Shown here: positions 1 through 64,000 of the stretch, piece by piece
Layout of the letters: the number at the start of each line of letters is the position of its first letter
Position numbering within the stretch: position 1 is the stretch's first letter
DNA from: Cryobacterium sp. HLT2-28
GTDB taxonomy: Bacteria; Actinomycetota; Actinomycetes; Actinomycetales; Microbacteriaceae
Assembly (NCBI RefSeq): GCF_004402495.1
Contig: NZ_SOFH01000005.1
Span: 1-64,000 of the forward strand
Direction: 5' to 3'
Length of the DNA: 64,000 bases
Made by a program: the position numbers and the translations under genes
The notes under the pieces: generated by a model
Databases searched by the model: none
Told to the model about the DNA's origin: nothing
Seen by the model: the letters and a program-made list of their open reading frames with translations, nothing else

Positions 1-95
1 AACACCCTCCGCCTTCGATTAACAGCGTCCACGCCGGGCCAGTCCGATCTGACTAGACGTGTACCGCTACCGACAATCGATTAGGACTCACTCAT

Positions 96-518
96 CTAGG
101 TGGGGCTCCCGGCGATGTTGACCATCCAGCTCACGCCGAACCTGTCCAGGCACATCCCGAAGCTGTCGCCCCACGGGGCTTTGTTGAGCGGCATGGTCAC
201 GGTGCCGCCGGCCGAGAGCCCGTCCCAGAACCGGCGCAGCTCGGTCTCGTCCGCGGAGTCGCCGCTGAGGGAGACCGCGTAATTGGTGCCGGGCGTGTAC
301 TCCATGCTGTTGGGAGTGTCCGCGCCCATCAGGACCAGGCCGCCGTCCGTTTCCAGCATGGCGTGCATGGTCTTGTCCTGCTCAGCCGGGTCCTGGCTGA
401 CCTGGAACTCCGCGAACGTGCTGCGGGTCAGGGTGCCGCCGAAGACCGACTGGTAGAACTCCATGGCCTCCTTGGCCGTGTCGCGAAAACTCAGGTACGG
501 GTTGAGACGTGAGGTCAT
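96..518 (-). CDS. VOC-family (PhnB-like) protein
   Basis: A 140-residue protein of the glyoxalase/bleomycin-resistance (VOC) superfamily, PhnB/YjdN-like subgroup. The N-terminus (LNPYLSFRDTAKEAMEFYQ, then VFGG) is the usual opening beta-strand and helix of that group, and W-G-D-S-F-G followed by D-x-F-G-V-x-W is its characteristic C-terminal half. The substrate cannot be told. The ATG at 518 is chosen over an in-frame GTG at 527 because AAGGAG lies 9 bases before it and the ATG overlaps the malQ stop (ATGA), so the two genes are translationally coupled. It probably forms the last gene of a malQ operon. Family call is firm, biochemical role unknown. Confidence 0.85.
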   Translation of the reverse strand: MTSRLNPYLSFRDTAKEAMEFYQSVFGGTLTRSTFAEFQVSQDPAEQDKTMHAMLETDGGLVLMGADTPNSMEYTPGTNYAVSLSGDSADETELRRFWDGLSAGGTVTMPLNKAPWGDSFGMCLDRFGVSWMVNIAGSPT

Positions 519-2755
519 GAGCTGCACTCCTTCGTTGACGGATTCCTGCTTCGATTATCGACCACCCGGCGCGGATACCCGAGAGTCGGGTCAGCTACGG
601 CGTCGGCACCAACCCGGTCGCCGAGCTTCATCGCCCTGATCAGCGACGCGAAACGCGTGTTGCCGGGCAGGTCGTCGATCAGCACGGACACCCCGTCCGG
701 GCCGGCCAGGGGAATCCGCCAGTTCGGGTACTCGTTCATGGTTCCCGGCTGGTTCTGGGTGCGCCGCTCACCGACCGCGTCCACCAGCGCCACGCCGAGA
801 AGCGATGACGGCGTCAGCGCCGTGAACGCATGGAGCGCCTCGACCGTTTCCTGGATCCCGACGGGCGTCCCGGACACCGGCAGCAGCCCCCGCTCGCGCA
901 CGAGGGCGAGCACCGCCTCCTGCTCCGCCGCGTCCGCCGCCCGTTCCTCGTCGACCGGGCGACCGAGCAGACCGAGGGATTCGCGCAGGGCCACGTGGTC
1001 TCCGGCGAGGTAGCCGGCGGTCGGCGGCAGGTCGTGGGTGTTCACACTGGTCAGGCACTGTTGCCGGTAGCGCTCGGGGGCGAACGGCACCCCGTTGTCG
1101 CGCTCGAACCAGAGGATGGAGGTTCCGAAGATGCAGCGCTCGGCCAGGTACTCCCGCACCCAGCCCTCGAAGACCCCGAGGTCCTCGCCGATCACAATCG
1201 CCCCGGCGCGCTGGGCCTCGAGCGCCAGGATGCCGATCAGGGCCTCGTGGTCGTAGTGCACGTACGTGCCGTCCCCCGGACCAGCGCCTTCCGGGATCCA
1301 CCAGAGCCGGAAGAGACCCAGGATGTGGTCGACGCGCACCCCGCCGGCGTGACGGAGCACGCTGCGGAGCATGTCCCGGTACGCCGCGTAGCCGGAGTCG
1401 GCCAGCCGGCCCGGGTGCCACGGCGGCTGGGACCAGTTCTGGCCGATCTGGTTGAACATGTCCGGCGGCGCACCGACGGTCATCCCCTGGGCGAGCACGT
1501 CGTGCAGGGTCCAGGCATCCGAGCCGTGGCGCTGTACCCCGACCGCGAGGTCGTGCACGACGCCGATGCCCATGCCGGCATCCGTCGCCGCCCGCTGGGC
1601 GGTCTCCAGCTGGTGGTCGCACACCCACTGCAGCCAGCAGTGGAAGGTCACCCGGTCGGCGAGCTCGTCCCGGTGCAGTGCGGCGAAAGGGCCGCGCGGG
1701 CCGGTCGGTTCCAGCAGCCACTCCGGCGAGTCCGCCGGGAAGCGTTCGGTCAACGCGCACCACAGCGCGAAGTCCTCGAGCCCCGGGCCCTGCTCCCGGC
1801 GGAAGACCTCGAACTGGTGCTCCCTTGCCGGGCTGCGCCGGACCTGGTGGATGAGTTCGAGCGCGGTGAGCTTGGCTGCGTAGGAGGAGTCCCTGTCCAA
1901 CCGTTCGGTGTCGAGGTTCGCCGGCTGCAAGGTGGCCGCGAGGTTCTCCACGACGGTGCGGGACGCGGCGGGCAGGTAGGCGTACTCGAGGATGTCCTCG
2001 ACCCGGATGTACAACGGGTGGAAGAACCGCCGGCTGGACGGCAGGTAGGGCGACGGCTCCACGGGCGGGGCCGGCTCCGAGGCGTGCAGCGGGTTGACCA
2101 GCACGAATCCGGCGCCGTACTGGGCTCCGGAGATCGCGGCCAGGTCGGCCAGGTCGGCGAAGTCGCCGATTCCCCAGGACCGTGAGGACCGCACGGAGTA
2201 CAGCTGGGCCATCAGGCCCCAGCTCTGCTGCCCGGCGAGCGCCTGGGTGGTCTGCAAGCGCTCGGGGGTGACCACGAGCGTGCTCCTGGCCGTCTCGCCG
2301 GCCGATTCGGCGAGCAGGGTGTGCCAGCCGAGGGGCAGGTCGGCGGGCACGACATAGGAGGCCCGGCTGACACTGCGGCCGTCGATGTTCCGCGGGTCGC
2401 TCCAGTCGCCGCGCTGCGGAACCGGATGCCGTGAACCGTCTTCGGCGAGGACCGACACTGTGACCGACTGGCCGGTGCCGACGTGCACGGCGACGTCGAG
2501 TTCGCTGCCCTCGCGGGCGACGAGAGTGGGCGGCAGCAGCCGACGCCACGGCTCACTCTGTTTCTCGGCCAGCGACGACGCGAGCTCCTCCGGCGAGCCG
2601 GCCGGGACGCCCAGGGCCGTGAGCACGCCGCGCAGAGTCTCGGCCTGCACCGTTCGTTCCACACCGTCCCAGCCGCGGATCGACGTGTCCACCCCGTGTG
2701 CCCGTGCCAGTTCCAGCAACGCTGCCGTCGTTTCGTCGGGTTGACCGTGCTTCAT
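515..2755 (-). CDS. malQ: 4-alpha-glucanotransferase (amylomaltase) MalQ
   Basis: 746-residue GH77 enzyme that transfers maltosyl/glucan units between alpha-1,4-glucans in cytoplasmic glycogen and maltodextrin metabolism. It has the long actinobacterial form: an N-terminal extension of about 170 residues precedes the barrel, which begins near SWGIGDFADL. Catalytic signatures are visible: R-V-D-H-I-L-G-L (nucleophile Asp), I-G-E-D-L-G-V (acid/base Glu) and N-T-H-D-L-P-P (third Asp). The N-P-L-H-A and S-P-Y-x-P-S-S-R-R motifs are also typical. The start codon follows a duplicated 17-nt RBS/ATG unit (see 2752-2789). The VOC gene overlaps its stop codon. No other glycogen genes are nearby. Confidence 0.95.
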   Translation of the reverse strand: MKHGQPDETTAALLELARAHGVDTSIRGWDGVERTVQAETLRGVLTALGVPAGSPEELASSLAEKQSEPWRRLLPPTLVAREGSELDVAVHVGTGQSVTVSVLAEDGSRHPVPQRGDWSDPRNIDGRSVSRASYVVPADLPLGWHTLLAESAGETARSTLVVTPERLQTTQALAGQQSWGLMAQLYSVRSSRSWGIGDFADLADLAAISGAQYGAGFVLVNPLHASEPAPPVEPSPYLPSSRRFFHPLYIRVEDILEYAYLPAASRTVVENLAATLQPANLDTERLDRDSSYAAKLTALELIHQVRRSPAREHQFEVFRREQGPGLEDFALWCALTERFPADSPEWLLEPTGPRGPFAALHRDELADRVTFHCWLQWVCDHQLETAQRAATDAGMGIGVVHDLAVGVQRHGSDAWTLHDVLAQGMTVGAPPDMFNQIGQNWSQPPWHPGRLADSGYAAYRDMLRSVLRHAGGVRVDHILGLFRLWWIPEGAGPGDGTYVHYDHEALIGILALEAQRAGAIVIGEDLGVFEGWVREYLAERCIFGTSILWFERDNGVPFAPERYRQQCLTSVNTHDLPPTAGYLAGDHVALRESLGLLGRPVDEERAADAAEQEAVLALVRERGLLPVSGTPVGIQETVEALHAFTALTPSSLLGVALVDAVGERRTQNQPGTMNEYPNWRIPLAGPDGVSVLIDDLPGNTRFASLIRAMKLGDRVGADAVADPTLGYPRRVVDNRSRNPSTKECSS

Positions 2756-2789
2756 GGCCCCACTCGTTTCATGAACCCACTCGTTTCAT
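2752..2789 (-). promoter_or_regulatory. tandem RBS/ATG repeats with two mini-ORFs before malQ
   Basis: The leader holds a 17-nt direct repeat (TCATGAAACGAGTG at 2778-2791 and 2761-2774 in plus coordinates), each copy giving a GAGTGGG Shine-Dalgarno-like element and an ATG. Two six-codon ORFs result: M-K-R-V-G-S (2789 to 2769) and M-K-R-V-G-P (2772 to 2752). Each stop overlaps the next ATG as ATGA, the last one being the malQ start. The arithmetic is read directly; whether the mini-ORFs are translated is unknown. Confidence 0.5.
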
Positions 2790-2827
2790 GACCCCACTCT
2801 ATGGCCTGTGCCCGGGCCGCCCGCCGT

Positions 2828-3631
2828 TCAGGCGAGGACGGTGGCGCGCACCGCCCAGGCACGGGCCGACAGGGGAATCGAGCCGTCGGGCTGCACGGGC
2901 AGGCGCGCGCGGAGGATCTCGCGCAGGTAGGCCCGCCGGCGCTCGTCCAGTGACATCAGGTAGGCGGGAGCCGGGCCCTGCCCGCCCAGGAACGGCTCCC
3001 AATAGTCGTCGAAGTCGGGGAATGGGGTGGGGATGTCGATGGCCCGGGCCTCGGGGTCGGTCAGCCCTGCCTCGGTGAACAGGTCCTGCAGGGCCTCGGG
3101 CCGGCAGGAGGGGAACCGGGCGCCTTCGTGCAGGCGCACCGCGTCGGGGTCGAGCAGGGCCGCGGCGTCCCAGAAATACCGGATGCGCTCCATCTTCCCG
3201 GCGTAGTCCCAGACATAGGCGGCGATGGTGCCTCCCTCCACCGTCACCCGGGCCATCTCGGCCAGCGCCGCGCGCTGATCCGTGATGAAGTTGAGGACCA
3301 GACCGGACACGGTCACGTCGACCGCCTGGCCGGGAAGCGGGATGGCCTCGGCGCCGCCCTGGTAGAGCCGTGCCCGGCCGCCCAGGTTCTCCCGCGCCGC
3401 CGCGAGGAATCCTGCCGAGGGTTCCACCCCGGTCACCTCGGTCGGGGAGCACCGGTCCAGGATCTCCTGGCACAGCGCCCCGGTGCCGCAGCCCACGTCG
3501 AGCCAGCGCCGACCGGGCGAGATCCCGAGCCAGTCGACGAACTCCGCGGCGACCAGACGGCTCCACCGCCCGATGTAGCGTTCGTACGGGCTTCCCTGCT
3601 CCCAGCGCTCGAGCACCGGTTCCGAATCCAT
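2828..3631 (-). CDS. class I SAM-dependent methyltransferase
   Basis: 267-residue methyltransferase with a Rossmann SAM-binding core. Motif I reads W-L-D-V-G-C-G-T-G-A-L, followed by the acidic V-E-P-S after beta-2 and a G-G-A-E-A-I-P-L segment, as in Methyltransf_11/UbiE-like enzymes. The substrate is not predictable. The ATG at 3631 (M-D-S-E-P) is preferred over an upstream ATG at 3712, because GGAGAG precedes it and the extra 27 residues are low-complexity. It lies 72 bases upstream of malQ on the same strand, but the repeat-containing leader between them makes a shared message uncertain. Confidence 0.85.
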   Translation of the reverse strand: MDSEPVLERWEQGSPYERYIGRWSRLVAAEFVDWLGISPGRRWLDVGCGTGALCQEILDRCSPTEVTGVEPSAGFLAAARENLGGRARLYQGGAEAIPLPGQAVDVTVSGLVLNFITDQRAALAEMARVTVEGGTIAAYVWDYAGKMERIRYFWDAAALLDPDAVRLHEGARFPSCRPEALQDLFTEAGLTDPEARAIDIPTPFPDFDDYWEPFLGGQGPAPAYLMSLDERRRAYLREILRARLPVQPDGSIPLSARAWAVRATVLA

Positions 3632-3850
3632 GGTCGCTTCTCTCCACGCCTGCGTCTGTGACTCTCGCTGCCGGGACCTCGAGCCTGATCCGCCGGGCCG
3701 GGTCTCCGCCACCGATTGCTCACAAACTACAACCCTTCGGGGCGAATGCGACAGGGACTTCTACGCTGGAAGGCGTGGAAGCTCGAATTCCCACGATGAC
3801 GCCAGCGATCCTCACGGTCACGGTAAAACCTGCTGCCGGGCCGCCCATGG

Positions 3851-4873
3851 TCAGTGATCCGGACGGGCCCGGCTCGGCTGCACCCGGGGCGGCTCCCCCG
3901 GCATCTTCGGGAAGTCGGGCGGGAACGGCAGCTCGCCGAGGCCCGCCTCCCGGTCCCGGGCCCACCAGCCGAGCAGCAGGTCGATCGTTCCGGGGTGATC
4001 GTGCATCCGCGCCCAGGGGTCGCCGGTGCTGCGCAGCCGATCCGGCACGGTGGCGACGGTGTGGTCCCGGGGATCGGCGTCACCGAGCTCATCCCAGTCG
4101 AGCGGGCAGGACACCGGCGCGTGGGCCAGCGGCCGCGGGCTGTAGGCGCCGGCCATCGTGCGGTCCCGGTTCGCCTGGTTGAAGTCGACGAACACCCGCT
4201 CGCCCCGCTCCTCCTTCCACCAGTTCGTGGTGACCTGGCGCGGCATCCGGCGTTCCAGTTCCCGTGCGGCCGCGATCACCGCGTGCCGCACGTCCAGGAA
4301 CTCATGGGTCGGGGTGATCGGCGCGAAGACGTGCAGGCCGCGGTTCCCGGATGTCTTCACGAAGGCGGTCAGGCCGGCCTCCCCGAGCACCGAGCGCAGT
4401 TCGACCGCGGCCGTGACGGCATCGCCGAAGCCGGTGCCCGGCTGCGGGTCGAGGTCGATCCGCAGCTCGTCGGGGTTTTCGGGCAACCCGGCGCGCGAGG
4501 CCCACGGGTGGAAGACGACCGTGTTCATCTGCACCGCCCAGACCGCGGCGGCGGGCTCATCAAGGACCAGTTGCGGATGCGACCGTCCGCTCGGGTACAC
4601 AACCGTCACCGACCGCACGAAGTCGGGCGCGCCCCGCGGCGGGTTCTTCGAGAAGTACTGGTCGCCCTCGACGCCGTCCGGGAACCGCTGCAGGGTCACC
4701 GGCCGGTCGCCGTTGGCGCGGATGAAGGCGGTGCCGACGTCGATGATGTAGCGGGCAAGGTCCAGCTTGGTGGTCCCGGTCTCCCGCCAGAGGATCCGGC
4801 CGGGGCTGGAGAGGCGCACCTCGCGGTCGCCCTGCGGTCCGGGGACGGTGAGGAGCACGGCATCGGTTCCCAT
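3851..4873 (-). CDS. LigD-type DNA polymerase/primase domain protein
   Basis: 340-residue stand-alone polymerase domain of the LigD family (archaeo-eukaryotic primase fold), which fills gaps or adds nucleotides, often ribonucleotides, at double-strand breaks during non-homologous end joining or in base-excision repair. Signature segments appear in order: Q-Y-F-S-K-N-P-P-R-G (nucleic-acid/phosphate binding), L-R-I-D-L-D-P-Q-P-G (catalytic Asp pair), K-T-S-G-N-R-G-L-H-V and F-V-D-F-N-Q (third Asp). No ligase or phosphoesterase domain is fused and no ku gene lies in the window, so partners must be elsewhere or it acts like mycobacterial stand-alone Prim-Pol proteins. Start is the first ATG; the RBS is weak. 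Confidence 0.9.
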   Translation of the reverse strand: MGTDAVLLTVPGPQGDREVRLSSPGRILWRETGTTKLDLARYIIDVGTAFIRANGDRPVTLQRFPDGVEGDQYFSKNPPRGAPDFVRSVTVVYPSGRSHPQLVLDEPAAAVWAVQMNTVVFHPWASRAGLPENPDELRIDLDPQPGTGFGDAVTAAVELRSVLGEAGLTAFVKTSGNRGLHVFAPITPTHEFLDVRHAVIAAARELERRMPRQVTTNWWKEERGERVFVDFNQANRDRTMAGAYSPRPLAHAPVSCPLDWDELGDADPRDHTVATVPDRLRSTGDPWARMHDHPGTIDLLLGWWARDREAGLGELPFPPDFPKMPGEPPRVQPSRARPDH

Positions 4874-4934
4874 GCGGACAACCTAGCGGGATTGCGCCGC
4901 CCGGCACCAGTCTGTTCGACCGCCCGGTCAGCGG

Positions 4935-6115
4935 TCAGTACCAGTTCACGCTCTCGGAGTGCGCCCATGCCCCGCAGGGGGTGCCGTACCGGGCCGCGAT
5001 GTAGCCCAGGCCCCAGTTGATCTGGGTCGCGGCGCTCGTGCGCCAGTCGCTGCCGGCGGACGCCATCTTGCTGCCCGGAAGGGACTGCGGGATGCCGTAG
5101 GCCCCGCTGCCGGCGTTGTAGGCGTCGGCTCGCCAACCGGACTCCCGGTTCCACAGCGACACCAGGCAGCTGAATTCACCCTGGCTCCAGCCGCGTGCGG
5201 ACACGGCCGAGGAGGCGTAGGCCCGTGCTGCGGCCGGATCGACGACCGTGCCCGGTGACGGCGCGGTACCCGAACCCCCGCTTCCGGTCCCCCCGCTTCC
5301 GGTCCCTCCGCCCTGGCCGGCCGCGGCCTGCGCTGCGGCTGCTGCCCGTGCCGCTTCCGCCTCTTGCTTCTGGTAGGCCTCATCCGCGGCGACCCCGGCC
5401 AGATAGGAGCGTTCGGTTTCCGCCGTGGAGTTCTTGAGGCTGGCGAGCTGGGCGACGAGCACGTCGGCCGTCGCGGTCTGCGCGGCCAGTTGCTCATCGG
5501 CGGCCCGCTGGGCGGTCACCGCCGCTGCCGCCTGGTTCTGGGCGATCCTGGCCAGCCGGTCCCGCTCGGCGGCGGCCGCCGCCGCCGCCTTCGAGGCGCT
5601 CTGGCCCACGTTGGCCTGTGCCAGGGCCCTCTGCTGGATGCCGGCGGCCGTCTCGCCGAGGCGTGTCGTCACGCCCAGTTGATAGAGCAGGTCGGCCCCG
5701 CCGTCGGCAGACAGGAGCAGCCGGGTGACGACGCCGCCCGAGCCCGCCCGGTAGAGCTGCGCCCCGTCCGGCCGAGCTGATCGTCTGCCGCCGACGCCTT
5801 GTCCGAGGCGACGGCCAGTCGAGCGGAGAGCGCGGCGGCGTGCGCGGCGGCCGTTCCCGAGTCGGCCTGGGCAGTGGCGGCCGCCCCGTTGGCGACGATG
5901 GCCGCGTCGCCGAGGCTCGCCGCCGTGGCCTCCAGCCCGGACAACAGCCCGGTGATCCGTTCGACCGCGGCTTGGGTCGTTGCCGTGGTGCTCCGGGCCG
6001 CCTGGACATCCGCCCAGCTCGGGTACGTCTCGTCGGCTCGAGCGGGAGCCGGCAGGGACAGGGCGACGAGGGCGACAAGGGCGGCCACGCCGAGCATCCG
6101 CGGTGTCGTGCGCAC
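4935..6115 (-). pseudogene. secreted lysozyme-like coiled-coil protein, frameshifted
   Basis: Two overlapping reading frames together make one protein of the type seen intact at 23509 and 25478. The upstream frame (GTG at 6115 behind GGGGAG) encodes a signal peptide (L-G-V-A-A-L-V-A-L-V-A-L ending A-R-A) and an alanine-rich helical region. The downstream frame resumes with A-Q-L-Y-R-A-G, continues through coiled coil and a Gly/Ser linker, and ends in the lysozyme-like domain with S-L-W-N-R-E-S-G-W (putative catalytic Glu), G-I-P-Q-S-L-P-G-S-K-M-A and W-G-L-G-Y-I-A-x-R-Y-G. The frame change falls near 5757-5775, next to a GGGG run, and is equivalent to one missing base. It may be a true mutation, a sequencing error, or less likely programmed frameshifting. 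Confidence 0.75.
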
Positions 6116-6255
6116 GCGTCTCCCCGGGGTTCTCGTCGAGCGGTTGTCAGTCGAGTCTAGTTCGGCCGCGCAGCGCCTCTCGGCTGCGCAGCTGGCTCTC
6201 GGCTGCCCAGACGGCGAACCGGTGGCCGGCCCGATATCGGGCCGGCCACCGTCGC

Positions 6256-8811
6256 TCACGCGACGAGCACCAGGCGCCGGTCGACCCGGAGGCTGTCGCC
6301 ATCGACGGAGACGGTGACGTCTCCCCCGGACTCCAGGTCGCCTGCCACCAGCAGGTCCGCGACGCGGTCGTCGAGCTCACGCTGGATGACCCGGCGCAGC
6401 GGCCGTGCCCCGTATTCCGGCTGGTAGCCGTGGGTGGCGATCCAGTCGACGGCCTCATCGGTCACCGTGATGCCGATCCCCTGGTTGCGGAGTCGGGCCT
6501 CGGTCTGACCGAGGAGCAGTCGGACGATCCGGCGCAACTGCGGCTGGTCGAGCTTGCGGAACAGCACGATCTCGTCGATCCGGTTGAGGAATTCCGGCCG
6601 CATGGCCTCGCGGAGCTTGCCCATCACGCGGCCCCGCAGCGCCTTCTCCGAGCCGAAGCCGTTGCCGGCCCCGTCCGTCTCGGTGGTGAAGCCCAGAGCC
6701 CCGCTGCGGCTGGCCAGGAACTCCGAACCGAGGTTCGAGGTCATGATCACGACCGTATTGCGAAAGTCCACCGTTCGGCCCTGACCGTCGGTGAGGTGCC
6801 CGTCGTCGAGCACCTGCAGCAGCAGGTTGAACACGTCAGGGTGCGCCTTCTCGATCTCGTCGAGGAGCACGACCGAGTACGGGTTCCGCCGCACGCGTTC
6901 GGTCAGCTGCCCTGCCTCGTCGTAGCCGACGTAGCCGGGAGGAGCGCCGACGAGCCTGCTCACGGTGTGCCGTTCGCTGAACTCGCTCATGTCGAACCGC
7001 AGCATGGCGTTCTCGTCGCCGAAGAGCGACTCCGCGAGGGCCTTGGCGAGTTCGGTCTTGCCGACGCCGGTGGGCCCGAGGAACAGGAAGCTCCCGACGG
7101 GCCGGCGTGCGTCGCCCATGCCGGTGCGGTTGCGTCGCACGGCCTTCGCGATCACCGTCACCGCGTCATCCTGCCCGACCACCCGCAGGTGCAGGTCGTC
7201 TTCGAGCCGGGCCAGGCGTTCGCGGTCGCCGGCGGTGAGCCGGCTGGCCGGGATGCCCGTCGCCCGGGCGATGATCTCGGCGATCTCGGGTTCGCCGACG
7301 ACGGCGTCGTCCGGGGCCGGCATGGATGCCCGGCCGGCGTCGGCCGATTCGATCTGCTCCTGCAGGGTGTCGGCCTCGTCACGCAGCCTCGACGCCTCTT
7401 CGTACTGTTCGGCGGCCACCGCCAGGGTCTTTTCGGACTCGAGGGCGGCAAGCCGCTCGCGCAGCCGGGCAAGGTCGGGCCGGGAGCCGAGCTTCAGGCG
7501 CAGACGGGCGCCGGCCTGGTCGATCAGGTCGATGGCCTTGTCGGGCAGGAACCGGTCGGTGATGTAGCGCGCCGACATTTCGACCGCGCTCCGGATCGCC
7601 TCTGCCGTGTAGCGCACGCCGTGGTGCTCCTCGTACCGGCCCTGCAAACCCGTGAGGATCTGCACGGCGTCGTCGATGCTCGGCTCGCCGACCCGAACGG
7701 GCTGGAACCTGCGTTCGAGCGCCGGGTCCTTCTCGACGGTGCGGTATTCCTTGAGGGTCGTCGCTCCCACCACGTGCAGTTCCCCGCGGGCCAGGCGCGG
7801 CTTGAGGATGTTGCCGGCATCCATCGCCCCGTCGCCGGCCCCTCCGGCGCCGACCACGGTGTGCAGTTCGTCGATGAAGACGATGAGCTCGTCGGTGCGC
7901 GCGCTGACTTCGTCCATCGTCTTGGTCAGGCGTTCCTCGAAGTCGCCGCGGTACCGGGTGCCGGCGAGCATGGCGGGCAGATCGAGCGCGATCACCCGCT
8001 TCTGCCGCAGCTGCTCAGGGACCTTCCCGTCGACGATGGCCTGGGCCAGACCCTCGACGATCGCGGTCTTGCCGACACCGGCCTCGCCGATCAGAACCGG
8101 GTTGTTCTTGGTGCGGCGGGACAGGATCTCGATGGTCTGATCGATCTCGTCGGCCCGGCCGATGACCGGGTCCAGCTTGCCGTCGCGGGCGCGCTGGGTG
8201 AGGTCGGTGCCGTAGAGCTCCAGCATCGGGTTCTCGGATTCCACGGCCGCTTCGGACTGCTCACCGGCCGGCCGTCCGTCCTCGGCCGCGCGGGCACCGG
8301 ACTGCAGGGACTCCTGGGTGACCCCGGCTGCGGCCAGCACCTGGCCGGCCGGGGAATCCTGATTCACGACGAACGCGAAGAAGAGGTGTTCCGGGTCGAT
8401 GTAGGTCGAGCCGAAGGCGCGGGCGACCTGGTGCGCATCCAGCAGCGCGCGCTGCGCCGACGGCGTCAGTGACGGGTCGGCATCGGGGCGCAATTCGGAC
8501 TTCTCGGGAAGGCGCTGCTCGGCGGCCTTGGCGATGGCGCCCGGATTCGACCCGGCTCGCCGGATCGCCCCGGCGGCCGGCTCCTGCACCGCAAGGACCC
8601 GGAGGATGTGGAGCACGTCGACGTCGGAGTGGCCGTGGTCGATCGCGTATCGGGCAGCCTGGGCGAGCACCTCGTGGGTGCGGCGGCTGAGCAGCCGGGT
8701 GATGTCGATAGGACGCGCCGACTGGGCGGCGCGCTGGCCCTGCAGGTAGCGGGCGATGAACTCGTCGAACGAACCGCCGTCGGACCCTGCGGGACCAAGG
8801 AATGTAGGCAT
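6256..8811 (-). CDS. ClpC-like AAA+ unfoldase (Clp/Hsp100)
   Basis: 851-residue Hsp100 ATPase that unfolds proteins, probably feeding ClpP or acting as a chaperone in the cytoplasm. Order: Clp N-domain (about 1-180), first AAA+ module with G-E-A-G-V-G-K-T, a short UVR-like linker ([11 protein letters not shown]), then second AAA+ module with [12 protein letters not shown] and sensor/arginine-finger segments, and a D2-small C-terminus. The short linker makes it ClpC-type, not ClpB-type, which has a long middle coiled coil. AGGAGG sits 5 bases before the ATG. A HAIR-like inverted repeat immediately upstream suggests HspR-controlled heat-shock expression, which is unusual for a ClpC-type gene. 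It differs from canonical housekeeping ClpC in its divergent N-terminus. Confidence 0.9.
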
Positions 8812-8831
8812 GTGACCTCCTGATGGTGAAA

Positions 8832-8852
8832 CTTGAGTGCCCTTGACTCAAC
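8832..8852. promoter_or_regulatory. HAIR-like HspR operator
   Basis: CTTGAGT-N7-ACTCAAC lies 21 bases upstream of the ClpC-like start. It matches the HspR-associated inverted repeat CTTGAGT-N7-ACTCAAG at 13 of 14 defined positions. HspR represses dnaK and clpB operons in Streptomyces and mycobacteria. The position just upstream of the RBS suggests repression by blocking RNA polymerase. HspR itself is not in the window. Confidence 0.85.
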
Positions 8853-8980
8853 TTAACGCGGGCATCCTGATTTCATTCCCGGGGTTTCCCGTGAGTCGGC
8901 CGTGACGCGCGGATCAGGCCGGGGCACCGGAGAGTGTGGTGGACTGGGCAGACCTGCTCGAGACCGGAGACACTCCCACG

Positions 8981-9295
8981 ATGAAGCTCACCGACATCAC
9001 CCCGCCCGCACGGAGCTTTTCGCGCTGGCTCACCGAGGAGGAGATCGGCCAGGTGCTCGCCAGCGACCGAGGCTGGCGGCTCGCCCCCGACGGGAGCGTC
9101 GTCGCCGGCAAGCTGCGCAGGACGATCATCGCCGCGTCGCTGACCGAGCTCGGCGCCGCGGCCCTGGCCAACCGGTGGACGAGCCGGGCTGCCGCGCCGG
9201 GCAGCGACGGCAGCGGCCCGACCCACATCATGTGGGGCGTGTTCAATGCGCGCACCGACGCCGACGTCGCCGCCGCAATCGCCGGGCGGTCCTGA
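8981..9295 (+). CDS. hypothetical protein upstream of DoxX-like gene
   Basis: About 104 residues, soluble, no family recognised. The sequence starts M-K-L-T-D-I-T-P-P and contains an amphipathic, Ala-rich middle (T-I-I-A-A-S-L-T-E-L-G-A-A-A-L-A) with a conserved-looking H-I-M-W-G-V-F-N near the end. It lacks a signal peptide. GTG codons at 8936 and 8939, the latter 6 bases after GGAG, are alternative starts that would add about 14 residues. Its stop is three bases before the ATG of the DoxX-like gene, so the two are almost certainly cotranscribed. Confidence 0.6.
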   Translation: MKLTDITPPARSFSRWLTEEEIGQVLASDRGWRLAPDGSVVAGKLRRTIIAASLTELGAAALANRWTSRAAAPGSDGSGPTHIMWGVFNARTDADVAAAIAGRS

Positions 9296-9298
9296 ACT

Positions 9299-9748
9299 AT
9301 GACCAGACAGGTCGCCGACCGCGGGCGCACCCCGACCACCCTCCCCCGAACGATCGGACGCTGGTTGCTGGGCGCGTTCCTGCTCCTGGCCGGGATCAGC
9401 CACCTGAGCTGGAACCGGGAGGCGTTTCTCGCCCAGGTACCGCAGTGGCTGCCGCTGGGGGGCGACTTCGTCGTGATCGCGTCGGGCCTGGTCGAGATCG
9501 CCCTGGGCGCGGCCCTGCTCGCCCTGCCCCGATGGCGCGTGCCGGTGGGCTGGGTCGTCGCCGCGTTCTTCCTCGCCGTCTTCCCCGGCAACATCTCCCA
9601 GTTCGTCACGGCCACCGACTCGTTCGGGCTCAACTCCGACCTGAGCCGGGGCATCCGGCTGGCCTTCCAGCCCCTGCTGGTGCTCTGGGCCCTGTGGTCC
9701 ACCGGGGCCTGGCAGGCCTGGCGTTCGGCCCGGTCGGCCCGCCGCTGA
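9299..9748 (+). CDS. DoxX-like integral membrane protein
   Basis: 149-residue membrane protein with about four transmembrane helices: L-L-G-A-F-L-L-L-A-G-I-S-H-L near residue 25, V-V-I-A-S-G-L-V-E-I-A-L-G-A-A-L-L-A-L near 55, V-G-W-V-V-A-A-F-F-L-A-V near 85, and a C-terminal helix near 120. The A-G-x-x-H-L motif after the first helix and G-L-V-E-x-x-L-G are typical of DoxX/DUF417-like quinone-related proteins. The exact function is unknown; family members associate with redox or sulfur metabolism. It follows the unknown gene at 8981 by three bases. Confidence 0.75.
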   Translation: MTRQVADRGRTPTTLPRTIGRWLLGAFLLLAGISHLSWNREAFLAQVPQWLPLGGDFVVIASGLVEIALGAALLALPRWRVPVGWVVAAFFLAVFPGNISQFVTATDSFGLNSDLSRGIRLAFQPLLVLWALWSTGAWQAWRSARSARR

Positions 9749-9780
9749 ACCGGGCTCCCAGTTCCCTGCCAGCATCACGG

Positions 9781-9796
9781 ATACCCCATGGGGTAT
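9781..9796. promoter_or_regulatory. CstR-type 16-bp palindromic operator (distal copy)
   Basis: ATACCCCATGGGGTAT is a perfect 16-bp palindrome 35 bases before the ATG of the small Cys-rich gene. It has the same architecture as the seven sites at 54.7, 58.1 and 63.3 kb around the persulfide genes. It therefore probably binds the CstR-like regulator encoded at 54868. Confidence 0.8.
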
Positions 9797-9831
9797 CGTG
9801 AGCGAGACAGTTGAACGAAAGGGACCATCGA

Positions 9832-9999
9832 ATGTGCCGAGCAGTGACGTGTAGGAAGTGCGGAAAGACAACCTGGGCCGGGTGCGGACAGCACGTCGAC
9901 CAGGTGATGCGAGGGGTTCCGGGCGCGCAACGCTGCCGCGGGCACGAAAACGAACCGTCCCCCAAGGGGTTCTTCGCCCGGTTGTTCTCCGGCAGCTGA
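9832..9999 (+). CDS. small Cys-rich protein, predicted CstR regulon
   Basis: 55-residue protein with five cysteines (2, 7, 10, 18, 35) and two histidines (21, 38) in the pattern C-x4-C-x2-C-x7-C-x2-H, then R-C-R-G-H. The C-x2-C knuckle suggests zinc binding or redox/persulfide chemistry. The tail ends with F-F-A-R-L-F, a short amphipathic segment. The ATG at 9832 is chosen because GAAAGGGA precedes it; the upstream TTG at 9811 would add seven residues with no RBS. The gene stands alone between a palindromic operator and a hairpin terminator. No described function is known to me; the operator is the only functional clue and points to sulfane-sulfur stress. Confidence 0.75.
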   Translation: MCRAVTCRKCGKTTWAGCGQHVDQVMRGVPGAQRCRGHENEPSPKGFFARLFSGS

Positions 10000-10000
10000 G

Positions 10001-10033
10001 CCGACCGCGGCGCCCTCTGGAGCGCCGCGTCGG
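10001..10033. terminator. bidirectional hairpin terminator
   Basis: CCGACCGCGGCGC pairs with GCGCCGCGTCGG across an 8-base loop, with one bulged C. It sits between the convergent Cys-rich gene and the 185-residue gene and can serve both. There is no long T-run, as is usual in GC-rich actinobacteria. Confidence 0.7.
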
Positions 10034-10035
10034 AA

Positions 10036-10593
10036 TCAGTAGTCGCTGGCCGGCGAACCGGACCTCTCGGCGTGCTTGAGCCTGAGCACGGCCAGGTCGA
10101 TGCTCACGAACACCTCGGTGCGGGCGGCCCGCCGGTCCTCGTAGTCCGGGTCACGGTCGTCGATGGCGAGCCGCACCAGCTTCGCTGACACCGCGGCCCG
10201 GATCTCGTCACTGGCGGCCCGCTGGGCCCGCTCGACGATACGGGCAACGTGCCGGTCATCCTCGGCGACCGCCCGCAGGGCGATCGAGAGCCGTTCGTGC
10301 ACCCGACGCCGGAGCCGGAGTTGGCTGATGTCCGCGTGCTGGTCCTCGGTGAGATCGGTGGTCCACCGGGACCTGGTCAGCGTCTTCCGGAGGCGGCGCA
10401 CCCGCCGGGCGTACGAGTCGTTCTGGCGGATGAGCACGTCCAGTTCGTTCCGGGCGGCGTCCGCATACATTTCGGGATCGTAGTCGGCGTGCTCCCGGAG
10501 AGCGCCGATGATGATCTCGTTCTTGACGGCCATCCGCACGGCGGACAGCGCGATGAAGAGGCCCTCGTCGACCATCGTACTGACCTTCGACAC
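10036..10593 (-). CDS. hypothetical helical protein downstream of jetC
   Basis: 185-residue protein, very rich in Arg, Asp, Glu and Ala, predicted to be almost all alpha-helical, without signal peptide or membrane segment. Blocks such as R-V-R-R-L-R-K-T-L-T-R-S-R and R-L-R-R-R-V-H-E-R-L could bind nucleic acid or form coiled coil. It starts at GTG 10593 behind AGGAGG. It occupies the position where jetD would stand after jetC, but it is far too short and lacks any recognisable Toprim/DUF2220 features. A hairpin separates it from jetC, so it is probably a separate transcription unit. Family unknown to me. Confidence 0.65.
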   Translation of the reverse strand: MSKVSTMVDEGLFIALSAVRMAVKNEIIIGALREHADYDPEMYADAARNELDVLIRQNDSYARRVRRLRKTLTRSRWTTDLTEDQHADISQLRLRRRVHERLSIALRAVAEDDRHVARIVERAQRAASDEIRAAVSAKLVRLAIDDRDPDYEDRRAARTEVFVSIDLAVLRLKHAERSGSPASDY

Positions 10594-10623
10594 GTCACCT
10601 CCTCACCCGATGCATCGAGCCTA

Positions 10624-10667
10624 CCGGGAGGCGCGTCGGCACTCCATCGGGCCGGCGCGCCTCCCGG
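10624..10667. terminator. hairpin after jetC
   Basis: CCGGGAGGCGCG (10624-10635) is perfectly complementary to CGCGCCTCCCGG (10656-10667), a 12-bp stem with a 20-base loop. It starts two bases after the jetC stop on the minus strand and likely ends the jetABC message before the downstream 185-codon gene. Confidence 0.65.
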
Positions 10668-10668
10668 C

Positions 10669-13600
10669 TCACCCCGCCGCGGAGACCGGGGAGGACAACG
10701 GGGTGATGTAGGAGTACCCGGTGCTCGTGTTCTTGGTCATCGACAGCACGAGTTCCATGTGCGGCTCGAGGGCGGTGACCTTGTCGAGCGGCGAGCCGAC
10801 GATGAGCTGGAACCCCAGGCCCTTCCAGGCGGCCACGGCCCGGCCGGCGAACTCCGAGTCGGACTTGACGAACCCCTCGTCGAGGAAGACCGGCGCGAAG
10901 CGTGGCCGGGTGCGACTCTCGTCGCCGAGCTGGAACCGGAGGGCCGCGCCGACGACGAATGCGACCAGTTCCTGGGACTCGCCGCCGCTCTTGCCACCGA
11001 GGGACGAGTAGGTGCTGACCTCGTCCCCGTCGGGGGTGATCCTGACCGCGGTGATCTCCACGTGCTTGCGCACGTCGAGCAGCAGGTCCCGCGGCGACTC
11101 GGTGCGGGCGCCACCCTCCGGCCGGCGAATCCGGCCCATGAACGCCTGCAACCGGGCGAACCGGCTCTCGGTCTGTTCGTCGCTGAAGTCCTCGGTGGAC
11201 CCGGAGGAGAGCAGCTTGAGTTCCGTGCGGAACGCCGCCTGGTCGTCGCGGTGCAGCCGGCGCAGGGAGATCCTCAGGCGGTCCCGGCCCGCGCCGAACG
11301 GCAGGGTGGTGAGGATCTCGTTGATCGGCTGCAACCGGTCCTCGATCTCCTCGATGGCGGTGCTGAAGGCGCCGATGAGCGGCACAAGGTCCTGCCCGCT
11401 CCAGGCCGAGAGCCGGCGCTTCCATTCCTGGCGCCGCTCGTGCAGGCCCAGCGTGTAGACGGCATCGAGGATGTCCCGGTAGCTGGTGTATGAATCCAGC
11501 GACACGCCGATGTTCGGGTCGGGCCAGCGGGCCTGGAAGTTCTCGAAGATGCGCAGCAGGGAGTCCCTCGCGCTCGCGGCGTTGCCCCGGTCCAGGACCG
11601 ACTGTTCGGTGAGTCGTTCGCGCAGCCGCTTCACCCCGTTCTCGAATGCGGCGAGGTCGCCCTCGTCTCCGACGGCGGCGAACTGGGCATCGAGGTGGGC
11701 GGAATGCTCTTCCGACAGGGTGACGGATGCCGCGGCCGCCATCCGGTCCAGCTGCACGCTCACGGCATCCTGGCGGTCCACGATCCCGGTCTGTTCGGCT
11801 CGGAGCAGCGCGGCCCGGGCGTCGGCGGAGTGCTTCTGTTTCTGGGCGGCGTCGAGCTCGGCCCCGAGGCGTTTCTCCTCGTCGCCGAGCGCGCGGAGCA
11901 CGTCGCTGTCGGCCAGCACCCGTTCCGACTCGGCTTCCTTGTCCCGGATCCGGGATTCCGCGGCGGCGACGTCGATGGCAGGCCAGGCGGTGTCGAGCAC
12001 GAACCGGTGGGCGCTGCGGAGGTCCTGGTGCGCGGCCAGGCGGCCGGCCAGGACGGAGGCCTCCGCCGCGAACGCCTCCGCGATCCCGGTCAGCCGGGCC
12101 AGCTCGGCGGCGATCTCGTCGAGCCTGGCCCGGCTGGAGAAACCGATGATCGACTTCTGGTCGGAGTTCCAGCCGTGGGCCCCGCGCTTGCCGTTCCGGT
12201 TCTGGCCGCTCATCGTCACCCGCGGCCCGTCGCCGACGAGGTCGGCAGGGGTTGCGACGCACAGGGCGTCCAGGTTCGACGCCCTCGCCCGGTCCTGCAC
12301 CCAGCCGCTGAACGGAGAGTCCTTGAAGACGAGTTTGCCGGAGACGAAACGCGGGTCGCCGACAACGTCACTGTGCTCCCGGAGCTTGACCCCTTCGAAG
12401 TGGATCCGCACCGGGATCCGGAGCGGGTCGATGGCTTCGCCGAGTGCCCGGAGGCGCGTCTCGTCGACGAGCATGACCCGCACGACGGAGGCCAGGGTCA
12501 CCTCGGCGGCCTGGCGCCACGCATCCTCGCCCGGCGCGACGTCGATGAGTTCGGCCACGAAGGGCAGCTCGGCGGCCGGGATCCCGGCGGCCTCGGCGAT
12601 CATCAGCCGCGCGTTGTGCAGGTGCTGCGGAACCAGGCTTTGCCGCCCGGTTAGGAAGTCCCGTTCCTGTTTCACAGCGCGAATCTGCTCCTCGACCGGA
12701 TAGGACCGGCGCTGGAGGGCCAGACGCTCCGCGTCCAGGTCCTTCTCCGCCGCGTCGAACCGGGCCAGGAAGTGCCGGGCGGCACCCTGCGCCTGGCTGA
12801 AGTCGTGCGGGCTGTCGATCTCGACGGCCAGGGCGAGGCTGCGATCGTCGAACCTCGCCCGTTCCGCTGCCACATCGTCGCGCTTGTCACGGAGCAGGCC
12901 GAGCTCGCTCTGCAGGCTGGCGAGGACGTCGCCGCCGTTCTCCCGCTGCTGGTGCTGGATGCCGGCGATCCTGGACTTGAGGAGCGTCTCGGCGTCGCGC
13001 GCCTGGGTCAGCGCCACCTGGTTCTCGCGCCGCTCGGCTCCGTTGACGTCGGCGGCGCCCTCGAGCAGGCCCCGTTCGGTGTGCAGCTGCCAGAGAACGA
13101 AAGGAGTGTCGCCGGTGCGGTGCACCCCGAACCTGTCGACCAGGTCGGCCTTCTCGGTCGACGTCTCGTAGACCTGGTGCAGGGCGGGCAGACGTTCGAG
13201 AACTCGGGCCTTCTGGGCCTCGGTAACCATGGCCCCGTACGAACGTTCGAGGTCTTCGAAGTGGTCGACGGCCTTGTCGGCCGCGGCGAAGGTCGCGGGT
13301 TCCTCGAGCACCATGGACTTGTAGAGACCGTCGACGGTCTTGACCTGCTGGCCGGCCTGGATCCGCGCGAGCAGGCGGAGCGCCTTCCCGCCCTCGCCAT
13401 TGGCGCCGATCCCGAGCCGGGTGTACAGGGTCTGGGCGAACGCCGCGTAGGTGTCGAAGACGGCCAGCTCAGGGAAGCGTGCCTTCATGGCCCGTTTGTC
13501 GAACCGGGACTCGGTGACCTCCGACAGGTCGCGCAGGTCGAGCGCGCCGTCGGTGGCGGCCATCTTCATCGTGATGTCGGCGAACCTGTTCCCCCCGCGG

Positions 13601-14046
13601 GGCACGAAGTAGGCGCGCAGCACGGTGAAACGGCGCTGGTTGTCGTCGATGAAGGTCATCGCCACCGCACCCCAGGTGGAGGCGTCCGCGCCGCGCAACA
13701 CCTGGTCCTGAAGCTGGCCGGTCCCGGCCTCCCGGTTGGAGTCCGTCTTGCCGCGGAGGTAGGTCATCAGGTTGCGCTGGTCGACGCTGCGCGCCCGGCC
13801 CGAGCCGGCGTCGTTGGACGCCCCGTTGAAGGGAGTGTCCGAGGGCATCATCAACGCGAGGTACGCGTCGAGCAGGCTGCTCTTGCCGGTGCCGGACGCA
13901 CCGGAGACGAGGGTGGACTCTCGGGCGAAGGCCACCTCGTGGTGGCCGTGGAAGCCACCCCAGTTGACCATCTGGAAGCACTCGGCGCGCCACTGGGTGG
14001 TGCCCTCGGTGAGTCCGTCCACATAGAACAGAGGGGAATCGCTCAT
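10669..14046 (-). CDS. jetC: SMC-like ATPase JetC/MksB of a Wadjet-type complex
   Basis: 1125-residue SbcC/MukB-like SMC ATPase. Walker A is G-A-S-G-T-G-K-S-S-L-L-D-A-Y near residue 50. A long coiled coil follows, with a hinge around residues 490-560 (P-F-V-A-E-L-I-D-V-A-P-G-E-D). The ABC signature is S-G-G-E-S-Q-E-L and Walker B is F-L-D-E-G-F. Y-L-R-G-K-T after Walker A and the S-L-G-G-K-S-G-G-E-S context match JetC of Wadjet and MksB of actinobacterial Mks systems, which load onto and extrude DNA. Its ATG overlaps the jetB stop (TGATG), giving an operon jetA-jetB-jetC. No jetD nuclease gene is adjacent. Confidence 0.92.
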   Translation of the reverse strand: MSDSPLFYVDGLTEGTTQWRAECFQMVNWGGFHGHHEVAFARESTLVSGASGTGKSSLLDAYLALMMPSDTPFNGASNDAGSGRARSVDQRNLMTYLRGKTDSNREAGTGQLQDQVLRGADASTWGAVAMTFIDDNQRRFTVLRAYFVPRGGNRFADITMKMAATDGALDLRDLSEVTESRFDKRAMKARFPELAVFDTYAAFAQTLYTRLGIGANGEGGKALRLLARIQAGQQVKTVDGLYKSMVLEEPATFAAADKAVDHFEDLERSYGAMVTEAQKARVLERLPALHQVYETSTEKADLVDRFGVHRTGDTPFVLWQLHTERGLLEGAADVNGAERRENQVALTQARDAETLLKSRIAGIQHQQRENGGDVLASLQSELGLLRDKRDDVAAERARFDDRSLALAVEIDSPHDFSQAQGAARHFLARFDAAEKDLDAERLALQRRSYPVEEQIRAVKQERDFLTGRQSLVPQHLHNARLMIAEAAGIPAAELPFVAELIDVAPGEDAWRQAAEVTLASVVRVMLVDETRLRALGEAIDPLRIPVRIHFEGVKLREHSDVVGDPRFVSGKLVFKDSPFSGWVQDRARASNLDALCVATPADLVGDGPRVTMSGQNRNGKRGAHGWNSDQKSIIGFSSRARLDEIAAELARLTGIAEAFAAEASVLAGRLAAHQDLRSAHRFVLDTAWPAIDVAAAESRIRDKEAESERVLADSDVLRALGDEEKRLGAELDAAQKQKHSADARAALLRAEQTGIVDRQDAVSVQLDRMAAAASVTLSEEHSAHLDAQFAAVGDEGDLAAFENGVKRLRERLTEQSVLDRGNAASARDSLLRIFENFQARWPDPNIGVSLDSYTSYRDILDAVYTLGLHERRQEWKRRLSAWSGQDLVPLIGAFSTAIEEIEDRLQPINEILTTLPFGAGRDRLRISLRRLHRDDQAAFRTELKLLSSGSTEDFSDEQTESRFARLQAFMGRIRRPEGGARTESPRDLLLDVRKHVEITAVRITPDGDEVSTYSSLGGKSGGESQELVAFVVGAALRFQLGDESRTRPRFAPVFLDEGFVKSDSEFAGRAVAAWKGLGFQLIVGSPLDKVTALEPHMELVLSMTKNTSTGYSYITPLSSPVSAAG

Positions 14047-14831
14047 CAGCTGGCCTCCAGGCTGGACTCGGTGATCTCGTCGAGAGTGACCGGCAGGTCG
14101 GGCAGGGTGACGTCGTCCGGCAGGGTGACGTCGTCGGGCAGGGTGACGTCGCCCGGCACGCTGGGCTCGTCACCGTTCTGCGCGGCCAGCCACTCCAGCA
14201 GCTCGCCCAGCCGCTCGACAGGCAGGAGCACCTCGATCACCGCGGAGATGCGGAACCGGTCGGGATCGCTCGTCCTCAGCAGCACCCGCGCCTTGACCAG
14301 GCTCTCCACCGCGGCGGCGGCCCTGCGCGCGTCGCCGGAACGGTCGGTCGCGTGCTCCGGCCGGAAGTGGGCCACGTTGTCGACCAGGTTGTCGCGGTCG
14401 ACGATCACGATCTCGTGGCCGTTGGCCCGCTCGCTGCGGAACCGCTGCCGCAGCAGCACGAGCAGGATGGTTTCCTCCCGGGTGTAGGAGACGTCGTGCA
14501 GGAGGGTCGGGAACCGATCGCCGCCCTCGGCCACGGCCTGCCTCTTGAACGCCACCTCGTAGTGCCGGTCCACGTGCAGGTCGAGGAAGACGTCGTTGAG
14601 GCGCGACTTCAGCAGGCCCTCCGACTGCAGGAGGGTGCGCCACTCCGCCGGCTGGAGCGCCGCGGAGATATACCGGTGCTTGAGCAGCAGCACCAGGGTC
14701 CTGCGCTGGTCGAGGGTGAGCCCGCCCTCGTCGCCCTCGAACAGGGAGAAGCTGTGCGCGTCGCCCTCCAGCCGCGGCTCGTCTTCGGCGGCGCGGTCGT
14801 CTGTCCAGGCGTCAGTCATCATCGGGTCCAT
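14046..14831 (-). CDS. jetB: JetB/MksE-like DUF4194 subunit
   Basis: 261-residue DUF4194 protein, the winged-helix KITE-type subunit (MksE/JetB) that bridges the kleisin JetA and the JetC ATPase. The body [18 protein letters not shown] then a helical [12 protein letters not shown] resembles other JetB proteins. It starts at 14831, overlapping the jetA 3' end by 20 bases; ATGs at 14822 and 14819 are plausible alternatives, the last nearest the jetA stop. The C-terminus has a three-fold D-D-V-T-L-P repeat encoded by an 18-bp tandem repeat at 14101-14154, an unusual acidic tail that might vary between strains. Confidence 0.88.
14101..14154. repeat. 18-bp tandem repeat, three copies, in jetB
   Basis: Three consecutive copies of GGCAGGGTGACGTCGTCS differing at the last bases, in frame, coding D-D-V-T-L-P on the minus strand. 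A short in-frame tandem repeat like this can change copy number by slippage. Confidence 0.85.
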
Positions 14832-16314
14832 AGGTCAGGGCGAACAGCGCCGCCGTTTCGTCATCGTTCAGGATGATGCGGGGCACCTGGAAGCGGCGGC
14901 TGGAACCGTCGGGACGCACGGTTTCGAGCGTCTCGACGGTGCCAGCCCGGTGCACGGCGTCGATCTGGGTGGCGATCTGCAGCATCCCGAGGATCTCCAC
15001 CGGGCGGCGCATGCTCGCGGCGAGCTCGTTGAAGGCGTCGCCGACGGATGCCGCGCCGCCCCGGCCGAGGGCGCTCACCAGGGCGTCGCGCATCTCGCCG
15101 AGGCGCGGACCGCCCTGCTGGCGCAGCTCGTCAAGGCTCGGCGGCACCGGCGCGTCGTCGGTGACGTCCTCGAGCGCGGGCGGCGGGCGGTGGCCGGCCG
15201 GGTCGTAGAAGCGTTCCCGGAGATGCTCGACCTCGAGCGTGCCCGGCATGAGTTCGGCGGTGACCGTGCTGCGGGGTCCGGCGGTCAGCATCCAGGTCGC
15301 GAGTTCCTTGTTGATGTCGCGGAGGAGGCGTTCCAGTTCGCGGTCCTTCACGACGTCGTGGTTGACGATGTGTTCCCGCAGCGTGGTGGTGAGCCCGTTC
15401 CGCTGGGTCAGCACGTCATCGATGCCCTTGCGGATCAGGCCGACGGTTCCCATCAGCCCGCGCCGCTCGGCGGCGCTGAGTTCGAGGGCGAACGGGTGCA
15501 GCAGGATGGTTTCGAGGTCGTTCTTCAGGTCGGCGAGGAGCGAATCGTTGCGCAGGAGGGTGAAGGCCCCCTCGAAGGCGCGCCCCTCCGGGGTCGATGA
15601 CATCAGCGCATCCGTCTTCGACAGGTACTCGTCGAGCACCTCGCCGATCGGGCGATCCTCGCTGCGGAAGTCGTTGACGATCTGCCGGTGCATCCCGGCG
15701 ACGGATTCCTCGACGCGTTTGAAGTCGCTCGGCAGCGCGGTGATCAGGTCGACGAGGTTGGCGTAGCCCTCGTGCATCGCCTCGTTCGACACGGCGGCGA
15801 TCTCGCCGCCGGCGGCGAGCCGGTCACGCTCGCCCTGTTTCTCGGCGATCTCCTGGTCCAGGCGACGGATGCGTTCCGCCCGGTCAGGGTTGGCCTGCGT
15901 GGCGCGGTGGCGCACGGTGTCGACGATGGTGGTCAGGCGGGACTCGCTGATCAGGGCGCGGTCACGGGAGAGGCCCTCGACCAGGAGCAGCGCCTCGAGG
16001 GCGTGCGAGGTGAGGGAATACTGCTCCTCGTCGCCCTCCCCCGTCTCCCGGTAGAGCCACTGGTCGTTCATCCACTGCACGCAGAGGGCGCGGCCGTTCT
16101 TGCCCGGCACCTCGCTTCCGACCGAGCGGAGGTCGGCGAGGTAGGCGTCGACCTGGGCGTGCAGCCGCTCGGCCGGAACGCTGCGGCGGTCCCTGCTGAA
16201 GGAGGACTTGAACACCGCCAGCACGAACGGGGCCCACTTGCGGTCCAGCAGGCGAAGGGTGGGTTTGTCGAACGCTTCGCGCACCCGCGCCAATTCACCC
16301 GCAATTTCACTCAT
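14812..16314 (-). CDS. jetA: JetA/MksF-like DUF3375 kleisin subunit
   Basis: 500-residue DUF3375 protein, the kleisin of Wadjet/Mks complexes. The N-terminus ([18 protein letters not shown]) and the segment [14 protein letters not shown] are typical of the family, followed by a coiled coil around residues 140-170 and a C-terminal winged-helix part. The ATG at 16314 (M-S-E-I-A) is used; much longer in-frame extensions upstream are low-complexity and read antisense to the lipoprotein gene. It is the first gene of the jetABC operon and is divergent from the ECF lipoprotein gene, with about 117 bases between them for both promoters. Confidence 0.88.
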
Positions 16315-16431
16315 CCTGCCACCGATTATCCCATCCCCGGGCGGCGGCATCGGCCCGGGGTCCGGGTCAGGACAGCCGACGCCGGACGTCACAGTCGCGG
16401 AGCAGCCCCGCCGGATCGGTATTCTGGGGGC

Positions 16432-16974
16432 ATGAAGATGCCCGCGCTTGCCGCCCTCACCCTGCTGGGGGCGCTGGCCCTGACCGGCTGCGCCGCCGGC
16501 ACGACCACCCCGGCCGCCGGCCCGGCCACCCCGAGCACGGGGTCGGCATCCGCCGCACCGGGCGGCTCCTGCGCCGGGGTGAACGTCGTGGTGGACTTCG
16601 GCCCGCTCGAGGCGGCCACGATCACCGATTGCTCGGCCACCGGTGACGCGGCGACCGTCCCGGCGAGCCAGGTCGTCGCGGCCGCCGGGGCGACAACCGA
16701 GGGCACCGTGCAGTACGGCGACCAGGTGGTCTGCCGGGTGAACGGTCGCCCGGCCGCCGACGAGACGATCACCGTCGACGGCGCGGCGCCGTTCACCGAA
16801 TCGTGCCAGGGCATGCCCGCGGCCGCGGCGTACTGGGCGCTCTGGATCAGACCGTCCGCCGACGCGGACTGGGAATACGCGCAGGAGGGTCTCGGCTCCC
16901 TGCAGCTCAAGCCCGGCCAGTCCGTCGGCCTCGTCTTCACGACCGGCACCGAAACGCCCACGCCCGGCAGCTAG
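16432..16974 (+). CDS. lipoprotein of the ECF transporter operon
   Basis: 180-residue predicted lipoprotein. The signal peptide ends in the lipobox L-T-G-C (Cys near residue 20), then a low-complexity Thr/Ala/Pro stretch, then a globular domain with three more cysteines. The C-terminal part Y-W-A-L-W-I-R-P-S with W-E-Y-A-Q-E-G-L-G and a P-G-Q-S-V-G-L-V-F ending resembles the small secreted domain (DUF4430-like) often encoded beside ECF transporters. It may capture substrate at the cell surface. Its TAG overlaps the GTG of the next gene (TAGTG). The substrate is not shown by sequence. Confidence 0.75.
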   Translation: MKMPALAALTLLGALALTGCAAGTTTPAAGPATPSTGSASAAPGGSCAGVNVVVDFGPLEAATITDCSATGDAATVPASQVVAAAGATTEGTVQYGDQVVCRVNGRPAADETITVDGAAPFTESCQGMPAAAAYWALWIRPSADADWEYAQEGLGSLQLKPGQSVGLVFTTGTETPTPGS

Positions 16975-19025
16975 TGTTCCGTTTCCGGCCGGCTCCCCTG
17001 CGCGCCGCGGCGTTCCTCGCCGTGGGCTTCGTGCTGTTGCGGGCGGGCTACCGGGTTCTCTTCGCCGGGGCATCCGGTCCCGGCCTCCTGCTGCTGGACC
17101 TCCCGAGGGTTCCGCTGGCCGGGCCGTTCAGCCAGGTCGCCCTGCTCGGGCCGGTCACCGCCGGCGGCCTGGCGAATGCCGCCCTGAGTGCCCTGCCGGT
17201 CGCGGCGCTGATCCTCGTCTTCGGGGTGCTCAACGCCGTGGTGGACGTGAGCCGGCTCTTCGCCCGCGGTGCCGGGCGCGGTCCGCTGCGCACGGTCTCC
17301 CGTGCCCTGGTGATCGCCTGGGCCACGTTCCCGGCCCTGCTCGACTCGGTCAGGCGGGTGCGGGTGGCCGGCCGGCTGCGCGGCGGTGAGCGGTCGATCC
17401 CGGCCCTGCTCGTTCCCGTCTTCGAACAGACGATCGAGCGAGCCCTCGCCCTCGCCGCCTCGATGGAGGTCCGCGGTTTCGCCGCCGCGCACGTGGTCGA
17501 CGGCGCCTGCGAGAGGCCCGCCGTGATGACGGATGCCGCGCTCGGCTTCGGCGACCCGCGGGAGGACGGCCCCGATGCCGGCCACGGCGACGGCCGGCGC
17601 GACTGGCACCTCGCCGCGCTGAACCTCGAGTTCGAGCCCGGCACGCTCACCGTGATCGCCGGGGCGACCGGGTCGGGCAAGACCAGCCTGCTGCACAGCC
17701 TGAGCGGCCTGTTCCAGCATTTCTTCGAGGGTCGCCAGGCAGGCCGGATCACCGTCGGCGGCGCGGACCGCGCCGGGACCCCCCCGCGCGACACCGCCGG
17801 TTTCGTCGGGGTGGTCAGCCAGAACGTGCGGCTGTCCTTCGTGGCTGAAAACGTGCGGGACGAGGTCGGATTCGCCCTGGCCGTGCGCGGCGTGGCCGCC
17901 GTCATCGTCGACCAGCGGGCGCGGGAGATCGCCGGCCGGCTGGGGATCGAGCACCTGCTCGACCGGCAGGTGCACGCACTGTCGGCGGGAGAGGCGAGCC
18001 TGGTGGCCATCGGCGCCGCCCTGGCCTCCCGGCCGATCCTGCTCCTGGTCGACGAGCCGCTGGCCGACCTGGACGCCGCGGCCCGGGTCCGGGTCTGCGG
18101 GCTGCTCGAGCGCCTCGCCCACGAGTCGGGGGTGTGCGTCGTCGTCGCCGAACACAACACTCGCGAGTGGGCGGGTGCGGCGGATGCCTGGCTCGAGCTG
18201 CGCGGCAACCGGGCGCACCGGCTCAGGGCCGGTGACGCCCCCGGCTCCGCGCACCCTGCCGACGGTCCTGCCGGCCTCGCGACGGCTCCCCCGACCCCCG
18301 TCGCGCCGGGGACGACGGGGACGACGGGGACGACGGGGACGCCGCTGGCGAGCATCCGTCGCCTGAGTATGCGCCGCGGGGCCGATCTGGTTGTTCACGA
18401 GGTGTCGCTCGAGATCGCGGCCGGCGAGATCATCGCCCTCGAGGGACCCAACGGCGCCGGCAAGTCCAGCCTGCTCGGGGCGCTGGCCCTGCCTGCCGCG
18501 CGCGGGACCGTGTTCGTCTCCGGGCGGGACGTGGCAGCGCTCCGCCCTGGGGAACGCCGGGCTGCGGTGGCGCTGGTGCCGGAGCACGCCGACGACCTGC
18601 TCTTCTCGACCACCGTCGCCGAGGAGTGCCGCCGGGCCGACCGGGCCGTGCGCCGCAGCGAGGCCGCCGGCGCCGCGCAGCCCGCCGCGGACCGGTTCGC
18701 GGGACTGCTCGGCCTCGACCTCGCCTCCGCAGGACATCTCCTGCGCCGGCACCCGCGCGATCTGTCGGCCGGCGAACGGCTCTGCCTGGTCATCGCGATC
18801 CAGCTCGCGGCGGCGCCGTCGCTGCTGCTGGTCGACGAACCGACCCGCGGGCTCGACCTGGAGGCCCGGGCACTCGTGGGCGCCGCACTGCTTCGCGCCG
18901 GGCGCACCGCCTCAGCCGTGGTGTTCGCCACCCACGACCGGGACTTCGCTCGCGCCCTCGCCACGCGCACGATCTCGATGCAGGCCGGCCGCGCCGCGAA
19001 CGGGCCGCTGGTGGGGGCACCGTGA
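16974..19025 (+). CDS. ECF transporter T-A-A' fusion protein
   Basis: 683-residue single chain joining what are normally three energy-coupling-factor proteins. Residues about 1-190 form the membrane T component (several hydrophobic helices and A-S-M-E-V-R-G-F, the coupling motif). About 215-430 is an ABC ATPase with G-A-T-G-S-G-K-T-S-L-L, L-S-A-G-E-A-S and L-L-V-D-E-P-L-A-D-L-D. A Gly-Thr repeat linker follows, then about 465-680 a second ATPase with G-P-N-G-A-G-K-S-S-L-L, L-S-A-G-E-R and V-D-E-P-T-R-G-L-D. Start is GTG 16974, the only one consistent with operon spacing; no clear RBS, so coupling to the upstream stop is likely. It energises uptake through the S component at 19022. Confidence 0.88.
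   Translation: MFRFRPAPLRAAAFLAVGFVLLRAGYRVLFAGASGPGLLLLDLPRVPLAGPFSQVALLGPVTAGGLANAALSALPVAALILVFGVLNAVVDVSRLFARGAGRGPLRTVSRALVIAWATFPALLDSVRRVRVAGRLRGGERSIPALLVPVFEQTIERALALAASMEVRGFAAAHVVDGACERPAVMTDAALGFGDPREDGPDAGHGDGRRDWHLAALNLEFEPGTLTVIAGATGSGKTSLLHSLSGLFQHFFEGRQAGRITVGGADRAGTPPRDTAGFVGVVSQNVRLSFVAENVRDEVGFALAVRGVAAVIVDQRAREIAGRLGIEHLLDRQVHALSAGEASLVAIGAALASRPILLLVDEPLADLDAAARVRVCGLLERLAHESGVCVVVAEHNTREWAGAADAWLELRGNRAHRLRAGDAPGSAHPADGPAGLATAPPTPVAPGTTGTTGTTGTPLASIRRLSMRRGADLVVHEVSLEIAAGEIIALEGPNGAGKSSLLGALALPAARGTVFVSGRDVAALRPGERRAAVALVPEHADDLLFSTTVAEECRRADRAVRRSEAAGAAQPAADRFAGLLGLDLASAGHLLRRHPRDLSAGERLCLVIAIQLAAAPSLLLVDEPTRGLDLEARALVGAALLRAGRTASAVVFATHDRDFARALATRTISMQAGRAANGPLVGAP
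18308..18340. repeat. 9-bp tandem repeat in the T-A-A' linker
   Basis: Three full copies and a partial copy of GGGGACGAC encode the G-T-T-G-T-T linker between the two ATPase domains. Copy-number change would only alter linker length. Confidence 0.85.
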
Positions 19026-19924
19026 TCCGCGCGGGCGGTCGCTGGACGGCCGGGATCCTGGTGGGCGGCAGCATCCTCGCCGCCGCGGGCTTCGCCTGGC
19101 CCCTCTTCGCCGCCGCCGTTCCCAAAGACGCCCAGGCGGCCGTGCCGATCGTGGCGTTCGCGCTCGTCCCGGCACTGGTCGTGGCGCTCGCCCTGACGCT
19201 CGACCGGGAGATGTACACCGCGAAGACCGTCGCCCTGCTCGGCGTGCTGTCGGCGGTCGGCGCAGCGGTGCGCATCGCGGGCACCGGGGTGGGCGGGGTG
19301 GAGGCCGTGTTCGTCCTGCTGGTGCTGGCCGGCCGAGCCTACGGCGCGCGGTTCGGCTTCCTGCTCGGGCTGCTGACCATCGCGGTGTCCTCGATGCTCT
19401 GGGGCGGCTTCGGCCCGTGGACGCCCTTCCAGATGTTCGCCTGCGGCTGGGTCGGCGCCGGCGCCGGCCTGCTGCCGCAGGTCGGCCGCACCGGCACCAG
19501 GGCAGGCCCGGGGAGCCGGCTGGGCGCCCGCCTCGAGATCGCACTGCTGGCCGGCTACGGCATCGCCGCGTCCTACCTGTTCGGCCTGGTGATGAACCTC
19601 TGGTTCTGGCCGTTCGCGGTGGGTGGCGGCACCGGGATCTCCTACGCCGCGGATGCCCCGCTGGGCGAGAACGTCGCCTCCTTCACCCTGTACACACTGG
19701 TGACCTCGACCCTGACCTGGGACACCGTGCGCGCCGTGACCACGTTCGCGGGGATCGTGCTGGTCGGGCCGGCCGCGTTGTCCGCGCTGCGCCGGGCCCG
19801 ACTGCCCGGCGCTAGACCGAGAAGTACTTCGCCTCGGGGTGGTGGAACACGAACGCATCCGTCGACTGCTCCGGGTGCAGCTGCAGCTCCTCGGACAGGA
19901 CCACGCCCATCCGCTCGGGCCTGA
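19022..19924 (+). CDS. ECF transporter substrate-binding (S) component
   Basis: 300-residue membrane protein with about six helices. The A-V-R-I-A-G, A-R-F-G-F-L-L-G-L-L-T-I-A-V-S-S and G-P-W-T-P-F-Q-M-F-A-C-G-W-V-G-A-G-A-G-L-L-P motifs are those of ECF S components of the vitamin-uptake type. GTG 19022 overlaps the ATPase stop (GTGA). The family includes CbrT-like cobalamin transporters, and metH (B12-dependent) lies convergently beside it, so cobalamin is a reasonable but unproven substrate. The last 38 codons run antisense through the end of metH; this Pro/Arg-rich tail is cytoplasmic in prediction and probably not essential. Confidence 0.85.
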   Translation: MIRAGGRWTAGILVGGSILAAAGFAWPLFAAAVPKDAQAAVPIVAFALVPALVVALALTLDREMYTAKTVALLGVLSAVGAAVRIAGTGVGGVEAVFVLLVLAGRAYGARFGFLLGLLTIAVSSMLWGGFGPWTPFQMFACGWVGAGAGLLPQVGRTGTRAGPGSRLGARLEIALLAGYGIAASYLFGLVMNLWFWPFAVGGGTGISYAADAPLGENVASFTLYTLVTSTLTWDTVRAVTTFAGIVLVGPAALSALRRARLPGARPRSTSPRGGGTRTHPSTAPGAAAAPRTGPRPSARA

Positions 19925-22900
19925 GCAGCTCGACCACCTTGCGGCGGTCCTCCATCTCCGGGCAGGCCGGGTAGCCGAGCGAGAAGCGGGCGCCGCGGTA
20001 TTCGAGTTTGAACATGCCGGCCACATCCTTCGGGTCCTCGGCGCCGACGCCGAGTTCGTCCCGCACCCTGGCGTGCCAGTATTCGGCGAGGGCCTCGGTG
20101 AGCTGCATGGTCAGGCCGTTGAGCTCCATGTAGTCGCGGTACTTGTTCTCGGCGAACAGTTTCGCGGTGACCGTGTCGACGTTCGCCCCGGCGGTGACGA
20201 GCTGGAGGGCGACGACATCCGTCTGCCCCGACTCGCGCGGGCGCACGAAGTCGGCCAGGCACAGGTGCCGGTCGCGGCGCTGCCGCGGGAAGGAGAACCG
20301 GAGCCGCTCGGTGCCGACGACTCCGCCGGAGCCTGCGTCGGGCGCGAGAAGGCCCGGCACGCCGAGCACCCCCGACGGGTCGTCGCCGTGGTGCAGGATG
20401 ACGAGGTCGTTTACTTCGCTGTAGGCGGGGAAGTAGCCGTAGGCGACCGAGGCGTCGAGGATTCCCTCGGCGAGGATCCGGTCGAGCCAGTACCGCAGGC
20501 GCGGCCGCCCCTCGGTGTCAACGAGCTCCTGGTAGCTCGCGCCATCCTCGGCGCGGCTGGGTTTGAGGCCCCACTGCCCCATGAAGGTCGCCCGCTCGTC
20601 CAGGAACGCGGAGTATTCGGCCAGGGCGATGCCCTTGACGATCCGGGTGCCCCAGAACGGCGGGGCCGGCACCGGGTTGTCCGCGGCCACGTCGGAGCGG
20701 GTCGGCATTGCGTCGGGCTCGGTGACAGTGAGCAGGTTGCGCTTGTGGATGCGCTTCTTTAGGGGAGGGAGCCCCACGGATGCCGGGTCGGCGCCGCGCG
20801 CGATGGCCACCAGCGGCTCCATCAAGGCCAGGCCCTCGAACGCGTCCCGCGCATACCGGACCTGCCCCTCGAACAGCCCGGCCAGGTCCTCCTCGACGTA
20901 GGTCCGGGTGAGGGCCGCCCCGCCGAGGATCACCGGCCACTTCTTCGCCAGCCCACGCGCGTTCAGCTCGAGCAGGTTCTCCTTCATCACCACGGTCGAC
21001 TTCACGAGCAGGCCGCTCATGCCGATCACGTCGGCGTTGTGCTCCTCGGCCGCGGCGATGATCTCGTTGATCGTCTTCTTGATCCCGATGTTGATCACGT
21101 CGTAGCCGTTGTTGGTGAGGATGATGTCGACGAGGTTCTTGCCGATGTCGTGCACGTCGCCGCGCACGGTGGCCAGCACCATGGTGCCCTTGCCGGCCGC
21201 CGTCGACTTCTCCATGTGCGGCTCGAGCAGGGCGACCGCAGCCTTCATCACCTCGGCCGACGCCAGCACGAACGGCAGCTGCATCTCGCCGCTGCCGAAT
21301 CGGGCGCCGACGACCTGCATACCGGCGAGCAGGTGCACGTTGACGATGTCGAGGGCGCTCATCCCTCCGGCGCGGGCGAGGTCGAGGTCGCCCTCGAGGC
21401 CCTTGGCCTCTCCGTCGATGATGCGGCGTTCGAGCCGTTCACCCACCGGCAGGGCGGCGAGCTCCGCGGCGCGCTCGTCCTTCAGCGCGGCTGAATCGAC
21501 CCCCGCGAAAAGGTCGAGCAGGGCGGCGAGCGGGTCGTAACTGAGGTTCCCCTCGACGTCGTATTCCCGGCGGTCCCAGACGAGGTCGAGCGCCACCTTG
21601 CGCCGGTCATCCGGCACGGAGGCCAGGGGCACGATCTTGGCCGAGTTGACGATGGCGGAGTCGAGCCCGGCCTCGGTCGCCTCGTGCAGGAACACCGAGT
21701 TGAGCACCGACCGGGCGGCGGGGTTCAGGCCGAACGACACGTTGGAGACCCCGAGGGTGGTGTGGATGCCGGGGTACCTGGCCTTGATCTGCCGGATGGC
21801 GTCGATCGTCTCGATCCCGTCCCGGCGGGTCTCCTCCTGGCCGGTGGCGATCGGGAAGGTGAGCGCGTCGACGATGATGTCCTGAACCCGCATTCCCCAG
21901 TCGTTCACAAGGGTCTCCACCAGCCGGGTGGCGATCCGCACCTTGTGCTCCGCGGTGCGGGCCTGGCCTTCCTCGTCGATGGTCAGGGCGATCACTGCGG
22001 CGCCGTGTTCCTTGACCAGCGGCATGATCCGGCCGAAACGCGATGCCGGGCCCTCGCCGTCCTCGAAGTTGACCGAGTTGACGACCGGGCGGCCGCCGAT
22101 GAGTTCCATCCCGGCCTGCAGCACCGCGGGCTCGGTCGAGTCGACCACAAGCGGGAGGGTGGACGCGCTGGCGAGCCGGGAGACGACCTGGCGGATGTCC
22201 GCGACCCCGTCGCGGCCGACGTAGTCGATGCACACGTCGAGCAGGTGGGCGCCCTCGCGCACCTGGGCACGGGCGATGTCGACGCAGTCGTCCCACCGTT
22301 CCTCGAGCATGGCGTCCCGGAAGGCACGCGACCCGTTGGCGTTGGTGCGCTCCCCGATCGCCAGGAAGGCGCTGTCCTGGTCGAAGCTCACGTGCTGGTA
22401 GAGGCTGGCGACGCCGGGATCTTCCTCGATCGTGCGTGTCGTGACGGGGGTGCCGCGCAGCCGGTCGACGACGGCCTTCATGTGTGCGGGGGTGGTGCCG
22501 CAACATCCGCCGACCAGGGCCAGCCCGAATTCCTTGACGAACTGCTCATGCGCGGTGGCCAGCTGGTCGGGCGTGAGTGGGTAGCTCGCGCCGGTGGCGG
22601 TGAGCATGGGCAGTCCGGCGTTGGGCATGCACAGCACCGGCACGTGTGAGTAGCGGGAGAGGTGGCGGAGGTGTTCGCTCATCTCGGTCGGCCCGGTCGC
22701 ACAGTTGAGGCCGATCGCGTCGATGCCGAGCGGTTCGAGCGCGGTGAGTGCCGCCCCGATCTCACTGCCCATCAGCATCGTGCCGGTGGTCTCGACGGTC
22801 ACTTCGACGAAGATCGGCAGCCGGATGCCGGACTCGGCGATCGCCTGCTTGCACCCATTCACAGCGGACTTGGTTTGCAGCAGGTCCTGGGAGGTCTCGA

Positions 22901-23438
22901 TCAGGAAGGCGTCGGCGCCGCCACGGATCAGGCCGATGGCCTGCTCGGCGAACGTCTCCTTGAGGTGGGCGTAGGTGGTGTGGCCGAGGCTCGGCAGCTT
23001 GGTGCCCGGGCCCATCGAGCCGAGCACCCAGCGCATCCGGCCGTCGCGCGCCTCGTAGTCGTCGACGCTTTTGCGGGCGATGGCCGCGCCGAGGCGGGCG
23101 AGCTCCTCGATCCGGTGCTCGATGTTGTAGTCGGAGAGGTTCGACCAGTTGGCGCCGAAGGTGTTGCTCTCCACCGCGTCGATGCCGGTGTCGAGGTAGG
23201 CCCCGTGGATCGCCTCGATCATGTCGGGGCGACTCACGTTGAGGATCTCGTTGCAGCCTTCGAGCTGCTGGTAGTCCTCCAGGGTCGGGTTGTGCTCCTG
23301 CAGCATCGTGCCCATGGCCCCGTCGGCGATGACGACCCGCTGCTTCAGCGCGTCGAGCAGTGCCTGCGCCCGTTCAGGCCGCACGGCGGCCCCGAAGGTG
23401 CTCTGCCGCTCGCCGGCCTGGTCACGAGGTTGCGTCAT
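19812..23438 (-). CDS. metH: cobalamin-dependent methionine synthase MetH
   Basis: 1208 residues, full-length MetH. It transfers the methyl group of 5-methyltetrahydrofolate to homocysteine through cobalamin. Domains in order: homocysteine-binding barrel (V-G-G-C-C-G-T-T-P zinc Cys pair near residue 310), pterin-binding barrel (around 350-620), cobalamin cap and binding domain with the V-H-D-I-G-K-N axial-ligand motif near residue 755, and the C-terminal SAM-dependent reactivation domain ending with H-P-E-A-K-Y-F. No B12 riboswitch fits in the short upstream gap (23439-23508), so control is not visible. The 3' end overlaps that of the ECF S gene by 113 bases on the opposite strand. Confidence 0.97.
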   Translation of the reverse strand: MTQPRDQAGERQSTFGAAVRPERAQALLDALKQRVVIADGAMGTMLQEHNPTLEDYQQLEGCNEILNVSRPDMIEAIHGAYLDTGIDAVESNTFGANWSNLSDYNIEHRIEELARLGAAIARKSVDDYEARDGRMRWVLGSMGPGTKLPSLGHTTYAHLKETFAEQAIGLIRGGADAFLIETSQDLLQTKSAVNGCKQAIAESGIRLPIFVEVTVETTGTMLMGSEIGAALTALEPLGIDAIGLNCATGPTEMSEHLRHLSRYSHVPVLCMPNAGLPMLTATGASYPLTPDQLATAHEQFVKEFGLALVGGCCGTTPAHMKAVVDRLRGTPVTTRTIEEDPGVASLYQHVSFDQDSAFLAIGERTNANGSRAFRDAMLEERWDDCVDIARAQVREGAHLLDVCIDYVGRDGVADIRQVVSRLASASTLPLVVDSTEPAVLQAGMELIGGRPVVNSVNFEDGEGPASRFGRIMPLVKEHGAAVIALTIDEEGQARTAEHKVRIATRLVETLVNDWGMRVQDIIVDALTFPIATGQEETRRDGIETIDAIRQIKARYPGIHTTLGVSNVSFGLNPAARSVLNSVFLHEATEAGLDSAIVNSAKIVPLASVPDDRRKVALDLVWDRREYDVEGNLSYDPLAALLDLFAGVDSAALKDERAAELAALPVGERLERRIIDGEAKGLEGDLDLARAGGMSALDIVNVHLLAGMQVVGARFGSGEMQLPFVLASAEVMKAAVALLEPHMEKSTAAGKGTMVLATVRGDVHDIGKNLVDIILTNNGYDVINIGIKKTINEIIAAAEEHNADVIGMSGLLVKSTVVMKENLLELNARGLAKKWPVILGGAALTRTYVEEDLAGLFEGQVRYARDAFEGLALMEPLVAIARGADPASVGLPPLKKRIHKRNLLTVTEPDAMPTRSDVAADNPVPAPPFWGTRIVKGIALAEYSAFLDERATFMGQWGLKPSRAEDGASYQELVDTEGRPRLRYWLDRILAEGILDASVAYGYFPAYSEVNDLVILHHGDDPSGVLGVPGLLAPDAGSGGVVGTERLRFSFPRQRRDRHLCLADFVRPRESGQTDVVALQLVTAGANVDTVTAKLFAENKYRDYMELNGLTMQLTEALAEYWHARVRDELGVGAEDPKDVAGMFKLEYRGARFSLGYPACPEMEDRRKVVELLRPERMGVVLSEELQLHPEQSTDAFVFHHPEAKYFSV

Positions 23439-23508
23439 CGGCCCAGCTTAACCGGGCCGGGCCCGGCCGTTCCCCCCATTACGCCGGGCGTCCGGGCCGG
23501 GCATCCGG

Positions 23509-24462
23509 TCAGTACCAGCCGGCCGACTGCGAATGGTCCCAGGCGCCGCACGGGGTTCCGTAGCGGCCGGCGATGTAACCCAGGCCCCAGGTGATCTGGG
23601 TGGCCGGGTTGTTCTGCCAGTCGGCGCCGGCCGACGCCATCTTGCTGCCGGGCAGCGCCTGCGGGATTCCGGTGGCCCCGCTCGACGAGTTGTAGGCGTT
23701 CACGTTCCAGCCGGACTCCCTCGCCCAGAGGCTGACGAGGCAGCCGAACTGGTCGCCGCCCCAGCCGTACTGGGCCATCATCAGGTCGCGGGCGATGGCC
23801 TGGGCGCCGCTCGGGTCGGTCGGCGCGGACGGCCGGAACGGGGCGGACGGCTTCGCCGACGCCGCGTTGGCGGCCTCCGCTGCTGCGGCCGCCGCAGCCG
23901 CGGCCTGAGCCTCGGCGGCCGCCTGGGCCGCAGCGGCAGCCGCTGCGGCCGCGGCCTGCTCGGCGGCGATCCGGTCGGCCTCCGCCATCGACGCCTGAAC
24001 GTTCGCCGATTCCGCCTTCGTCAGGTCGACAAGCTCGAAGACCCGCTCGGGCGCCAGCAGTGTGAAGTGGGTGAGTGAAGCGACGGATGCTGCGAGAGCC
24101 GTCGCATCCGCCTTTCCCTCGGCCGCGGCCATGACGACGACGGCCTCGTTCAGCGCACCCTTGGCCGTGGACGCGGCACGGGCCGGCATCACATTGTCGT
24201 AGGCGATCAGCTGGTCGGGGTGCACCCCGGTGCTTTCGGCGAGGTCGCGGGTGGCCTTGATGCGTACATCCTGCGCCGCCGCGACGGATTGCATGACGAA
24301 ACCGGTTCCGACGACGGCGGTGACGAGGAGGAACGCGCCGGCCGCGAGGATGCGCTTCCGATCCTGGCGCCGATGCGTGTCCCGGTGGCGGGTACGGCCG
24401 CTTCCGGGGGTGCTGACGGACGGGAAGGACGACGTTTTCTTGATCCGGGGCATAACTTTCAC
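23509..24462 (-). CDS. secreted lysozyme-like (transglycosylase) coiled-coil protein
   Basis: 317-residue exported protein. A basic N-terminus precedes a signal/anchor helix (A-G-A-F-L-L-V-T-A-V-V-G-T-G-F), followed by helices, a poly-Ala coiled-coil region (about 160-200), a Pro/Ser linker and a C-terminal lysozyme-like domain of about 90 residues with S-L-W-A-R-E-S-G-W (putative catalytic Glu), G-I-P-Q-A-L-P-G-S-K-M and W-G-L-G-Y-I-A-G-R-Y-G. The domain is of the type annotated as aggregation-promoting factor C-terminal-like/transglycosylase, probably cleaving peptidoglycan. GTG 24462 or ATG 24453 may be the start. The upstream region carries the same direct-repeat leader as the paralog at 25478. 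Confidence 0.85.
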   Translation of the reverse strand: MKVMPRIKKTSSFPSVSTPGSGRTRHRDTHRRQDRKRILAAGAFLLVTAVVGTGFVMQSVAAAQDVRIKATRDLAESTGVHPDQLIAYDNVMPARAASTAKGALNEAVVVMAAAEGKADATALAASVASLTHFTLLAPERVFELVDLTKAESANVQASMAEADRIAAEQAAAAAAAAAAQAAAEAQAAAAAAAAAEAANAASAKPSAPFRPSAPTDPSGAQAIARDLMMAQYGWGGDQFGCLVSLWARESGWNVNAYNSSSGATGIPQALPGSKMASAGADWQNNPATQITWGLGYIAGRYGTPCGAWDHSQSAGWY

Positions 24463-24580
24463 AGGGCGAATCGCTCGAGCACAGGCGCCAGCGGTTCTGG
24501 TTCGATGAGCTCAGGCGGGGTTCCGCCCGGGCGAAGCTGCAACAGTGCCTTCGCTTACTGGAAGAATCCTCATTTTCCAC

Positions 24581-24596
24581 TGGCAAAGTACTGGCA
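24581..24596. promoter_or_regulatory. direct repeat TGGCA-N6-TGGCA upstream of lysozyme-like gene
   Basis: Two TGGCA pentamers start 11 bases apart (24581 and 24592). The same arrangement occurs at 26509-26524 before the paralogous gene, and the bases between are similar (CTGGCAAaGTaCTGGCA against CTGGCAAtGTcATGGCA). Direct repeats one helical turn apart are typical of OmpR/PhoB-family operators such as MtrA, which controls cell-wall hydrolases in actinobacteria. The identity of the regulator is inference. Confidence 0.5.
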
Positions 24597-24652
24597 GGCG
24601 GGGGTGCCTGCCGGCGGCGTGGCCGCCGCGGAAGCACCGCTCTCATGGTGCA

Positions 24653-25462
24653 ATGGTGGTGATGTCACTCCGCACCGCGCCCTCGCACCGGTTCGTCTAT
24701 TCCCCCGACGGCATGCAGCTCGCCACCTACGAATTCGGCGATCCGGCGGCCCCCACAGTGGTCGTTGTGCACGGTTTCGCGTCCAGCGCCGTGGCGAACT
24801 GGCATCTGACCGGCTGGACCAGGGACCTGACCCGGGCCGGGTTCCACGTGATCGCGATCGACCAGCCCGGCCACGGAGCCAGCGATAAACCGCACTCCCC
24901 GGCCGCCTACACGATGGCGATTCTCGTCGCGGATGTTCAGCGGGTTCTCGACGCGTATCTGCTCGACGAGGTGGACTACGTCGGTTATTCGCTCGGTGCG
25001 CGGGTCGGCTGGCAGGCCGCCTGCGAGTTGGAGGGACGCGTCCGGCGCGCGGTGCTCGGAGGCATTCCCGACGGCGATCCGTTGCGGCGCTTCCGGATCG
25101 CGGATGCCCGGGCGCACATCGAACACGGCACCGACGTCGACGACCGGCTCACCGGCGCCTACCTGACCATGGCCCGCGCAGTGCCGGGCAACGATCTGAG
25201 GGCGCTCGTCGCACTGGTCGAGGGGATGCGCGGCGGCTCCCAACCGGGGGCGGAGAACGCCCCGGCCCAGCCGCTCCTGTTCGCGACCGGGAGCGAAGAC
25301 CGCATCCTCGAGGCGTCGCGGGCGCTCGCCCGCGCCGCCCCGGATGCGGCCTTCGTCGAGATCCCGGGCCGGAACCACTTCAACGCACCGACGGCGCGGG
25401 CGTTCCGGGAGGCCGCGATCGGATTCCTCAGCAGCCCCGGAACACCCGTGTCACCTCGGTGA
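24653..25462 (+). CDS. alpha/beta-hydrolase
   Basis: 269-residue alpha/beta-hydrolase fold protein. The oxyanion-hole motif is V-H-G-F-A-S-S, the nucleophile elbow is G-Y-S-L-G, the acid lies in T-G-S-E-D-R-I-L and the catalytic His in G-R-N-H-F-N-A-P. D-Q-P-G-H-G-A-S-D-K after strand 4 is also typical. No signal peptide; substrate unknown (esterase or C-C hydrolase are both possible). Start is uncertain: ATG 24653 and ATG 24662 are three codons apart and neither has a strong RBS. It is divergent from the lysozyme-like gene at 23509 and convergent with the one at 25478. Confidence 0.85.
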   Translation: MVVMSLRTAPSHRFVYSPDGMQLATYEFGDPAAPTVVVVHGFASSAVANWHLTGWTRDLTRAGFHVIAIDQPGHGASDKPHSPAAYTMAILVADVQRVLDAYLLDEVDYVGYSLGARVGWQAACELEGRVRRAVLGGIPDGDPLRRFRIADARAHIEHGTDVDDRLTGAYLTMARAVPGNDLRALVALVEGMRGGSQPGAENAPAQPLLFATGSEDRILEASRALARAAPDAAFVEIPGRNHFNAPTARAFREAAIGFLSSPGTPVSPR

Positions 25463-25477
25463 TGCCGCGCGGCTGAG

Positions 25478-26365
25478 TCAGTACCAGCCGACGGACTCCG
25501 ACTTGTCCCAGGCGGCGCACGGGGTGCCGTAGCTGCCCGAGATGTAGCCAAGGCCCCAGGTGATCTGGGTGGCCGGGTTGGTCTGCCAGTCGGCGCCGGC
25601 CGAGGCCATCTTGCTGCCGGGCAGCGCCTGCGGGATGCCGGTGGCCCCGCTCGAGGCGTTGTACGAGTTGACGTTCCAGCCGGACTCCTTGTTCCAGAGG
25701 CTGACGAGGCAGCCGAACTGGTCGTCGCCCCAGCCGTACTTGGACATCATCAGGGCGCGGGCGATGGCCTGGGCGCCGCTCGGGTCGGTCGGTGCGGACG
25801 GGCGGGACGACGAGCTGGTCGACGCCACGGTGGCCTTCGCGGCCTTCGCGGCCTCGGCAGCGGCGGTGGCGGCCTGCTCGGCGGCCACGCGGTCCACCTC
25901 CGCGGTGGCGGCCTGCACGGCAGCGGTCTGGGCCTTGGTCTCGTCGACGAGGTCGTAGACCCGGTCGGGAGCCAGAAGCGTGTAGTGGGTGAGCGAGGCA
26001 ACCGACACGGTCAGTGCCGCGGCATCCGACTTGCCCTGGGCCGCCATGATCACAGTGTTGGCTCCGTCCAGGGTGCCTTGGGCGGCCTGGGAGGCCTGGG
26101 CGTGGGCGATGCCGGCGTACGCACCCAGCTGCTCGTGCTGGCGCCCGGTGCTCGCGGCAAGTTCAGCGGTGGCTTCGACGCGGTCGTTCGACGCGGCCGA
26201 CGCGGATTGGATCACAGCGCCGGTTCCGATCGTCGCGCCGATGGCGACGATGGCGCCGGCCAGGAGGAAGCGGCTGCGGCGCCGACGCGGCTTCCGCGGG
26301 CGGGTCAAGCCTTCGTCGGAGGTGCTGGTGGACGTGGGGGAATCAAACGAGGAAGAAATAGGCAA
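25478..26365 (-). CDS. secreted lysozyme-like (transglycosylase) coiled-coil protein, paralog
   Basis: 295 residues, closely related to the protein at 23509 over its whole length: basic N-terminus, membrane-spanning signal (F-L-L-A-G-A-I-V-A-I-G-A-T-I-G-T-G), a helical middle with S-L-T-H-Y-T-L-L-A-P-D-R-V, an Ala/Lys-rich coiled coil, and the lysozyme-like end with S-L-W-N-K-E-S-G-W and W-G-L-G-Y-I-S-G-S-Y-G. It probably remodels peptidoglycan outside the membrane. The first start is TTG 26365 directly after AAAGGGA, which is too close to be ideal, so the true N-terminus is uncertain. It is transcribed divergently from the glycosyltransferase at 26591. Confidence 0.83.
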   Translation of the reverse strand: MPISSSFDSPTSTSTSDEGLTRPRKPRRRRSRFLLAGAIVAIGATIGTGAVIQSASAASNDRVEATAELAASTGRQHEQLGAYAGIAHAQASQAAQGTLDGANTVIMAAQGKSDAAALTVSVASLTHYTLLAPDRVYDLVDETKAQTAAVQAATAEVDRVAAEQAATAAAEAAKAAKATVASTSSSSRPSAPTDPSGAQAIARALMMSKYGWGDDQFGCLVSLWNKESGWNVNSYNASSGATGIPQALPGSKMASAGADWQTNPATQITWGLGYISGSYGTPCAAWDKSESVGWY

Positions 26366-26508
26366 TCCCTTTGCAACACGAATCGCCCGGGCCCCCGCGC
26401 GTCATCAGGCAGGTGCGGAGCGATTCTTGTCCGGCAACCGCGGGCAGAGTGCGCGCGGGCGAAGTTCCCAGTCTGCAATATGTTTCTGGACGAAACCTCA
26501 CTTGTTGC

Positions 26509-26524
26509 TGGCAATGTCATGGCA
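26509..26524. promoter_or_regulatory. direct repeat TGGCA-N6-TGGCA upstream of paralog
   Basis: Second copy of the 11-base-spaced TGGCA pair (26509 and 26520) seen at 24581. It lies between the divergent lysozyme-like and glycosyltransferase genes and could act on both. Downstream leader bases are also partly conserved between the two paralogs, including CTTCGCCCG and GCGATTCG on the minus strand. Confidence 0.5.
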
Positions 26525-26590
26525 ACGCGCTTCCCCTGCCTTGCGCGCGGCATGCGCGGGCAGGCCGCGCCGCTCTGATAATCTCTCACA

Positions 26591-28030
26591 ATGGGAACCA
26601 AGTCATTCGATCGAGGTGTCGGCATCGTGATTGCCGCCGTGGCCGGGGGCGCTGCGGTTCTCCTCTGGCTCGTCGTAGCAGCGGGCAAGCCCGCCCCGGG
26701 CGCATTACCCTCCCAGGGCTTCCTCCTCGGCATCTGGCGAGTGCTCTACGACCTCGCCGCGCCGGCGCCCAGGGTGATCCTGGGTGCCGTCGCCCTGGCC
26801 TTACTCCTTGCCGCGGGAATCGCCATGCTCGAGAGGCGAACCTCGAGCAAGGCCCGTCGCTCCTTGAACAATCGCACCACCCCGCTATCAGCCGGAATCG
26901 TGATGGCCAGGACGCGCGGCATCTATGCCGGCGAGGTGACCGTGACCGTCCTGGTGCCTGCACACAACGAAGAGGCCTCCATCTTCGGGACGCTCTCATC
27001 GCTGCTTGCCCAATCGCACAGGCCGGACCGGGTAGTCGTCGTGGCCGACAACTGTACCGACGGGACCGTCGAGATTGCCCGGGCCCTCGGGGTGGAGATC
27101 TTCGAGTCGCTCGGGAACACGGCCAAGAAGGCCGGCGCACTCAATCAGGTCCTGAAGCAGCTGCTGCCTGGCCAGGGCGACAACGATCTGGTCATGGTGC
27201 TCGATGCGGACACGAGTCTCGACGACGGATTCCTGGCGGCCGCCGTCGCTCGATTCACCAGCGACCGAGCCCTCATGGCGATCGGCGGACTTTTCTATGG
27301 CGAGGAAGGTTCCGGGATGCTGGGCCAATTCCAGCGCAACGAGTACATCAGGTACTCCCGAGAGATCCGACGCCGCAGGGGCCACGTCTTCGTCCTCACC
27401 GGCACGGCCTCGCTGTTCCGGCCCGTCGCCTTGCGCACCGTGGCGAGCTGCCGTGGTGACACGATCCCCGGCGCCCACGGAGATGTCTACGATACCGCCG
27501 CCCTCACCGAGGACAACGAACTGACCATCGCCCTGAAATCGCTCGGTGCCCTCATGATCTCCCCTTCGGAATGCTCCGTCGTCACCGAGGTGATGCCGAC
27601 CATTCAGAGCCTGTGGGTGCAGCGCCTCCGCTGGCAGCGGGGGGCATTGGAGAACATCGGAGCCTACGGCGTCTCGCCGCCGACATTCCGCTACTGGGCG
27701 CAGCAGTTGGGCCTGGGCTACAGCGTTATCGCGCTGAGCGCCTTCGTCCTGCTCCTGCTCGTGACGCTCCTCGCAATCGATTCGTGGGTGTGGTTCCCGT
27801 TCTGGCTGGGCATCGGCCTCGTCTTCACCGCCGAACGTGTCGTGTCAGTGTGGGCGGGAGGGCCGCGCGCACGCCTGCTGGCGCTCGCGCTCTTTCCAGA
27901 ACTGCTCTTCGACGTGTTCCTCGACCTCGTCTATGTGAAGGGGATTGTCGATATCGCGCTGGGCCGGCAGGCCGATTGGGGCCACGTCGTCCGCTCCGCG
28001 CCGAACGACGCATTGCAGAAGGTGGAATGA
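26591..28030 (+). CDS. membrane family-2 glycosyltransferase
   Basis: 479-residue processive-type GT2. Two N-terminal helices are followed by the catalytic domain with V-L-V-P-A-H-N-E-E (nucleotide-sugar binding), V-L-D-A-D (metal-binding DxD-like), T-E-D-N-E-L (catalytic-base region) and Q-R-L-R-W-Q-R-G (Q-x-x-R-W signature), then two to three C-terminal helices. This layout matches BcsA/NodC/IcaA-like synthases of beta-linked exopolysaccharides. No partner genes such as deacetylases are nearby. GATAAT at 26577-26582 lies 8 bases before the ATG and there is no RBS, so the message may be leaderless. Confidence 0.88.
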   Translation: MGTKSFDRGVGIVIAAVAGGAAVLLWLVVAAGKPAPGALPSQGFLLGIWRVLYDLAAPAPRVILGAVALALLLAAGIAMLERRTSSKARRSLNNRTTPLSAGIVMARTRGIYAGEVTVTVLVPAHNEEASIFGTLSSLLAQSHRPDRVVVVADNCTDGTVEIARALGVEIFESLGNTAKKAGALNQVLKQLLPGQGDNDLVMVLDADTSLDDGFLAAAVARFTSDRALMAIGGLFYGEEGSGMLGQFQRNEYIRYSREIRRRRGHVFVLTGTASLFRPVALRTVASCRGDTIPGAHGDVYDTAALTEDNELTIALKSLGALMISPSECSVVTEVMPTIQSLWVQRLRWQRGALENIGAYGVSPPTFRYWAQQLGLGYSVIALSAFVLLLLVTLLAIDSWVWFPFWLGIGLVFTAERVVSVWAGGPRARLLALALFPELLFDVFLDLVYVKGIVDIALGRQADWGHVVRSAPNDALQKVE

Positions 28031-28034
28031 ACTC

Positions 28035-28265
28035 ATGATGGCCGTCTCTCTTCCCTACCTGGTTCCGGCCGGAATCCTCTTCCCTTCGGCGGTGCTTCAC
28101 TCGCAGGAGTTCGCCATCCTCGCGGCATTCGTAGCGATCAATACGGTCATGTTCGCCTCCTTGGCGGTCGCGAAGATCCTCCCGAAGGTGCATCCCACCG
28201 ACTGGCTACCTGGACGCAACCGTCGCGCTGAGACCCGGAGCATCCACCCGGACGGGCGCGTCTAG
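28035..28265 (+). CDS. small membrane protein after the glycosyltransferase
   Basis: 76 residues with two predicted transmembrane helices (about 5-20 and 27-48) and a basic tail. It begins four bases after the GT2 stop with GGTGGAATG as a possible RBS, so it is cotranscribed. It may be an accessory subunit of the glycosyltransferase, as small membrane proteins accompany several polysaccharide synthases, but no family is recognised. Confidence 0.65.
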   Translation: MMAVSLPYLVPAGILFPSAVLHSQEFAILAAFVAINTVMFASLAVAKILPKVHPTDWLPGRNRRAETRSIHPDGRV

Positions 28266-28281
28266 CCGCTACCGTGCCGGC

Positions 28282-29229
28282 TCAGCCGGCGGCGGCCGGA
28301 CTGAGGAGCACGGAACGACGGTCCAGGTGGATGCCGGCGACCATGCACCGCACGGACCCGCCCGCAAGCTCGATGGTGGGCACGGAGAGCGGGACGATCT
28401 CGCAGCTGCGTTCGATGATCCGCCGTTGCGGTTTCGTCAGATTGGCCAGCGCGCGCTCGGACAGTGCCAGGATCCGGCCGGTCTTCCCGTGCAGCTCGAT
28501 CGCGTTGCCGGCGAAATTGCGGATCTGCTCCGGGTCGAGGTCGATCACCTCACGGTCCTGCGCGGAGAGGCGCTCGACGACCTGGGCGCGACGGGCGGCC
28601 GACGTGATCAGGCGCAGCCCGACGAGGGCGAAGTCGGTGGCGACGCACATCATGACGTTGGTGTGGTAGATCGCGGTGCCCGTCTCGTCGACGGCGTCGA
28701 AGGCCATCGGCTCGTAGCCGAAGTTGGTGCAGAACCGTTCGAGCGCGATCGGATCCGCCCTCCTCGAGCGGGCCACATAGGCGATCCGGGCGCCGTGGTC
28801 GAGCACCATCGCCCCGGTGCCCTCAAGGAAGACGTCGTCGAGTTCCAGCCCCGAATAGTCGACGACGTCCTGCACCCGGTAGCTGTGCTTGAGCATCTCG
28901 ACGATGTCGCCGCGGCGCTCCGTGCGCCGGTTCGGCGTATGCATAGGGTACAGCGCCACGTGTCCCCCGGCGTGGGTCGAGATCCAGTTGTTGGGGAAGA
29001 CACTGTCGGGACGGCCGGGACCGTCGTCGTCGAAGAGGTGCACCGTGACCCCGTGGGCCTCCAGCATGGCGGCCGCCTCGGACACCTCCGCGTATGCGGC
29101 GGCAGCGACGGCGTCCGCGTCCTCGCCGACGGCGTGGGTCTGGAAGACGTTGTCGAGGGCCGTCTCCGGATTGGGCGTGAAGAACCGGGGCCTGATCAGG
29201 AGAACGGCCGACGGGGCCTGGACCGACAT
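28282..29229 (-). CDS. ctlX: citrulline hydrolase CtlX-like (amidinotransferase fold)
   Basis: 315-residue guanidino-group-modifying enzyme of the CtlX type, which converts citrulline to ornithine plus ammonia and CO2. Motifs in order: P-D-S-V-F-P-N-N-W, E-G-T-G-A-M-V-L-D, I-Y-H-T-N-V-M-M (His) and G-G-S-V-R-C-M-V (catalytic Cys near the C-terminus). It begins three bases after the ocd stop. In an operon with ornithine cyclodeaminase it would yield citrulline to ornithine to proline. Divergent Lrp-family regulator upstream is the likely controller. Confidence 0.9.
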   Translation of the reverse strand: MSVQAPSAVLLIRPRFFTPNPETALDNVFQTHAVGEDADAVAAAAYAEVSEAAAMLEAHGVTVHLFDDDGPGRPDSVFPNNWISTHAGGHVALYPMHTPNRRTERRGDIVEMLKHSYRVQDVVDYSGLELDDVFLEGTGAMVLDHGARIAYVARSRRADPIALERFCTNFGYEPMAFDAVDETGTAIYHTNVMMCVATDFALVGLRLITSAARRAQVVERLSAQDREVIDLDPEQIRNFAGNAIELHGKTGRILALSERALANLTKPQRRIIERSCEIVPLSVPTIELAGGSVRCMVAGIHLDRRSVLLSPAAAG

Positions 29230-29232
29230 CGG

Positions 29233-30264
29233 TCAGACGAGCGCGGGCGAGCCCGCGGTGACCAGGCCGAACAGGTCCTTGGGGTCGTCAGGATCGGCGA
29301 CGAGATCGATGTCCGTGTAGAAGGTGGTGTGGTCGACGGCATCCTGCAGAAAACGGAGCGCGGAGAAATCCTCGATGGCGAAGCCGACCGAATCGAAGAC
29401 GGTGATCTGGCGGTCGTCCCGACGCCCGACGGCCTGGCCGGCGAGCACCTGCCAGATCTCGGTGACCGGGAAGTCGGGATCCATCTGCTGGATCTCCCCC
29501 TCGATCCGGGTCTGCGCCGTGAACTCAACGAACACGTCGCCGCGGAGCAGGATGGCGGCGTCGAGCTCGGTCTTGCCGGGGCAGTCGCCGCCGATCGCGT
29601 TGATGTGCACGCCGGGCTCGACCATCTCGTCGGTGAGCACGGTGGCGTTGGCCTTGTCCGCGGTGCAGGTGGTGATGATGTCGGCGCCGAAAACGGCATC
29701 CGCCGCGCTCGTCGCGACGACGATCTCGAAGCCCAGCGGGGCCAGGTTGCGCAGGAACTTGTCCAGAGCCGCCGGGTCGGTGTCCCAGACCTGGAGCCGG
29801 TTGAGACCGAGCACCCCGCGGAAGGCCAGGGCCTGGAATTCGGACTGGGTGCCGGTGCCGAGCATCGCCATGGTGTGCGAGGCGGGACGGGCCAGCGCCC
29901 GGGCGACCATGGCCGAGGTCGCGGCCGTGCGCAGCGCGGTGAGTACGGTCATCTCGGACCAGAAGGTGGGGTAGCCGCTCTGCACATCGGCGAGCACGCC
30001 GAAGGCCGTGACGGTCTGCAGGCCGCGCGACGGGTTCGAAGGGTGGCCGTTGACGTACTTGAAGCCGTAGGTTTCGCCGTCGCTGGTGGGCATCAGCTCG
30101 ATCACGCCGAGCGGCGAGTGGCTGGCCACCCGGGGTGCCTTGTCGAAGGAGGGCCAGCGCCGGAAGTCACGCTCGATGTACTCCACCATGTCGGTGAGGA
30201 TGCGCTCGACCCCGGTCTCGGCGGCCCAGCGGTTGATGTTTCCCACGTCTACAAAACGCACCAT
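29233..30264 (-). CDS. ocd: ornithine cyclodeaminase
   Basis: 343-residue mu-crystallin/ornithine cyclodeaminase family enzyme that converts L-ornithine to L-proline and ammonia with NAD. The N-terminal M-V-R-F-V-D-V-G-N and the long G-F-K-Y-V-N-G-H-P-S-N-P substrate-loop are those of the longer bacterial OCDs. The Rossmann motif is M-L-G-T-G-T-Q-S-E-F-Q. T-T-C-T-A-D-K and G-G-D-C-P-G-K-T-E-L are also typical. ATG 30264 follows GAGAGGAG. It heads the ocd-ctlX operon and faces the divergent Lrp gene across 124 bases. Confidence 0.93.
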   Translation of the reverse strand: MVRFVDVGNINRWAAETGVERILTDMVEYIERDFRRWPSFDKAPRVASHSPLGVIELMPTSDGETYGFKYVNGHPSNPSRGLQTVTAFGVLADVQSGYPTFWSEMTVLTALRTAATSAMVARALARPASHTMAMLGTGTQSEFQALAFRGVLGLNRLQVWDTDPAALDKFLRNLAPLGFEIVVATSAADAVFGADIITTCTADKANATVLTDEMVEPGVHINAIGGDCPGKTELDAAILLRGDVFVEFTAQTRIEGEIQQMDPDFPVTEIWQVLAGQAVGRRDDRQITVFDSVGFAIEDFSALRFLQDAVDHTTFYTDIDLVADPDDPKDLFGLVTAGSPALV

Positions 30265-30340
30265 GTGCGGCTCCTCTCGATCAGGTTCCCACAGTAGGAG
30301 GGACCGATATGTGCCCGCCATTCGCTTTGCGCGCCGATCC

Positions 30341-30356
30341 GACCAGGGAAATGGTC
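30341..30356. promoter_or_regulatory. inverted repeat GACCA-N6-TGGTC, candidate Lrp operator
   Basis: A perfect 5-bp inverted repeat with 6-base centre lies between the divergent ocd and lrp genes and overlaps where the lrp -35 would be. The lrp -10 is probably TACACT (30376-30381), 7 bases before its ATG, suggesting a leaderless transcript. Binding by the Lrp protein is inference. Confidence 0.5.
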
Positions 30357-30388
30357 AATCTGTTCGGTTCGGGCGTACACTTCGCCTC

Positions 30389-30859
30389 ATGTCTCCTCTC
30401 GACGACCTCGACCGACGACTCCTGGCCGCGCTGCGGGTGAACGGGCGTGAACCCGTGGCGAGCCTGGCCCGCGAACTCGGGGTGACCCGGTCGACGATCA
30501 ACAGCCGGCTCAAACGCCTGACCGACTCGGGGACGATTGTCGGCTTCGGCGTGCGAATCCGCGAGGACCGCGACCCGGATGCGATCCGCGCGATCACGCT
30601 GATCGAGGTGGAGGGCCGCGCGACCGACCGGGTGATCCATTCCCTGCGCGGCTTCCCCGAGGTGGAAGCGCTGCATTCCACGAACGGCGGCTGGGACCTG
30701 GTCGCCGAACTGCGCACCGAGAGCCTGGCCGACTTCGACCGGCTGCTCGGCCAGGTGCGCTCCATCGAGGGCGTCGTCAACAGCGAGACGAGCCTGCTGC
30801 TCAGCTCCGTCGCCCACGACGACCTTCCCCCGGCCGGGGCCCGCAGGCCCCGGCCCTGA
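30389..30859 (+). CDS. Lrp/AsnC-family regulator of ocd-ctlX
   Basis: 156 residues. The N-terminal helix-turn-helix starts L-D-D-L-D-R-R-L-L-A-A-L-R and continues S-L-A-R-E-L-G-V-T-R-S-T-I-N-S-R-L-K-R-L. The C-terminal RAM ligand-binding domain begins near residue 70 and has G-G-W-D-L-V-A-E-L. Such proteins bind amino acids and control catabolic genes next to them. The divergent location from ocd-ctlX points to ornithine, citrulline or arginine as effector. ATG 30389 is only 8 bases from a -10 hexamer and has no RBS, so leaderless translation is likely. Confidence 0.92.
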   Translation: MSPLDDLDRRLLAALRVNGREPVASLARELGVTRSTINSRLKRLTDSGTIVGFGVRIREDRDPDAIRAITLIEVEGRATDRVIHSLRGFPEVEALHSTNGGWDLVAELRTESLADFDRLLGQVRSIEGVVNSETSLLLSSVAHDDLPPAGARRPRP

Positions 30860-30909
30860 CCCGGTTCCCCGGCGGATCCGAAGCTGCCCGCGCCTAAGCT
30901 GAAGCGACC

Positions 30910-31542
30910 ATGCGACTCTTCCTGATCCGCCACGGCCAGACTCCCGGCAATGTCCTCGGCCAGCTCGATACCGCCCACCCCGGACCGGGCCTGACCGAGC
31001 TCGGCAGCCGCCAGGCCGCGGTGCTCCCGGATGCCCTCCGCCATGAGCCGATCGACGCCATCTTCGCGTCGACGCTGGTGCGCACCCAACTCACCGCCCG
31101 GCCGCTGGCGGAGGACCGGCGCCTCGAGATCCGGGTCTCCCCCGGCCTGCACGAGATCGAGGCCGGTTCCCTCGAAGGGCGGAGCGACCGGGCATCCGTT
31201 CGCTCCTACCTGGAGACAGTCTTCACCTGGGGTGCGGGCGACCTCGGCGCCGCGATGCCGGGCGGCCCCGACGGCCATGCCTTCTTCGCCCGCTTCGACG
31301 CCGACATCGAAGCGGCCACCGCCGGCGCAGAGGCGGTGGTCGTTTTCAGCCACGGCGCGGCCATCCGGGTCTGGACCGCGGCCCGCGCCCGCAATGTGAC
31401 CTCGGTCTTCGCGGGGACGACCGAACTTGTCAACGCGGGCATGGTCGAGTTGACCGGGTCTGCCCAGGACGGCTGGACGCTCGTCTCCTGGGCCGGGCTC
31501 CAGACCGACAGGAACCCGCGCGCCGATAGGAACCTGCGCTGA
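30910..31542 (+). CDS. histidine phosphatase family protein
   Basis: 210 residues, phosphoglycerate-mutase-like. The catalytic R-H-G motif is in L-F-L-I-R-H-G-Q-T-P-G-N; a second Arg (S-T-L-V-R-T) and Glu (H-E-I-E-A-G-S-L-E-G) follow, and the second catalytic His is in V-V-V-F-S-H-G-A-A-I. This is a phosphomonoesterase of broad or unknown specificity. The order matches cobC/gpmB-like phosphatases, but no context fixes its substrate. It starts 50 bases after the Lrp stop. Confidence 0.88.
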   Translation: MRLFLIRHGQTPGNVLGQLDTAHPGPGLTELGSRQAAVLPDALRHEPIDAIFASTLVRTQLTARPLAEDRRLEIRVSPGLHEIEAGSLEGRSDRASVRSYLETVFTWGAGDLGAAMPGGPDGHAFFARFDADIEAATAGAEAVVVFSHGAAIRVWTAARARNVTSVFAGTTELVNAGMVELTGSAQDGWTLVSWAGLQTDRNPRADRNLR

Positions 31543-31579
31543 CCCCCGTGTTAGGGTCGGATCCTATCTAAGGAGTGCT

Positions 31580-32509
31580 GTGCTGACAGCTTCGTCTTCC
31601 CCTGTGACAGCAGGCACCCCGCGTTTCCGGTCTTCGCTCGTGCGAACCCTGGCCCTGACGGCGTCGCTGGCCATCGCCGTCCTGGCCCTGACCTTCGGAC
31701 CTCCCGGCGCCAACGCGTTCGCCGCGACGCAGGACCTGACCCAGTGCAACGGCGAACTGGGCGGCGGCGGCCGGGAACTCGACTGCACCATCGACATCGT
31801 CAACACGCTGAATCTGACGACCGGCACGGAAACCTCGACGGCCACCACCAAGGTCTGCTCTGGACCAAACCAGGCCGCGATCTGCGGCGACGCCGTGACC
31901 ACCTCGTACAACCTGCTCACCAAGTCGGTCGACCAGTGCAACGGCTCCGTGAACGGCGGCGGTTCCACCCTGACCTGCAAGGTGACCGTCGTCAACAACA
32001 TCATCGGTGCACCCGCGAACTCGGGCACGACCGGTGCAACGGTCAACCAGTGCAACTACGCCGGCACCGGCGGTGGCACTGCGCCGACCCTCAACTGCGA
32101 CCCCAACCCCGCCTCCGTATCAGGCGCCACGATCACGCAGTGCAACTACTCTGTCAACGGCGGCGGCGCCCCCGACCGGGTCACCTGCACCGTGGGACCG
32201 TCCACGGTGAGCGCGCTGCTGCCCGTGACGGTCAACCAGTGCAACGACTCCGCCAACGGCGGCGGGTCCCTCGTCACCTGCAGCGTGGCGCTGACGAACA
32301 ACATCACCACGGCCGCCGGGAGCACGACCCCGATCCCCGTGAAGAACGTCCTGCACGATTCCAAGACCGACGGGTTCGGCCTGGCCGCGGGCCACGACGC
32401 CGGCAACCTCGGCGGAACGGCGTTCCTGGGCGCCGGTGTCCTCATCCTGTTGGCCGCCGGCCTGCTGGCCGCGTCCGCCGCCACCCGCAAGGCTGACGCC
32501 CGTCGCTAG
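31580..32509 (+). CDS. surface protein with five Q-C-N/GGG Cys repeats
   Basis: 309-residue exported protein. GTG 31580 follows AAGGAG. A long signal peptide (L-A-L-T-A-S-L-A-I-A-V-L-A-L ending A-N-A) leads to five repeats of x-Q-C-N-x-x-x-N-G-G-G-x-x-x-x-C (repeats begin near residues 52, 118, 154, 183 and 215). Each pairs two cysteines, probably as disulfides, in a Thr/Asn-rich beta-type region. A C-terminal hydrophobic helix with basic tail (A-T-R-K-A-D-A-R-R) anchors it. No classical LPxTG is seen before the helix. The sortase gene follows at once, so it may be its substrate through an unusual sorting signal, or merely membrane-anchored. Confidence 0.8.
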   Translation: MLTASSSPVTAGTPRFRSSLVRTLALTASLAIAVLALTFGPPGANAFAATQDLTQCNGELGGGGRELDCTIDIVNTLNLTTGTETSTATTKVCSGPNQAAICGDAVTTSYNLLTKSVDQCNGSVNGGGSTLTCKVTVVNNIIGAPANSGTTGATVNQCNYAGTGGGTAPTLNCDPNPASVSGATITQCNYSVNGGGAPDRVTCTVGPSTVSALLPVTVNQCNDSANGGGSLVTCSVALTNNITTAAGSTTPIPVKNVLHDSKTDGFGLAAGHDAGNLGGTAFLGAGVLILLAAGLLAASAATRKADARR

Positions 32510-33176
32510 CAGGAGGCTGCTGGTAGGGGCCGCCGCCCTGCTCTGCGCGATCGCCGGAGGCCTGATCGCGGTCGGTGTCGCCGGTGGTTCGGATGCCGGC
32601 CCGCCGGCATCCCTCCGCCGCACTCCCGCTCCGGCCGAGACCACGGCGCCGTCCTCGGCGGCTCCGACCACGGATCCGGTCGCGAACGCCGTCATCGCGG
32701 CCTCCGCGCCGCTGCACCTCCGGGTCCCTGCCATCTCGCTCGATGGCGCGGTGACGGAGTACACCCAGCAGATGATCGACGATCGGGACGGCTTCGATCC
32801 CCTCGACCTGTCGACCATTTCGTGGGACACCACCATTGCGGGCGGACTGGCCGGAACGGACTCGGCCAACACGGTCTATCTCTACGGGCATTCCTGGGTC
32901 GATGCGGCGGTCTTCAACGGCCTCAAGGAGATGAACGCCGGGGACCTGGCAGCGGTCGACACGGCAAACGGCACCCTGTGCTACCAGGCCCAGAAAACGC
33001 TCACCCTCGACAAGGCGGAGTACAAGAGCAACGACGAACTGACGAATGCGATCCCGAACCGCCTGGTCCTGGTCAGCTGCTATCGACCCGTCGGCTACGA
33101 TCCGAACTCGGCCACGGTGAAGAACATCGTCGTGGTGCTGCAACTGGACCAGAACGCCACCAACGCCGGCTGCTGA
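32436..33176 (+). CDS. class E/F-like sortase
   Basis: Sortase-family transpeptidase. After an N-terminal membrane helix (L-L-V-G-A-A-A-L-L-C-A-I-A-G-G-L) and Pro/Thr linker, the catalytic domain shows L-Y-G-H-S-W (catalytic His) and L-V-S-C-Y-R-P (catalytic Cys). The start is odd. The natural position just after the upstream TAG (32509) carries AGGAGG but only CTG codons. The only ATG/GTG/TTG in frame before the membrane helix is GTG 32436, which overlaps the previous gene by 74 bases and gives a 246-residue protein. A CTG start at 32517/32520 is an alternative, 220 residues. It likely attaches the upstream repeat protein to the cell surface. Confidence 0.8.
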   Translation: MSSSCWPPACWPRPPPPARLTPVASRRLLVGAAALLCAIAGGLIAVGVAGGSDAGPPASLRRTPAPAETTAPSSAAPTTDPVANAVIAASAPLHLRVPAISLDGAVTEYTQQMIDDRDGFDPLDLSTISWDTTIAGGLAGTDSANTVYLYGHSWVDAAVFNGLKEMNAGDLAAVDTANGTLCYQAQKTLTLDKAEYKSNDELTNAIPNRLVLVSCYRPVGYDPNSATVKNIVVVLQLDQNATNAGC

Positions 33177-33185
33177 GCGACGCCG

Positions 33186-33536
33186 TCACTGCGCCCTGGC
33201 CCGCGGCACCCTCGGCCGCACGAGCGAGTGGCTGTCCCTGAGCAGCTGCTCGACCAGGGCGTCCTCGACCTGACCGTCGAGCACGATCGTGATCCAGTGC
33301 TTCTTGTTCAGGTGGTAGCCCGGGGTGATCTGCCCGGCGAATTCCTCCCGCAGGGCACGACTCTCCTCCGGGTCGCACTTGAGCGACACCGTCAGCGGTT
33401 CCCCCGCCAGAGCGGAGAGGGCGAAGATCTTGCCGTTGCCGCTGGTCTTGAACACGCTCGTCTCCTCCCCGAACGGGAACGTCTCCACAGCCTGGGGCAG
33501 GCTCAGGCAGAAGTCGACGAGGGCATCCGGGGTCAT
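33186..33536 (-). CDS. MmcQ/YjbR-family protein
   Basis: 116-residue small domain of the MmcQ/YjbR (cyanophage gp8-like) fold. The sequence has F-P-F-G-E-E-T-S-V-F-K, the K-x-F-A-L core, S-L-K-C-D-P-E-E and the late P-G-Y-H-L-N-K-K-H-W-I, all hallmark positions of the family. It may bind DNA or nucleotides; function is not established. It lies 10 bases before the LLM gene's stop on the same strand and is convergent with the sortase gene. Confidence 0.9.
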   Translation of the reverse strand: MTPDALVDFCLSLPQAVETFPFGEETSVFKTSGNGKIFALSALAGEPLTVSLKCDPEESRALREEFAGQITPGYHLNKKHWITIVLDGQVEDALVEQLLRDSHSLVRPRVPRARAQ

Positions 33537-33546
33537 GGCTTCGAGA

Positions 33547-34545
33547 CTAGACCGTCACCGCATTCATGGCACCGGCCGTCAACTCCACGGAGCGCAACCG
33601 GTCGGCGACGTCGCGGGAGGCATGCGCGATGATGAGCTCGTCGGCCTGGGTGGCCGCGGCGAAGTCCTCGAGGAAGTCCCGCACCACGTCGGGCGTGCCG
33701 ATGGCGGAGTACCGCATCATGTTCGCGATCTGGCGTCCCTCGTTCGTGGTGAGGAACGCGTCGATCTGCGCGTCGGTGTAGTCGGGTGCGGCCGGACCGC
33801 GGGCGATCATGCCGCGCACCCTGGCGCGCCGGGTCGTCTCGAACTGGAGCGTCGCATCCGCCTGGTCGTCGGCGGCGATCACGTTCACGCCGACGATCAC
33901 GTGCGGGGCGGAAAGCTGGCGCGACGGGACGAAGTCGCGCCGGTAGGTGGCGACCGCTTCGAAGAGGGAGTCGGGCGCGAAGTGCGACGCGAACGCGTAG
34001 GGCAGGCCGAGCCTGGCCGCGAGCTGGGCTCCGAAGAGCGAGGACCCGAGGATGTAGAGGGGCACGTCGGTGCCGGCGCCGGGCACGGCCCGCACTCCGG
34101 GGACGACAGACTCGTCGCGCAGGTAGGCCTGCAGTTCGACCACGTCCTGCGGGAACTGGTCGGATGCCCTCGGGTCGCGGCGCATGGCCCGCGCGGTGGT
34201 CTGGTCGCTGCCGGGCGCGCGGCCGAGCCCGAGGTCGATCCGGCCGGGGTAGAGCTCCGCGAGGGTGCCGAACTGTTCGGCGATCGAAAGCGGCGAGTGA
34301 TTGGGGAGCATGACGCCGCCGGCGCCCAGCCGGATCGTGGAGGTGTGCGCGGCGACGTGGCCGATCAGGATGCTCGTTGCCGACGAGGCGATCGTCGGCA
34401 TATTGTGGTGCTCGGCGTACCAGACCCGGCTGTAGCCGTGCCTTTCGGCGGCCTGGGCGAGCGCGACGCTGGCCGCGAAGCTCTCCCTCGCGGTCTGCCC
34501 GGGGGCGATGGGGGCGAGGTCGAGAATGGAAAGCGGAATCGTCAT
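33547..34545 (-). CDS. LLM-class flavin-dependent oxidoreductase
   Basis: 332-residue luciferase-like monooxygenase. [21 protein letters not shown] and [11 protein letters not shown] are family hallmarks, the first and last defining the group with MsnO8-like/YhbW members. It uses FMN or F420-type reduced flavin; substrate unknown. The MmcQ/YjbR gene follows downstream by 10 bases, suggesting one message. Start is ATG 34545. Confidence 0.92.
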
Positions 34546-34649
34546 GCTTGGGGCAACGGGATCCGCCCCCGAATCGTTACCCGGCCCCTGAAATCAGATT
34601 CCGCACGAAGGACCGGCGCTCCCGGAACCGGCGGTGAGCGCCTACCGGG

Positions 34650-35120
34650 TCAGGCGGACCGGCGAAGCCGGCCGACGCCTGGCAGGAAGCGGCCCACCCG
34701 CGCCCCATAGCCGGCGTAGTCCGGATGCTCGGCCAGGAGCATCCGTTCCTCCCACCGGGCCTTGCCGGCCAGCAGCAGCACCAGCGCAAGCCACGTGGCA
34801 AGATGCCAGGCCGAAGCGCCGAAGAGGGCGAGCCCCAGCCCGCCGGTCATCAGCCCGGTGTAGATCGGGCTGCGCACGAGGCCGTACACGCCGGTGGTGA
34901 CCAGCGGGGCGTGCTCCCGCGGGATCGGGCTGGCCGTCAGCGCCGGCCCCAGGCCGACCACGCCGAGCACCGCGAGGCTCACGCCGCCCACGCAGAGCAC
35001 GATCGCCGCGACCAGGACACCCGGGTTGACGGGCCACAGCGCCCCGTGCGGGAGGAGGGCCAGCGCGGCGAGCAGCACGAACTGCGCGGAGACCAGGCCG
35101 AACGCGAACACATGCTTCAT
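34650..35120 (-). CDS. isoprenylcysteine methyltransferase (ICMT)-family membrane protein
   Basis: 156-residue integral membrane protein with about four to five helices and the ICMT/PEMT signature: G-V-Y-G-L-V-R-S-P-I-Y-T-G (R-x-P-x-Y) and E-E-R-M-L-L-A-E-H-P-D-Y-A-G-Y, the SAM-binding cytosolic end. Bacterial members methylate unknown small or lipid substrates. It stands alone, divergent from the universal stress protein gene. Confidence 0.87.
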   Translation of the reverse strand: MKHVFAFGLVSAQFVLLAALALLPHGALWPVNPGVLVAAIVLCVGGVSLAVLGVVGLGPALTASPIPREHAPLVTTGVYGLVRSPIYTGLMTGGLGLALFGASAWHLATWLALVLLLAGKARWEERMLLAEHPDYAGYGARVGRFLPGVGRLRRSA

Positions 35121-35250
35121 GACTCGAGGCTACGCCGGTGCGGGTGGCACCGGGTGGCGGCAGGGAATCGCGCACGGTCGCCCTTGACCGCCCGCGCGAA
35201 CAGTCACACACTGGCACGGCCGGCACCGGCCGGACTGAAAGGACAGACCG

Positions 35251-35676
35251 ATGGACTACGAACGCTCCTTCCTGATCGTGGTCGGCGTCGATGGTTCCCC
35301 CGAGTCGATTTCCGCCCTGCGCTGGGCCGTCGACGAGGCGCGCGTCCGCCACGGCCGGGTGCGCCTGATCACGTCCTGGTCCTACCCGCCGCGCACCGCG
35401 GACGTCGACGGTGAGTTCATCGACGACCGGTCAGAGTGCGGCGCCGAGCGGATCCAGGCCGTCGCGCTGGACGCCGTCCCTTCCGACGGGGTGGCCGTCA
35501 CCGGCACCATCGTCCAGGGGCCCCCGGCATCGGTTCTGCTTGACGCCGCCGACGGCGCCGACCTGCTCATCGTCGGGTCGCGCGGGCTCGGCGGGTTCAG
35601 CGGGCTGCTCCTCGGCTCGGTCTCGAGCCAGCTGATCCACCATGCCCCGTGCCCGGTGCTGGTCATCCGGTCGTAG
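35251..35676 (+). CDS. universal stress protein (UspA-type)
   Basis: 141-residue single-domain Usp. It starts I-V-V-G-V-D-G-S-P-E-S, and the C-terminal ATP-binding motif G-S-R-G-L-G-G-F-S-G-L-L-L-G-S is intact, so ATP binding is expected. The end H-H-A-P-C-P-V-L-V-I is canonical. A-A-A-G-G-A-C type RBS precedes ATG 35251. Role is general stress or hypoxia adaptation in related organisms; nothing local narrows it. Confidence 0.93.
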   Translation: MDYERSFLIVVGVDGSPESISALRWAVDEARVRHGRVRLITSWSYPPRTADVDGEFIDDRSECGAERIQAVALDAVPSDGVAVTGTIVQGPPASVLLDAADGADLLIVGSRGLGGFSGLLLGSVSSQLIHHAPCPVLVIRS

Positions 35677-35692
35677 CGGTGCCCTGCCGGTC

Positions 35693-35865
35693 ATGTCCAC
35701 CGGGCTGGTGCCGACGGGCCTGCGCACCATCTTGGAATTCGCCGCCGCCGAGGTGAAGCTCTCCGCCGTCAACCTGATGGCGATATGGACTACGGCGACG
35801 GCACCAGCGCCATGGGAACGGCAGCGATCTCCGCGGCGAAGGCGTTCGTCGCCGCAACGAAGTAG
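35693..35865 (+). pseudogene. relic of a GH18 chitinase C-terminus
   Basis: Between the Usp gene and the MhuD-like gene, one frame reads L-V-P-T-G-L then L-S-A-V-N-L-M-A. The sequence continues in a second frame as M-D-Y-G-D-G-T-S-A-M-G-T-A-A-I-S-A-A and stops at 35865. This is the end of a bacterial GH18 chitinase-like barrel (V-N-x-M-A-M-D-Y-G-D then M-G-x-x-A-I-x-A-A). It is broken by a frameshift near 35782, and the catalytic half is absent. Likely a decayed gene fragment. Confidence 0.6.
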
Positions 35866-35888
35866 CGCCGGTCAGGGGCTGACCCCGA

Positions 35889-36215
35889 TCAGCCGAGCGA
35901 GCCGCCGGCGATCTCGTAGGACCACAATTCGCTGCCGACCCCGACGGGGCGGGGGGCAGGCTCGCCGTCCTTGGGCGTCTCACTGCGGTGCCCGTGGCCG
36001 AACGCCGGCGAATTCAGCCAGGCCTGGAACGAATCGTCATCCGCCCAGCGGGTCACGACGAGCCAGGTCTTGCGATCGTCGGTGGGCTTCAGCAGTTCGA
36101 AGCCCTCGAAGCCGGGGCGATCGTCGACGGCGCCGGCCCGCGCGGCGAATCGGCGGGCAAGCTCGTCACCGCCGTCTTCGGGAACGGTGATCGCGTTGAT
36201 TTTGATGATCGTCAT
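35889..36215 (-). CDS. MhuD/IsdG-like heme-degrading monooxygenase
   Basis: 108-residue dimeric alpha-beta-barrel protein of the antibiotic-biosynthesis-monooxygenase fold, closely resembling mycobacterial MhuD. Conserved catalytic and heme-binding positions are visible: Asn7 in K-I-N-A-I, Phe23 in R-R-F-A-A-R, Trp66 in F-Q-A-W and His74/His76 in F-G-H-G-H. P-G-F-E-G-F-E-L-L-K-P is also characteristic. It would cleave heme to release iron in the cytoplasm. ATG 36215 follows AAGGAAG. No heme-uptake genes are near. It diverges from the AlkD-like gene. Confidence 0.85.
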   Translation of the reverse strand: MTIIKINAITVPEDGGDELARRFAARAGAVDDRPGFEGFELLKPTDDRKTWLVVTRWADDDSFQAWLNSPAFGHGHRSETPKDGEPAPRPVGVGSELWSYEIAGGSLG

Positions 36216-36323
36216 CGGGGCTTCCTTCGGTTCGTGGCAACAGAGCCTCCCCCATGCTGGCACGACCGGCTGTGCCGAAGCTGCGACGCCCACCGCGTCA
36301 CGCCAGGTTGAGAGAATGAACGG

Positions 36324-36842
36324 ATGAGTGACGCCGCCGAGTTCGTGGACGCGACCCTGCAGCGCGAGGGCGACCCCCACCGGGCCGGCGCCGAGCAGGC
36401 CAGGCTGCGCAGCGAACTGCGATTCTACGGCGCATCGGTCGGCGCGGTGCGGGGAACGATTCGCGACGCTCTCCGCCGCTACCCCGGACTTACCCACGAC
36501 GAGATCACCGCGTTGAGTTCGGAGCTGTGGGCGGTGCCGGTGTTCGAGCGCCGTCTCGCGGCGATCGTGCTGCTTCAGTCGCGAGTGCGGATGCTGCAGA
36601 ACTCGGACCTGACCCGGATCGAAGGCTTCGTGCGGGCCGCGCGACTGCCGGTCCTGGTCGATCTGCTCGGCGACGGCGTGGTCGGACCGTTGCTCGCGCT
36701 GCTGGACCCGCCCGGCCGGACCCGGGCGCAGACCGTGCTGGACCGCTGGGTGAATGACGGCGATGAGTGGCTTCGGCGCGCCGCGCTGCTGGCCCGCGAG
36801 CAGGCAGGGGGCGACCGGGCAGGGAGCGAGCACGCGGGCTGA
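36324..36842 (+). CDS. short AlkD-like DNA alkylation repair protein
   Basis: 172 residues of the HEAT-like AlkD/DUF family, which excises alkylated bases. V-R-G-T-I-R-D-A-L-R-R-Y, L-W-A-V-P-V-F-E-R-R-L-A-A-I and L-D-R-W-V-N-D-G-D-E-W-L-R-R-A-A-L-L are recognisable HEAT repeats, but the protein stops just after the last, so about 50-60 residues including later substrate-contacting helices of full-length AlkD (about 230 residues) are missing. No matching continuation is found in the other frames before the acyl-CoA ligase gene. It may be a naturally short paralog or a truncated gene. Confidence 0.7.
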   Translation: MSDAAEFVDATLQREGDPHRAGAEQARLRSELRFYGASVGAVRGTIRDALRRYPGLTHDEITALSSELWAVPVFERRLAAIVLLQSRVRMLQNSDLTRIEGFVRAARLPVLVDLLGDGVVGPLLALLDPPGRTRAQTVLDRWVNDGDEWLRRAALLAREQAGGDRAGSEHAG

Positions 36843-36906
36843 GGCGCCTGGGCCGGTCCCTCCCGATCATCCTCCTGTGCGATGCCGACCGACGTCGCCG
36901 GTGCCG

Positions 36907-38595
36907 TCAGAGCAGCGGAAGCACCTGTTCGCGCACCTGTTTGCGCAGGATCTTGCCGAGCATCGACCGCGGCATGTCCTCGATCTGCACGATCCTCCGC
37001 GGGATCTTGTACGCCGCGAGGTGCTCGCGGCAGTGGGCCCGCTGCGCCTCCTCGTCCAGCGTCGTCCCCGGCTTCAACTCGACGGCTGCGACGACCATCT
37101 CCCCGCCCCGCTCCAGCGGCTTGCCGAAGACGGCGGCGTCGACGACATCCGCGTGCAGGCGCAGCACGGCCTCGACCTCGGAGGGCGACACGTTGAACCC
37201 GCCGGTGATGACAAGTTCCTTGGCCCGGTCCACAATCGTGGTGAAGCCGTCTTCGTCGACGGCGACGATGTCGCCGGTGCGTAGCCAACCGCCCGGCAGA
37301 AGCGTCTTCGCGGTCTCCTCCGGGTTGTTCCAGTAGCCCTGGAACACCTGCGGCCCCTGCAGCAGCAGCTCCCCAGGCTGGCCCTGCGGCACCAGGGCGG
37401 TCGGGTCGTCGAGGTCGACGACCTTCATCCGGGTCGAGGGGAAGGGAACGCCGATCGTGCCGGGGCGGCGGCTGGGATGGAACGGATTGCCCAGCGCCAC
37501 CGGGGAGGATTCGGTCATGCCGTAACCCTCGACGAGCAGCCCGCCTGAGACCGATTCCCACAACTCGACGACATGCTCCGGCAGGTTCATCGCGCCCGAG
37601 ATGCAGTACTTGCAGGAGCGCAGCGAGATTCCGCGCTCCTTCGCGGCGAGCGCGGTGCGCTCATAGATCGGCGGCACCGCGCAGTACACCGTCGCGGGCG
37701 ACTTCTTCATGGCGTCGAGGATGAGATCGGGGTCGAACTTGGGGAACAGCACGAGCAGGCCCTGCTTGCGGATGCCGTAGGTCAGGTACAGCGTCATGCC
37801 GAACGCGTGGAACATCGGCAGGATCGCGTAGAAGATCTCCTTGCGGTACTCGGCCCCGTGCATCCACGCCTCCCCCTGCAGGGCGTTCGCATACAGGTTG
37901 AAATGGGTGAGCTTGGCACCCTTGGGCCGGCCGGTGGTGCCCGAGGTGTACTGGATCGCCGCGAGGTCGTCGACGGAGGGGCGCGGATGCTCCCGGTCGA
38001 GGTGCCCGTGCGCCAGCAGGTCCTTCCACGGCGTCGTTCCCGGCGCGGCGCCGGTGAGCGCCTCACGGGACTCCCGCAGGCTCTTCACCGGCAGGTACAG
38101 GGCGAGCCGTTTGACCGCGGGGAACGCGCTGAGCAGGTTGACCGAGACCACATGGTCGATCTCGATATCGGCCGGGAACGCGCGAACCGATGCCGCCACC
38201 TTGTCCCAGGCGATCACGACGCGGGCCTGGTGGTCCTCGAACTGGTGCCGGAGCTCCCGGGACGTGTAGAGCGGGTTGTGCTCGACCACGACCGCGCCCA
38301 GCCGCAGCACCGCGTAGAACGCCACGACGTGCTGGGGGCAGTTCGGCAGGATGAGGGCGACCCGGTCCCCTGACCGCACGCCCAGGTGCCGGAGCCCCTC
38401 CGCGGCACGGTCGACCTGGTCGCCGAGTTCGGTGTAGCTGGTGCGGCGACCGAAGAACTCCAGCGCCGGATGATCGCCGGCCTCCGCCACCGACCGCTCG
38501 AACATCGCCACCAGCGATTCCGTGGGCAATTCGATCTCGGCCGGGACGCCCGGCTGGTAGTTCTTCACCCAGGGCTGCTGCTCAGTGTTCGCCAT
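36907..38595 (-). CDS. fadD: long-chain fatty-acid--CoA ligase
   Basis: 562-residue adenylate-forming enzyme activating fatty acids with ATP and CoA. The P-loop-like motif is Y-T-S-G-T-T-G-R-P-K-G-A, the adenylate motif is E-G-Y-G-M-T-E-S-S-P, and the hinge D-G-F-T-T-I-V-D-R-A-K-E-L-V with G-G-F-N-V-S-P-S-E-V-E is the FadD signature, ending with catalytic Lys in M-L-G-K-I-L-R-K. Cytoplasmic. It is convergent with the AlkD-like gene and stands alone. Confidence 0.93.
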   Translation of the reverse strand: MANTEQQPWVKNYQPGVPAEIELPTESLVAMFERSVAEAGDHPALEFFGRRTSYTELGDQVDRAAEGLRHLGVRSGDRVALILPNCPQHVVAFYAVLRLGAVVVEHNPLYTSRELRHQFEDHQARVVIAWDKVAASVRAFPADIEIDHVVSVNLLSAFPAVKRLALYLPVKSLRESREALTGAAPGTTPWKDLLAHGHLDREHPRPSVDDLAAIQYTSGTTGRPKGAKLTHFNLYANALQGEAWMHGAEYRKEIFYAILPMFHAFGMTLYLTYGIRKQGLLVLFPKFDPDLILDAMKKSPATVYCAVPPIYERTALAAKERGISLRSCKYCISGAMNLPEHVVELWESVSGGLLVEGYGMTESSPVALGNPFHPSRRPGTIGVPFPSTRMKVVDLDDPTALVPQGQPGELLLQGPQVFQGYWNNPEETAKTLLPGGWLRTGDIVAVDEDGFTTIVDRAKELVITGGFNVSPSEVEAVLRLHADVVDAAVFGKPLERGGEMVVAAVELKPGTTLDEEAQRAHCREHLAAYKIPRRIVQIEDMPRSMLGKILRKQVREQVLPLL

Positions 38596-38672
38596 GGACC
38601 CATTCTCCCGCGAACCGGTCCCTCCCGTCGCCGGTGATCGCGCTGTATGCGGAAAGCAGGCGATCGCCCGAC

Positions 38673-40544
38673 TCAGCCGCCGGTGTACCGGAAGATGTAG
38701 AGCCCCGAGTCCCGGTCGCTCGCGGCAACATATTCGATGCCATTGCTCTCGAACACTTGGACACCCCAGATGTTGTTGCCTCCCTGGTCAATGAAGCGGC
38801 CGGTCTCGACGAGTTTGTTGTCGACGATCTTCGCCACGCGGAAACCCCCGGAATAGTAGGAAAAGTACGCCAGATCAGCCCGCTGCTTGGACGTGGCCAC
38901 CTCGTGCACCGAAAGATCGCCGAACCCCTGCGCGAAGGCCGGGTCTTCTGCCTCGGGGATGGCATACGTGTCCAGCTCGGCCATCTTCCCCGTCGAGTTG
39001 TCGAAGAGGTGGACGTAGCCCCAGCCGTCGAAGAACGCGCGGACCGAGACGACGTCTCCGATATCGCCCAGGCTCACGCCTGGAATGAGGCTGCCTGCAC
39101 CCGCAAGACAGGCCGCGTTGTCGTACAAGGCCGCCCTATCGAAGAAGCCGAATCCGGTCTTGCGGTCGACCGAGAAAGTGGGGATGGAGCCGTCGACGCT
39201 CATACCGAACGCGCCGCATCCGTCGGAACCCTCCCGGTTGACAATGACGATGCCCTCATAGCCGCCGGCCGCTTCCACGCTGGCCACCTTCTCCGTGAAC
39301 GTGCAGAGACCGCGGGTGACGACCGCGACTTGCCTGCCGCTGGCGGTGTTCGGCGCCGGTATCACGAGCGGATCACCGGCACAGGCCCGGCCCGCGTAGA
39401 CGGCGTCCCCGGTCAGCGACTCGCCGCCCTGCAACTGAGGCGTATTGCTGCCCTGCGAGATCTGGAACGCCGTCGCCGTATCATCCGTGCTGCCCTCGGC
39501 GCCGTTGGGTGCGAAGTCCTCGTCGGCGCCAATGACGTACCTGTTGTCGAGCGTGAACTCGCCCTGGTGGCCGTTGCCCTCCGGTTTTTCGATCAGGCCG
39601 GCGGCCTCCTTGAGCTGCGGATCGGGATTCGTGAAGTCCGTATCGCCCAGATAGATCGGTTTCTGCACATCGGTCATGTCGACGGAGACATAGCCGGCGT
39701 CCCAGTAAGACAGGAGCATGACCTGTTTGCCGGCAATCTGCTTCACCACCAGATCGTGCAGGAACACCTCGGTCAGGTTCGCCGGTGCGCTCTGCAGGAT
39801 CTGCGGAAAGGTTTTGGCCAAGTCGTACTCTGCAGTGAGGAAGGGCTTCTTCGGGTTGGTGATGTCCATGATGTCGACGTCGGTGCCCTCTTCGTTGTCA
39901 ACGATAACCGCGTAGGCCTTGTCGCCGGCATCCCACGCGAACACGCTGTGGGTCTCGTTCGCGGCTTTCTTGCCCTGGCCGTTCACTGTGGAATCGCCGA
40001 CGCCCTCGGCGAGCGGCGTGGGGTGGGCCGGGTTCGTAACGTCATAGAGGTTCATGCCGCCGAAACCTACTTTGTCCTTGCACTTCTCGTTATTGCTGAC
40101 CAGCACGTCGCCCGTGAAGGCGGGTGTGTCGATCCTCAGCGCCTGGATACCCTCCCCCGGGTAGCTGCCCTCCTTGGCCTGGATGAAGGCGACCTCCTTC
40201 GGTTTCGCCGGGTCCTTGATGTCGACGACGTGCACGCCGTTATAGGTGCATGTCACGGCACCCCACGCTGCGAGGTAGGCGTAATCCTTGAAGACGCCGA
40301 CATCGGCGATCTTCTCCGGGACGGCGTTCTTCATCTTCAGCTTGGAGATAAGGTCCACGTTTGACTGGGTGGCGGGCAGATGGCCGGCCGTACCGCCGTG
40401 CTGGCTGGCGTCGCGGGCGCCGTCGGCGCTCGACACCGCACCGTCTTCGACGGGTTGCGCTGAAGCGACGGATGTTGTGGCGAGGATCAACGCGGCGACT
40501 GACACCATCGTCAATGCAGCACGGATGGCGGACGACTTGACCAT
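38673..40544 (-). CDS. secreted LVIVD-repeat protein with inserted PA domain
   Basis: 623-residue exported protein. Signal peptide (A-A-L-I-L-A-T-T-S-V-A-S-A), then LVIVD-type beta-propeller blades (repeats of V-x-V-V-D-I-x-D-P-A-K-P and L-Y-D-V-T-N-P-A-H-P, about residues 75-330). Between blades, about residues 375-480, lies a protease-associated domain with C-A-G-D-P-L-V-I-P and V-V-T-R-G-L-C-T-F-T-E-K-V and G-Y-E-G-I-V-I-V-N. The propeller resumes after it (V-A-S-V to the end). Such proteins bind surfaces or choices of peptides extracellularly; no catalytic motif is seen. AAGGAG precedes ATG 40544. Confidence 0.85.
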   Translation of the reverse strand: MVKSSAIRAALTMVSVAALILATTSVASAQPVEDGAVSSADGARDASQHGGTAGHLPATQSNVDLISKLKMKNAVPEKIADVGVFKDYAYLAAWGAVTCTYNGVHVVDIKDPAKPKEVAFIQAKEGSYPGEGIQALRIDTPAFTGDVLVSNNEKCKDKVGFGGMNLYDVTNPAHPTPLAEGVGDSTVNGQGKKAANETHSVFAWDAGDKAYAVIVDNEEGTDVDIMDITNPKKPFLTAEYDLAKTFPQILQSAPANLTEVFLHDLVVKQIAGKQVMLLSYWDAGYVSVDMTDVQKPIYLGDTDFTNPDPQLKEAAGLIEKPEGNGHQGEFTLDNRYVIGADEDFAPNGAEGSTDDTATAFQISQGSNTPQLQGGESLTGDAVYAGRACAGDPLVIPAPNTASGRQVAVVTRGLCTFTEKVASVEAAGGYEGIVIVNREGSDGCGAFGMSVDGSIPTFSVDRKTGFGFFDRAALYDNAACLAGAGSLIPGVSLGDIGDVVSVRAFFDGWGYVHLFDNSTGKMAELDTYAIPEAEDPAFAQGFGDLSVHEVATSKQRADLAYFSYYSGGFRVAKIVDNKLVETGRFIDQGGNNIWGVQVFESNGIEYVAASDRDSGLYIFRYTGG

Positions 40545-40701
40545 GACACTCCTTCGGGTCTGGGTTCCTCGGGCGGTTCAGGCGAATACCGGAACTGTAG
40601 TACTGACCTTGCGTCTCCGGGAAGGCCCCCGGCGGATAAATCAGGTCGATTGCCCGGAAGCGGTCACCGGGCGACCACCCGGACGCGATACCGTTGGTAG
40701 T

Positions 40702-42510
40702 ATGACGCCCCCTGATACCACCACGCCGCGTGAGGCAGACACTGCCCCCGAAGCGAAGACTTTCTCCGACCTCGGGCTCAATGATGCAATGCTCAAGGCA
40801 CTCAAAGACGTCGGATACGAAACCCCCTCGGCCATCCAGGCCGCCACCATCCCCCCGCTCCTCGCCGGCCGCGACGTGGTCGGCCTCGCCCAGACCGGAA
40901 CCGGCAAGACGGCCGCCTTCGCGCTGCCGATCCTGTCCCGCCTCGACCTGGCCCAGAAAACCCCCCAGGCGCTCGTGCTCTCGCCGACCCGTGAACTCGC
41001 CCTGCAGGTGTGCGAGGCATTCGAGAAGTACGCCGCCCACATGCGCGGCGTGCACGTGCTGCCCGTCTACGGCGGACAGGGCTATGGCGTTCAGCTCTCC
41101 GCGCTGCGCCGAGGCGTGCACATCGTCGTCGGCACGCCCGGCCGCATCATGGACCACCTCGAAAAGGGCACGCTCGACCTGTCCCAGCTGAAGTACCTGG
41201 TGCTCGACGAGGCCGACGAGATGCTCAAGATGGGCTTCGCCGAAGACGTCGAGACGATCCTCGCCGACACCCCCACCGACAAGCAGGTCGCCCTGTTCTC
41301 GGCGACCATGCCGGCGCAGATCCGGCGGATCTCGAAGAAGTACCTGAACGACCCCGAAGAGATCACGATCAAGAACAAGACCACGACCTCCGCGAACACC
41401 ACGCAGCGGTACCTGATGGTGTCGTACCCGCAGAAGGTCGACGCGCTCACCCGCATCCTCGAGGTCGAGAACTTCGAGGGCATGATCGTCTTCACCCGCA
41501 CCAAGAACGAGACCGAGCTGCTCGCCGAAAAGCTGCGTGCGCGCGGCTACTCCGCCGCGGCCATCAACGGCGACGTGGCCCAGGTGCAGCGCGAGCGCAC
41601 GGTCAACCAGCTCAAGTCGGGCAAGCTGGACATCCTGGTCGCAACGGATGTCGCCGCGCGCGGCCTCGACGTCGACCGCATCAGCCACGTTGTCAACTAC
41701 GACATCCCGATCGACACCGAGTCGTACGTGCACCGGATCGGCCGCACCGGCCGCGCCGGGCGCAGCGGCGCCGCGATCAGCTTCGTCACGCCGCGCGAGC
41801 GTCACCTGCTCAACGCGATCGAGCGGGCGACCCGTCAGCCGCTCACGCAAATGCAGCTGCCGAGCTTCGAGGACGTCAACGTCACCCGCCTGGCGCGGTT
41901 CGACGACGCCATCACCGAGGCCCTCGGCCAGGCCGAACGGATCAGCGCGTTCCGCGACATCATCGGTCACTACGTCGAGCACCACGATGTTCCCGAAGCG
42001 GATGTCGCGGCAGCCCTGGCGGTCGTCGCCCAGGGCGAGACTCCCCTGCTGCTCACCCAGGCGGATGCCCGCGCACAGCGGCCCGAGCGCGCCGACCGCG
42101 GCGACCGTGCTGAGCGTGCCCGCGCCGACGCCGGTCGCGGCGACCGCCGTGACGACCGCGGCGAACGCGGAGAGCGCGTCGAGCGAGTGGAACGACGCCC
42201 GCGCGACAACAACCGGGCGATGGCCTCGTACCGCATCGAGGTCGGCAAGCGCCACAAGGTGGAGCCCCGCCAGATCGTCGGCGCCCTCGCCAACGAGGGT
42301 GGCCTGAGCCGCGAGGACTTCGGTCACATCCAGATCAACCCGGAGTACTCGCTCGTCGAGCTGCCCGCCGACATGCCCGGCGATGTGCTGGGCCGCCTGG
42401 AGAACACCCGCATCAGCGGCAAGCTGATCGAGATCCGCGCCGATGGTGGCGGACCCGTCCGTCGGGAGGGACGCGCCGAGCGCCCACCGCGCCAGCCGCG
42501 CCGCGACTGA
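40702..42510 (+). CDS. deaD: DEAD-box RNA helicase (DeaD/CsdA-like)
   Basis: 602-residue ATP-dependent RNA helicase. Q-motif F-x-x-L-G-L-x-x-x-M-L and Q-A-A-T-I, Walker A A-Q-T-G-T-G-K-T-A, P-T-R-E-L-A, D-E-A-D, S-A-T, then A-T-D-V-A-A-R-G-L-D and H-R-I-G-R-T-G-R-A-G. The C-terminus has an Arg/Asp-rich linker (about 465-510) and a DbpA-type RNA-binding domain, as in DeaD. It helps cold adaptation, ribosome assembly and mRNA decay in relatives. Promoter: GATACC at 40687-40692 is near the ATG and no RBS is seen, so leaderless or weakly-led translation is likely. The stop is followed by a strong hairpin. Confidence 0.95.
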   Translation: MTPPDTTTPREADTAPEAKTFSDLGLNDAMLKALKDVGYETPSAIQAATIPPLLAGRDVVGLAQTGTGKTAAFALPILSRLDLAQKTPQALVLSPTRELALQVCEAFEKYAAHMRGVHVLPVYGGQGYGVQLSALRRGVHIVVGTPGRIMDHLEKGTLDLSQLKYLVLDEADEMLKMGFAEDVETILADTPTDKQVALFSATMPAQIRRISKKYLNDPEEITIKNKTTTSANTTQRYLMVSYPQKVDALTRILEVENFEGMIVFTRTKNETELLAEKLRARGYSAAAINGDVAQVQRERTVNQLKSGKLDILVATDVAARGLDVDRISHVVNYDIPIDTESYVHRIGRTGRAGRSGAAISFVTPRERHLLNAIERATRQPLTQMQLPSFEDVNVTRLARFDDAITEALGQAERISAFRDIIGHYVEHHDVPEADVAAALAVVAQGETPLLLTQADARAQRPERADRGDRAERARADAGRGDRRDDRGERGERVERVERRPRDNNRAMASYRIEVGKRHKVEPRQIVGALANEGGLSREDFGHIQINPEYSLVELPADMPGDVLGRLENTRISGKLIEIRADGGGPVRREGRAERPPRQPRRD

Positions 42511-42520
42511 CCCCGTTCGG

Positions 42521-42550
42521 CGGACGCTTCACCTGCGGGTGGAGCGTCCG
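42521..42550 (+). terminator. rho-independent-like terminator after deaD
   Basis: CGGACGCTTCACC pairs with GGTGGAGCGTCCG (13-bp stem, one wobble) around a 4-base loop, followed by a T-rich tail TCTGTTT. It follows the deaD stop by 10 bases. Confidence 0.85.
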
Positions 42551-42594
42551 TCTGTTTAACGGGGGTGACAGGTCGGGGCCGGACGGGACGCTGG

Positions 42595-43191
42595 CTAGCC
42601 GGCCGGGGCGACGGACGCGGCGATCGCCTTCGCGCTGCGCTCCAGGAACGACACGATCTCAGCCGAGGGCATCTCGGTATTGAGCGCGCTCTCGATGAGG
42701 ATCTCCTCGACGAAGGCGACCCAGGAGCGCATGGCGATGCGGAGCATGTCGGAATCCGGGAAGCCGAGTTCCAGCAGGACGTCGATGACCCGCTGCCCCT
42801 GCAGGGCTCGGGCCTGGTCGACGACGTCCCGCACCTCCGTGTCACCGCTCGCGACGCCGCGAACGAGGGAGTAGAACGTTCCCCGGTGATCGCGCACGAA
42901 ACGCACGATCCGCTCGAGGGTATCCCGCAGCCGGTCGTCGGGCGGGAGGTCGGCGGACGGCTTCGTCGCACGGAGCATGCTGTCCCTGGCGGTGCGCACG
43001 ACCTCTCGGTGCATCCCCTTCTTCGAGACGAAGTAGTGGAAGAGCAACCCGCGCGACACTCCCGCCTCGGCGGACAGATACTCCATCGTGAGCGATTCCA
43101 GGGGGTGATCGGCGAGCGAGGCCACTCCGATCGACACGAGCTGGGCGCGCCGTTGTTCGGGGCTGAGCCGGGTGCGTCGATCCGCTTGCAT
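42595..43191 (-). CDS. TetR-family regulator next to DUF6230/DUF6114 genes
   Basis: 198 residues. N-terminal helix-turn-helix with S-A-E-A-G-V-S-R-G-L-L-F-H-Y-F is typical TetR, followed by a ligand-binding helical domain. It is transcribed away from the DUF6230/DUF6114 genes across about 200 bases, and a TetR neighbour is common for this pair in actinobacteria. It may repress them or be independent. No strong operator was found; TTATT-N12-AATAA at about 43332-43353 is the only symmetric candidate. Confidence 0.88.
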   Translation of the reverse strand: MQADRRTRLSPEQRRAQLVSIGVASLADHPLESLTMEYLSAEAGVSRGLLFHYFVSKKGMHREVVRTARDSMLRATKPSADLPPDDRLRDTLERIVRFVRDHRGTFYSLVRGVASGDTEVRDVVDQARALQGQRVIDVLLELGFPDSDMLRIAMRSWVAFVEEILIESALNTEMPSAEIVSFLERSAKAIAASVAPAG

Positions 43192-43393
43192 GAGTCGAGC
43201 CTACCGGCCCGGGGGGTCGGTGCCACGGCCGCGCGAGCCCGTGCCGCCGTGTCGGTTTCCGCGCACGCCCCGGCCCCGATGAAGGGCAATTACCCCCATT
43301 CGCGTGACAGATCACCCTGATCCATGCAACTCTTATTAGCATCTTCGTCAATAACGACGAGGCGGCCACCCTGGCCTGGATCAAGGAGGATCT

Positions 43394-43990
43394 ATGACCA
43401 TTTCCCAGCTCACCGGCTCGTATCCCGGCCGGATCGTACTGGCCGCGGTTCCCGTGGCGGTCGCGTCCACCCTGCTGCTGGCGGGGGTCGCCCAGGGCGC
43501 GGTGCCCGTGTCATTCGCGGTGTCCGGCAGCCAGTTCCAGATCAGCGCCTCGCAACTCGACGGCACCGGCTTCTCGCAGTACGCCGGGGTCACCGACGAC
43601 ACGGCCGGCGATCCGCACCAGGTGGCCATCGCCAACATCACCTCCGCGAGCCTGGCCGACCTGTGCCAGTCCGTGGTGACCGACACCCCGCTCGGCAAGG
43701 TCGGCATGCTCATCACGGCGGGCGGCGGCGGCAAGCCGGCGACCGCGACCGACCTGCAGATCGGCATGACCGACCTCAAGGGAGACTCGACCTTCGGTAA
43801 CATCCGCATCGGCGTGGACGCGTCGACGGTCAATACCGCGCCCAAGGGCTCGGCGGGCGATTTCGCCCAGGATGCGGACACCATCAAGATCGCGGGCCTG
43901 CAACAGACCGCCTGGAGCACCCAGGCCTCGGTGTTCACCCTCACGGGCATGCATCTTGAGCTCACGGACGGGTCCAAGGGATGCTTCTGA
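43394..43990 (+). CDS. DUF6230-family secreted/membrane protein
   Basis: 198-residue exported protein. AAGGAGG sits 5 bases before the ATG. A single N-terminal hydrophobic helix (V-P-V-A-V-A-S-T-L-L-L-A-G-V) is followed by a Thr/Ser/Gly-rich beta-type domain (V-S-F-A-V-S-G-S-Q-F-Q-I-S-A) and ends with Cys. The family (often loosely annotated as cholesterol esterase) has no proven function. It is the first of three overlapping genes. Confidence 0.8.
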   Translation: MTISQLTGSYPGRIVLAAVPVAVASTLLLAGVAQGAVPVSFAVSGSQFQISASQLDGTGFSQYAGVTDDTAGDPHQVAIANITSASLADLCQSVVTDTPLGKVGMLITAGGGGKPATATDLQIGMTDLKGDSTFGNIRIGVDASTVNTAPKGSAGDFAQDADTIKIAGLQQTAWSTQASVFTLTGMHLELTDGSKGCF

Positions 43991-44475
43991 CCAGGATTGC
44001 CCGTCCGGACGTGGCCGAGCGCGTGACGACCTCGCCGTGGGCGGCCTTCCGAGCCTGGCGCCGCGGCAGGCCGTTCGCGGGCGGCGTGCTCACCTCGCTG
44101 GCGGGTGTGGAGATGTTCTTCTCCGGCCAGCTCGACGTGGGCAAGATCCACGTGCAGGTCGGAATCGAGGGCCTGCAGGCGACAATCATCCCGCTCCTGC
44201 TCGTGCTGCTCGGCATCCTCGCGGTGACGATGCCAGTGCACCGCATCTTCTACGGTGTGATCGCACTGTCGGTGTCGGTCTACTCCCTGATCGGCGTCAA
44301 CCTCGGCGGGTTCTTCATCGGCATGCTCCTCGGCGCCATCGGCGGGGTACTGACGGTGGCGTGGCTGCCGAGACCGCGTGCACCGCGCCAGCCGGGCGCC
44401 GAAACGCCGGCGTCCGACGCCGACGCCGGGCACTCGCCGGCGGAGCCGCCCCCGCTCGTGCGGCGCCGCCGGTGA
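43981..44475 (+). CDS. DUF6114-family membrane protein
   Basis: 164 residues with four predicted transmembrane helices (L-T-S-L-A-G-V-E-M-F-F, I-I-P-L-L-L-V-L-L-G-I-L-A, F-Y-G-V-I-A-L-S-V-S-V-Y, G-G-F-F-I-G-M-L-L-G-A-I-G-G). R-R-G-R-P-F-A-G-G near residue 28 starts the family domain. It overlaps DUF6230 by 10 bases. Function is unknown; the conserved pairing suggests a two-protein envelope complex. Confidence 0.82.
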   Translation: MLLTRIARPDVAERVTTSPWAAFRAWRRGRPFAGGVLTSLAGVEMFFSGQLDVGKIHVQVGIEGLQATIIPLLLVLLGILAVTMPVHRIFYGVIALSVSVYSLIGVNLGGFFIGMLLGAIGGVLTVAWLPRPRAPRQPGAETPASDADAGHSPAEPPPLVRRRR

Positions 44476-45161
44476 CCGCCGGTACGGGCCGCACCCGCGC
44501 GCCTGGCACCGGGCTGCTCGCCGTCGTCTTCCTCGTCTCGCTGTCCGGGATCGGGGCGGCGCGGGCTCCCGCATCATCCGGATTCTGCCTTCCTCCGCTC
44601 ATGGAGTGCAGTTCCCCCGCTCCCCCGGCACCGCCACCAGCCCCGGTGCCGAGTCCGCTCAGCGACCTGCCCGGAGGCCTCGGCACGGTTCAGGGCACGG
44701 CGCCGCCCGGCCCCGCGGCACCGGCCGCGCCGGCCGTGGCGGATGCCGGCGCTCCCACGTTCACCCTGCCGGCCGCCCAGCTCGGAGGATCGTCGATCTC
44801 CTTCTCCGGGATCACCGCCGTGAGCGTCGTTACCGTTCCGCTCGCCGACGGCAGCCGCACCCCGGTACTCAAGCTCGAGGCCGACGACATCGTCATCGAC
44901 GACTTCCTTCTCGACGTGCGGAAGGCGACCGGCCCGTCCCTGGTCACGAATTCCGGGCGGATGGAGCTGCGCGGCAACGTGAAGGTCTACCTGGACTCCG
45001 TCACCGGAACCCTGCTCGACGGCGCTGCGTTCACGCTCGGCGCGGCCACCCCTCCCCCGGGCGACGAGTTGCCGCCATCGCTGCTCAAGGTGCACCTCGG
45101 TCTCGTCGGAGTGACCGCGAATTCGATCACCCTGACGCCATCCCACCAGCAGATGCACTGA
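44472..45161 (+). CDS. secreted protein, third member of the DUF6230/6114 operon
   Basis: 229 residues. GTG 44472 overlaps the upstream stop (GTGA). It has an N-terminal signal segment, a very Pro-rich linker (about residues 40-95) and a beta-type domain (F-T-L-P-A-A-Q-L-G-G, I-S-F-S-G-I, M-E-L-R-G-N-V-K-V-Y-L-D). The pattern resembles the DUF6230 domain in spacing of small and hydrophobic residues, so it may be a divergent duplicate. No enzyme motif. Confidence 0.65.
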   Translation: MTAGTGRTRAPGTGLLAVVFLVSLSGIGAARAPASSGFCLPPLMECSSPAPPAPPPAPVPSPLSDLPGGLGTVQGTAPPGPAAPAAPAVADAGAPTFTLPAAQLGGSSISFSGITAVSVVTVPLADGSRTPVLKLEADDIVIDDFLLDVRKATGPSLVTNSGRMELRGNVKVYLDSVTGTLLDGAAFTLGAATPPPGDELPPSLLKVHLGLVGVTANSITLTPSHQQMH

Positions 45162-45249
45162 GCCATACCCGCTGCGGCGGCACCGGGGCCGAGGTCATCG
45201 CCCGCGCCTGCCCCCCTGGAGAACACCCGCGGACTCCGACCTCAAGGGA

Positions 45250-45963
45250 TTATTCCGCACGCGCGGGAAGCCGGCGGCCCCTGATCAACAGCCAGAAGAT
45301 CAGCGCCACCTCGCCCACGAAGAGGAACTGGCCGAAGACGGCGGTGAAGCCGTCGACGAGCAGGGTACCGACAGCATCCGCCAGATAGCCCGTTCCGGCC
45401 ACAGAGAGCAGGATGCCGAAGATCCGCGCCATGAACCCCGACCGGTAGGCCAGGTAGCCCACCAGGAGCAGGTGAATACCGAAGAGGCCGAGGCCGGTCA
45501 CCCAGATGGTGGTGAACGCGTCGATCGAGTTGAGCGCAGCGACCGGGTGGTCCAGGAGCGTGTACGCGGTCACGAGCCGACCGATGGCCACCATGAAGAC
45601 GGCGGCGAAGACCACCCGCGCCCAGGCGGCCACCGCCGACACGACCGGGTTCACCGGCCGGAACAGCGCGTACAGCGCACCGGCCACGATGACGTCGAGA
45701 ATCGTCACGACGAACAAGCTTGCGATGCCGGCGAGGAACAGCGGCGCCGACTCGGCGATGTCCCGGGCTGTTCGTTCCGCGTCCCCCGGGGTCACAAGAG
45801 GAACTATGGCGCCGAAGTTGCCCAAGCCCGCCAGCACCGCCATCAGCGCCAGGGCGATTCCCGCGACCAGGCTCGCCATGCGGGGCGGCCAGCCCCTGAA
45901 GTCCACTGTCACGGGGTGTGCTTTCCCGTCGATCTCGCCGGCGGCCTGTCGGATTGCGGTCAT
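45250..45963 (-). CDS. DUF4386-family membrane protein
   Basis: 237 residues with about six transmembrane helices, beginning A-S-L-V-A-G-I-A-L-A-L and ending L-I-F-W-L-L-I-R-G-R-R. The L-F-R-P-V-N-P and G-L-G-L-F-G-I-H-L-L-L-V-G motifs are typical of DUF4386. The ATG at 45963 is preferred over one 12 bases upstream because GGAG then lies 8 bases before it. Function unknown. A palindromic operator-like element lies upstream (45986-46000). Its message runs away from the DHA2 exporter gene. Confidence 0.85.
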   Translation of the reverse strand: MTAIRQAAGEIDGKAHPVTVDFRGWPPRMASLVAGIALALMAVLAGLGNFGAIVPLVTPGDAERTARDIAESAPLFLAGIASLFVVTILDVIVAGALYALFRPVNPVVSAVAAWARVVFAAVFMVAIGRLVTAYTLLDHPVAALNSIDAFTTIWVTGLGLFGIHLLLVGYLAYRSGFMARIFGILLSVAGTGYLADAVGTLLVDGFTAVFGQFLFVGEVALIFWLLIRGRRLPARAE

Positions 45964-45985
45964 CGTAATCTCCATCTCCTGATAA

Positions 45986-46000
45986 ACTTATGTTGTAAGT
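45986..46000. promoter_or_regulatory. inverted repeat ACTTA-N5-TAAGT before DUF4386 gene
   Basis: A perfect 5-bp inverted repeat in an AT-rich stretch lies 23 bases upstream of the DUF4386 ATG. It resembles a MarR/TetR/MerR-type operator. The nearby TetR (47537) has a different palindrome, so a different regulator is likely. Confidence 0.4.
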
Positions 46001-46034
46001 AAAATACCGCTACGCCGTAAGCGTGTCAACCGGC

Positions 46035-47462
46035 TCAGTGCATGAACCGGGGAGTATCGGTGGCCGGCTTCCCGGCCGGCACAAGCAGCAGCGATGCCAG
46101 GGCGGCCGCGGCCGCGGCGACTCCCGCGGTCACAAAGGCCGCCACGAACCCGTCGACGGTCCGCGGTGAGGCGAGACTGCTCGCGGCGACGACGGACAGG
46201 GTTGCGACACCGAGTGCGGCGCCGAGTTCGTGGAAAGTGTTGATCACCGCAGAGGTGATCCCCAGCTCGTCCGGCTGCGCCTGCGACATCGCGGTCGTCG
46301 TGGCAGCGACGAAGGATGCTCCCAGACCCACGGCCGCGACGCTGACGCCGGTGATCAGGAGCGGGACCACGTCCACGGTGAGCGCCGCCATCCCCGTGCC
46401 GATCGCGGCGAACACGAAGGCGCTCGTCGCAACCGCTCGGCCGCCGGCATGGGAGACCAGTCGCCCAGACCGGTGGGCCCCGGCGAGGGTGGCCAGGGCG
46501 ACCGGAAGGAAGGCCAGCCCGGACACCAGCGGCGACCATCCATGGTGGTTTTGGAGAATGAAGGACAACAGGAAGAAGCTGCCGACGAGCAGCGCGCTCG
46601 CGGCGAGCATGACCACGATCCCCGCCCGCACCGGGCGCCGGGCCAGGATTTCGAGATCAAGCAGCGGATCAGCAACTGTGCGTTCGCGCACGATGAACAG
46701 CGCGAACAGCACCACTGCCGCGATGATCAGGGCAATCCCGCCCACTGGCTGCCGCGTGTCGCCGATGCTGGTGATTCCGTAGATCAGGCTGCCCACGCCC
46801 AGCGTCACGAGGACCGCGCCGACCAGGTCCATCCGCCGATCGGAGCGGAGAACCGTCACGGCCGGAACGACGAGGGGAAGCACAATGGCCACGACAACAC
46901 CGACGGGGATGTTGATGAAGAAGATCCAGCGCCAGCCCGGCCCGTCGGTGAGGAGACCGCCCACGAGGACGCCGGCGGCCGCGCCGACGGCCCCGACGGC
47001 GCCCCAGATGGCCAGCGCGCGGTGACGCTCCGCCCCGGCGAATCTCCTGGTCACGGTGGCCAGGGCGGAGGGAGAAAGCAACGCCGCGCCGATGCCCTGA
47101 CCTGCTCGCGCGAGCAGGAGGGCCGCCACAGAACCGGCGAAACCCGCGAGGAGTGACGAGACGGTGAAGAGAATCAGACCGACCAGGAAGACGCGCCGGG
47201 AGCCCAGGAGATCAGATAGCCTGCCTCCGAACAGCAGGAGACCACCGAAGGGAATGACATAGGCGGTGATCGCCCAACTGGCGGAGCCGCTGTCGAGGCC
47301 CAGTTCCCCCGCAATCTGCGGCAACGCGATATTGATGACGGTGATGTCGAGGATGAGCATGAACTGGGCCGCACAGAGCAGCAGCAGGGCAAGCCAGCGC
47401 CCCCGCCCTGGCGCCGCCTGGGTTTGCGGGTGGATGCGCTGCACAAACGATGGATGCGACAT
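46035..47462 (-). CDS. DHA2-family multidrug exporter (MFS, 14 TM)
   Basis: 475-residue major-facilitator exporter of the DHA2 type. Motif C-like L-D-I-T-V-I-N-I-A-L-P in helix 1, G-G-R-L-S-D-L-L-G-S-R-R after helix 2 and A-R-A-G-Q-G-I-G-A-A in helix 4 are typical. About fourteen helices. ATG 47462 follows TTAGGAGG. It is divergent from the TetR regulator at 47537, with the operator between them, a classical drug-sensing pair. Confidence 0.9.
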   Translation of the reverse strand: MSHPSFVQRIHPQTQAAPGRGRWLALLLLCAAQFMLILDITVINIALPQIAGELGLDSGSASWAITAYVIPFGGLLLFGGRLSDLLGSRRVFLVGLILFTVSSLLAGFAGSVAALLLARAGQGIGAALLSPSALATVTRRFAGAERHRALAIWGAVGAVGAAAGVLVGGLLTDGPGWRWIFFINIPVGVVVAIVLPLVVPAVTVLRSDRRMDLVGAVLVTLGVGSLIYGITSIGDTRQPVGGIALIIAAVVLFALFIVRERTVADPLLDLEILARRPVRAGIVVMLAASALLVGSFFLLSFILQNHHGWSPLVSGLAFLPVALATLAGAHRSGRLVSHAGGRAVATSAFVFAAIGTGMAALTVDVVPLLITGVSVAAVGLGASFVAATTTAMSQAQPDELGITSAVINTFHELGAALGVATLSVVAASSLASPRTVDGFVAAFVTAGVAAAAAALASLLLVPAGKPATDTPRFMH

Positions 47463-47511
47463 GAGTCCTCCTAAATCAAACATTAATGTACGAGATACTA
47501 TAACCCCAACA

Positions 47512-47526
47512 TATCTGTTTGAGATA
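47512..47526. promoter_or_regulatory. TetR operator TATCT-N5-AGATA
   Basis: Perfect inverted repeat TATCT-GTTTG-AGATA between the exporter and TetR genes, 10 bases before the TetR ATG. A third half-site (AGATA at 47493-47497) precedes it. Confidence 0.65.
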
Positions 47527-47536
47527 GAGTGATGTC

Positions 47537-48142
47537 ATGACCACAGCAACGGCAGATCGCCCCCCCCGAGCCGACTCCCAGCGAAATCGCGCGGCGATCC
47601 TCGACGCGGCCCTGTCCTGTCTGGCGGCGAACCCGCGGGCGAGCATGGCAGAGATCGCCCAATCCGCCGGAGTCGGGCGAGTGACTCTTTACGGCCACTT
47701 CTCATCTCGCACGGAACTCATCGAGGCCGCCGCCGCCCAGACCATGCACCGCGCCGAAGCCCGGCTCGCCCCACTGGACCTGAACGGAGATCCCCGCGAG
47801 GCACTGGAGCTGCTCGTCACCTCCTCCTGGCGGATCGTCGACGACTCCCGCGGGATCATCGCCGCCGCAGAGGCCGAACTGGGCACCGACCGCGTCCGCG
47901 ACCACCACGACGAATCCATGCACCGGGTGCAGCGGCTGATCGAGCGGGGCCAGGCCGCCGGGGTCTTCCGCACCGACCAGCCCGTCGAATGGCTCACCGC
48001 GTGCTACTTCGCGATAGTCCACGGCGCGGCCGCCGAGATCCGAGCCGGACGCCTGAACGAAACCCAGGCGGCCGCGTTCCTTCCCGCCACCATCCTTGCC
48101 CTCGTCACGGAACCGGCGGAGCGGCTGCCGCGCGCGGATTGA
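47537..48142 (+). CDS. TetR-family repressor of the adjacent exporter
   Basis: 201 residues. The helix-turn-helix has S-M-A-E-I-A-Q-S-A-G-V-G-R-V-T-L-Y-G-H-F-S-S-R in the canonical place; the rest is the helical effector domain. ATG 47537 lies 10 bases downstream of the palindrome, so autorepression is expected, together with repression of the divergent DHA2 exporter. Ligand unknown. Confidence 0.92.
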   Translation: MTTATADRPPRADSQRNRAAILDAALSCLAANPRASMAEIAQSAGVGRVTLYGHFSSRTELIEAAAAQTMHRAEARLAPLDLNGDPREALELLVTSSWRIVDDSRGIIAAAEAELGTDRVRDHHDESMHRVQRLIERGQAAGVFRTDQPVEWLTACYFAIVHGAAAEIRAGRLNETQAAAFLPATILALVTEPAERLPRAD

Positions 48143-48225
48143 AAGAGCCCGCTCCCCCCGCCCGGACCCTCCGATCGACCGGCCTGCTACAGCAGCGTTG
48201 CGACGGCAGGGGGCAGAATGGGGGT

Positions 48226-48546
48226 ATGAAAGCCGAGATTCTCTATATCCCCGACTGCCCGAACTCGGCCGCTGCCGGGGTCGCACTCCGGGACGCGTTG
48301 AACGAGACCGGGCACTCCGACGTCGTGATCGATTTTCACCTGCTGACCTCCAGCGATGAGGCCGCGCAGGTTCCGTTTGCCGGGTCGCCGACGATTCTGC
48401 TGGACGGAGTCGATGCATTCCCGCCGCGTGCGCAGGTCACCGACCTTGCCTGCCGGGTCTATCGAACCGACCAGGGACCAGCCGCAGTGCCCTCGGCGAA
48501 CGACCTCATCGACGTGATCCGCGAACGATCGGGCACCGCGCGCTGA
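48226..48546 (+). CDS. small thioredoxin-like protein
   Basis: 106 residues with a thioredoxin-like beta-alpha fold: L-Y-I-P-D-C-P-N-S (C-x-x-S active site), then V-P-F-A-G-S-P-T-I-L-L-D-G, the cis-Pro loop. Proteins of this kind are often found beside mercury or redox genes. GGGGGT precedes ATG 48226. It follows the TetR gene by 84 bases on the same strand. Confidence 0.75.
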   Translation: MKAEILYIPDCPNSAAAGVALRDALNETGHSDVVIDFHLLTSSDEAAQVPFAGSPTILLDGVDAFPPRAQVTDLACRVYRTDQGPAAVPSANDLIDVIRERSGTAR

Positions 48547-48637
48547 TTCTGCTGTTCAGGTCCCCGTCACCAGGCGGACACTTCGGGCGACTTGTCTGGT
48601 CTGCGGGTTGGGCACAGGCCCCCACAAGGAGGACACG

Positions 48638-50218
48638 ATGAAGTACACGAAAATCGGTGTGACCACGGCAGTGGGCCTGGGACTCGGCCTGGCGGTTCTC
48701 ACCGCAGCCACGCTTCCTGCGACCGCAACCCCGGACACCCCCAAAGCCGGCGTCGCAGCGAACTCCGCCTTCGGCATCCAGAACAATGTTCTCGCCGCGG
48801 GCCTTGAGCAGAGCCCGGTGGCCTACGGCCAACTGCCGTTGACCAATCCGAACGGCGGAATCTCGCACTACGGCTACAACACCTCCAACGGCGGTCCGCT
48901 GACCCAGGATGCGAAAGAGGCGTTCAAGACCGAGCCGGACAAGAACGTCTACCTCAACTTCGGCGGGAAGCACTACCTGTTCCAGGGTCACGAGGGAGGA
49001 CCGCAGGGGTACGTCACCCGGGTCAACCTTGACGAAAAGGACCTCGCCAAGCGGGTCACCCTGATTGCCGACACCCGGTCCGACGGGGCCGCCGTTCCCA
49101 CCTTCGACGGCATCACCTGGGATCCGTTCACCCACCAGCTCCTCCTGGCCGCTGAGGCCGCGGCACCGAAGGGTGGCGTCTTCGGCATCACCCTCGACGA
49201 CAACGGCGACCCGGTCGACGGCAAGATCGTCCCCCTCCCGGCGCTCGGTTCCGGCGGCTATGAGGGCATCCAAAATGACTCAGCAGGCAATGTCTGGCTG
49301 GTCGAGGACATCGGCGGCGCCAAGTCTGCCGGCGGCAAAGTGCCCAACAGCTACGTCTACCGGTTCACGCCGACGAAGGCGGGCGACCTGTCCACCGGCA
49401 CCCTGCAGGCCCTGCAGGTCAGCCGCACCGACGGCTCCGCAGTCACGGCCGAACAGTTGGCGGACAACCCGTCCGACCAGTTCGTCACCGACCTGCACAG
49501 CTACGGTGCATCGTTCGATACGAAGTGGGTCACGGTCACCCCTGGCGCCGACAACGGCGCGACCGCCGCGGCGGCCGCGGCCGGCGCGACCCCGTTCAAG
49601 CGCCCCGAGAACGGCGTCTTCCGCCCGGGCACCAAGTTCGGCGAGTTCTACTTCACCGAGACCGGGGACACCGACACGCGCAGCACCCTCCCCGGAGCCT
49701 ATGGCGGCGTGTTCCGCCTGAGCCAGTCCTCGCCGACCGCGCAGACCGGCAAACTGTCCCCTGTCTTCCTCGGCGACGTCGAACACACGGGCCTGGACAA
49801 CATCCAGTTCGCGACCAGGGACAAGCTGCTCGTGGTGGAAGATGCCGGCGACTTGCTGCACACCCAGCGCGACGCCCTCGACTCCGGCTACCTGCTGGAC
49901 CTGGCCAGGAACGGCAAGAAGGGTCCGGAAGCCGTGCGCTGGCTGGCCGAGGGCCGCGACGCCTCCGCGACCTACGATCACAACACCAGCCCCGGCTACA
50001 ACGACGGTGACAACGAGATCACGGGCATCCACGTCTCAAACGGCGACGCAACGGCCGAGGGAATCCTCGGCGCCCAGATCCCGCAGCTGATGACCGGCGA
50101 ATGGCGCACGTTCTGGACCCAGCAGCACGGCGACAATGTGACCTGGGAGTTGCACACCGCGGCCGACGCGGACTCGCACGGCGCCGACCGGCACGACGGC
50201 AAGAACGACCGGGACTAG
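48638..50218 (+). CDS. PhoX-like secreted phosphatase (DUF839)
   Basis: 526-residue exported protein with a Sec-type signal (no twin Arg), then a DUF839/PhoX-like beta-propeller. Features are G-G-Y-E-G-I-Q, W-L-V-E-D-I-G-G, Y-F-T-E-T-G-D-T-D-T-R, G-L-D-N-I-Q-F and L-V-V-E-D, the acidic Ca/Fe-binding positions of PhoX. It would hydrolyse phosphate monoesters outside the cell with calcium/iron. AAGGAGG precedes ATG 48638. Somewhat shorter than typical PhoX (about 600-700). The C-terminus is His/Asp-rich (H-G-A-D-R-H-D-G-K). Confidence 0.83.
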   Translation: MKYTKIGVTTAVGLGLGLAVLTAATLPATATPDTPKAGVAANSAFGIQNNVLAAGLEQSPVAYGQLPLTNPNGGISHYGYNTSNGGPLTQDAKEAFKTEPDKNVYLNFGGKHYLFQGHEGGPQGYVTRVNLDEKDLAKRVTLIADTRSDGAAVPTFDGITWDPFTHQLLLAAEAAAPKGGVFGITLDDNGDPVDGKIVPLPALGSGGYEGIQNDSAGNVWLVEDIGGAKSAGGKVPNSYVYRFTPTKAGDLSTGTLQALQVSRTDGSAVTAEQLADNPSDQFVTDLHSYGASFDTKWVTVTPGADNGATAAAAAAGATPFKRPENGVFRPGTKFGEFYFTETGDTDTRSTLPGAYGGVFRLSQSSPTAQTGKLSPVFLGDVEHTGLDNIQFATRDKLLVVEDAGDLLHTQRDALDSGYLLDLARNGKKGPEAVRWLAEGRDASATYDHNTSPGYNDGDNEITGIHVSNGDATAEGILGAQIPQLMTGEWRTFWTQQHGDNVTWELHTAADADSHGADRHDGKNDRD

Positions 50219-50250
50219 GCGCCGCCCAGCCCGCTCCCCACGATTAGGAC

Positions 50251-50283
50251 GATGCCCCGGTTGCCGCCAGCGACCGGGGCATC
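50251..50283. terminator. bidirectional hairpin terminator
   Basis: GATGCCCCGGT (50251-50261) pairs exactly with ACCGGGGCATC (50273-50283), an 11-bp stem with 11-base loop between the convergent PhoX-like and DyP peroxidase genes. Confidence 0.75.
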
Positions 50284-50365
50284 GCTCTGCGCCGGGCAAT
50301 CGACCCCGACGATCCGGCGGCGACGAAGTCGGGCGACACTGGTGCCGATCGCGGCGGCGAAGGCG

Positions 50366-51592
50366 CTAGAAGAGAGTGTCACCGATGTAACCGCCGGGCG
50401 AACACCCCGGCGGGATCGCGAACACGGCGGACCCGATCGGGGTGGTCCACTGGTTGAGCAGGTCGAGTGTGTCGAGGCGCTGCTGGAGGGGAACGAATTG
50501 ACGGTCCACGTCGGACTGGAACGAGACGAAAAGGAGGCCGGAGTTGGAAACGCCCTCCCCGGCGGGCACCTCGTCGTAGTTGTAGCCGCGCCGGACGATC
50601 CGCTCCGCCCTGTTCTCCGACCGGGCACGCCGCAGGTGGGAGTACTCGGGAATGATCGGGAACCCGAGCGGTGTCGTCGCCGTGAGATCCGGTTCGTCTT
50701 GTTCCTTCGTGCCGGTCAGCGGCGCCCCCGTGGCCAGTGTCCGACCGAGAGCGGATTCGCGGCCGGCGCGGTCGAGCCTGTCCCATTTGTCGAGGTCCAT
50801 GCTGATCCGGCGGAGCACGAAGCCCGTGCCTCCGGCCAGCCAGCCCGGGTTGTCGGCGGTCGCCCAGACCAGCCGCTCGAAATCGTCCGTGCCGGGGACC
50901 GGGTTCACGGTGCCATCGACCTGGCCGAACAGGTTTCGCATCGTCGTTCCCGGCTTCTCGGAGCCCGATGCTCGCCGGAACCCGGTCTGAACCCAGTGGA
51001 TCGTGGCAAAGGAACGCAGGTCTTTGAGGAGCATCCGGGTCGAGTGCGCAATCGTGACCGGATCGTCGGCGGCGACCTGGATCAGGAGATCGCCGCCGCT
51101 CCACGCCGGGTCGAGCCGGTCGACGCCGAAGGCGGGCAGGGGCCGCAGCCAACCGGGCGCCTCCCCCGCCGCGCGTGACACCAGGCCGGGTCCGAAGCCG
51201 AAGGTGATGGTCAGGCGCGCGGGGGTGACCGCGAGTTCGGGCTCGGAGTCGGCCAGTGCGCCCTCGCCCTGGGTGAGGCGGGCCGCGTCCCCGGTCAGGA
51301 TGCGCATCATCCGGGTGAGCGCAGCGCGGTCGACGGTGTCGCGCAGGTTCAGCGCGACCAGGCTGGCGTGGGCCTGGGGCGGTGTCTCGATGCCTGCCTG
51401 GTGGAGGCCGAAGAAGTGCACGGTCTCCGCGCCGTTGAGCGGCACAACAACGGCTGACGACGACGCTCCGGCTTTGCCGGCGAGATCGATGCCGACGGCT
51501 CCGGCCGCGCCGATTCCCGCGGCGGCACCGCCCAGGAGGAGGTGCCGTCTACTGAGTCCCCGAGCCGTCGATGGCTGCTGGCCGGCGGTCAT
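50366..51592 (-). CDS. DyP-type peroxidase (EfeB-like), Tat-exported
   Basis: 408-residue DyP peroxidase. The twin-Arg signal is S-R-R-H-L-L-L-G-G. The heme-site motif G-x-x-D-G is G-Q-V-D-G-T, the proximal His region is near H-S-T-R-M-L-L, and P-E-Y-S-H-L-R-R-A-R is conserved in EfeB. It removes peroxide and may oxidise iron or copper outside the membrane. Start overlaps the PCuAC stop (TAATG). There is no efeU or efeO, so it belongs to the copper-type operon, not to the EfeUOB iron system. Confidence 0.9.
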   Translation of the reverse strand: MTAGQQPSTARGLSRRHLLLGGAAAGIGAAGAVGIDLAGKAGASSSAVVVPLNGAETVHFFGLHQAGIETPPQAHASLVALNLRDTVDRAALTRMMRILTGDAARLTQGEGALADSEPELAVTPARLTITFGFGPGLVSRAAGEAPGWLRPLPAFGVDRLDPAWSGGDLLIQVAADDPVTIAHSTRMLLKDLRSFATIHWVQTGFRRASGSEKPGTTMRNLFGQVDGTVNPVPGTDDFERLVWATADNPGWLAGGTGFVLRRISMDLDKWDRLDRAGRESALGRTLATGAPLTGTKEQDEPDLTATTPLGFPIIPEYSHLRRARSENRAERIVRRGYNYDEVPAGEGVSNSGLLFVSFQSDVDRQFVPLQQRLDTLDLLNQWTTPIGSAVFAIPPGCSPGGYIGDTLF

Positions 51593-52125
51593 TACTTCTT
51601 CGTGTCCATGGTCTTCGCGCCCGAGTACGTCTCGTTGGCGCCGGAGTAGTCCTTGGCCGCCGCGGCAAACCCATGGGTGGAACCGTCCGAGAGTGTCAGG
51701 ATGACTGTGATCTCGTCGCCGGCTTTGATCGGTCCCGTCAGCGCCATCAGCATGATGTGATTGCCGCCGGGAGCGAGTTCGAGGGTACCGCCGGCCGGCA
51801 CGACGAATCCGTCCTCCTTCCTCTGCATGACCATGTCCCCCGTGTCGTTGGGGACGGTCTCGTGCAACTCGAGCATGCTCGCCGCCGGGGACTCGGCCGA
51901 TACGACGGTCACGTCCTCCGTGCCCGAGTTTTCGAGGATACCGAAGCCGGCGGACATCCCGGTATCTGCGGCCTTCACCCAGGCATCCGTGACGCTCAGC
52001 GTGTCTGAGGCCGCCGTCGGTGTCGGGGTCGCCGGGCCCGCGCCGGTGCCGGCACAGCCGGTGAGGGCGAGGATCAGGACGACGGCGCAGATGGCGAGCC
52101 GACCGGTGATTGTGCTGGTCTTCAT
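51592..52125 (-). CDS. PCuAC-family copper chaperone lipoprotein
   Basis: 177-residue lipoprotein (lipobox L-T-G-C) with the copper-binding signature H-x(n)-M-x(n)-H-x-M: L-E-L-H-E-T, M-V-M-Q-R-K and N-H-I-M-L-M. It carries Cu(I) in the envelope, for example to oxidase assembly. AAGGAGA precedes ATG 52125. It lies between CopC and DyP genes in one operon. Confidence 0.93.
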   Translation of the reverse strand: MKTSTITGRLAICAVVLILALTGCAGTGAGPATPTPTAASDTLSVTDAWVKAADTGMSAGFGILENSGTEDVTVVSAESPAASMLELHETVPNDTGDMVMQRKEDGFVVPAGGTLELAPGGNHIMLMALTGPIKAGDEITVILTLSDGSTHGFAAAAKDYSGANETYSGAKTMDTKK

Positions 52126-52198
52126 GGGGAGGTCTCCTTGGTGGCGCGATGGTGTTGGTGTCGGTTCGGCGGTCCCGCGGTGCGGGGCCGGAGGAGAT

Positions 52199-52780
52199 TC
52201 AGGGTTGGCGGCGGCCCATTCGCCTCCGAACAAGGAACGAGACGAGCGCGAAGAGCGCGATTCCGGTCGAGGCGCCGATGATCCCGACGACGACGGTGGG
52301 GATTCCGCCGTCGACAACGGTGTCCCCGGCCGAGTCGACCACGGCCGGTTTCGCGGTCGCGGTCGTCGGCACGGTGGAGTCCGTCGGCGCGAGCGCTCCG
52401 ACCGAGAAGGCGAAGGCCCCGGAAACGGGATGCCCGTCCGCAGAGACGACCCGCCAGCGCACCTGGTAGGCACCGTCAGGGGCTCCATGCTTGAGCGTCT
52501 GGGTGGCCTCGATCCCCTCGAGCCGCACCTTCCCGTCGGTCCAGTCGGTGCCGTGGCCGTCGACGACGAGGACGACTGCACCGATGCTCAGCACGTCCTC
52601 GGTGAAACGCAGGGTCACCTCCGTCGGCGCGGCCGTGACCTGCTGCCCGTCAGCGGGAGTCGTCGACAGGATCTGGTCGTGGGCACTCGCGGTCACCGCG
52701 GAGTTCACGACGAGGAAGAGTGTGAGGGCGACGGTCGCGAGGGCACCGCCTGCCCAGCGGGATCGTGTGGGGTCGGACAT
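52199..52780 (-). CDS. CopC/YcnJ-type copper-binding protein with C-terminal anchor
   Basis: 193 residues. After the signal peptide (ending A-S-A) the mature protein begins with His, as in CopC copper sites (H-D-Q-I-L-S-T-T-P-A-D-G). The domain has V-D-G-H-G-T and S-A-D-G-H-P-V-S-G positions of the family and then a single transmembrane helix (V-V-V-G-I-I-G-A-S-T-G-I-A-L-F-A-L-V-S) with basic tail. It binds Cu(II) outside the membrane. It starts the gene trio after the membrane gene at 52940. Confidence 0.92.
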   Translation of the reverse strand: MSDPTRSRWAGGALATVALTLFLVVNSAVTASAHDQILSTTPADGQQVTAAPTEVTLRFTEDVLSIGAVVLVVDGHGTDWTDGKVRLEGIEATQTLKHGAPDGAYQVRWRVVSADGHPVSGAFAFSVGALAPTDSTVPTTATAKPAVVDSAGDTVVDGGIPTVVVGIIGASTGIALFALVSFLVRRRMGRRQP

Positions 52781-52939
52781 GGTGAGCCTCCGGGGTCAGC
52801 GGCGCGAGCAGGCTCGCAACCGGTCATGCGGGTTCGGAGCACCGATTGCGCGGGCCGGCCCGCCGGTTCGACGGGAGGGACGGCTGCGGCGTTGCCGACT
52901 GTCGCGGCGGCGCAGGGTGCGGGGTGATCCGAAAAGAGG

Positions 52940-53575
52940 TCAGAAGGCGATGCGTGTCGCCGGAGGGCCACGGCGGGTGAGGCTTGACCGCAAGAGGTCG
53001 AACGGAGTCGGCACGAAGTCATCGGCCGCGACGACGGGGGCCCACGCGGCGCGTACGGCTACGGGCACGAGGTCGCCGCCCCAGTGGAGCACCACAGCGA
53101 GGCCCGATGCTGCGAGATCGACGAGGAACCAGAAGGCCTTCTCGCCCCGGTGAAGGGCGAGGATCGTCAACACCGCGGCGGCGCCGTGGGCGGCCCACAT
53201 CCACGCGTCGACACCCACGGCCCCTGCGGTGGACATGGCCATGGAGTCGACCGCGGCCACGGCACCGGGTGTCATCGTCACGGGAGGGTGGTGGCCCGAC
53301 CCGGCCATGACGAGCGACGTTGCGCCGCCGGACCCAAGGCCGAACAGCAGATGGAAGACGATCTGGCTGAATGCCACGGAGAACGTCGACCGCAGCACGG
53401 AGAGGGTCTTCCCCGCCAACGCGACGCAGGCCATGCCGGAGAACGCCAGGGCGAGCACCAGGCTCATCAGCCCCGGCGCCGCGCCACCGGCCACGAGGTG
53501 GGAGAAGGCCGCCACGAACACGGCGAAAGACGCCGTGAGCCAGCCCCGGACGAACCTCCCCCACCGTGACGACAT
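52940..53575 (-). CDS. membrane protein heading the copper operon
   Basis: 211 residues with about five transmembrane helices and a His/Met-bearing loop (G-S-G-H-H-P-P-V-T-M-T-P-G, D-S-M-A-M-S). No family is recognised. The metal-ligand-like loop and the neighbours CopC, PCuAC and DyP suggest copper handling. ATG 53575 follows GGGAGATCAG. An inverted repeat lies just upstream. Confidence 0.65.
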   Translation of the reverse strand: MSSRWGRFVRGWLTASFAVFVAAFSHLVAGGAAPGLMSLVLALAFSGMACVALAGKTLSVLRSTFSVAFSQIVFHLLFGLGSGGATSLVMAGSGHHPPVTMTPGAVAAVDSMAMSTAGAVGVDAWMWAAHGAAAVLTILALHRGEKAFWFLVDLAASGLAVVLHWGGDLVPVAVRAAWAPVVAADDFVPTPFDLLRSSLTRRGPPATRIAF

Positions 53576-53597
53576 CTGATCTCCCGAACGATGAATC

Positions 53598-53613
53598 TTC
53601 TCCGATTGGAGAA
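53598..53613. promoter_or_regulatory. inverted repeat TTCTCC-GATT-GGAGAA
   Basis: A perfect 6-bp inverted repeat with a 4-base centre, 22 bases upstream of the copper-operon membrane gene. Candidate operator for that operon; the regulator is unknown and it does not match the CstR-type sites. Confidence 0.5.
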
Positions 53614-53654
53614 TGTCCTGCTCCGACAACCCTAGCGAGTCGAGCTTCCGGAGG

Positions 53655-54164
53655 CTATCTGCCGGAGGAGTTCGGGAAGAGCGGCCGACAAGTTGTGCAG
53701 ACTTCACCGTCGGCACCCGCCATCTCGGAACGATCCCGGCCGGCCACGGCGCGGTATTCGCTCGCGAGCCGCTCGAGCAGCGCCCAGACAAGCAAGGCGA
53801 TCGCGGCGACCGCCACGACCGGCCGAACGAATTCGGCCAGCAGCGGCACCGTGGTGCGCAGGTCGGTCGAGAGATAGATCGAGATCATACCGAGCACGGG
53901 CCAGCGCAGATCGCACATCGTCGCCGCCGCGCCGATCGGGGCGTCGAAATACCCGGCGACGATGAGGCCGACCAGGCCCGACCCCGCGGCGACGACAAGG
54001 TAGCCCCACCACGAACCGGGGAACGTGACCGATCCACCGGCGAATCCCACGGTGCCCGAGGCGACCACCAGCGCACCGACCACCAGGGCGGAGACGCCGC
54101 CCGCGATCATCCGCCGCCTGGCGGGCCAGGTTCGCAGTTCTGTGAACGCGCCGGCAATGTTCAT
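53655..54164 (-). CDS. membrane protein, second gene of the CPVC pair
   Basis: 169 residues, about four helices (I-A-G-G-V-S-A-L-V-V-G-A-L-V-V-A, G-Y-L-V-V-A-A-G-S-G-L-V-G, G-M-I-S-I-Y-L-S, V-A-V-A-A-I-A-L-L-V). Near residue 90 is A-T-M-C-D-L-R, and the C-terminus carries V-C-T-T-C-R-P, a C-x2-C pair. ATG 54164 overlaps the stop of the gene at 54161 (ATGA). Function unknown; position in the sulfur island suggests a membrane redox or transport role. Confidence 0.65.
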   Translation of the reverse strand: MNIAGAFTELRTWPARRRMIAGGVSALVVGALVVASGTVGFAGGSVTFPGSWWGYLVVAAGSGLVGLIVAGYFDAPIGAAATMCDLRWPVLGMISIYLSTDLRTTVPLLAEFVRPVVAVAAIALLVWALLERLASEYRAVAGRDRSEMAGADGEVCTTCRPLFPNSSGR

Positions 54165-54718
54165 GCGCTCACTGACTCCCGGTCCGGCTCGGCCGCGGCG
54201 AGGCCGCAGGAACTCTCCCGGGTGAGGCGCGCGTGCAACGCCCAACCGAGCAGGACGATGGATGCCCCGGCGAGGTACGGCTGCACCGGCTCGAAGAATT
54301 GCAGCGCCCCGCTTGCCCCGAGGGCCAGGAGCACGATCTTGTTGCAGACGGGGCACCCGACCGCGAAGAAGGTGATCATCCAACCGGCCAGGCCGAGGCG
54401 CCCCTCCGAACGACTGGGCGTCGCCCCGTCCGGGTAGGCGACGTAGGTGGCAGACACGAGCCCGGCGAGGATCGCGCTCACGGCGAGCACCGGCCAGGAC
54501 CAGGCCGTCGGGGCAACCTCGCGGGCGAAGAACGGCGTATCGATGAGGTCGGTGGGAATCGCGATCACCAGGTAGGTGCCGACCGCGGCGGCCAGGGCGA
54601 CCCACCAGCGGCGAGCCGGCCAGCGGCGAAGGGACCCGCCCGCGATCAGGAAGGAACCTGCCAGCCGTGACGCCGGCGACCGTCCCGGGTCGACGGCGGC
54701 GGTTCGTATACTCTGCAT
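54161..54718 (-). CDS. membrane protein with C-P-V-C motif
   Basis: 185-residue membrane protein, four to five helices. The motif V-G-C-P-V-C-N-K-I-V-L-L-A-L-G-A-S-G-A-L lies in a hydrophobic region, so a redox-active or metal-binding Cys pair sits at the membrane. ATG 54718 (GAGG 6 bases before) is used; ATG 54730 is an alternative. Its promoter region contains two CstR-type operators shared with the divergent regulator gene. The family is not recognised with certainty. Confidence 0.7.
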   Translation of the reverse strand: MQSIRTAAVDPGRSPASRLAGSFLIAGGSLRRWPARRWWVALAAAVGTYLVIAIPTDLIDTPFFAREVAPTAWSWPVLAVSAILAGLVSATYVAYPDGATPSRSEGRLGLAGWMITFFAVGCPVCNKIVLLALGASGALQFFEPVQPYLAGASIVLLGWALHARLTRESSCGLAAAEPDRESVSA

Positions 54719-54763
54719 CGCTGGCCTCATCACAGGGTGGAAGTGAATACCGGAAAAGAATCG

Positions 54764-54779
54764 ATACCCTAAGGGGTAT
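54764..54779. promoter_or_regulatory. CstR-type operator 1 (divergent promoter)
   Basis: ATACCCTAAGGGGTAT, a near-perfect 16-bp palindrome between the C-P-V-C membrane gene and the regulator gene. Confidence 0.85.
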
Positions 54780-54782
54780 TTT

Positions 54783-54798
54783 ATACCGTACGGGGTAT
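54783..54798. promoter_or_regulatory. CstR-type operator 2 (divergent promoter)
   Basis: ATACCGTACGGGGTAT, three bases after operator 1 with starts 19 bases apart, so two regulator tetramers could bind side by side. Expected to give autoregulation of the gene at 54868 and repression of the divergent membrane genes. Confidence 0.82.
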
Positions 54799-54867
54799 TC
54801 TGTTGAGGGTCAACCTCGACCGGGTACCCCTTCCGTCGACACCACATCACCAGCACAGGAGCACCGA

Positions 54868-55245
54868 ATGGGATCGTCACCAGACTCCGCGCCGCACCCT
54901 GCGGGCCCCTCGGCATCCCCCCGCGACCAGCCGACCGCTGCCGCCCCCGCACCGACGAAGCCCGACGACCTGCGCAAGACCGTCAACCGGCTCAAGCGCG
55001 CCCAGGGACAGTTGGCCGCGGTCATCGCCGCCGTCGAATCCGGAGCGGACTGCCGGGCCGTTGTCACCCAGCTCGCGGCGGTGTCCAGCGCAATCGGCCG
55101 CGCGGGCTTCACGATCATCTCCACCGCGATGAAGGAATGTCTCACCGACACCGGCACAGACACAGGCACGGGCACGGGCACGGATGGCGCCAGGAAGCCG
55201 CTCCGGGTCGAGGAGCTCGAGAAGTTGTTCCTGGCCCTCTCCTAG
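54868..55245 (+). CDS. cstR: CsoR-family persulfide sensor, CstR-like
   Basis: 125-residue DUF156/CsoR repressor. The core R-L-K-R-A-Q-G-Q-L-A-A-V-I is canonical. The two thiols are Cys62 (G-A-D-C-R) and Cys91 (M-K-E-C-L), spaced 29 residues, exactly as Cys31 and Cys60 in S. aureus CstR. The third copper ligand of CsoR, a His four residues before the second Cys, is Ala here (T-A-M-K-E-C). It should therefore sense persulfide or polysulfide, not Cu(I). The first about 30 residues are a Pro/Ser-rich extension. AGGAG precedes ATG 54868. Neighbours and operators fit a sulfide-stress regulon. Confidence 0.88.
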   Translation: MGSSPDSAPHPAGPSASPRDQPTAAAPAPTKPDDLRKTVNRLKRAQGQLAAVIAAVESGADCRAVVTQLAAVSSAIGRAGFTIISTAMKECLTDTGTDTGTGTGTDGARKPLRVEELEKLFLALS

Positions 55246-55267
55246 CCCAGCTGCGCAGGATGCACGG

Positions 55268-56032
55268 CTAGCCGATCAGCGCCTGCACGGCCACATAGAC
55301 GGCGACGCCGAGCACCAGGACAGCGAAGCCCCGCTTGAGGACCGTATCGGACAGGCCTCGACCGAGTCGGCCCGCCACCAGGGACGCGGCCATGGCAGAT
55401 GCGGCGAACGCGCCCGTGACGGCCCAGTCGATCTGGACGTCGCCAAGGTGGGCGGCGAATCCGGCGACGGAGTTGATGAGGATGATGACCAACGAGGTGC
55501 CGACCGTCACGCCCATCGGCAGGCCGAGGACCAACGTGAGCGCCGGCACGATGAGGAATCCCCCACCGACGCCGAGCAGTCCGGTCAGAAACCCGACAAC
55601 GGCACCCGTGGCCAGTGCTCTGGGCAGGCAACTGCGCCAGTGGACGCCTCCACCGGGAAGGGCGCAGGGCCCCCCGGCCGACCTGGTCGGCAGGAGCATC
55701 CTCACGCCGGCGATGACCATGATCACGGCGAATGCCCCGAGCAGCACCCGCTGGTCGAGCATCCGGTTCACCATCGTACCCAGGTAGGCGGTGGCCACAC
55801 CGGCCGCGCCGACGATGATGGCAAGACGCCAGTTCACGCCGCGCCGGAGCCGCGGGAGCACCGCTACGGCAGATGCCGCGCCCACCACGATCAGGGACGT
55901 CGGGATGGCCTCCGACAGCGGCAAGCCGACGCCATAGACGAGGGCGGGGACAGCGAGAATCGACCCACCCCCGCCGACCAGGCCCAGCAGCGCCCCGACG
56001 ATCAGGCCCAGGACGAGGGCAGTGACGATCAC
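55268..56032 (-). CDS. tauE: TauE/SafE sulfite/organosulfonate exporter
   Basis: 254-residue membrane protein, eight to nine helices, with the two family repeats (G-A-L-L-G-L-V-G-G-G-G-S-I-L-A-V-P-A-L and G-F-L-T-G-L-L-G-V-G-G-G-F-L-I-V-P-A-L). It exports sulfite or related anions. GTG 56032 overlaps the rhodanese stop (GTGA), so it is coupled. In S. aureus cst loci tauE removes sulfite made by persulfide dioxygenase, the likely role here. It converges with the regulator gene. Confidence 0.93.
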   Translation of the reverse strand: MIVTALVLGLIVGALLGLVGGGGSILAVPALVYGVGLPLSEAIPTSLIVVGAASAVAVLPRLRRGVNWRLAIIVGAAGVATAYLGTMVNRMLDQRVLLGAFAVIMVIAGVRMLLPTRSAGGPCALPGGGVHWRSCLPRALATGAVVGFLTGLLGVGGGFLIVPALTLVLGLPMGVTVGTSLVIILINSVAGFAAHLGDVQIDWAVTGAFAASAMAASLVAGRLGRGLSDTVLKRGFAVLVLGVAVYVAVQALIG

Positions 56033-56340
56033 GGAAGCTGGGGCAGAACCATTGGGAGGCCGACGGCCGCCCACTCGAGCATGCCTCCCGTCATCGTGTG
56101 CGCATCGAATCCTGCCTCTGCCAGGTGGTCCGCGGCGGCGGCGCTTCGACGCCCGCTCCGGCAGACGAGAATGACGGGCCGGGTCGATTCCAGAGCCGCG
56201 TGGCTGTCGGGGATGAGCCCCAGCGGGATGTGCCGAGCGCCGGGAATCATCCCGTCGACCAGTTCTTCGGCTTCCCGGACGTCGATGATCTGGGCGTCAG
56301 CAAGCCGGGTGGAAACCTGCTGGGGGGTGAGTTCCATCAT
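56029..56340 (-). CDS. single-domain rhodanese
   Basis: 103-residue rhodanese (thiosulfate/persulfide sulfurtransferase) with active-site loop V-C-R-S-G-R-R-S (catalytic Cys) and C-terminal G-G-M-L-E-W. Start ATG 56340 overlaps the upstream gene's stop (ATGA) and is followed by a second ATG. Cytoplasmic, moves sulfane sulfur within the operon. Confidence 0.92.
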   Translation of the reverse strand: MMELTPQQVSTRLADAQIIDVREAEELVDGMIPGARHIPLGLIPDSHAALESTRPVILVCRSGRRSAAAADHLAEAGFDAHTMTGGMLEWAAVGLPMVLPQLP

Positions 56341-56642
56341 GAATGCCTTTCTAATGAGGGGTCGGTGCGGTATCTCCACCACAGGACCCCGGTGAGCCAG
56401 GCCAGCGCAAAGACGCCGATCAGGACGCCGTCCGCGCTGTCGAACAATGCCATTCCGGCCGTGAAGACGACGGGGAGGACCATCGCGGCATACCAGGGCA
56501 GGTTCGGCGTGAGCACGCCAGCAGGCAGGACGAGGGCGAACAGTGCCCCCCAGCCGATCAGGTGGAGGGCACCCACGGCCGCACCCCTGCCGAGGAGGCT
56601 TCGCTTCTCGGCCGGGTGGAATGCCGTTCGGAGCACCGACAC
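56337..56642 (-). CDS. small membrane protein of the persulfide operon
   Basis: 101 residues, three predicted helices (A-A-V-G-A-L-H-L-I-G-W-G-A-L-F, Y-A-A-M-V-L-P-V-V-F-T-A, G-V-L-I-G-V-F-A-L-A-W-L). GTG 56642 starts four bases after the MBL-rhodanese stop. Family not recognised; in other sulfur loci a small membrane protein often sits beside rhodanese genes. Coupled on both sides. Confidence 0.6.
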   Translation of the reverse strand: MSVLRTAFHPAEKRSLLGRGAAVGALHLIGWGALFALVLPAGVLTPNLPWYAAMVLPVVFTAGMALFDSADGVLIGVFALAWLTGVLWWRYRTDPSLERHS

Positions 56643-56646
56643 GGTG

Positions 56647-58008
56647 CTAGACGGTTTGCTCGGCCATCGGCAGTCCGGCCGCTTCGGCATCGCCGAAGGA
56701 CGCGTCGACGTGCACGACGTCCCGGCCTGCGCGCTGCAGAAGGCTCGCGGCGACTCCGGCACGGTAACCGGACCCGCAGTGGACCCAGATCGTGCCGGCC
56801 GGGATGTCATCCATCCGGGAGAGGAGCTCGTGGAGGGGCACGTTCATCGCGCCGAGCAGGTGGGAGTCGCCGAATTCGTCGGTGCGTCGCGTGTCCAGCA
56901 GGACGTCGCCGGCGGCGCGGTCGCGCAGCAGTTCTGTCCAGCCCACGCGCGGGTACGAGGCGACCGGGGCGTCCGGGGCCAGGGCGTGCGGCTCGGTGCC
57001 GATGGCGGCGTCCGGCGAGTCGATGCCGATCCGGGACAGGTCACGGATCGCGTCCTCGACGTCGGCGTGCGCGCCGACGAGGGTGAGCTGCTCGTTCCAG
57101 GGCAGCACCCAGCCGAGGTAGGTGGTGAAGTTGGAACCGTTGCCGTATTCAAAGCTCACGGCACCCTGCAGGTGGTTGCTGGAGAATGCGACCCGGTTGC
57201 GCAGGTCGACGACCCATTCGCCGTCGGCCAGCCTCCGGGCCAGTTCGGCGGCATCCAGCGACTCGGGCACCTGGAGGTTCGCCGGGCCCGGACCCTGGGT
57301 GTTGGCCGGGGCCATGTGCGCATAGTACGACGGGTAGGCGGTGAGGTTGGCGATCAGGTCGGCGACGAAGTGCTCCTCGTCGGCGTCGGTCAGGGCGTGG
57401 TTGGCCGTGAGCTGCTCGCCGATGGTGGATGAGCCGGCTCCGGTGGCGGGGCCGCTGGAGCAGAACGAGCCGAAACCGTGCGTCGGGAACAGCGCGGCGT
57501 CGTGTTCGGCTTCGTGGACGAGCCTGCGCGCGGACGCGTACTGGTCGTGGGTGAGCCCGACCGTGTCCGTGGCGGCAACCAGGTCGGTGCGGCCGACAGA
57601 TCCGAACAGCAGGCTTCCCCCGGAGAACACGGCCTCGGTGGTGCCGTCGCTGACAATATACGAGACGTGGGTGTGCGTGTGCCCGGGGGTGGCGACGACG
57701 GTGACGCTGAGGTTGCCGACCTGGATGACCTGGCCGTCCGTGACCGGTTCCCGGTCGAATTTCACCGGGTCGGCGGCGTTGACCAGGTACTGTGCGCCGT
57801 GCGCCCTGGCGAGCTCGTAACCCCCGGTCACGTAGTCGTTGTGCAGGTGGGTCTCGGCGACGTGCGTGATCACGACCCCGGTCTCGCGGGCGACGGCGTC
57901 CACCCGGTCGGTATCACGCTGCGGGTCGATGACCAGCGCGACAGCGCCGTCATGCACCAGGTAGCTGCGGTCTCCCAATTGCGGGGTTTCGATAACGATG
58001 ACATCCAT
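56647..58008 (-). CDS. persulfide dioxygenase-rhodanese (CstB-like)
   Basis: 453 residues. N-terminal metallo-beta-lactamase domain with T-H-L-H-N-D-Y-V-T-G-G (iron ligands) and G-H-T-H-T-H is the ETHE1-type persulfide dioxygenase. A first rhodanese-like domain (V-V-D-L-R-N-R) lacks the Cys and a second one (I-W-V-H-C-G-S-G-Y-R-A) has the catalytic Cys. This matches CstB, which converts persulfide to thiosulfate or sulfite. ATG 58008 follows GGAGGAC. The promoter holds a perfect CstR operator. It heads the operon with membrane protein, rhodanese and TauE. Confidence 0.93.
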   Translation of the reverse strand: MDVIVIETPQLGDRSYLVHDGAVALVIDPQRDTDRVDAVARETGVVITHVAETHLHNDYVTGGYELARAHGAQYLVNAADPVKFDREPVTDGQVIQVGNLSVTVVATPGHTHTHVSYIVSDGTTEAVFSGGSLLFGSVGRTDLVAATDTVGLTHDQYASARRLVHEAEHDAALFPTHGFGSFCSSGPATGAGSSTIGEQLTANHALTDADEEHFVADLIANLTAYPSYYAHMAPANTQGPGPANLQVPESLDAAELARRLADGEWVVDLRNRVAFSSNHLQGAVSFEYGNGSNFTTYLGWVLPWNEQLTLVGAHADVEDAIRDLSRIGIDSPDAAIGTEPHALAPDAPVASYPRVGWTELLRDRAAGDVLLDTRRTDEFGDSHLLGAMNVPLHELLSRMDDIPAGTIWVHCGSGYRAGVAASLLQRAGRDVVHVDASFGDAEAAGLPMAEQTV

Positions 58009-58058
58009 GGTTCGAAGTCCTCCAGGTCTCAATGCGGATCGGTCCTACCGTTCACAAC

Positions 58059-58074
58059 ATACCCCCGGGGGTAT
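58059..58074. promoter_or_regulatory. CstR-type operator before the CstB-like gene
   Basis: ATACCCCCGGGGGTAT, perfect 16-bp palindrome, 50 bases upstream of the CstB-like ATG. Confidence 0.88.
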
Positions 58075-58126
58075 CAAATGGCAAGTCGGACACCCCCACC
58101 CCGCCCTCGTACTCACTCCGGCAGCA

Positions 58127-58142
58127 ATACCCCACCGAGTAT
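58127..58142. promoter_or_regulatory. degenerate CstR-type operator
   Basis: ATACCCCACCGAGTAT keeps one half-site intact and has mismatches in the other. It lies 8 bases before the site at 58151, so it may be a low-affinity second site for the thioredoxin promoter. Confidence 0.55.
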
Positions 58143-58150
58143 TTGCCATA

Positions 58151-58166
58151 ATACCCCATAGGGTAT
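58151..58166. promoter_or_regulatory. CstR-type operator over the thioredoxin -10
   Basis: ATACCCCATAGGGTAT, one mismatch from palindromic. Its right end overlaps TATATT (58164-58169), the probable -10 of the thioredoxin gene, whose ATG is 8 bases further on. Binding would block the promoter directly. Confidence 0.82.
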
Positions 58167-58177
58167 ATTGTGGTCTC

Positions 58178-58546
58178 ATGGCTACCATTGACATCACCGA
58201 AAAGACGTTCGACGAGACCATCACCGACAACAGCATCGTGCTCGTGGATTTCTGGGCCGGCTGGTGCGGCCCGTGCCGCATGTTCGCGCCGACCTTCACT
58301 GCCGCGTCGGTGAAACACCCGGAAATCGTGTTCGCCAAGGTCGACACCGAGGCCGAACAGGGTCTGGCCGCCGCGGCCGGCATCCGTTCCATTCCGACCC
58401 TGATGGCGTTCCGCGACAAGGTCCTCGTGTTCTCCCAGCCCGGAGCGCTCAACGCCGCCTCCCTGGACGAGGTGATCGCCGGAGTCCAGAATCTGGACAT
58501 GGCGGCCGTACACGCCAGCGTCGCCGCCCAGCAAGCCTCCGCCTGA
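58178..58546 (+). CDS. trxA: thioredoxin
   Basis: 122-residue thioredoxin with W-C-G-P-C active site and I-P-T-L cis-Pro loop. V-L-V-D-F-W-A-G precedes it. ATG 58178 is 8 bases from a -10 and has no RBS, so the message is probably leaderless. The overlapping CstR operator suggests it reduces protein or small-molecule persulfides released during sulfide stress, and not the housekeeping role. Confidence 0.95.
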   Translation: MATIDITEKTFDETITDNSIVLVDFWAGWCGPCRMFAPTFTAASVKHPEIVFAKVDTEAEQGLAAAAGIRSIPTLMAFRDKVLVFSQPGALNAASLDEVIAGVQNLDMAAVHASVAAQQASA

Positions 58547-58569
58547 CGCGTCGGCCGCCACGCAGTATC

Positions 58570-59868
58570 GTGAGCCTCCCCGCAGCCCCCAGGATGCGCC
58601 GTGATGCGGCGCGCCGCCCGGCTGAGCTGGGACTGAAGCAGAACCTCGCCCAGTTCCTGCTGCTCGTCGCCGTGAACGCGCTCGTCGGCGGCACGCTCGG
58701 CCAGGAGCGCACGGTGTTGCCGCTCCTGGCCGATCAGGTCTTCCACCTGGACCGCTACACGAGCGCCCTGACCTACATCATCGCCTTCGGCCTGGCGAAG
58801 GCGGGCACCAACTACTTCGCCGGCACCCTCTCCGACCGCTACGGTCGCAGGCCCGTGCTCATCGCCGGCTGGCTGATCGCCATCCCTGTACCTCTGCTGC
58901 TGATCTTCGGGCCCTCCTGGGAGTGGATCGTTGCGGCCAACCTCGTGCTCGGGATCAGCCAGGGCCTGACCTGGTCCACCACCGTGATGATGAAGATGGA
59001 CCTCGTCGGTCCGGAGCGGCGCGGATTGGCGATGGGCTTCAACGAGGCCGCCGGATACCTCGGCGTCGCCGGCACCGCGCTGGCCACCGGATACATCGCC
59101 TCCACGTCCGGGCTTCGCCCCGGCCCGTTTCTCCTCGGCGCCGCCTTCATCGCCCTGGGCCTCGGACTATCCGTCGCCTTCGTTCGGGAAACCCACCACC
59201 ATGCCAGGGCCGAGGCGGCCTCCCACGTCTCGGCGCACGCCGACGCCGGTGCCTCGCTCACCAACCGCCAGGTGTTCACGCTCACCAGCTTCCGGGACCG
59301 GTCCCTGTCCTCGGTGAGCCAGGCCGGCCTGGTCAACAACCTCAACGACGGCCTGGCCTGGGGACTGTTCCCCATCCTCTTCGCGGCGGCCGGCCTCAGC
59401 ATCGAACGCATCGGCATCCTCGCCGCCGTCTACCCTGCGGTCTGGGGCGCCGGCCAGCTCATCACCGGCGGTCTCTCCGACCGGATCGGCCGCAAATGGC
59501 TGATCGTGGGAGGGATGCTCGTCCAGGCCGTCGCGCTGGGCCTGACCGGTGTCGGCCAGGGTTTCGGCATCTGGCTGGCTGCCGCGGTGTTGCTCGGGGC
59601 CGGCACCGCCATGGTCTACCCGACCCTGCTGGCGGCCATCGGTGATGTCGCCCACCCCGAATGGCGCGCTCGCTCCGTGGGCATCTACCGACTGTGGCGT
59701 GACGGCGGGTTCGCAATCGGCGCCGTGCTCTCCGGGCTGCTCGCCGACGCTTTCGGCATTCCCAGCGCCATCCTGGTCGTGGCGGCCCTCACTGCCGCGT
59801 CCGGTGCGGTCGTCGCCGTGCGCATGCGCAGCAACGACTACGTTGAGATCCAGCATCTGGCGACGTGA
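58570..59868 (+). CDS. MFS transporter after thioredoxin
   Basis: 432-residue major-facilitator protein, twelve helices, with S-D-R-Y-G-R-R-P motif A after helix 2 and a second S-D-R-I-G-R-K after helix 8. The cargo is unknown. GTG 58570 is 23 bases after the thioredoxin stop, and ATG 58594 is the alternative; neither has a good RBS. Cotranscription with trxA places it under the CstR operators, so it could export sulfur compounds or relieve related stress. Confidence 0.83.
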   Translation: MSLPAAPRMRRDAARRPAELGLKQNLAQFLLLVAVNALVGGTLGQERTVLPLLADQVFHLDRYTSALTYIIAFGLAKAGTNYFAGTLSDRYGRRPVLIAGWLIAIPVPLLLIFGPSWEWIVAANLVLGISQGLTWSTTVMMKMDLVGPERRGLAMGFNEAAGYLGVAGTALATGYIASTSGLRPGPFLLGAAFIALGLGLSVAFVRETHHHARAEAASHVSAHADAGASLTNRQVFTLTSFRDRSLSSVSQAGLVNNLNDGLAWGLFPILFAAAGLSIERIGILAAVYPAVWGAGQLITGGLSDRIGRKWLIVGGMLVQAVALGLTGVGQGFGIWLAAAVLLGAGTAMVYPTLLAAIGDVAHPEWRARSVGIYRLWRDGGFAIGAVLSGLLADAFGIPSAILVVAALTAASGAVVAVRMRSNDYVEIQHLAT

Positions 59869-59891
59869 ACGGGCGGGACATGACGTGACCC

Positions 59892-61262
59892 CTAGCCTGC
59901 GGGGGCAGCCGTGACAGGCAGCCGGATGGAGATGATGGTTCCCTCGCCGGGCACCGACGTCGCCTCGATGGTGCCGCCGTGGCTGCTCACGATCTCACGC
60001 ACCAGGGCCAGGCCGATCCCTGAGCCGGCGACCTGCTCCGCCGCGCGGCCCCGCCACAGCCGGTCGAAAACGTGCGGGAGTTCATCCGGCGGAATGCCCG
60101 GACCGCTGTCAGCGACCCGGAGCACCGCCTGGCCGTGCTCGAGCGTGACCGTCAGTGCTACCCCGTCCCCCGGTCGGCAGTACCGGGCGCTATTGGCCAG
60201 CAGGTTGCCGACGGCCTGATGCAGGCGGTCGGCATCCGCCCGCACGAACGCGGGCCCACCCGGGTCGACAGTCAGATTCAGGTCCGCCGCCCGCAGCTGC
60301 GGCTCTCGGAGGGCGGATTCGTCACGGGCGATCTGCGCGAGGTCGACGGTGGAAAGGCGCATGGACAGCCCGGCGGTCTCCACCGCCGACAGCTCGGCCA
60401 GGTCGGCCACCACCCTCCCCAGACGGAGCGATTGGTCGTGCAGGCCGGCGAGGCCTTCCGGAGTGGGCTGCACCAGTCCATCGCGCAGTTCCTCCAGCCC
60501 CGCCTGCAGCGCCGCCAGCGGGGTGCGCAATTCGTGGGCCACGTCGGCCGTCAGATTCCGCCGATCACGATCGGACCGCACCACCGCATCCGCCATCCCA
60601 TTGAAGGCAACGGCCAGCTCGCCGAGCTCGCCCGGCCCCGGACCGGCTGCACGCGACTCTCGGTCCCCCGCGGTGAAGGAGCGTGCCGCATCGGTCATCC
60701 TCCGGATCGGCCGGACGAGCAGCCGAGTCACCAGCCAGCTCGCACCGAGTGCCACGATGAGCGCGACGACCGCGGCCATCGCGATCCACGACCAGGCGAC
60801 GTCGACCACCCGGGTTCCGGCCATGGCGCCGAAGTTCACCCGGACCGTGCCGACCTGGCCGCCATCGCTGAGGATCGGCGCGGTGACGACGTTCTGGCTC
60901 ATTCCGGCCCCCTGGCCCATTCCCTGACCGTTGGGGCGTCCGCCGCCGGATCCACTGGTCTGAACCATGTTGCCGTCCAGGTCGAGAACGGAGAGCCGGG
61001 CCGGCGCGGCGTCGGCGATCGCGATGGCCCGGCTCAGATCGGCCCGGTCCCAGCCACCGTCCCTCCGGTAGGCGTCGGCGGCGGCTGCTGCGGCTGCTGC
61101 TGCGATCTGCTCACGGTCGGCCTGCTCGGCCACCTGCACTCCCCGATCCACACCGATCACGGCCGCCCCGGTGAGCACGAGCACCGATGAGACGGCGACG
61201 AGGACGAAGGCGAGCAGGAGCCGCCGCCCGAGCGGCCCCAGTCCCAGGCCGACGGGGGTCAC
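59892..61262 (-). CDS. sensor histidine kinase with Met/Gly-rich sensor loop
   Basis: 456-residue membrane kinase: N-terminal helix, periplasmic region of about 120 residues, second helix, HAMP, then H-box V-A-H-E-L-R-T-P-L, N-box L-L-A-N-S-A-R-Y, G1 D-S-G-P-G-I-P and G-S-G-I-G-L-A-L. The sensor region has G-R-P-N-G-Q-G-M-G-Q-G-A-G-M-S-Q, Met-rich like metal-sensing loops. GTG 61262 overlaps the regulator stop (GTGA). Signal unknown. Confidence 0.93.
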   Translation of the reverse strand: MTPVGLGLGPLGRRLLLAFVLVAVSSVLVLTGAAVIGVDRGVQVAEQADREQIAAAAAAAAADAYRRDGGWDRADLSRAIAIADAAPARLSVLDLDGNMVQTSGSGGGRPNGQGMGQGAGMSQNVVTAPILSDGGQVGTVRVNFGAMAGTRVVDVAWSWIAMAAVVALIVALGASWLVTRLLVRPIRRMTDAARSFTAGDRESRAAGPGPGELGELAVAFNGMADAVVRSDRDRRNLTADVAHELRTPLAALQAGLEELRDGLVQPTPEGLAGLHDQSLRLGRVVADLAELSAVETAGLSMRLSTVDLAQIARDESALREPQLRAADLNLTVDPGGPAFVRADADRLHQAVGNLLANSARYCRPGDGVALTVTLEHGQAVLRVADSGPGIPPDELPHVFDRLWRGRAAEQVAGSGIGLALVREIVSSHGGTIEATSVPGEGTIISIRLPVTAAPAG

Positions 61263-61948
61263 GGTGTCTCGTCCTGGCGAAGCCCGAGCCGGTAGCCGAC
61301 GCCGAGCACGGTCTCCACCACGTCGGCTCCCGAGGCGCCGAGCTTGCGCCGGAGATTCTTGATGTGGGAGTCGATCGTGCGCTCGTAGCCCGCGTACTCG
61401 TAGCCGCGCACCCGGTTGACGAGTTCGTACCGCGAGTACACCCGGCCGGGCGCGGCGGCGACCGCGGCCAGGAGCCCCCATTCGGTAGGGGTCAGGTCGA
61501 GCAGTGCGCCGTCCAGCCAGGCCTTGTGTGACCCCTCGTCAATGCGAAGGCGGCTGTTCCCGTAGCTGACCGGACCGGCCTCGCCGGGCAGGCCGCTGTA
61601 GCGGTGCATCACGGCCTGCACGCGGAGCACCACCTCGGCGGGACTGAAGGGTTTGGTCACGTAGTCGTCCGCGCCCAGCTCGAGCCCGTGGATCCGGTCC
61701 TCCGTTGTGCTGCGGGCGGTCAGGACGATCACCGGCAGGTTACCCATTCCGTGGATCTCCCGCAGAATGTCCGTGCCGTCGATGTCGGGAAGGCCGAGGT
61801 CGAGGATCACCAGGTCGGCCGAGGCAAGCAGGCGCAGCGCCTCCGCGCCCGACGAGGTCGTGAGCACGGAAAACCCCGCCCGTTCCAGGTAGCGGCGGAG
61901 CACGTCCCGGATGTCGCGCTCATCCTCGACGACCAGCACTGTTGGCAT
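61259..61948 (-). CDS. OmpR-family response regulator
   Basis: 229 residues. Receiver domain with acidic pocket E-D-E, phospho-acceptor Asp in V-I-L-D-L-G-L-P-D, T in V-L-T-A-R and Lys in Y-V-T-K-P-F-S. C-terminal winged helix ends with R-T-I-D-S-H-I-K-N-L-R-R-K. Same operon as the kinase, first gene. It may act on the divergent DUF2202 gene 140 bases away. Confidence 0.95.
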   Translation of the reverse strand: MPTVLVVEDERDIRDVLRRYLERAGFSVLTTSSGAEALRLLASADLVILDLGLPDIDGTDILREIHGMGNLPVIVLTARSTTEDRIHGLELGADDYVTKPFSPAEVVLRVQAVMHRYSGLPGEAGPVSYGNSRLRIDEGSHKAWLDGALLDLTPTEWGLLAAVAAAPGRVYSRYELVNRVRGYEYAGYERTIDSHIKNLRRKLGASGADVVETVLGVGYRLGLRQDETP

Positions 61949-62087
61949 GACTTCACCCTATCCGTCAGGTCAGGCACGGATGCCGCGGCGCCGGATCTCC
62001 ACGCGATCTCCACACGCCCGACAGATCCCCTGCACGCGGCGGAGGGATCTTGTAGGGAGAAACAACCCCAAGCCCAAGGAGCACACC

Positions 62088-62864
62088 ATGCGCAAGAGAA
62101 TCATTGTCACCACGGCGATCGCCAGCGGAGTCGTCATCACCGCCCTCATTGCCACGCCGAGCATTGCGGCCATGAACCGGGGCGGAGACGCCCAGGGACC
62201 CGGCCCTGCAGTGACCAGCAGCCAGCCGTACGCCCATTCCGACGACATGCCCGGCCAGGCCGGCAACATGCACCGCGGCATGGGCGACAGCGCCGGTACC
62301 GGCATGGGCATGGGCATGGGCATGGGCGACGGTGTCGCCGACGGCACCGGCCCCGGCCCCGCAAACGGTGCCGGCATGCGGGGCGATCACGAACCCGGCC
62401 AGGGAATGGGAACCGGCATCGCCGACGTCGCCAGCGGCACAGTGACGGACGAGCAGAAGGCCGCGCTCACCGCGATGGCCGCGGAGGAGAAGCTGGCCCA
62501 CGACCTGTACATCACTTTCGCCGAGAAGTACGACGCCACGGTCTTCAGCCGGGTGGCGCAGTCGGAGACCAAGCACCTCGAGGTCGTTCGCACGCTCCTC
62601 GAGCGCTACGACATCACCGACCCGACCGTCGGACTGGAAGCAGGAAAGTTCCCGACCGATGCCGCCCAGAAGCTCTACGACACGCTCCTCAGCCAGGGCT
62701 CGGTCAGCCTGGACGCGGCGAGGGAAGCGGCCCGCACGGTCGAGACGACGGACATCGCCGATCTGACGGCAGCCTGGGAGGGAGTCACGGCTCCTGACGT
62801 GCTCGCGGTGTACGCGAACCTGCTCGCCGCCTCGCAGCACCACCTGACCGCATTCGGCGGCTAA
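62088..62864 (+). CDS. secreted DUF2202 ferritin-like protein, Met/His-rich
   Basis: 258-residue exported protein with Sec signal (I-A-S-G-V-V-I-T-A-L-I-A), a Met/Gly/His-rich linker (M-H-R-G-M-G-D and a four-fold G-M motif) and the DUF2202 ferritin-like helical domain (A-A-E-E-K-L-A-H-D-L-Y, S-E-T-K-H-L-E-V, L-L-A-A-S-Q-H-H). AAGGAG precedes ATG 62088. The Glu/His positions suggest a di-metal site. The linker could bind copper or silver. It is divergent from the two-component system and may be its target. Confidence 0.87.
   Translation: MRKRIIVTTAIASGVVITALIATPSIAAMNRGGDAQGPGPAVTSSQPYAHSDDMPGQAGNMHRGMGDSAGTGMGMGMGMGDGVADGTGPGPANGAGMRGDHEPGQGMGTGIADVASGTVTDEQKAALTAMAAEEKLAHDLYITFAEKYDATVFSRVAQSETKHLEVVRTLLERYDITDPTVGLEAGKFPTDAAQKLYDTLLSQGSVSLDAAREAARTVETTDIADLTAAWEGVTAPDVLAVYANLLAASQHHLTAFGG
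62301..62324. repeat. 6-bp tandem repeat in DUF2202 gene
   Basis: Four copies of GGCATG encode the G-M dipeptide run in the Met-rich linker. In-frame slippage would vary Met number without breaking the gene. Confidence 0.85.
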
Positions 62865-62882
62865 ACGGGAACACCACCCGTG

Positions 62883-62910
62883 AGGGGCGTCCACGACCGT
62901 GGACGCCCCT
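62883..62910. terminator. bidirectional hairpin terminator
   Basis: AGGGGCGTCCACG and CGTGGACGCCCCT form a 13-bp stem with a two-base centre (or shorter stem with a larger loop), between convergent DUF2202 and rhodanese-lipoprotein genes. Confidence 0.8.
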
Positions 62911-62943
62911 GACCCCTGTCCGCGAGGATCGGAGCCGACCGCG

Positions 62944-63309
62944 CTACGGGGTGGTGACGATGGCGAGGCCGGTCGAGCCGGCCGCTGCCGACATGGCACC
63001 GGCATCCGTCACGTGGGCGTAGCCCAATTCTCCCAGCCGGGCGGCGGCCGCCGCCGACCGATTGCCCGACTGGCAATAGACGACGTAGTTGCCGGACGTC
63101 GGCAGCGCCCTGATCCGGCTGTCGAAGTCGGGCGACTGCACGTCGATGTTGACGGCGCCGTCGAGGTGACCGGCCGCGTACTCCCCCGCGGTGCGCACGT
63201 CGATCACGACGGCATCGGCGGGCAGGGCTGCCGGCGCGGCGGACGAACATGCGGTCAGACCGAACAGGGCGGTGAGGACAAGGGCCAGGGTTGTGATCAC
63301 TGTTTTCAT
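62944..63309 (-). CDS. rhodanese-domain lipoprotein
   Basis: 121 residues. Lipobox L-T-A-C at the end of the signal peptide, then a rhodanese domain with V-I-D-V-R-T-A-G-E-Y and Y-C-Q-S-G-N-R-S (catalytic Cys). It handles sulfane sulfur on the outer face of the membrane. Two CstR operators precede it and the divergent SQR-like gene. The signal and location make it a partner for membrane sulfide oxidation. Confidence 0.92.
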   Translation of the reverse strand: MKTVITTLALVLTALFGLTACSSAAPAALPADAVVIDVRTAGEYAAGHLDGAVNIDVQSPDFDSRIRALPTSGNYVVYCQSGNRSAAAAARLGELGYAHVTDAGAMSAAAGSTGLAIVTTP

Positions 63310-63320
63310 CCTCCCATGCT

Positions 63321-63336
63321 ATACCCCCTAGGGTAT
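63321..63336. promoter_or_regulatory. CstR-type operator (rhodanese lipoprotein / SQR)
   Basis: ATACCCCCTAGGGTAT, near-perfect palindrome 11 bases upstream of the rhodanese-lipoprotein ATG. Confidence 0.85.
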
Positions 63337-63354
63337 CATGGGACCAAAGTCCCA

Positions 63355-63370
63355 ATACCCCCTGAGGTAT
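63355..63370. promoter_or_regulatory. CstR-type operator (SQR side)
   Basis: ATACCCCCTGAGGTAT, 34 bases from the previous site and 50 bases before the SQR-like ATG. Two sites at a divergent promoter, as at 54764/54783. Confidence 0.78.
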
Positions 63371-63420
63371 CAGAGTAGGTTCGAGTCAACAGCACGGTAA
63401 CTGGGATTGTGGGGTTTGAG

Positions 63421-64000
63421 ATGTCACGAGTCGTCATCCTGGGCGCGGGGGTCTCCGGGCACACCGCGGCGCTGTTCCTCAAGCGACGCCTGGGCAGGGA
63501 CCACGAGGTCGTCGTGGTGTCGCCCAACTCGCAGTGGAACTGGATCCCCTCGAACATCTGGGTCGGCGTCGGCAAGATGAGCCCCGACAGGGTGGTCTTC
63601 CCACTCGCCCCGATCTACCGGCGCAAGAAGATCGATTTCCGTCAGGCCAGGGCCGTCGCCCTGCGCCCGGAAGGTGATGCCGACAATCCCCAGGGCGCCG
63701 TCGACGTGGTCTACACCGATCCGAAGCGAGTCGGCCGGACCGAACGCATCCGCTACGACTACCTGATCAACGCCACCGGCCCCAAACTGAATTTCGCGGC
63801 GACCCCCGGGCTCGGCCCGGATGCCGGCAACACCGTCTCGGTCTGCACGCCCAGCCATGCCGTCGATGCCGCCGCGCACCTGGCCGCCGTCATCGAAAAG
63901 CTGAAAGCGGGCGAGCTCCAGACGCTGGTGATCGGGGTGGGTCACGGCACCTGCACTTGCGAGGGTGCAGCCTTCGAGTACGCGTTCAACGTCGAGCACG
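63421..64000 (+). CDS. sqr: sulfide:quinone oxidoreductase-like flavoprotein (partial)
   Basis: Runs off the window end after 193 codons. N-terminal FAD motif V-V-I-L-G-A-G-V-S-G-H-T-A-A, then N-W-I-P-S-N, Y-D-Y-L-I-N-A-T-G-P and, near the end, V-G-H-G-T-C-T-C-E-G-A-A-F-E-Y, which contains the Cys pair region of this SQR group. It oxidises sulfide to sulfane sulfur and passes electrons to quinone at the membrane. It is divergent from the rhodanese lipoprotein, both behind CstR operators. GTGGGG precedes ATG 63421. Rest of the protein lies beyond 64000. Confidence 0.9.
   Translation, partial: MSRVVILGAGVSGHTAALFLKRRLGRDHEVVVVSPNSQWNWIPSNIWVGVGKMSPDRVVFPLAPIYRRKKIDFRQARAVALRPEGDADNPQGAVDVVYTDPKRVGRTERIRYDYLINATGPKLNFAATPGLGPDAGNTVSVCTPSHAVDAAAHLAAVIEKLKAGELQTLVIGVGHGTCTCEGAAFEYAFNVEH

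What the first reader, a model, noticed from the sequence alone, without database searches (positions are those of the whole stretch)
54764..63370. Persulfide-stress regulon drawn by a shared 16-bp operator
Seven 16-bp sites (54764, 54783, 58059, degenerate 58127, 58151, 63321, 63355) follow roughly ATACCCC-N2-GGGGTAT and sit at every divergent or leader promoter of sulfur genes in this block. The genes are CstR-like regulator, C-P-V-C membrane proteins, MBL-rhodanese, rhodanese, TauE, thioredoxin, rhodanese lipoprotein and SQR. S. aureus cst genes form the reference system. Here the set is expanded with thioredoxin, an MFS transporter and unknown membrane proteins, in one actinobacterial locus.
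Basis: partly seen in the sequence, partly recalled or inferred. Interest (0 to 1): 0.75.

Follow-up and report, generated by a model that had tools for sequence, protein, structure and literature searches.

The report
Persulfide regulon with uncharacterised cysteine-rich microprotein
A bacterium controls its sulfur-stress genes with a shared 16-letter DNA switch of a known kind, and the same switch also sits in front of a tiny uncharacterised cysteine-rich protein that looks like a regular part of this stress response in many related bacteria.

Summary
All seven sites exist and the palindrome is far above chance. The block is a CstR/ScCsoR-type sulfane-sulfur regulon.

Additions:
(1) All ten genome sites with at most 1 mismatch lie at sulfur genes, a YgaP-like membrane protein, or one of two tiny cysteine-rich ORFs (window 9832-9999; contig C15 about 65.1 kb).
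(2) Spacing separates two regulons. Of 29 loci with the 16-bp form, 16 have a sulfur enzyme or CstR gene nearby, 8 only the microprotein or the membrane proteins, 5 neither; none is copper-only. Of 30 loci with the 17-bp form, 26 have copper-type genes and none sulfur genes.
(3) The microprotein matched no Pfam or NCBIfam family. In 76 of 80 similarity-selected loci it has its own operator or follows a sulfur gene in an operon-like arrangement. A broader class sample is weaker: 21 of 30.

Its function (small metal-binding, persulfide-handling protein) is inferred; no binding or induction was measured.

The parts
9781..9796 (.). 16-bp operator, exact palindrome ATACCCCATGGGGTAT, 35 bp before the microprotein start
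9832..9999 (+). 55-aa cysteine-rich microprotein (long form, C35-x-G-H38)
   Evidence: No Pfam or NCBIfam match; 80 named relatives kept; coding pattern of substitutions
53655..54164 (-). membrane protein MPb, no family above cut-off
54161..54730 (-). C-P-V-C membrane protein MPa (start uncertain; coordinate counted by hand from the translation); MerT-like hits only below cut-off
54764..54779 (.). 16-bp operator, 1 mismatch
54783..54798 (.). 16-bp operator, 2 mismatches
54868..55245 (+). CstR1, CsoR-family repressor with Cys/Cys and no copper-ligand His
   Evidence: PF02583
55268..56074 (-). TauE/SafE sulfite exporter family protein
   Evidence: PF01925
56029..56340 (-). single-domain rhodanese
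   Evidence: PF00581
56337..56642 (-). small membrane protein (NicO-like stretch below cut-off; start uncertain)
56647..58008 (-). MBL plus two rhodanese stretches, CstB-like persulfide dioxygenase-sulfurtransferase (function inferred)
   Evidence: PF00753 and PF00581
58059..58074 (.). 16-bp operator, exact
58127..58142 (.). degenerate operator, 2 mismatches
58151..58166 (.). 16-bp operator, 1 mismatch, 11 bp before the trx start used
58178..58546 (+). thioredoxin
   Evidence: PF00085; TIGR01068 just above its cut-off
58594..59868 (+). MFS transporter behind trx (membership in the regulon uncertain)
   Evidence: PF07690
62944..63309 (-). rhodanese lipoprotein
   Evidence: PF00581
63321..63336 (.). 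16-bp operator, 1 mismatch
63355..63370 (.). 16-bp operator, 1 mismatch
63421..64000 (+). SQR-like flavoprotein, continues past the window to about contig C15 64884
   Evidence: PF07992 on the whole protein

Best explanation
The block and its scattered partners form one sulfane-sulfur (persulfide/polysulfide) stress regulon. Reduced CstR-type repressors (CstR1 at 54868, probably also CstR2 on contig C31) sit on 16-bp TAC-X8-GTA palindromes and block promoters; persulfidation of their cysteines releases them. The genes switched on oxidise sulfide (SQR), oxidise or transfer persulfide sulfur (MBL-rhodanese, rhodaneses, two CoA-disulfide-reductase-rhodanese fusions), reduce it (thioredoxin) and export sulfite (TauE). 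The regulon also includes a 38-55 residue cysteine-rich microprotein, most likely a small metal-binding protein with free thiols that takes up, carries or buffers sulfane sulfur. Shown here by sequence: operators, target genes, regulator fingerprint, spacing difference from copper operators, linkage of the microprotein. Inferred: DNA binding, induction, the enzymatic steps and the microprotein's function.
For: Site excess. Regulator fingerprint. Targets by Pfam. Mapped operator and persulfide release of ScCsoR: PMC7533328. CstR control of a CoA persulfide reductase with rhodanese domain in E. faecalis: PMC9405070 (passages). All ten genome sites at up to 1 mismatch lie at such genes, the YgaP-like gene or the two microprotein ORFs. 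Spacing. Microprotein linkage: own 16-bp operator at 38 of 80 loci, own 15-bp variant at 2, same-strand sulfur gene ending within 450 bp upstream at 36; shuffles give 0.0 for 0-1 mismatch.
Against: No binding or expression data. The 80 loci were chosen by similarity. In the broader class sample 9 of 30 loci have neither an own site nor a recognised sulfur gene within about 1.5 kb, and 15 of 53 genomes with the microprotein have no CstR-like hit at E<=1e-12. CstR-like proteins are found whether or not the gene has its own operator, so presence of CstR alone does not predict the operator. Four of 29 16-bp loci also have a copper-type gene nearby. The metal-site and persulfide roles rest on residue patterns only; the fold model is of moderate confidence and has no significant PDB match.
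Confidence: 0.85

Rival explanations
1. The sites are copper operators: the regulator is a copper CsoR, the regulon is copper stress and the microprotein is a copper metallothionein.
For: Same repressor family and nearly the same half-sites; CopC, PCuAC and Dyp-peroxidase genes lie just left of the block; 4 of 29 16-bp loci also have a copper-type gene within 1.5 kb; one 2-mismatch site precedes a multicopper-oxidase-like ORF.
Against: Copper-ligand His absent in CstR1 and CstR2, present in the two other CsoR proteins; copper-type genes go with 17-bp sites (26 of 30) and sulfur genes with none of those; 0 of 78 microprotein upstream regions have a 17-bp site at 0-1 mismatch; the CopC-PCuAC-Dyp genes have no site at up to 3 mismatches.
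Confidence: 0.04
2. Two separate regulons: CstR1 controls the block only and CstR2 the distant sites; the shared motif reflects family ancestry.
For: CstR2 lies behind its own site with a CoA-disulfide-reductase-rhodanese gene and a rhodanese on contig C31, as CstR1 lies in the block.
Against: All sites share one consensus and spacing; I saw no second sequence class among the 14 sites, though no formal test was made.
Confidence: 0.2
3. The microprotein is linked to the regulon but does not handle sulfur: it is a zinc-ribbon adaptor of another protein, or a zinc store or sensor for zinc displaced by sulfide.
For: CxxC plus C-x-G-H or C-x-C pattern suits a structural metal site; sulfide causes a zinc-limitation response in S. 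aureus (PMC5480029, passages); many long forms end in a G-F/L-F/L-x-x-L-F-like tail (86 of 117 by pattern).
Against: Seven Cys/His positions are more than one four-ligand site needs; its constant neighbours are persulfide enzymes.
Confidence: 0.4

Closest known systems
ScCsoR circuit of Streptomyces coelicolor (PMC7533328; passages and Discussion seen)
   Same: CsoR-like repressor with two cysteines; 16-bp operator ATACCn6GGTAT; persulfide dioxygenase, rhodanese and TauE-like exporter under it
   Different: Here also SQR, thioredoxin, MBL-rhodanese with two rhodanese stretches, two CoA-disulfide-reductase fusions, a second CstR and the microprotein; the passages seen name four genes only
CstR/cst system of Staphylococcus aureus (PMC5480029, passages seen; Luebke 2014 not held)
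   Same: CstR controls tauE, a multidomain sulfurtransferase, a persulfide dioxygenase-sulfurtransferase and SQR
   Different: Actinobacterial, several scattered operators, thioredoxin and microprotein added
CstR and CoA persulfide reductase of Enterococcus faecalis (PMC9405070, passages seen)
   Same: CstR-controlled CoA-disulfide-reductase-type flavoprotein with rhodanese domain, plus rhodaneses
   Different: No microprotein mentioned in the passages seen; here one of the two flavoproteins also carries TusA and DsrE domains
Copper CsoR of Streptomyces lividans (PMC3902906, passages seen)
   Same: Same repressor family and half-sites (TACCCC/GGGGTA)
   Different: TAC-X9-GTA spacing and copper targets, as for the two copper-type CsoRs of this genome

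Membership tests
CstR-type persulfide repressor | CsoR-family fold | tested here: met
   PF02583 above cut-off
CstR-type persulfide repressor | two conserved cysteines and no copper-ligand histidine | tested here: met
   that PDB 7mq1/7mq3 is a pneumococcal CstR is recalled (the PDB name given is copper-sensing repressor csoR)
CstR-type persulfide repressor | 16-bp operator ATACCn6GGTAT at target genes | tested here: met
   against PMC7533328
CstR-type persulfide repressor | persulfide-dependent release from DNA | not testable with these tools
   needs purified protein
Copper CsoR | Cys-His-Cys copper site | tested here: not met
   Ala replaces His four residues before the second Cys in CstR1 and CstR2
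Copper CsoR | TAC-X9-GTA (17-bp) operator | tested here: not met
   block sites have X8; 17-bp sites lie elsewhere in the genome
Described families in Pfam and NCBIfam, for the microprotein | match to a curated model | tested here: not met
   long form: none in NCBIfam or Pfam at E<=0.1; short form: only zf-C5HC2 at E=0.089, below cut-off, not scanned against NCBIfam
MymT-like copper metallothionein (recalled) | control by a copper-type (17-bp) site | tested here: not met
   0 of 78 upstream regions at 0-1 mismatch
MymT-like copper metallothionein (recalled) | copper binding | not testable with these tools
   needs purified protein

The most novel reading that the evidence does not exclude
Actinobacteria carry an undescribed family of about 38-60 residue cysteine proteins (long C-x-G-H form and short C-x-C form, sometimes in tandem) that is a core output of CstR. 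It acts as a dedicated small carrier or buffer of sulfane sulfur, a persulfide counterpart of metallothionein. In the same cells one base of operator spacing (16 versus 17 bp) keeps the persulfide and copper regulons of paralogous repressors apart.
Probability: 0.35. Interest if true: 0.75.

Novelty: new variant of a known kind. Interest (0 to 1): 0.5.

Why it matters
The regulon is a further example of a known circuit. What is added is testable and general. An orphan microprotein gets a physiological address: sulfane-sulfur stress under CstR. And the one-base spacing difference would allow copper and persulfide targets of CsoR-family repressors to be told apart from sequence alone.

Tried and rejected
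Rejected: a copper reading of the block (spacing, missing histidine, neighbours). Set aside as chance or unclear: two 2-mismatch sites, C10:80142 (inside what reads as a tad-type coding region) and C32:106659 (before a multicopper-oxidase-like ORF).

Led nowhere: Foldseek of the microprotein model gave 4 matches, none at E<=0.001. A PDB profile search gave one match at E=0.5. Literature searches aimed at the microprotein (a peptide string; a phrase) each returned one unrelated paper. A search for 'CsoR family', 'sulfane sulfur' and 'spacing' returned none. Other searches gave the papers cited; the library holds open-licence papers only, so absence there proves little.

Weaker than hoped: presence of CstR does not by itself separate hosts whose microprotein gene has its own operator from hosts where it has none; only the operon-like position accounts for most of the latter. 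My first count of the 16-bp loci scored the microprotein and the two membrane proteins as 'sulfur', which is partly circular; one search recounts without them.
Full report
OBSERVATION. The seven sites exist as stated. ATACCCCNNGGGGTAT at up to 3 mismatches gives 8 hits in the window against 1.10 expected, and 0 of 100 shuffles reach 8. The genome (3,718,199 bases, 32 contigs) has 14 sites at up to 2 mismatches and none for the reversed pattern; 10 have at most 1 mismatch. Over the 60 genomes (own genome included) the counts sum to 264 sites against 6 control hits, and 47 of 60 genomes have at least one (sum).

THE BLOCK. Pfam gives a CsoR-family repressor, TauE/SafE, rhodanese, metallo-beta-lactamase with two rhodanese stretches, thioredoxin, MFS and a rhodanese lipoprotein. 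An SQR-like flavoprotein starts at 63421 and ends beyond the window. Operators lie 11 to 114 bp before the gene starts used; the start of MPa is uncertain. The two membrane proteins left of cstR have only sub-cut-off hits. A histidine kinase, a response regulator and a DUF2202 protein at about 59.9-62.9 kb interrupt the block without a site. In one congener (L063) the trx and lipoprotein genes are only about 340 bp apart.

THE REGULATOR. The genome has four CsoR-family proteins. CstR1 of the block and CstR2 on contig C31 have two cysteines and an alanine where the other two have the copper-site histidine. CstR1 aligns with PDB 7mq1/7mq3 over both cysteines (that these are pneumococcal CstR is recalled). 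The closest experimental precedent is ScCsoR of S. coelicolor: 16-bp operator ATACCn6GGTAT, persulfidation of Cys37, release from DNA (PMC7533328; passages, Discussion).

THE REGULON BEYOND THE BLOCK. The other sites at up to 1 mismatch lie before a CoA-disulfide-reductase-rhodanese gene followed by a rhodanese and CstR2 (C31:118895); an 839-aa fusion of reductase, rhodanese, TusA and DsrE domains (C20:135937); a YgaP-like 75-aa membrane protein (C32:65614); and two tiny cysteine-rich ORFs (C15:9781 and, on the minus strand, C15:65277, where a PAP2 gene follows on the plus strand). So all ten sites at up to 1 mismatch are at sulfur genes, the YgaP-like gene or the tiny ORFs. Of the four sites with 2 mismatches, two are in the block, one is inside a coding region and one precedes a multicopper-oxidase-like ORF.

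SPACING. The own genome has 7 sites of the 17-bp form ATACCCC-N3-GGGGTAT at up to 1 mismatch, in five places: csoR beside an HMA-type P-ATPase gene, a second P-ATPase gene, an operon of an HMA protein and a P-ATPase, upstream of the second copper-type csoR near a transposase-like ORF, and an MFS gene with no evident copper link. 'Copper' is assigned from family and similarity, not measured. Among the loci the searches returned (apparently one per genome; the listings were cut): of 29 with the 16-bp form, 16 have a sulfur enzyme or CstR gene within about 1.5 kb (4 of these also a copper-type gene), 8 only the microprotein or the membrane proteins MPa/MPb, 5 neither, and none is copper-only; of 30 with the 17-bp form, 26 have copper-type genes, 4 neither, none sulfur genes. 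S. lividans CsoR sites are TAC-X9-GTA (PMC3902906, passages), so each spacing is documented separately. The one search aimed at a contrast of the two found no paper.

THE MICROPROTEIN. Window 9832-9999 encodes 55 residues, and contig C15 near 65.1 kb a 38-residue relative. No family in NCBIfam (long form) or above cut-off in Pfam matches. Of 78 with enough upstream sequence, 37 have the 16-bp operator at up to 1 mismatch within 150 bp, 23 of them exactly; shuffles give 0.0; the 17-bp form gives 0. With a 200-bp limit over all 80: own 16-bp operator 38; own 15-bp variant 2 (L113, L114); no own site but a same-strand sulfur gene ending within 450 bp upstream 36, of which 29 have a 16-bp site further upstream in the locus and 16 have a CstR gene within those 450 bp; sulfur gene elsewhere in the locus 3; nothing 1, at a contig edge (same numbers without MPa/MPb). 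The reference proteins had no hit in window 10.5-50 kb, a small control. The operator ends a median 36.5 bp before the start codon (38 loci). A CstR-like protein was found in 35 of 35 hosts with an own operator and in 42 of 42 further genomes. One search includes two more own-operator loci (L126, L134) and one genome already; some of its hits are weaker, E down to 6e-15.

The frame is coding: over 3081 pairs 59.6% of differences fall on third codon positions. Of 154 distinct sequences collected by a pattern that fixed Cys 2, 7, 10, 18 and His 21, 117 continue with C35-x-G-H38, 35 with C35-x-C37 and 2 otherwise; C35 and the H/C exchange were not part of the pattern. This suggests a metal site with alternating Cys/His ligand plus spare thiols, one of them right behind the start Met. 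AlphaFold2 on 64 sequences gives two short strands and a helix at moderate confidence (pLDDT 73.9, pTM 0.41), with no significant PDB match.

LIMITS. The 80 loci are biased to close relatives of the query. In 148 genomes of the class, 53 have the microprotein and 64 a CstR-like protein at E<=1e-12; 38 have both and 15 the microprotein only (odds ratio 6.7, P=3e-7, not corrected for phylogeny). Of the 30 loci returned (one is the window's own), 8 have an own site, 13 more a recognised sulfur gene within about 1.5 kb, and 9 neither. Upstream DNA was printed for 4 of those 9, and one of the four (L296) has a 2-mismatch 16-bp site. So in parts of the class the family may not be tied to CstR. On plasmids it occurs in 69 records, with the genera named in the tally all actinobacterial (2 not named); of the 40 listed, 7 are annotated 'hypothetical protein', 32 have no listed feature and 1 record has no annotation, in a gene table that is known to be incomplete.

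VERDICT. Its new element is the microprotein, with the spacing difference as a second testable point. The organism is probably a Cryobacterium: CstR2 is 98% identical to a protein in the genome that holds the C. algoritolerans locus L099; this is inference.

Noticed in passing
L019 about 2121-2262 (contig C15 about 64.92-65.06 kb), just past the window: A 47-aa ORF (MDDTQRRIN...RLARHHH) follows SQR; similar ORFs follow SQR in L139 and L154. No Pfam match.
   Followed up: partly
window 50366-52780: Dyp-type peroxidase, PCuAC and CopC domain proteins (Pfam) lie left of the sulfur block without a 16-bp site at up to 3 mismatches.
   Followed up: partly
window 59892-62864: Histidine kinase, response regulator and DUF2202 protein interrupt the block; absent between trx and the lipoprotein gene in congener locus L063.
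   Followed up: partly
phage record MT835623.1, 19139-19294: One phage record of 50,697 (unannotated, human faecal sample) encodes a relative of the microprotein at 69% identity.
   Followed up: no
80 loci L097-L176: 11 tandem pairs of microprotein ORFs on one strand with starts within 330 nt, in several loci a long form followed by a short form.
   Followed up: partly
L059 7227-7880 and L065 2007-2585: DUF4395 membrane proteins lie near 16-bp sites and microprotein genes in two congeners.
   Followed up: no
G000 contig C15, 149-157 kb: An island with 17-bp operators, a second copper-type csoR, P-ATPase and transposase-like ORFs on the window's own contig.
   Followed up: partly
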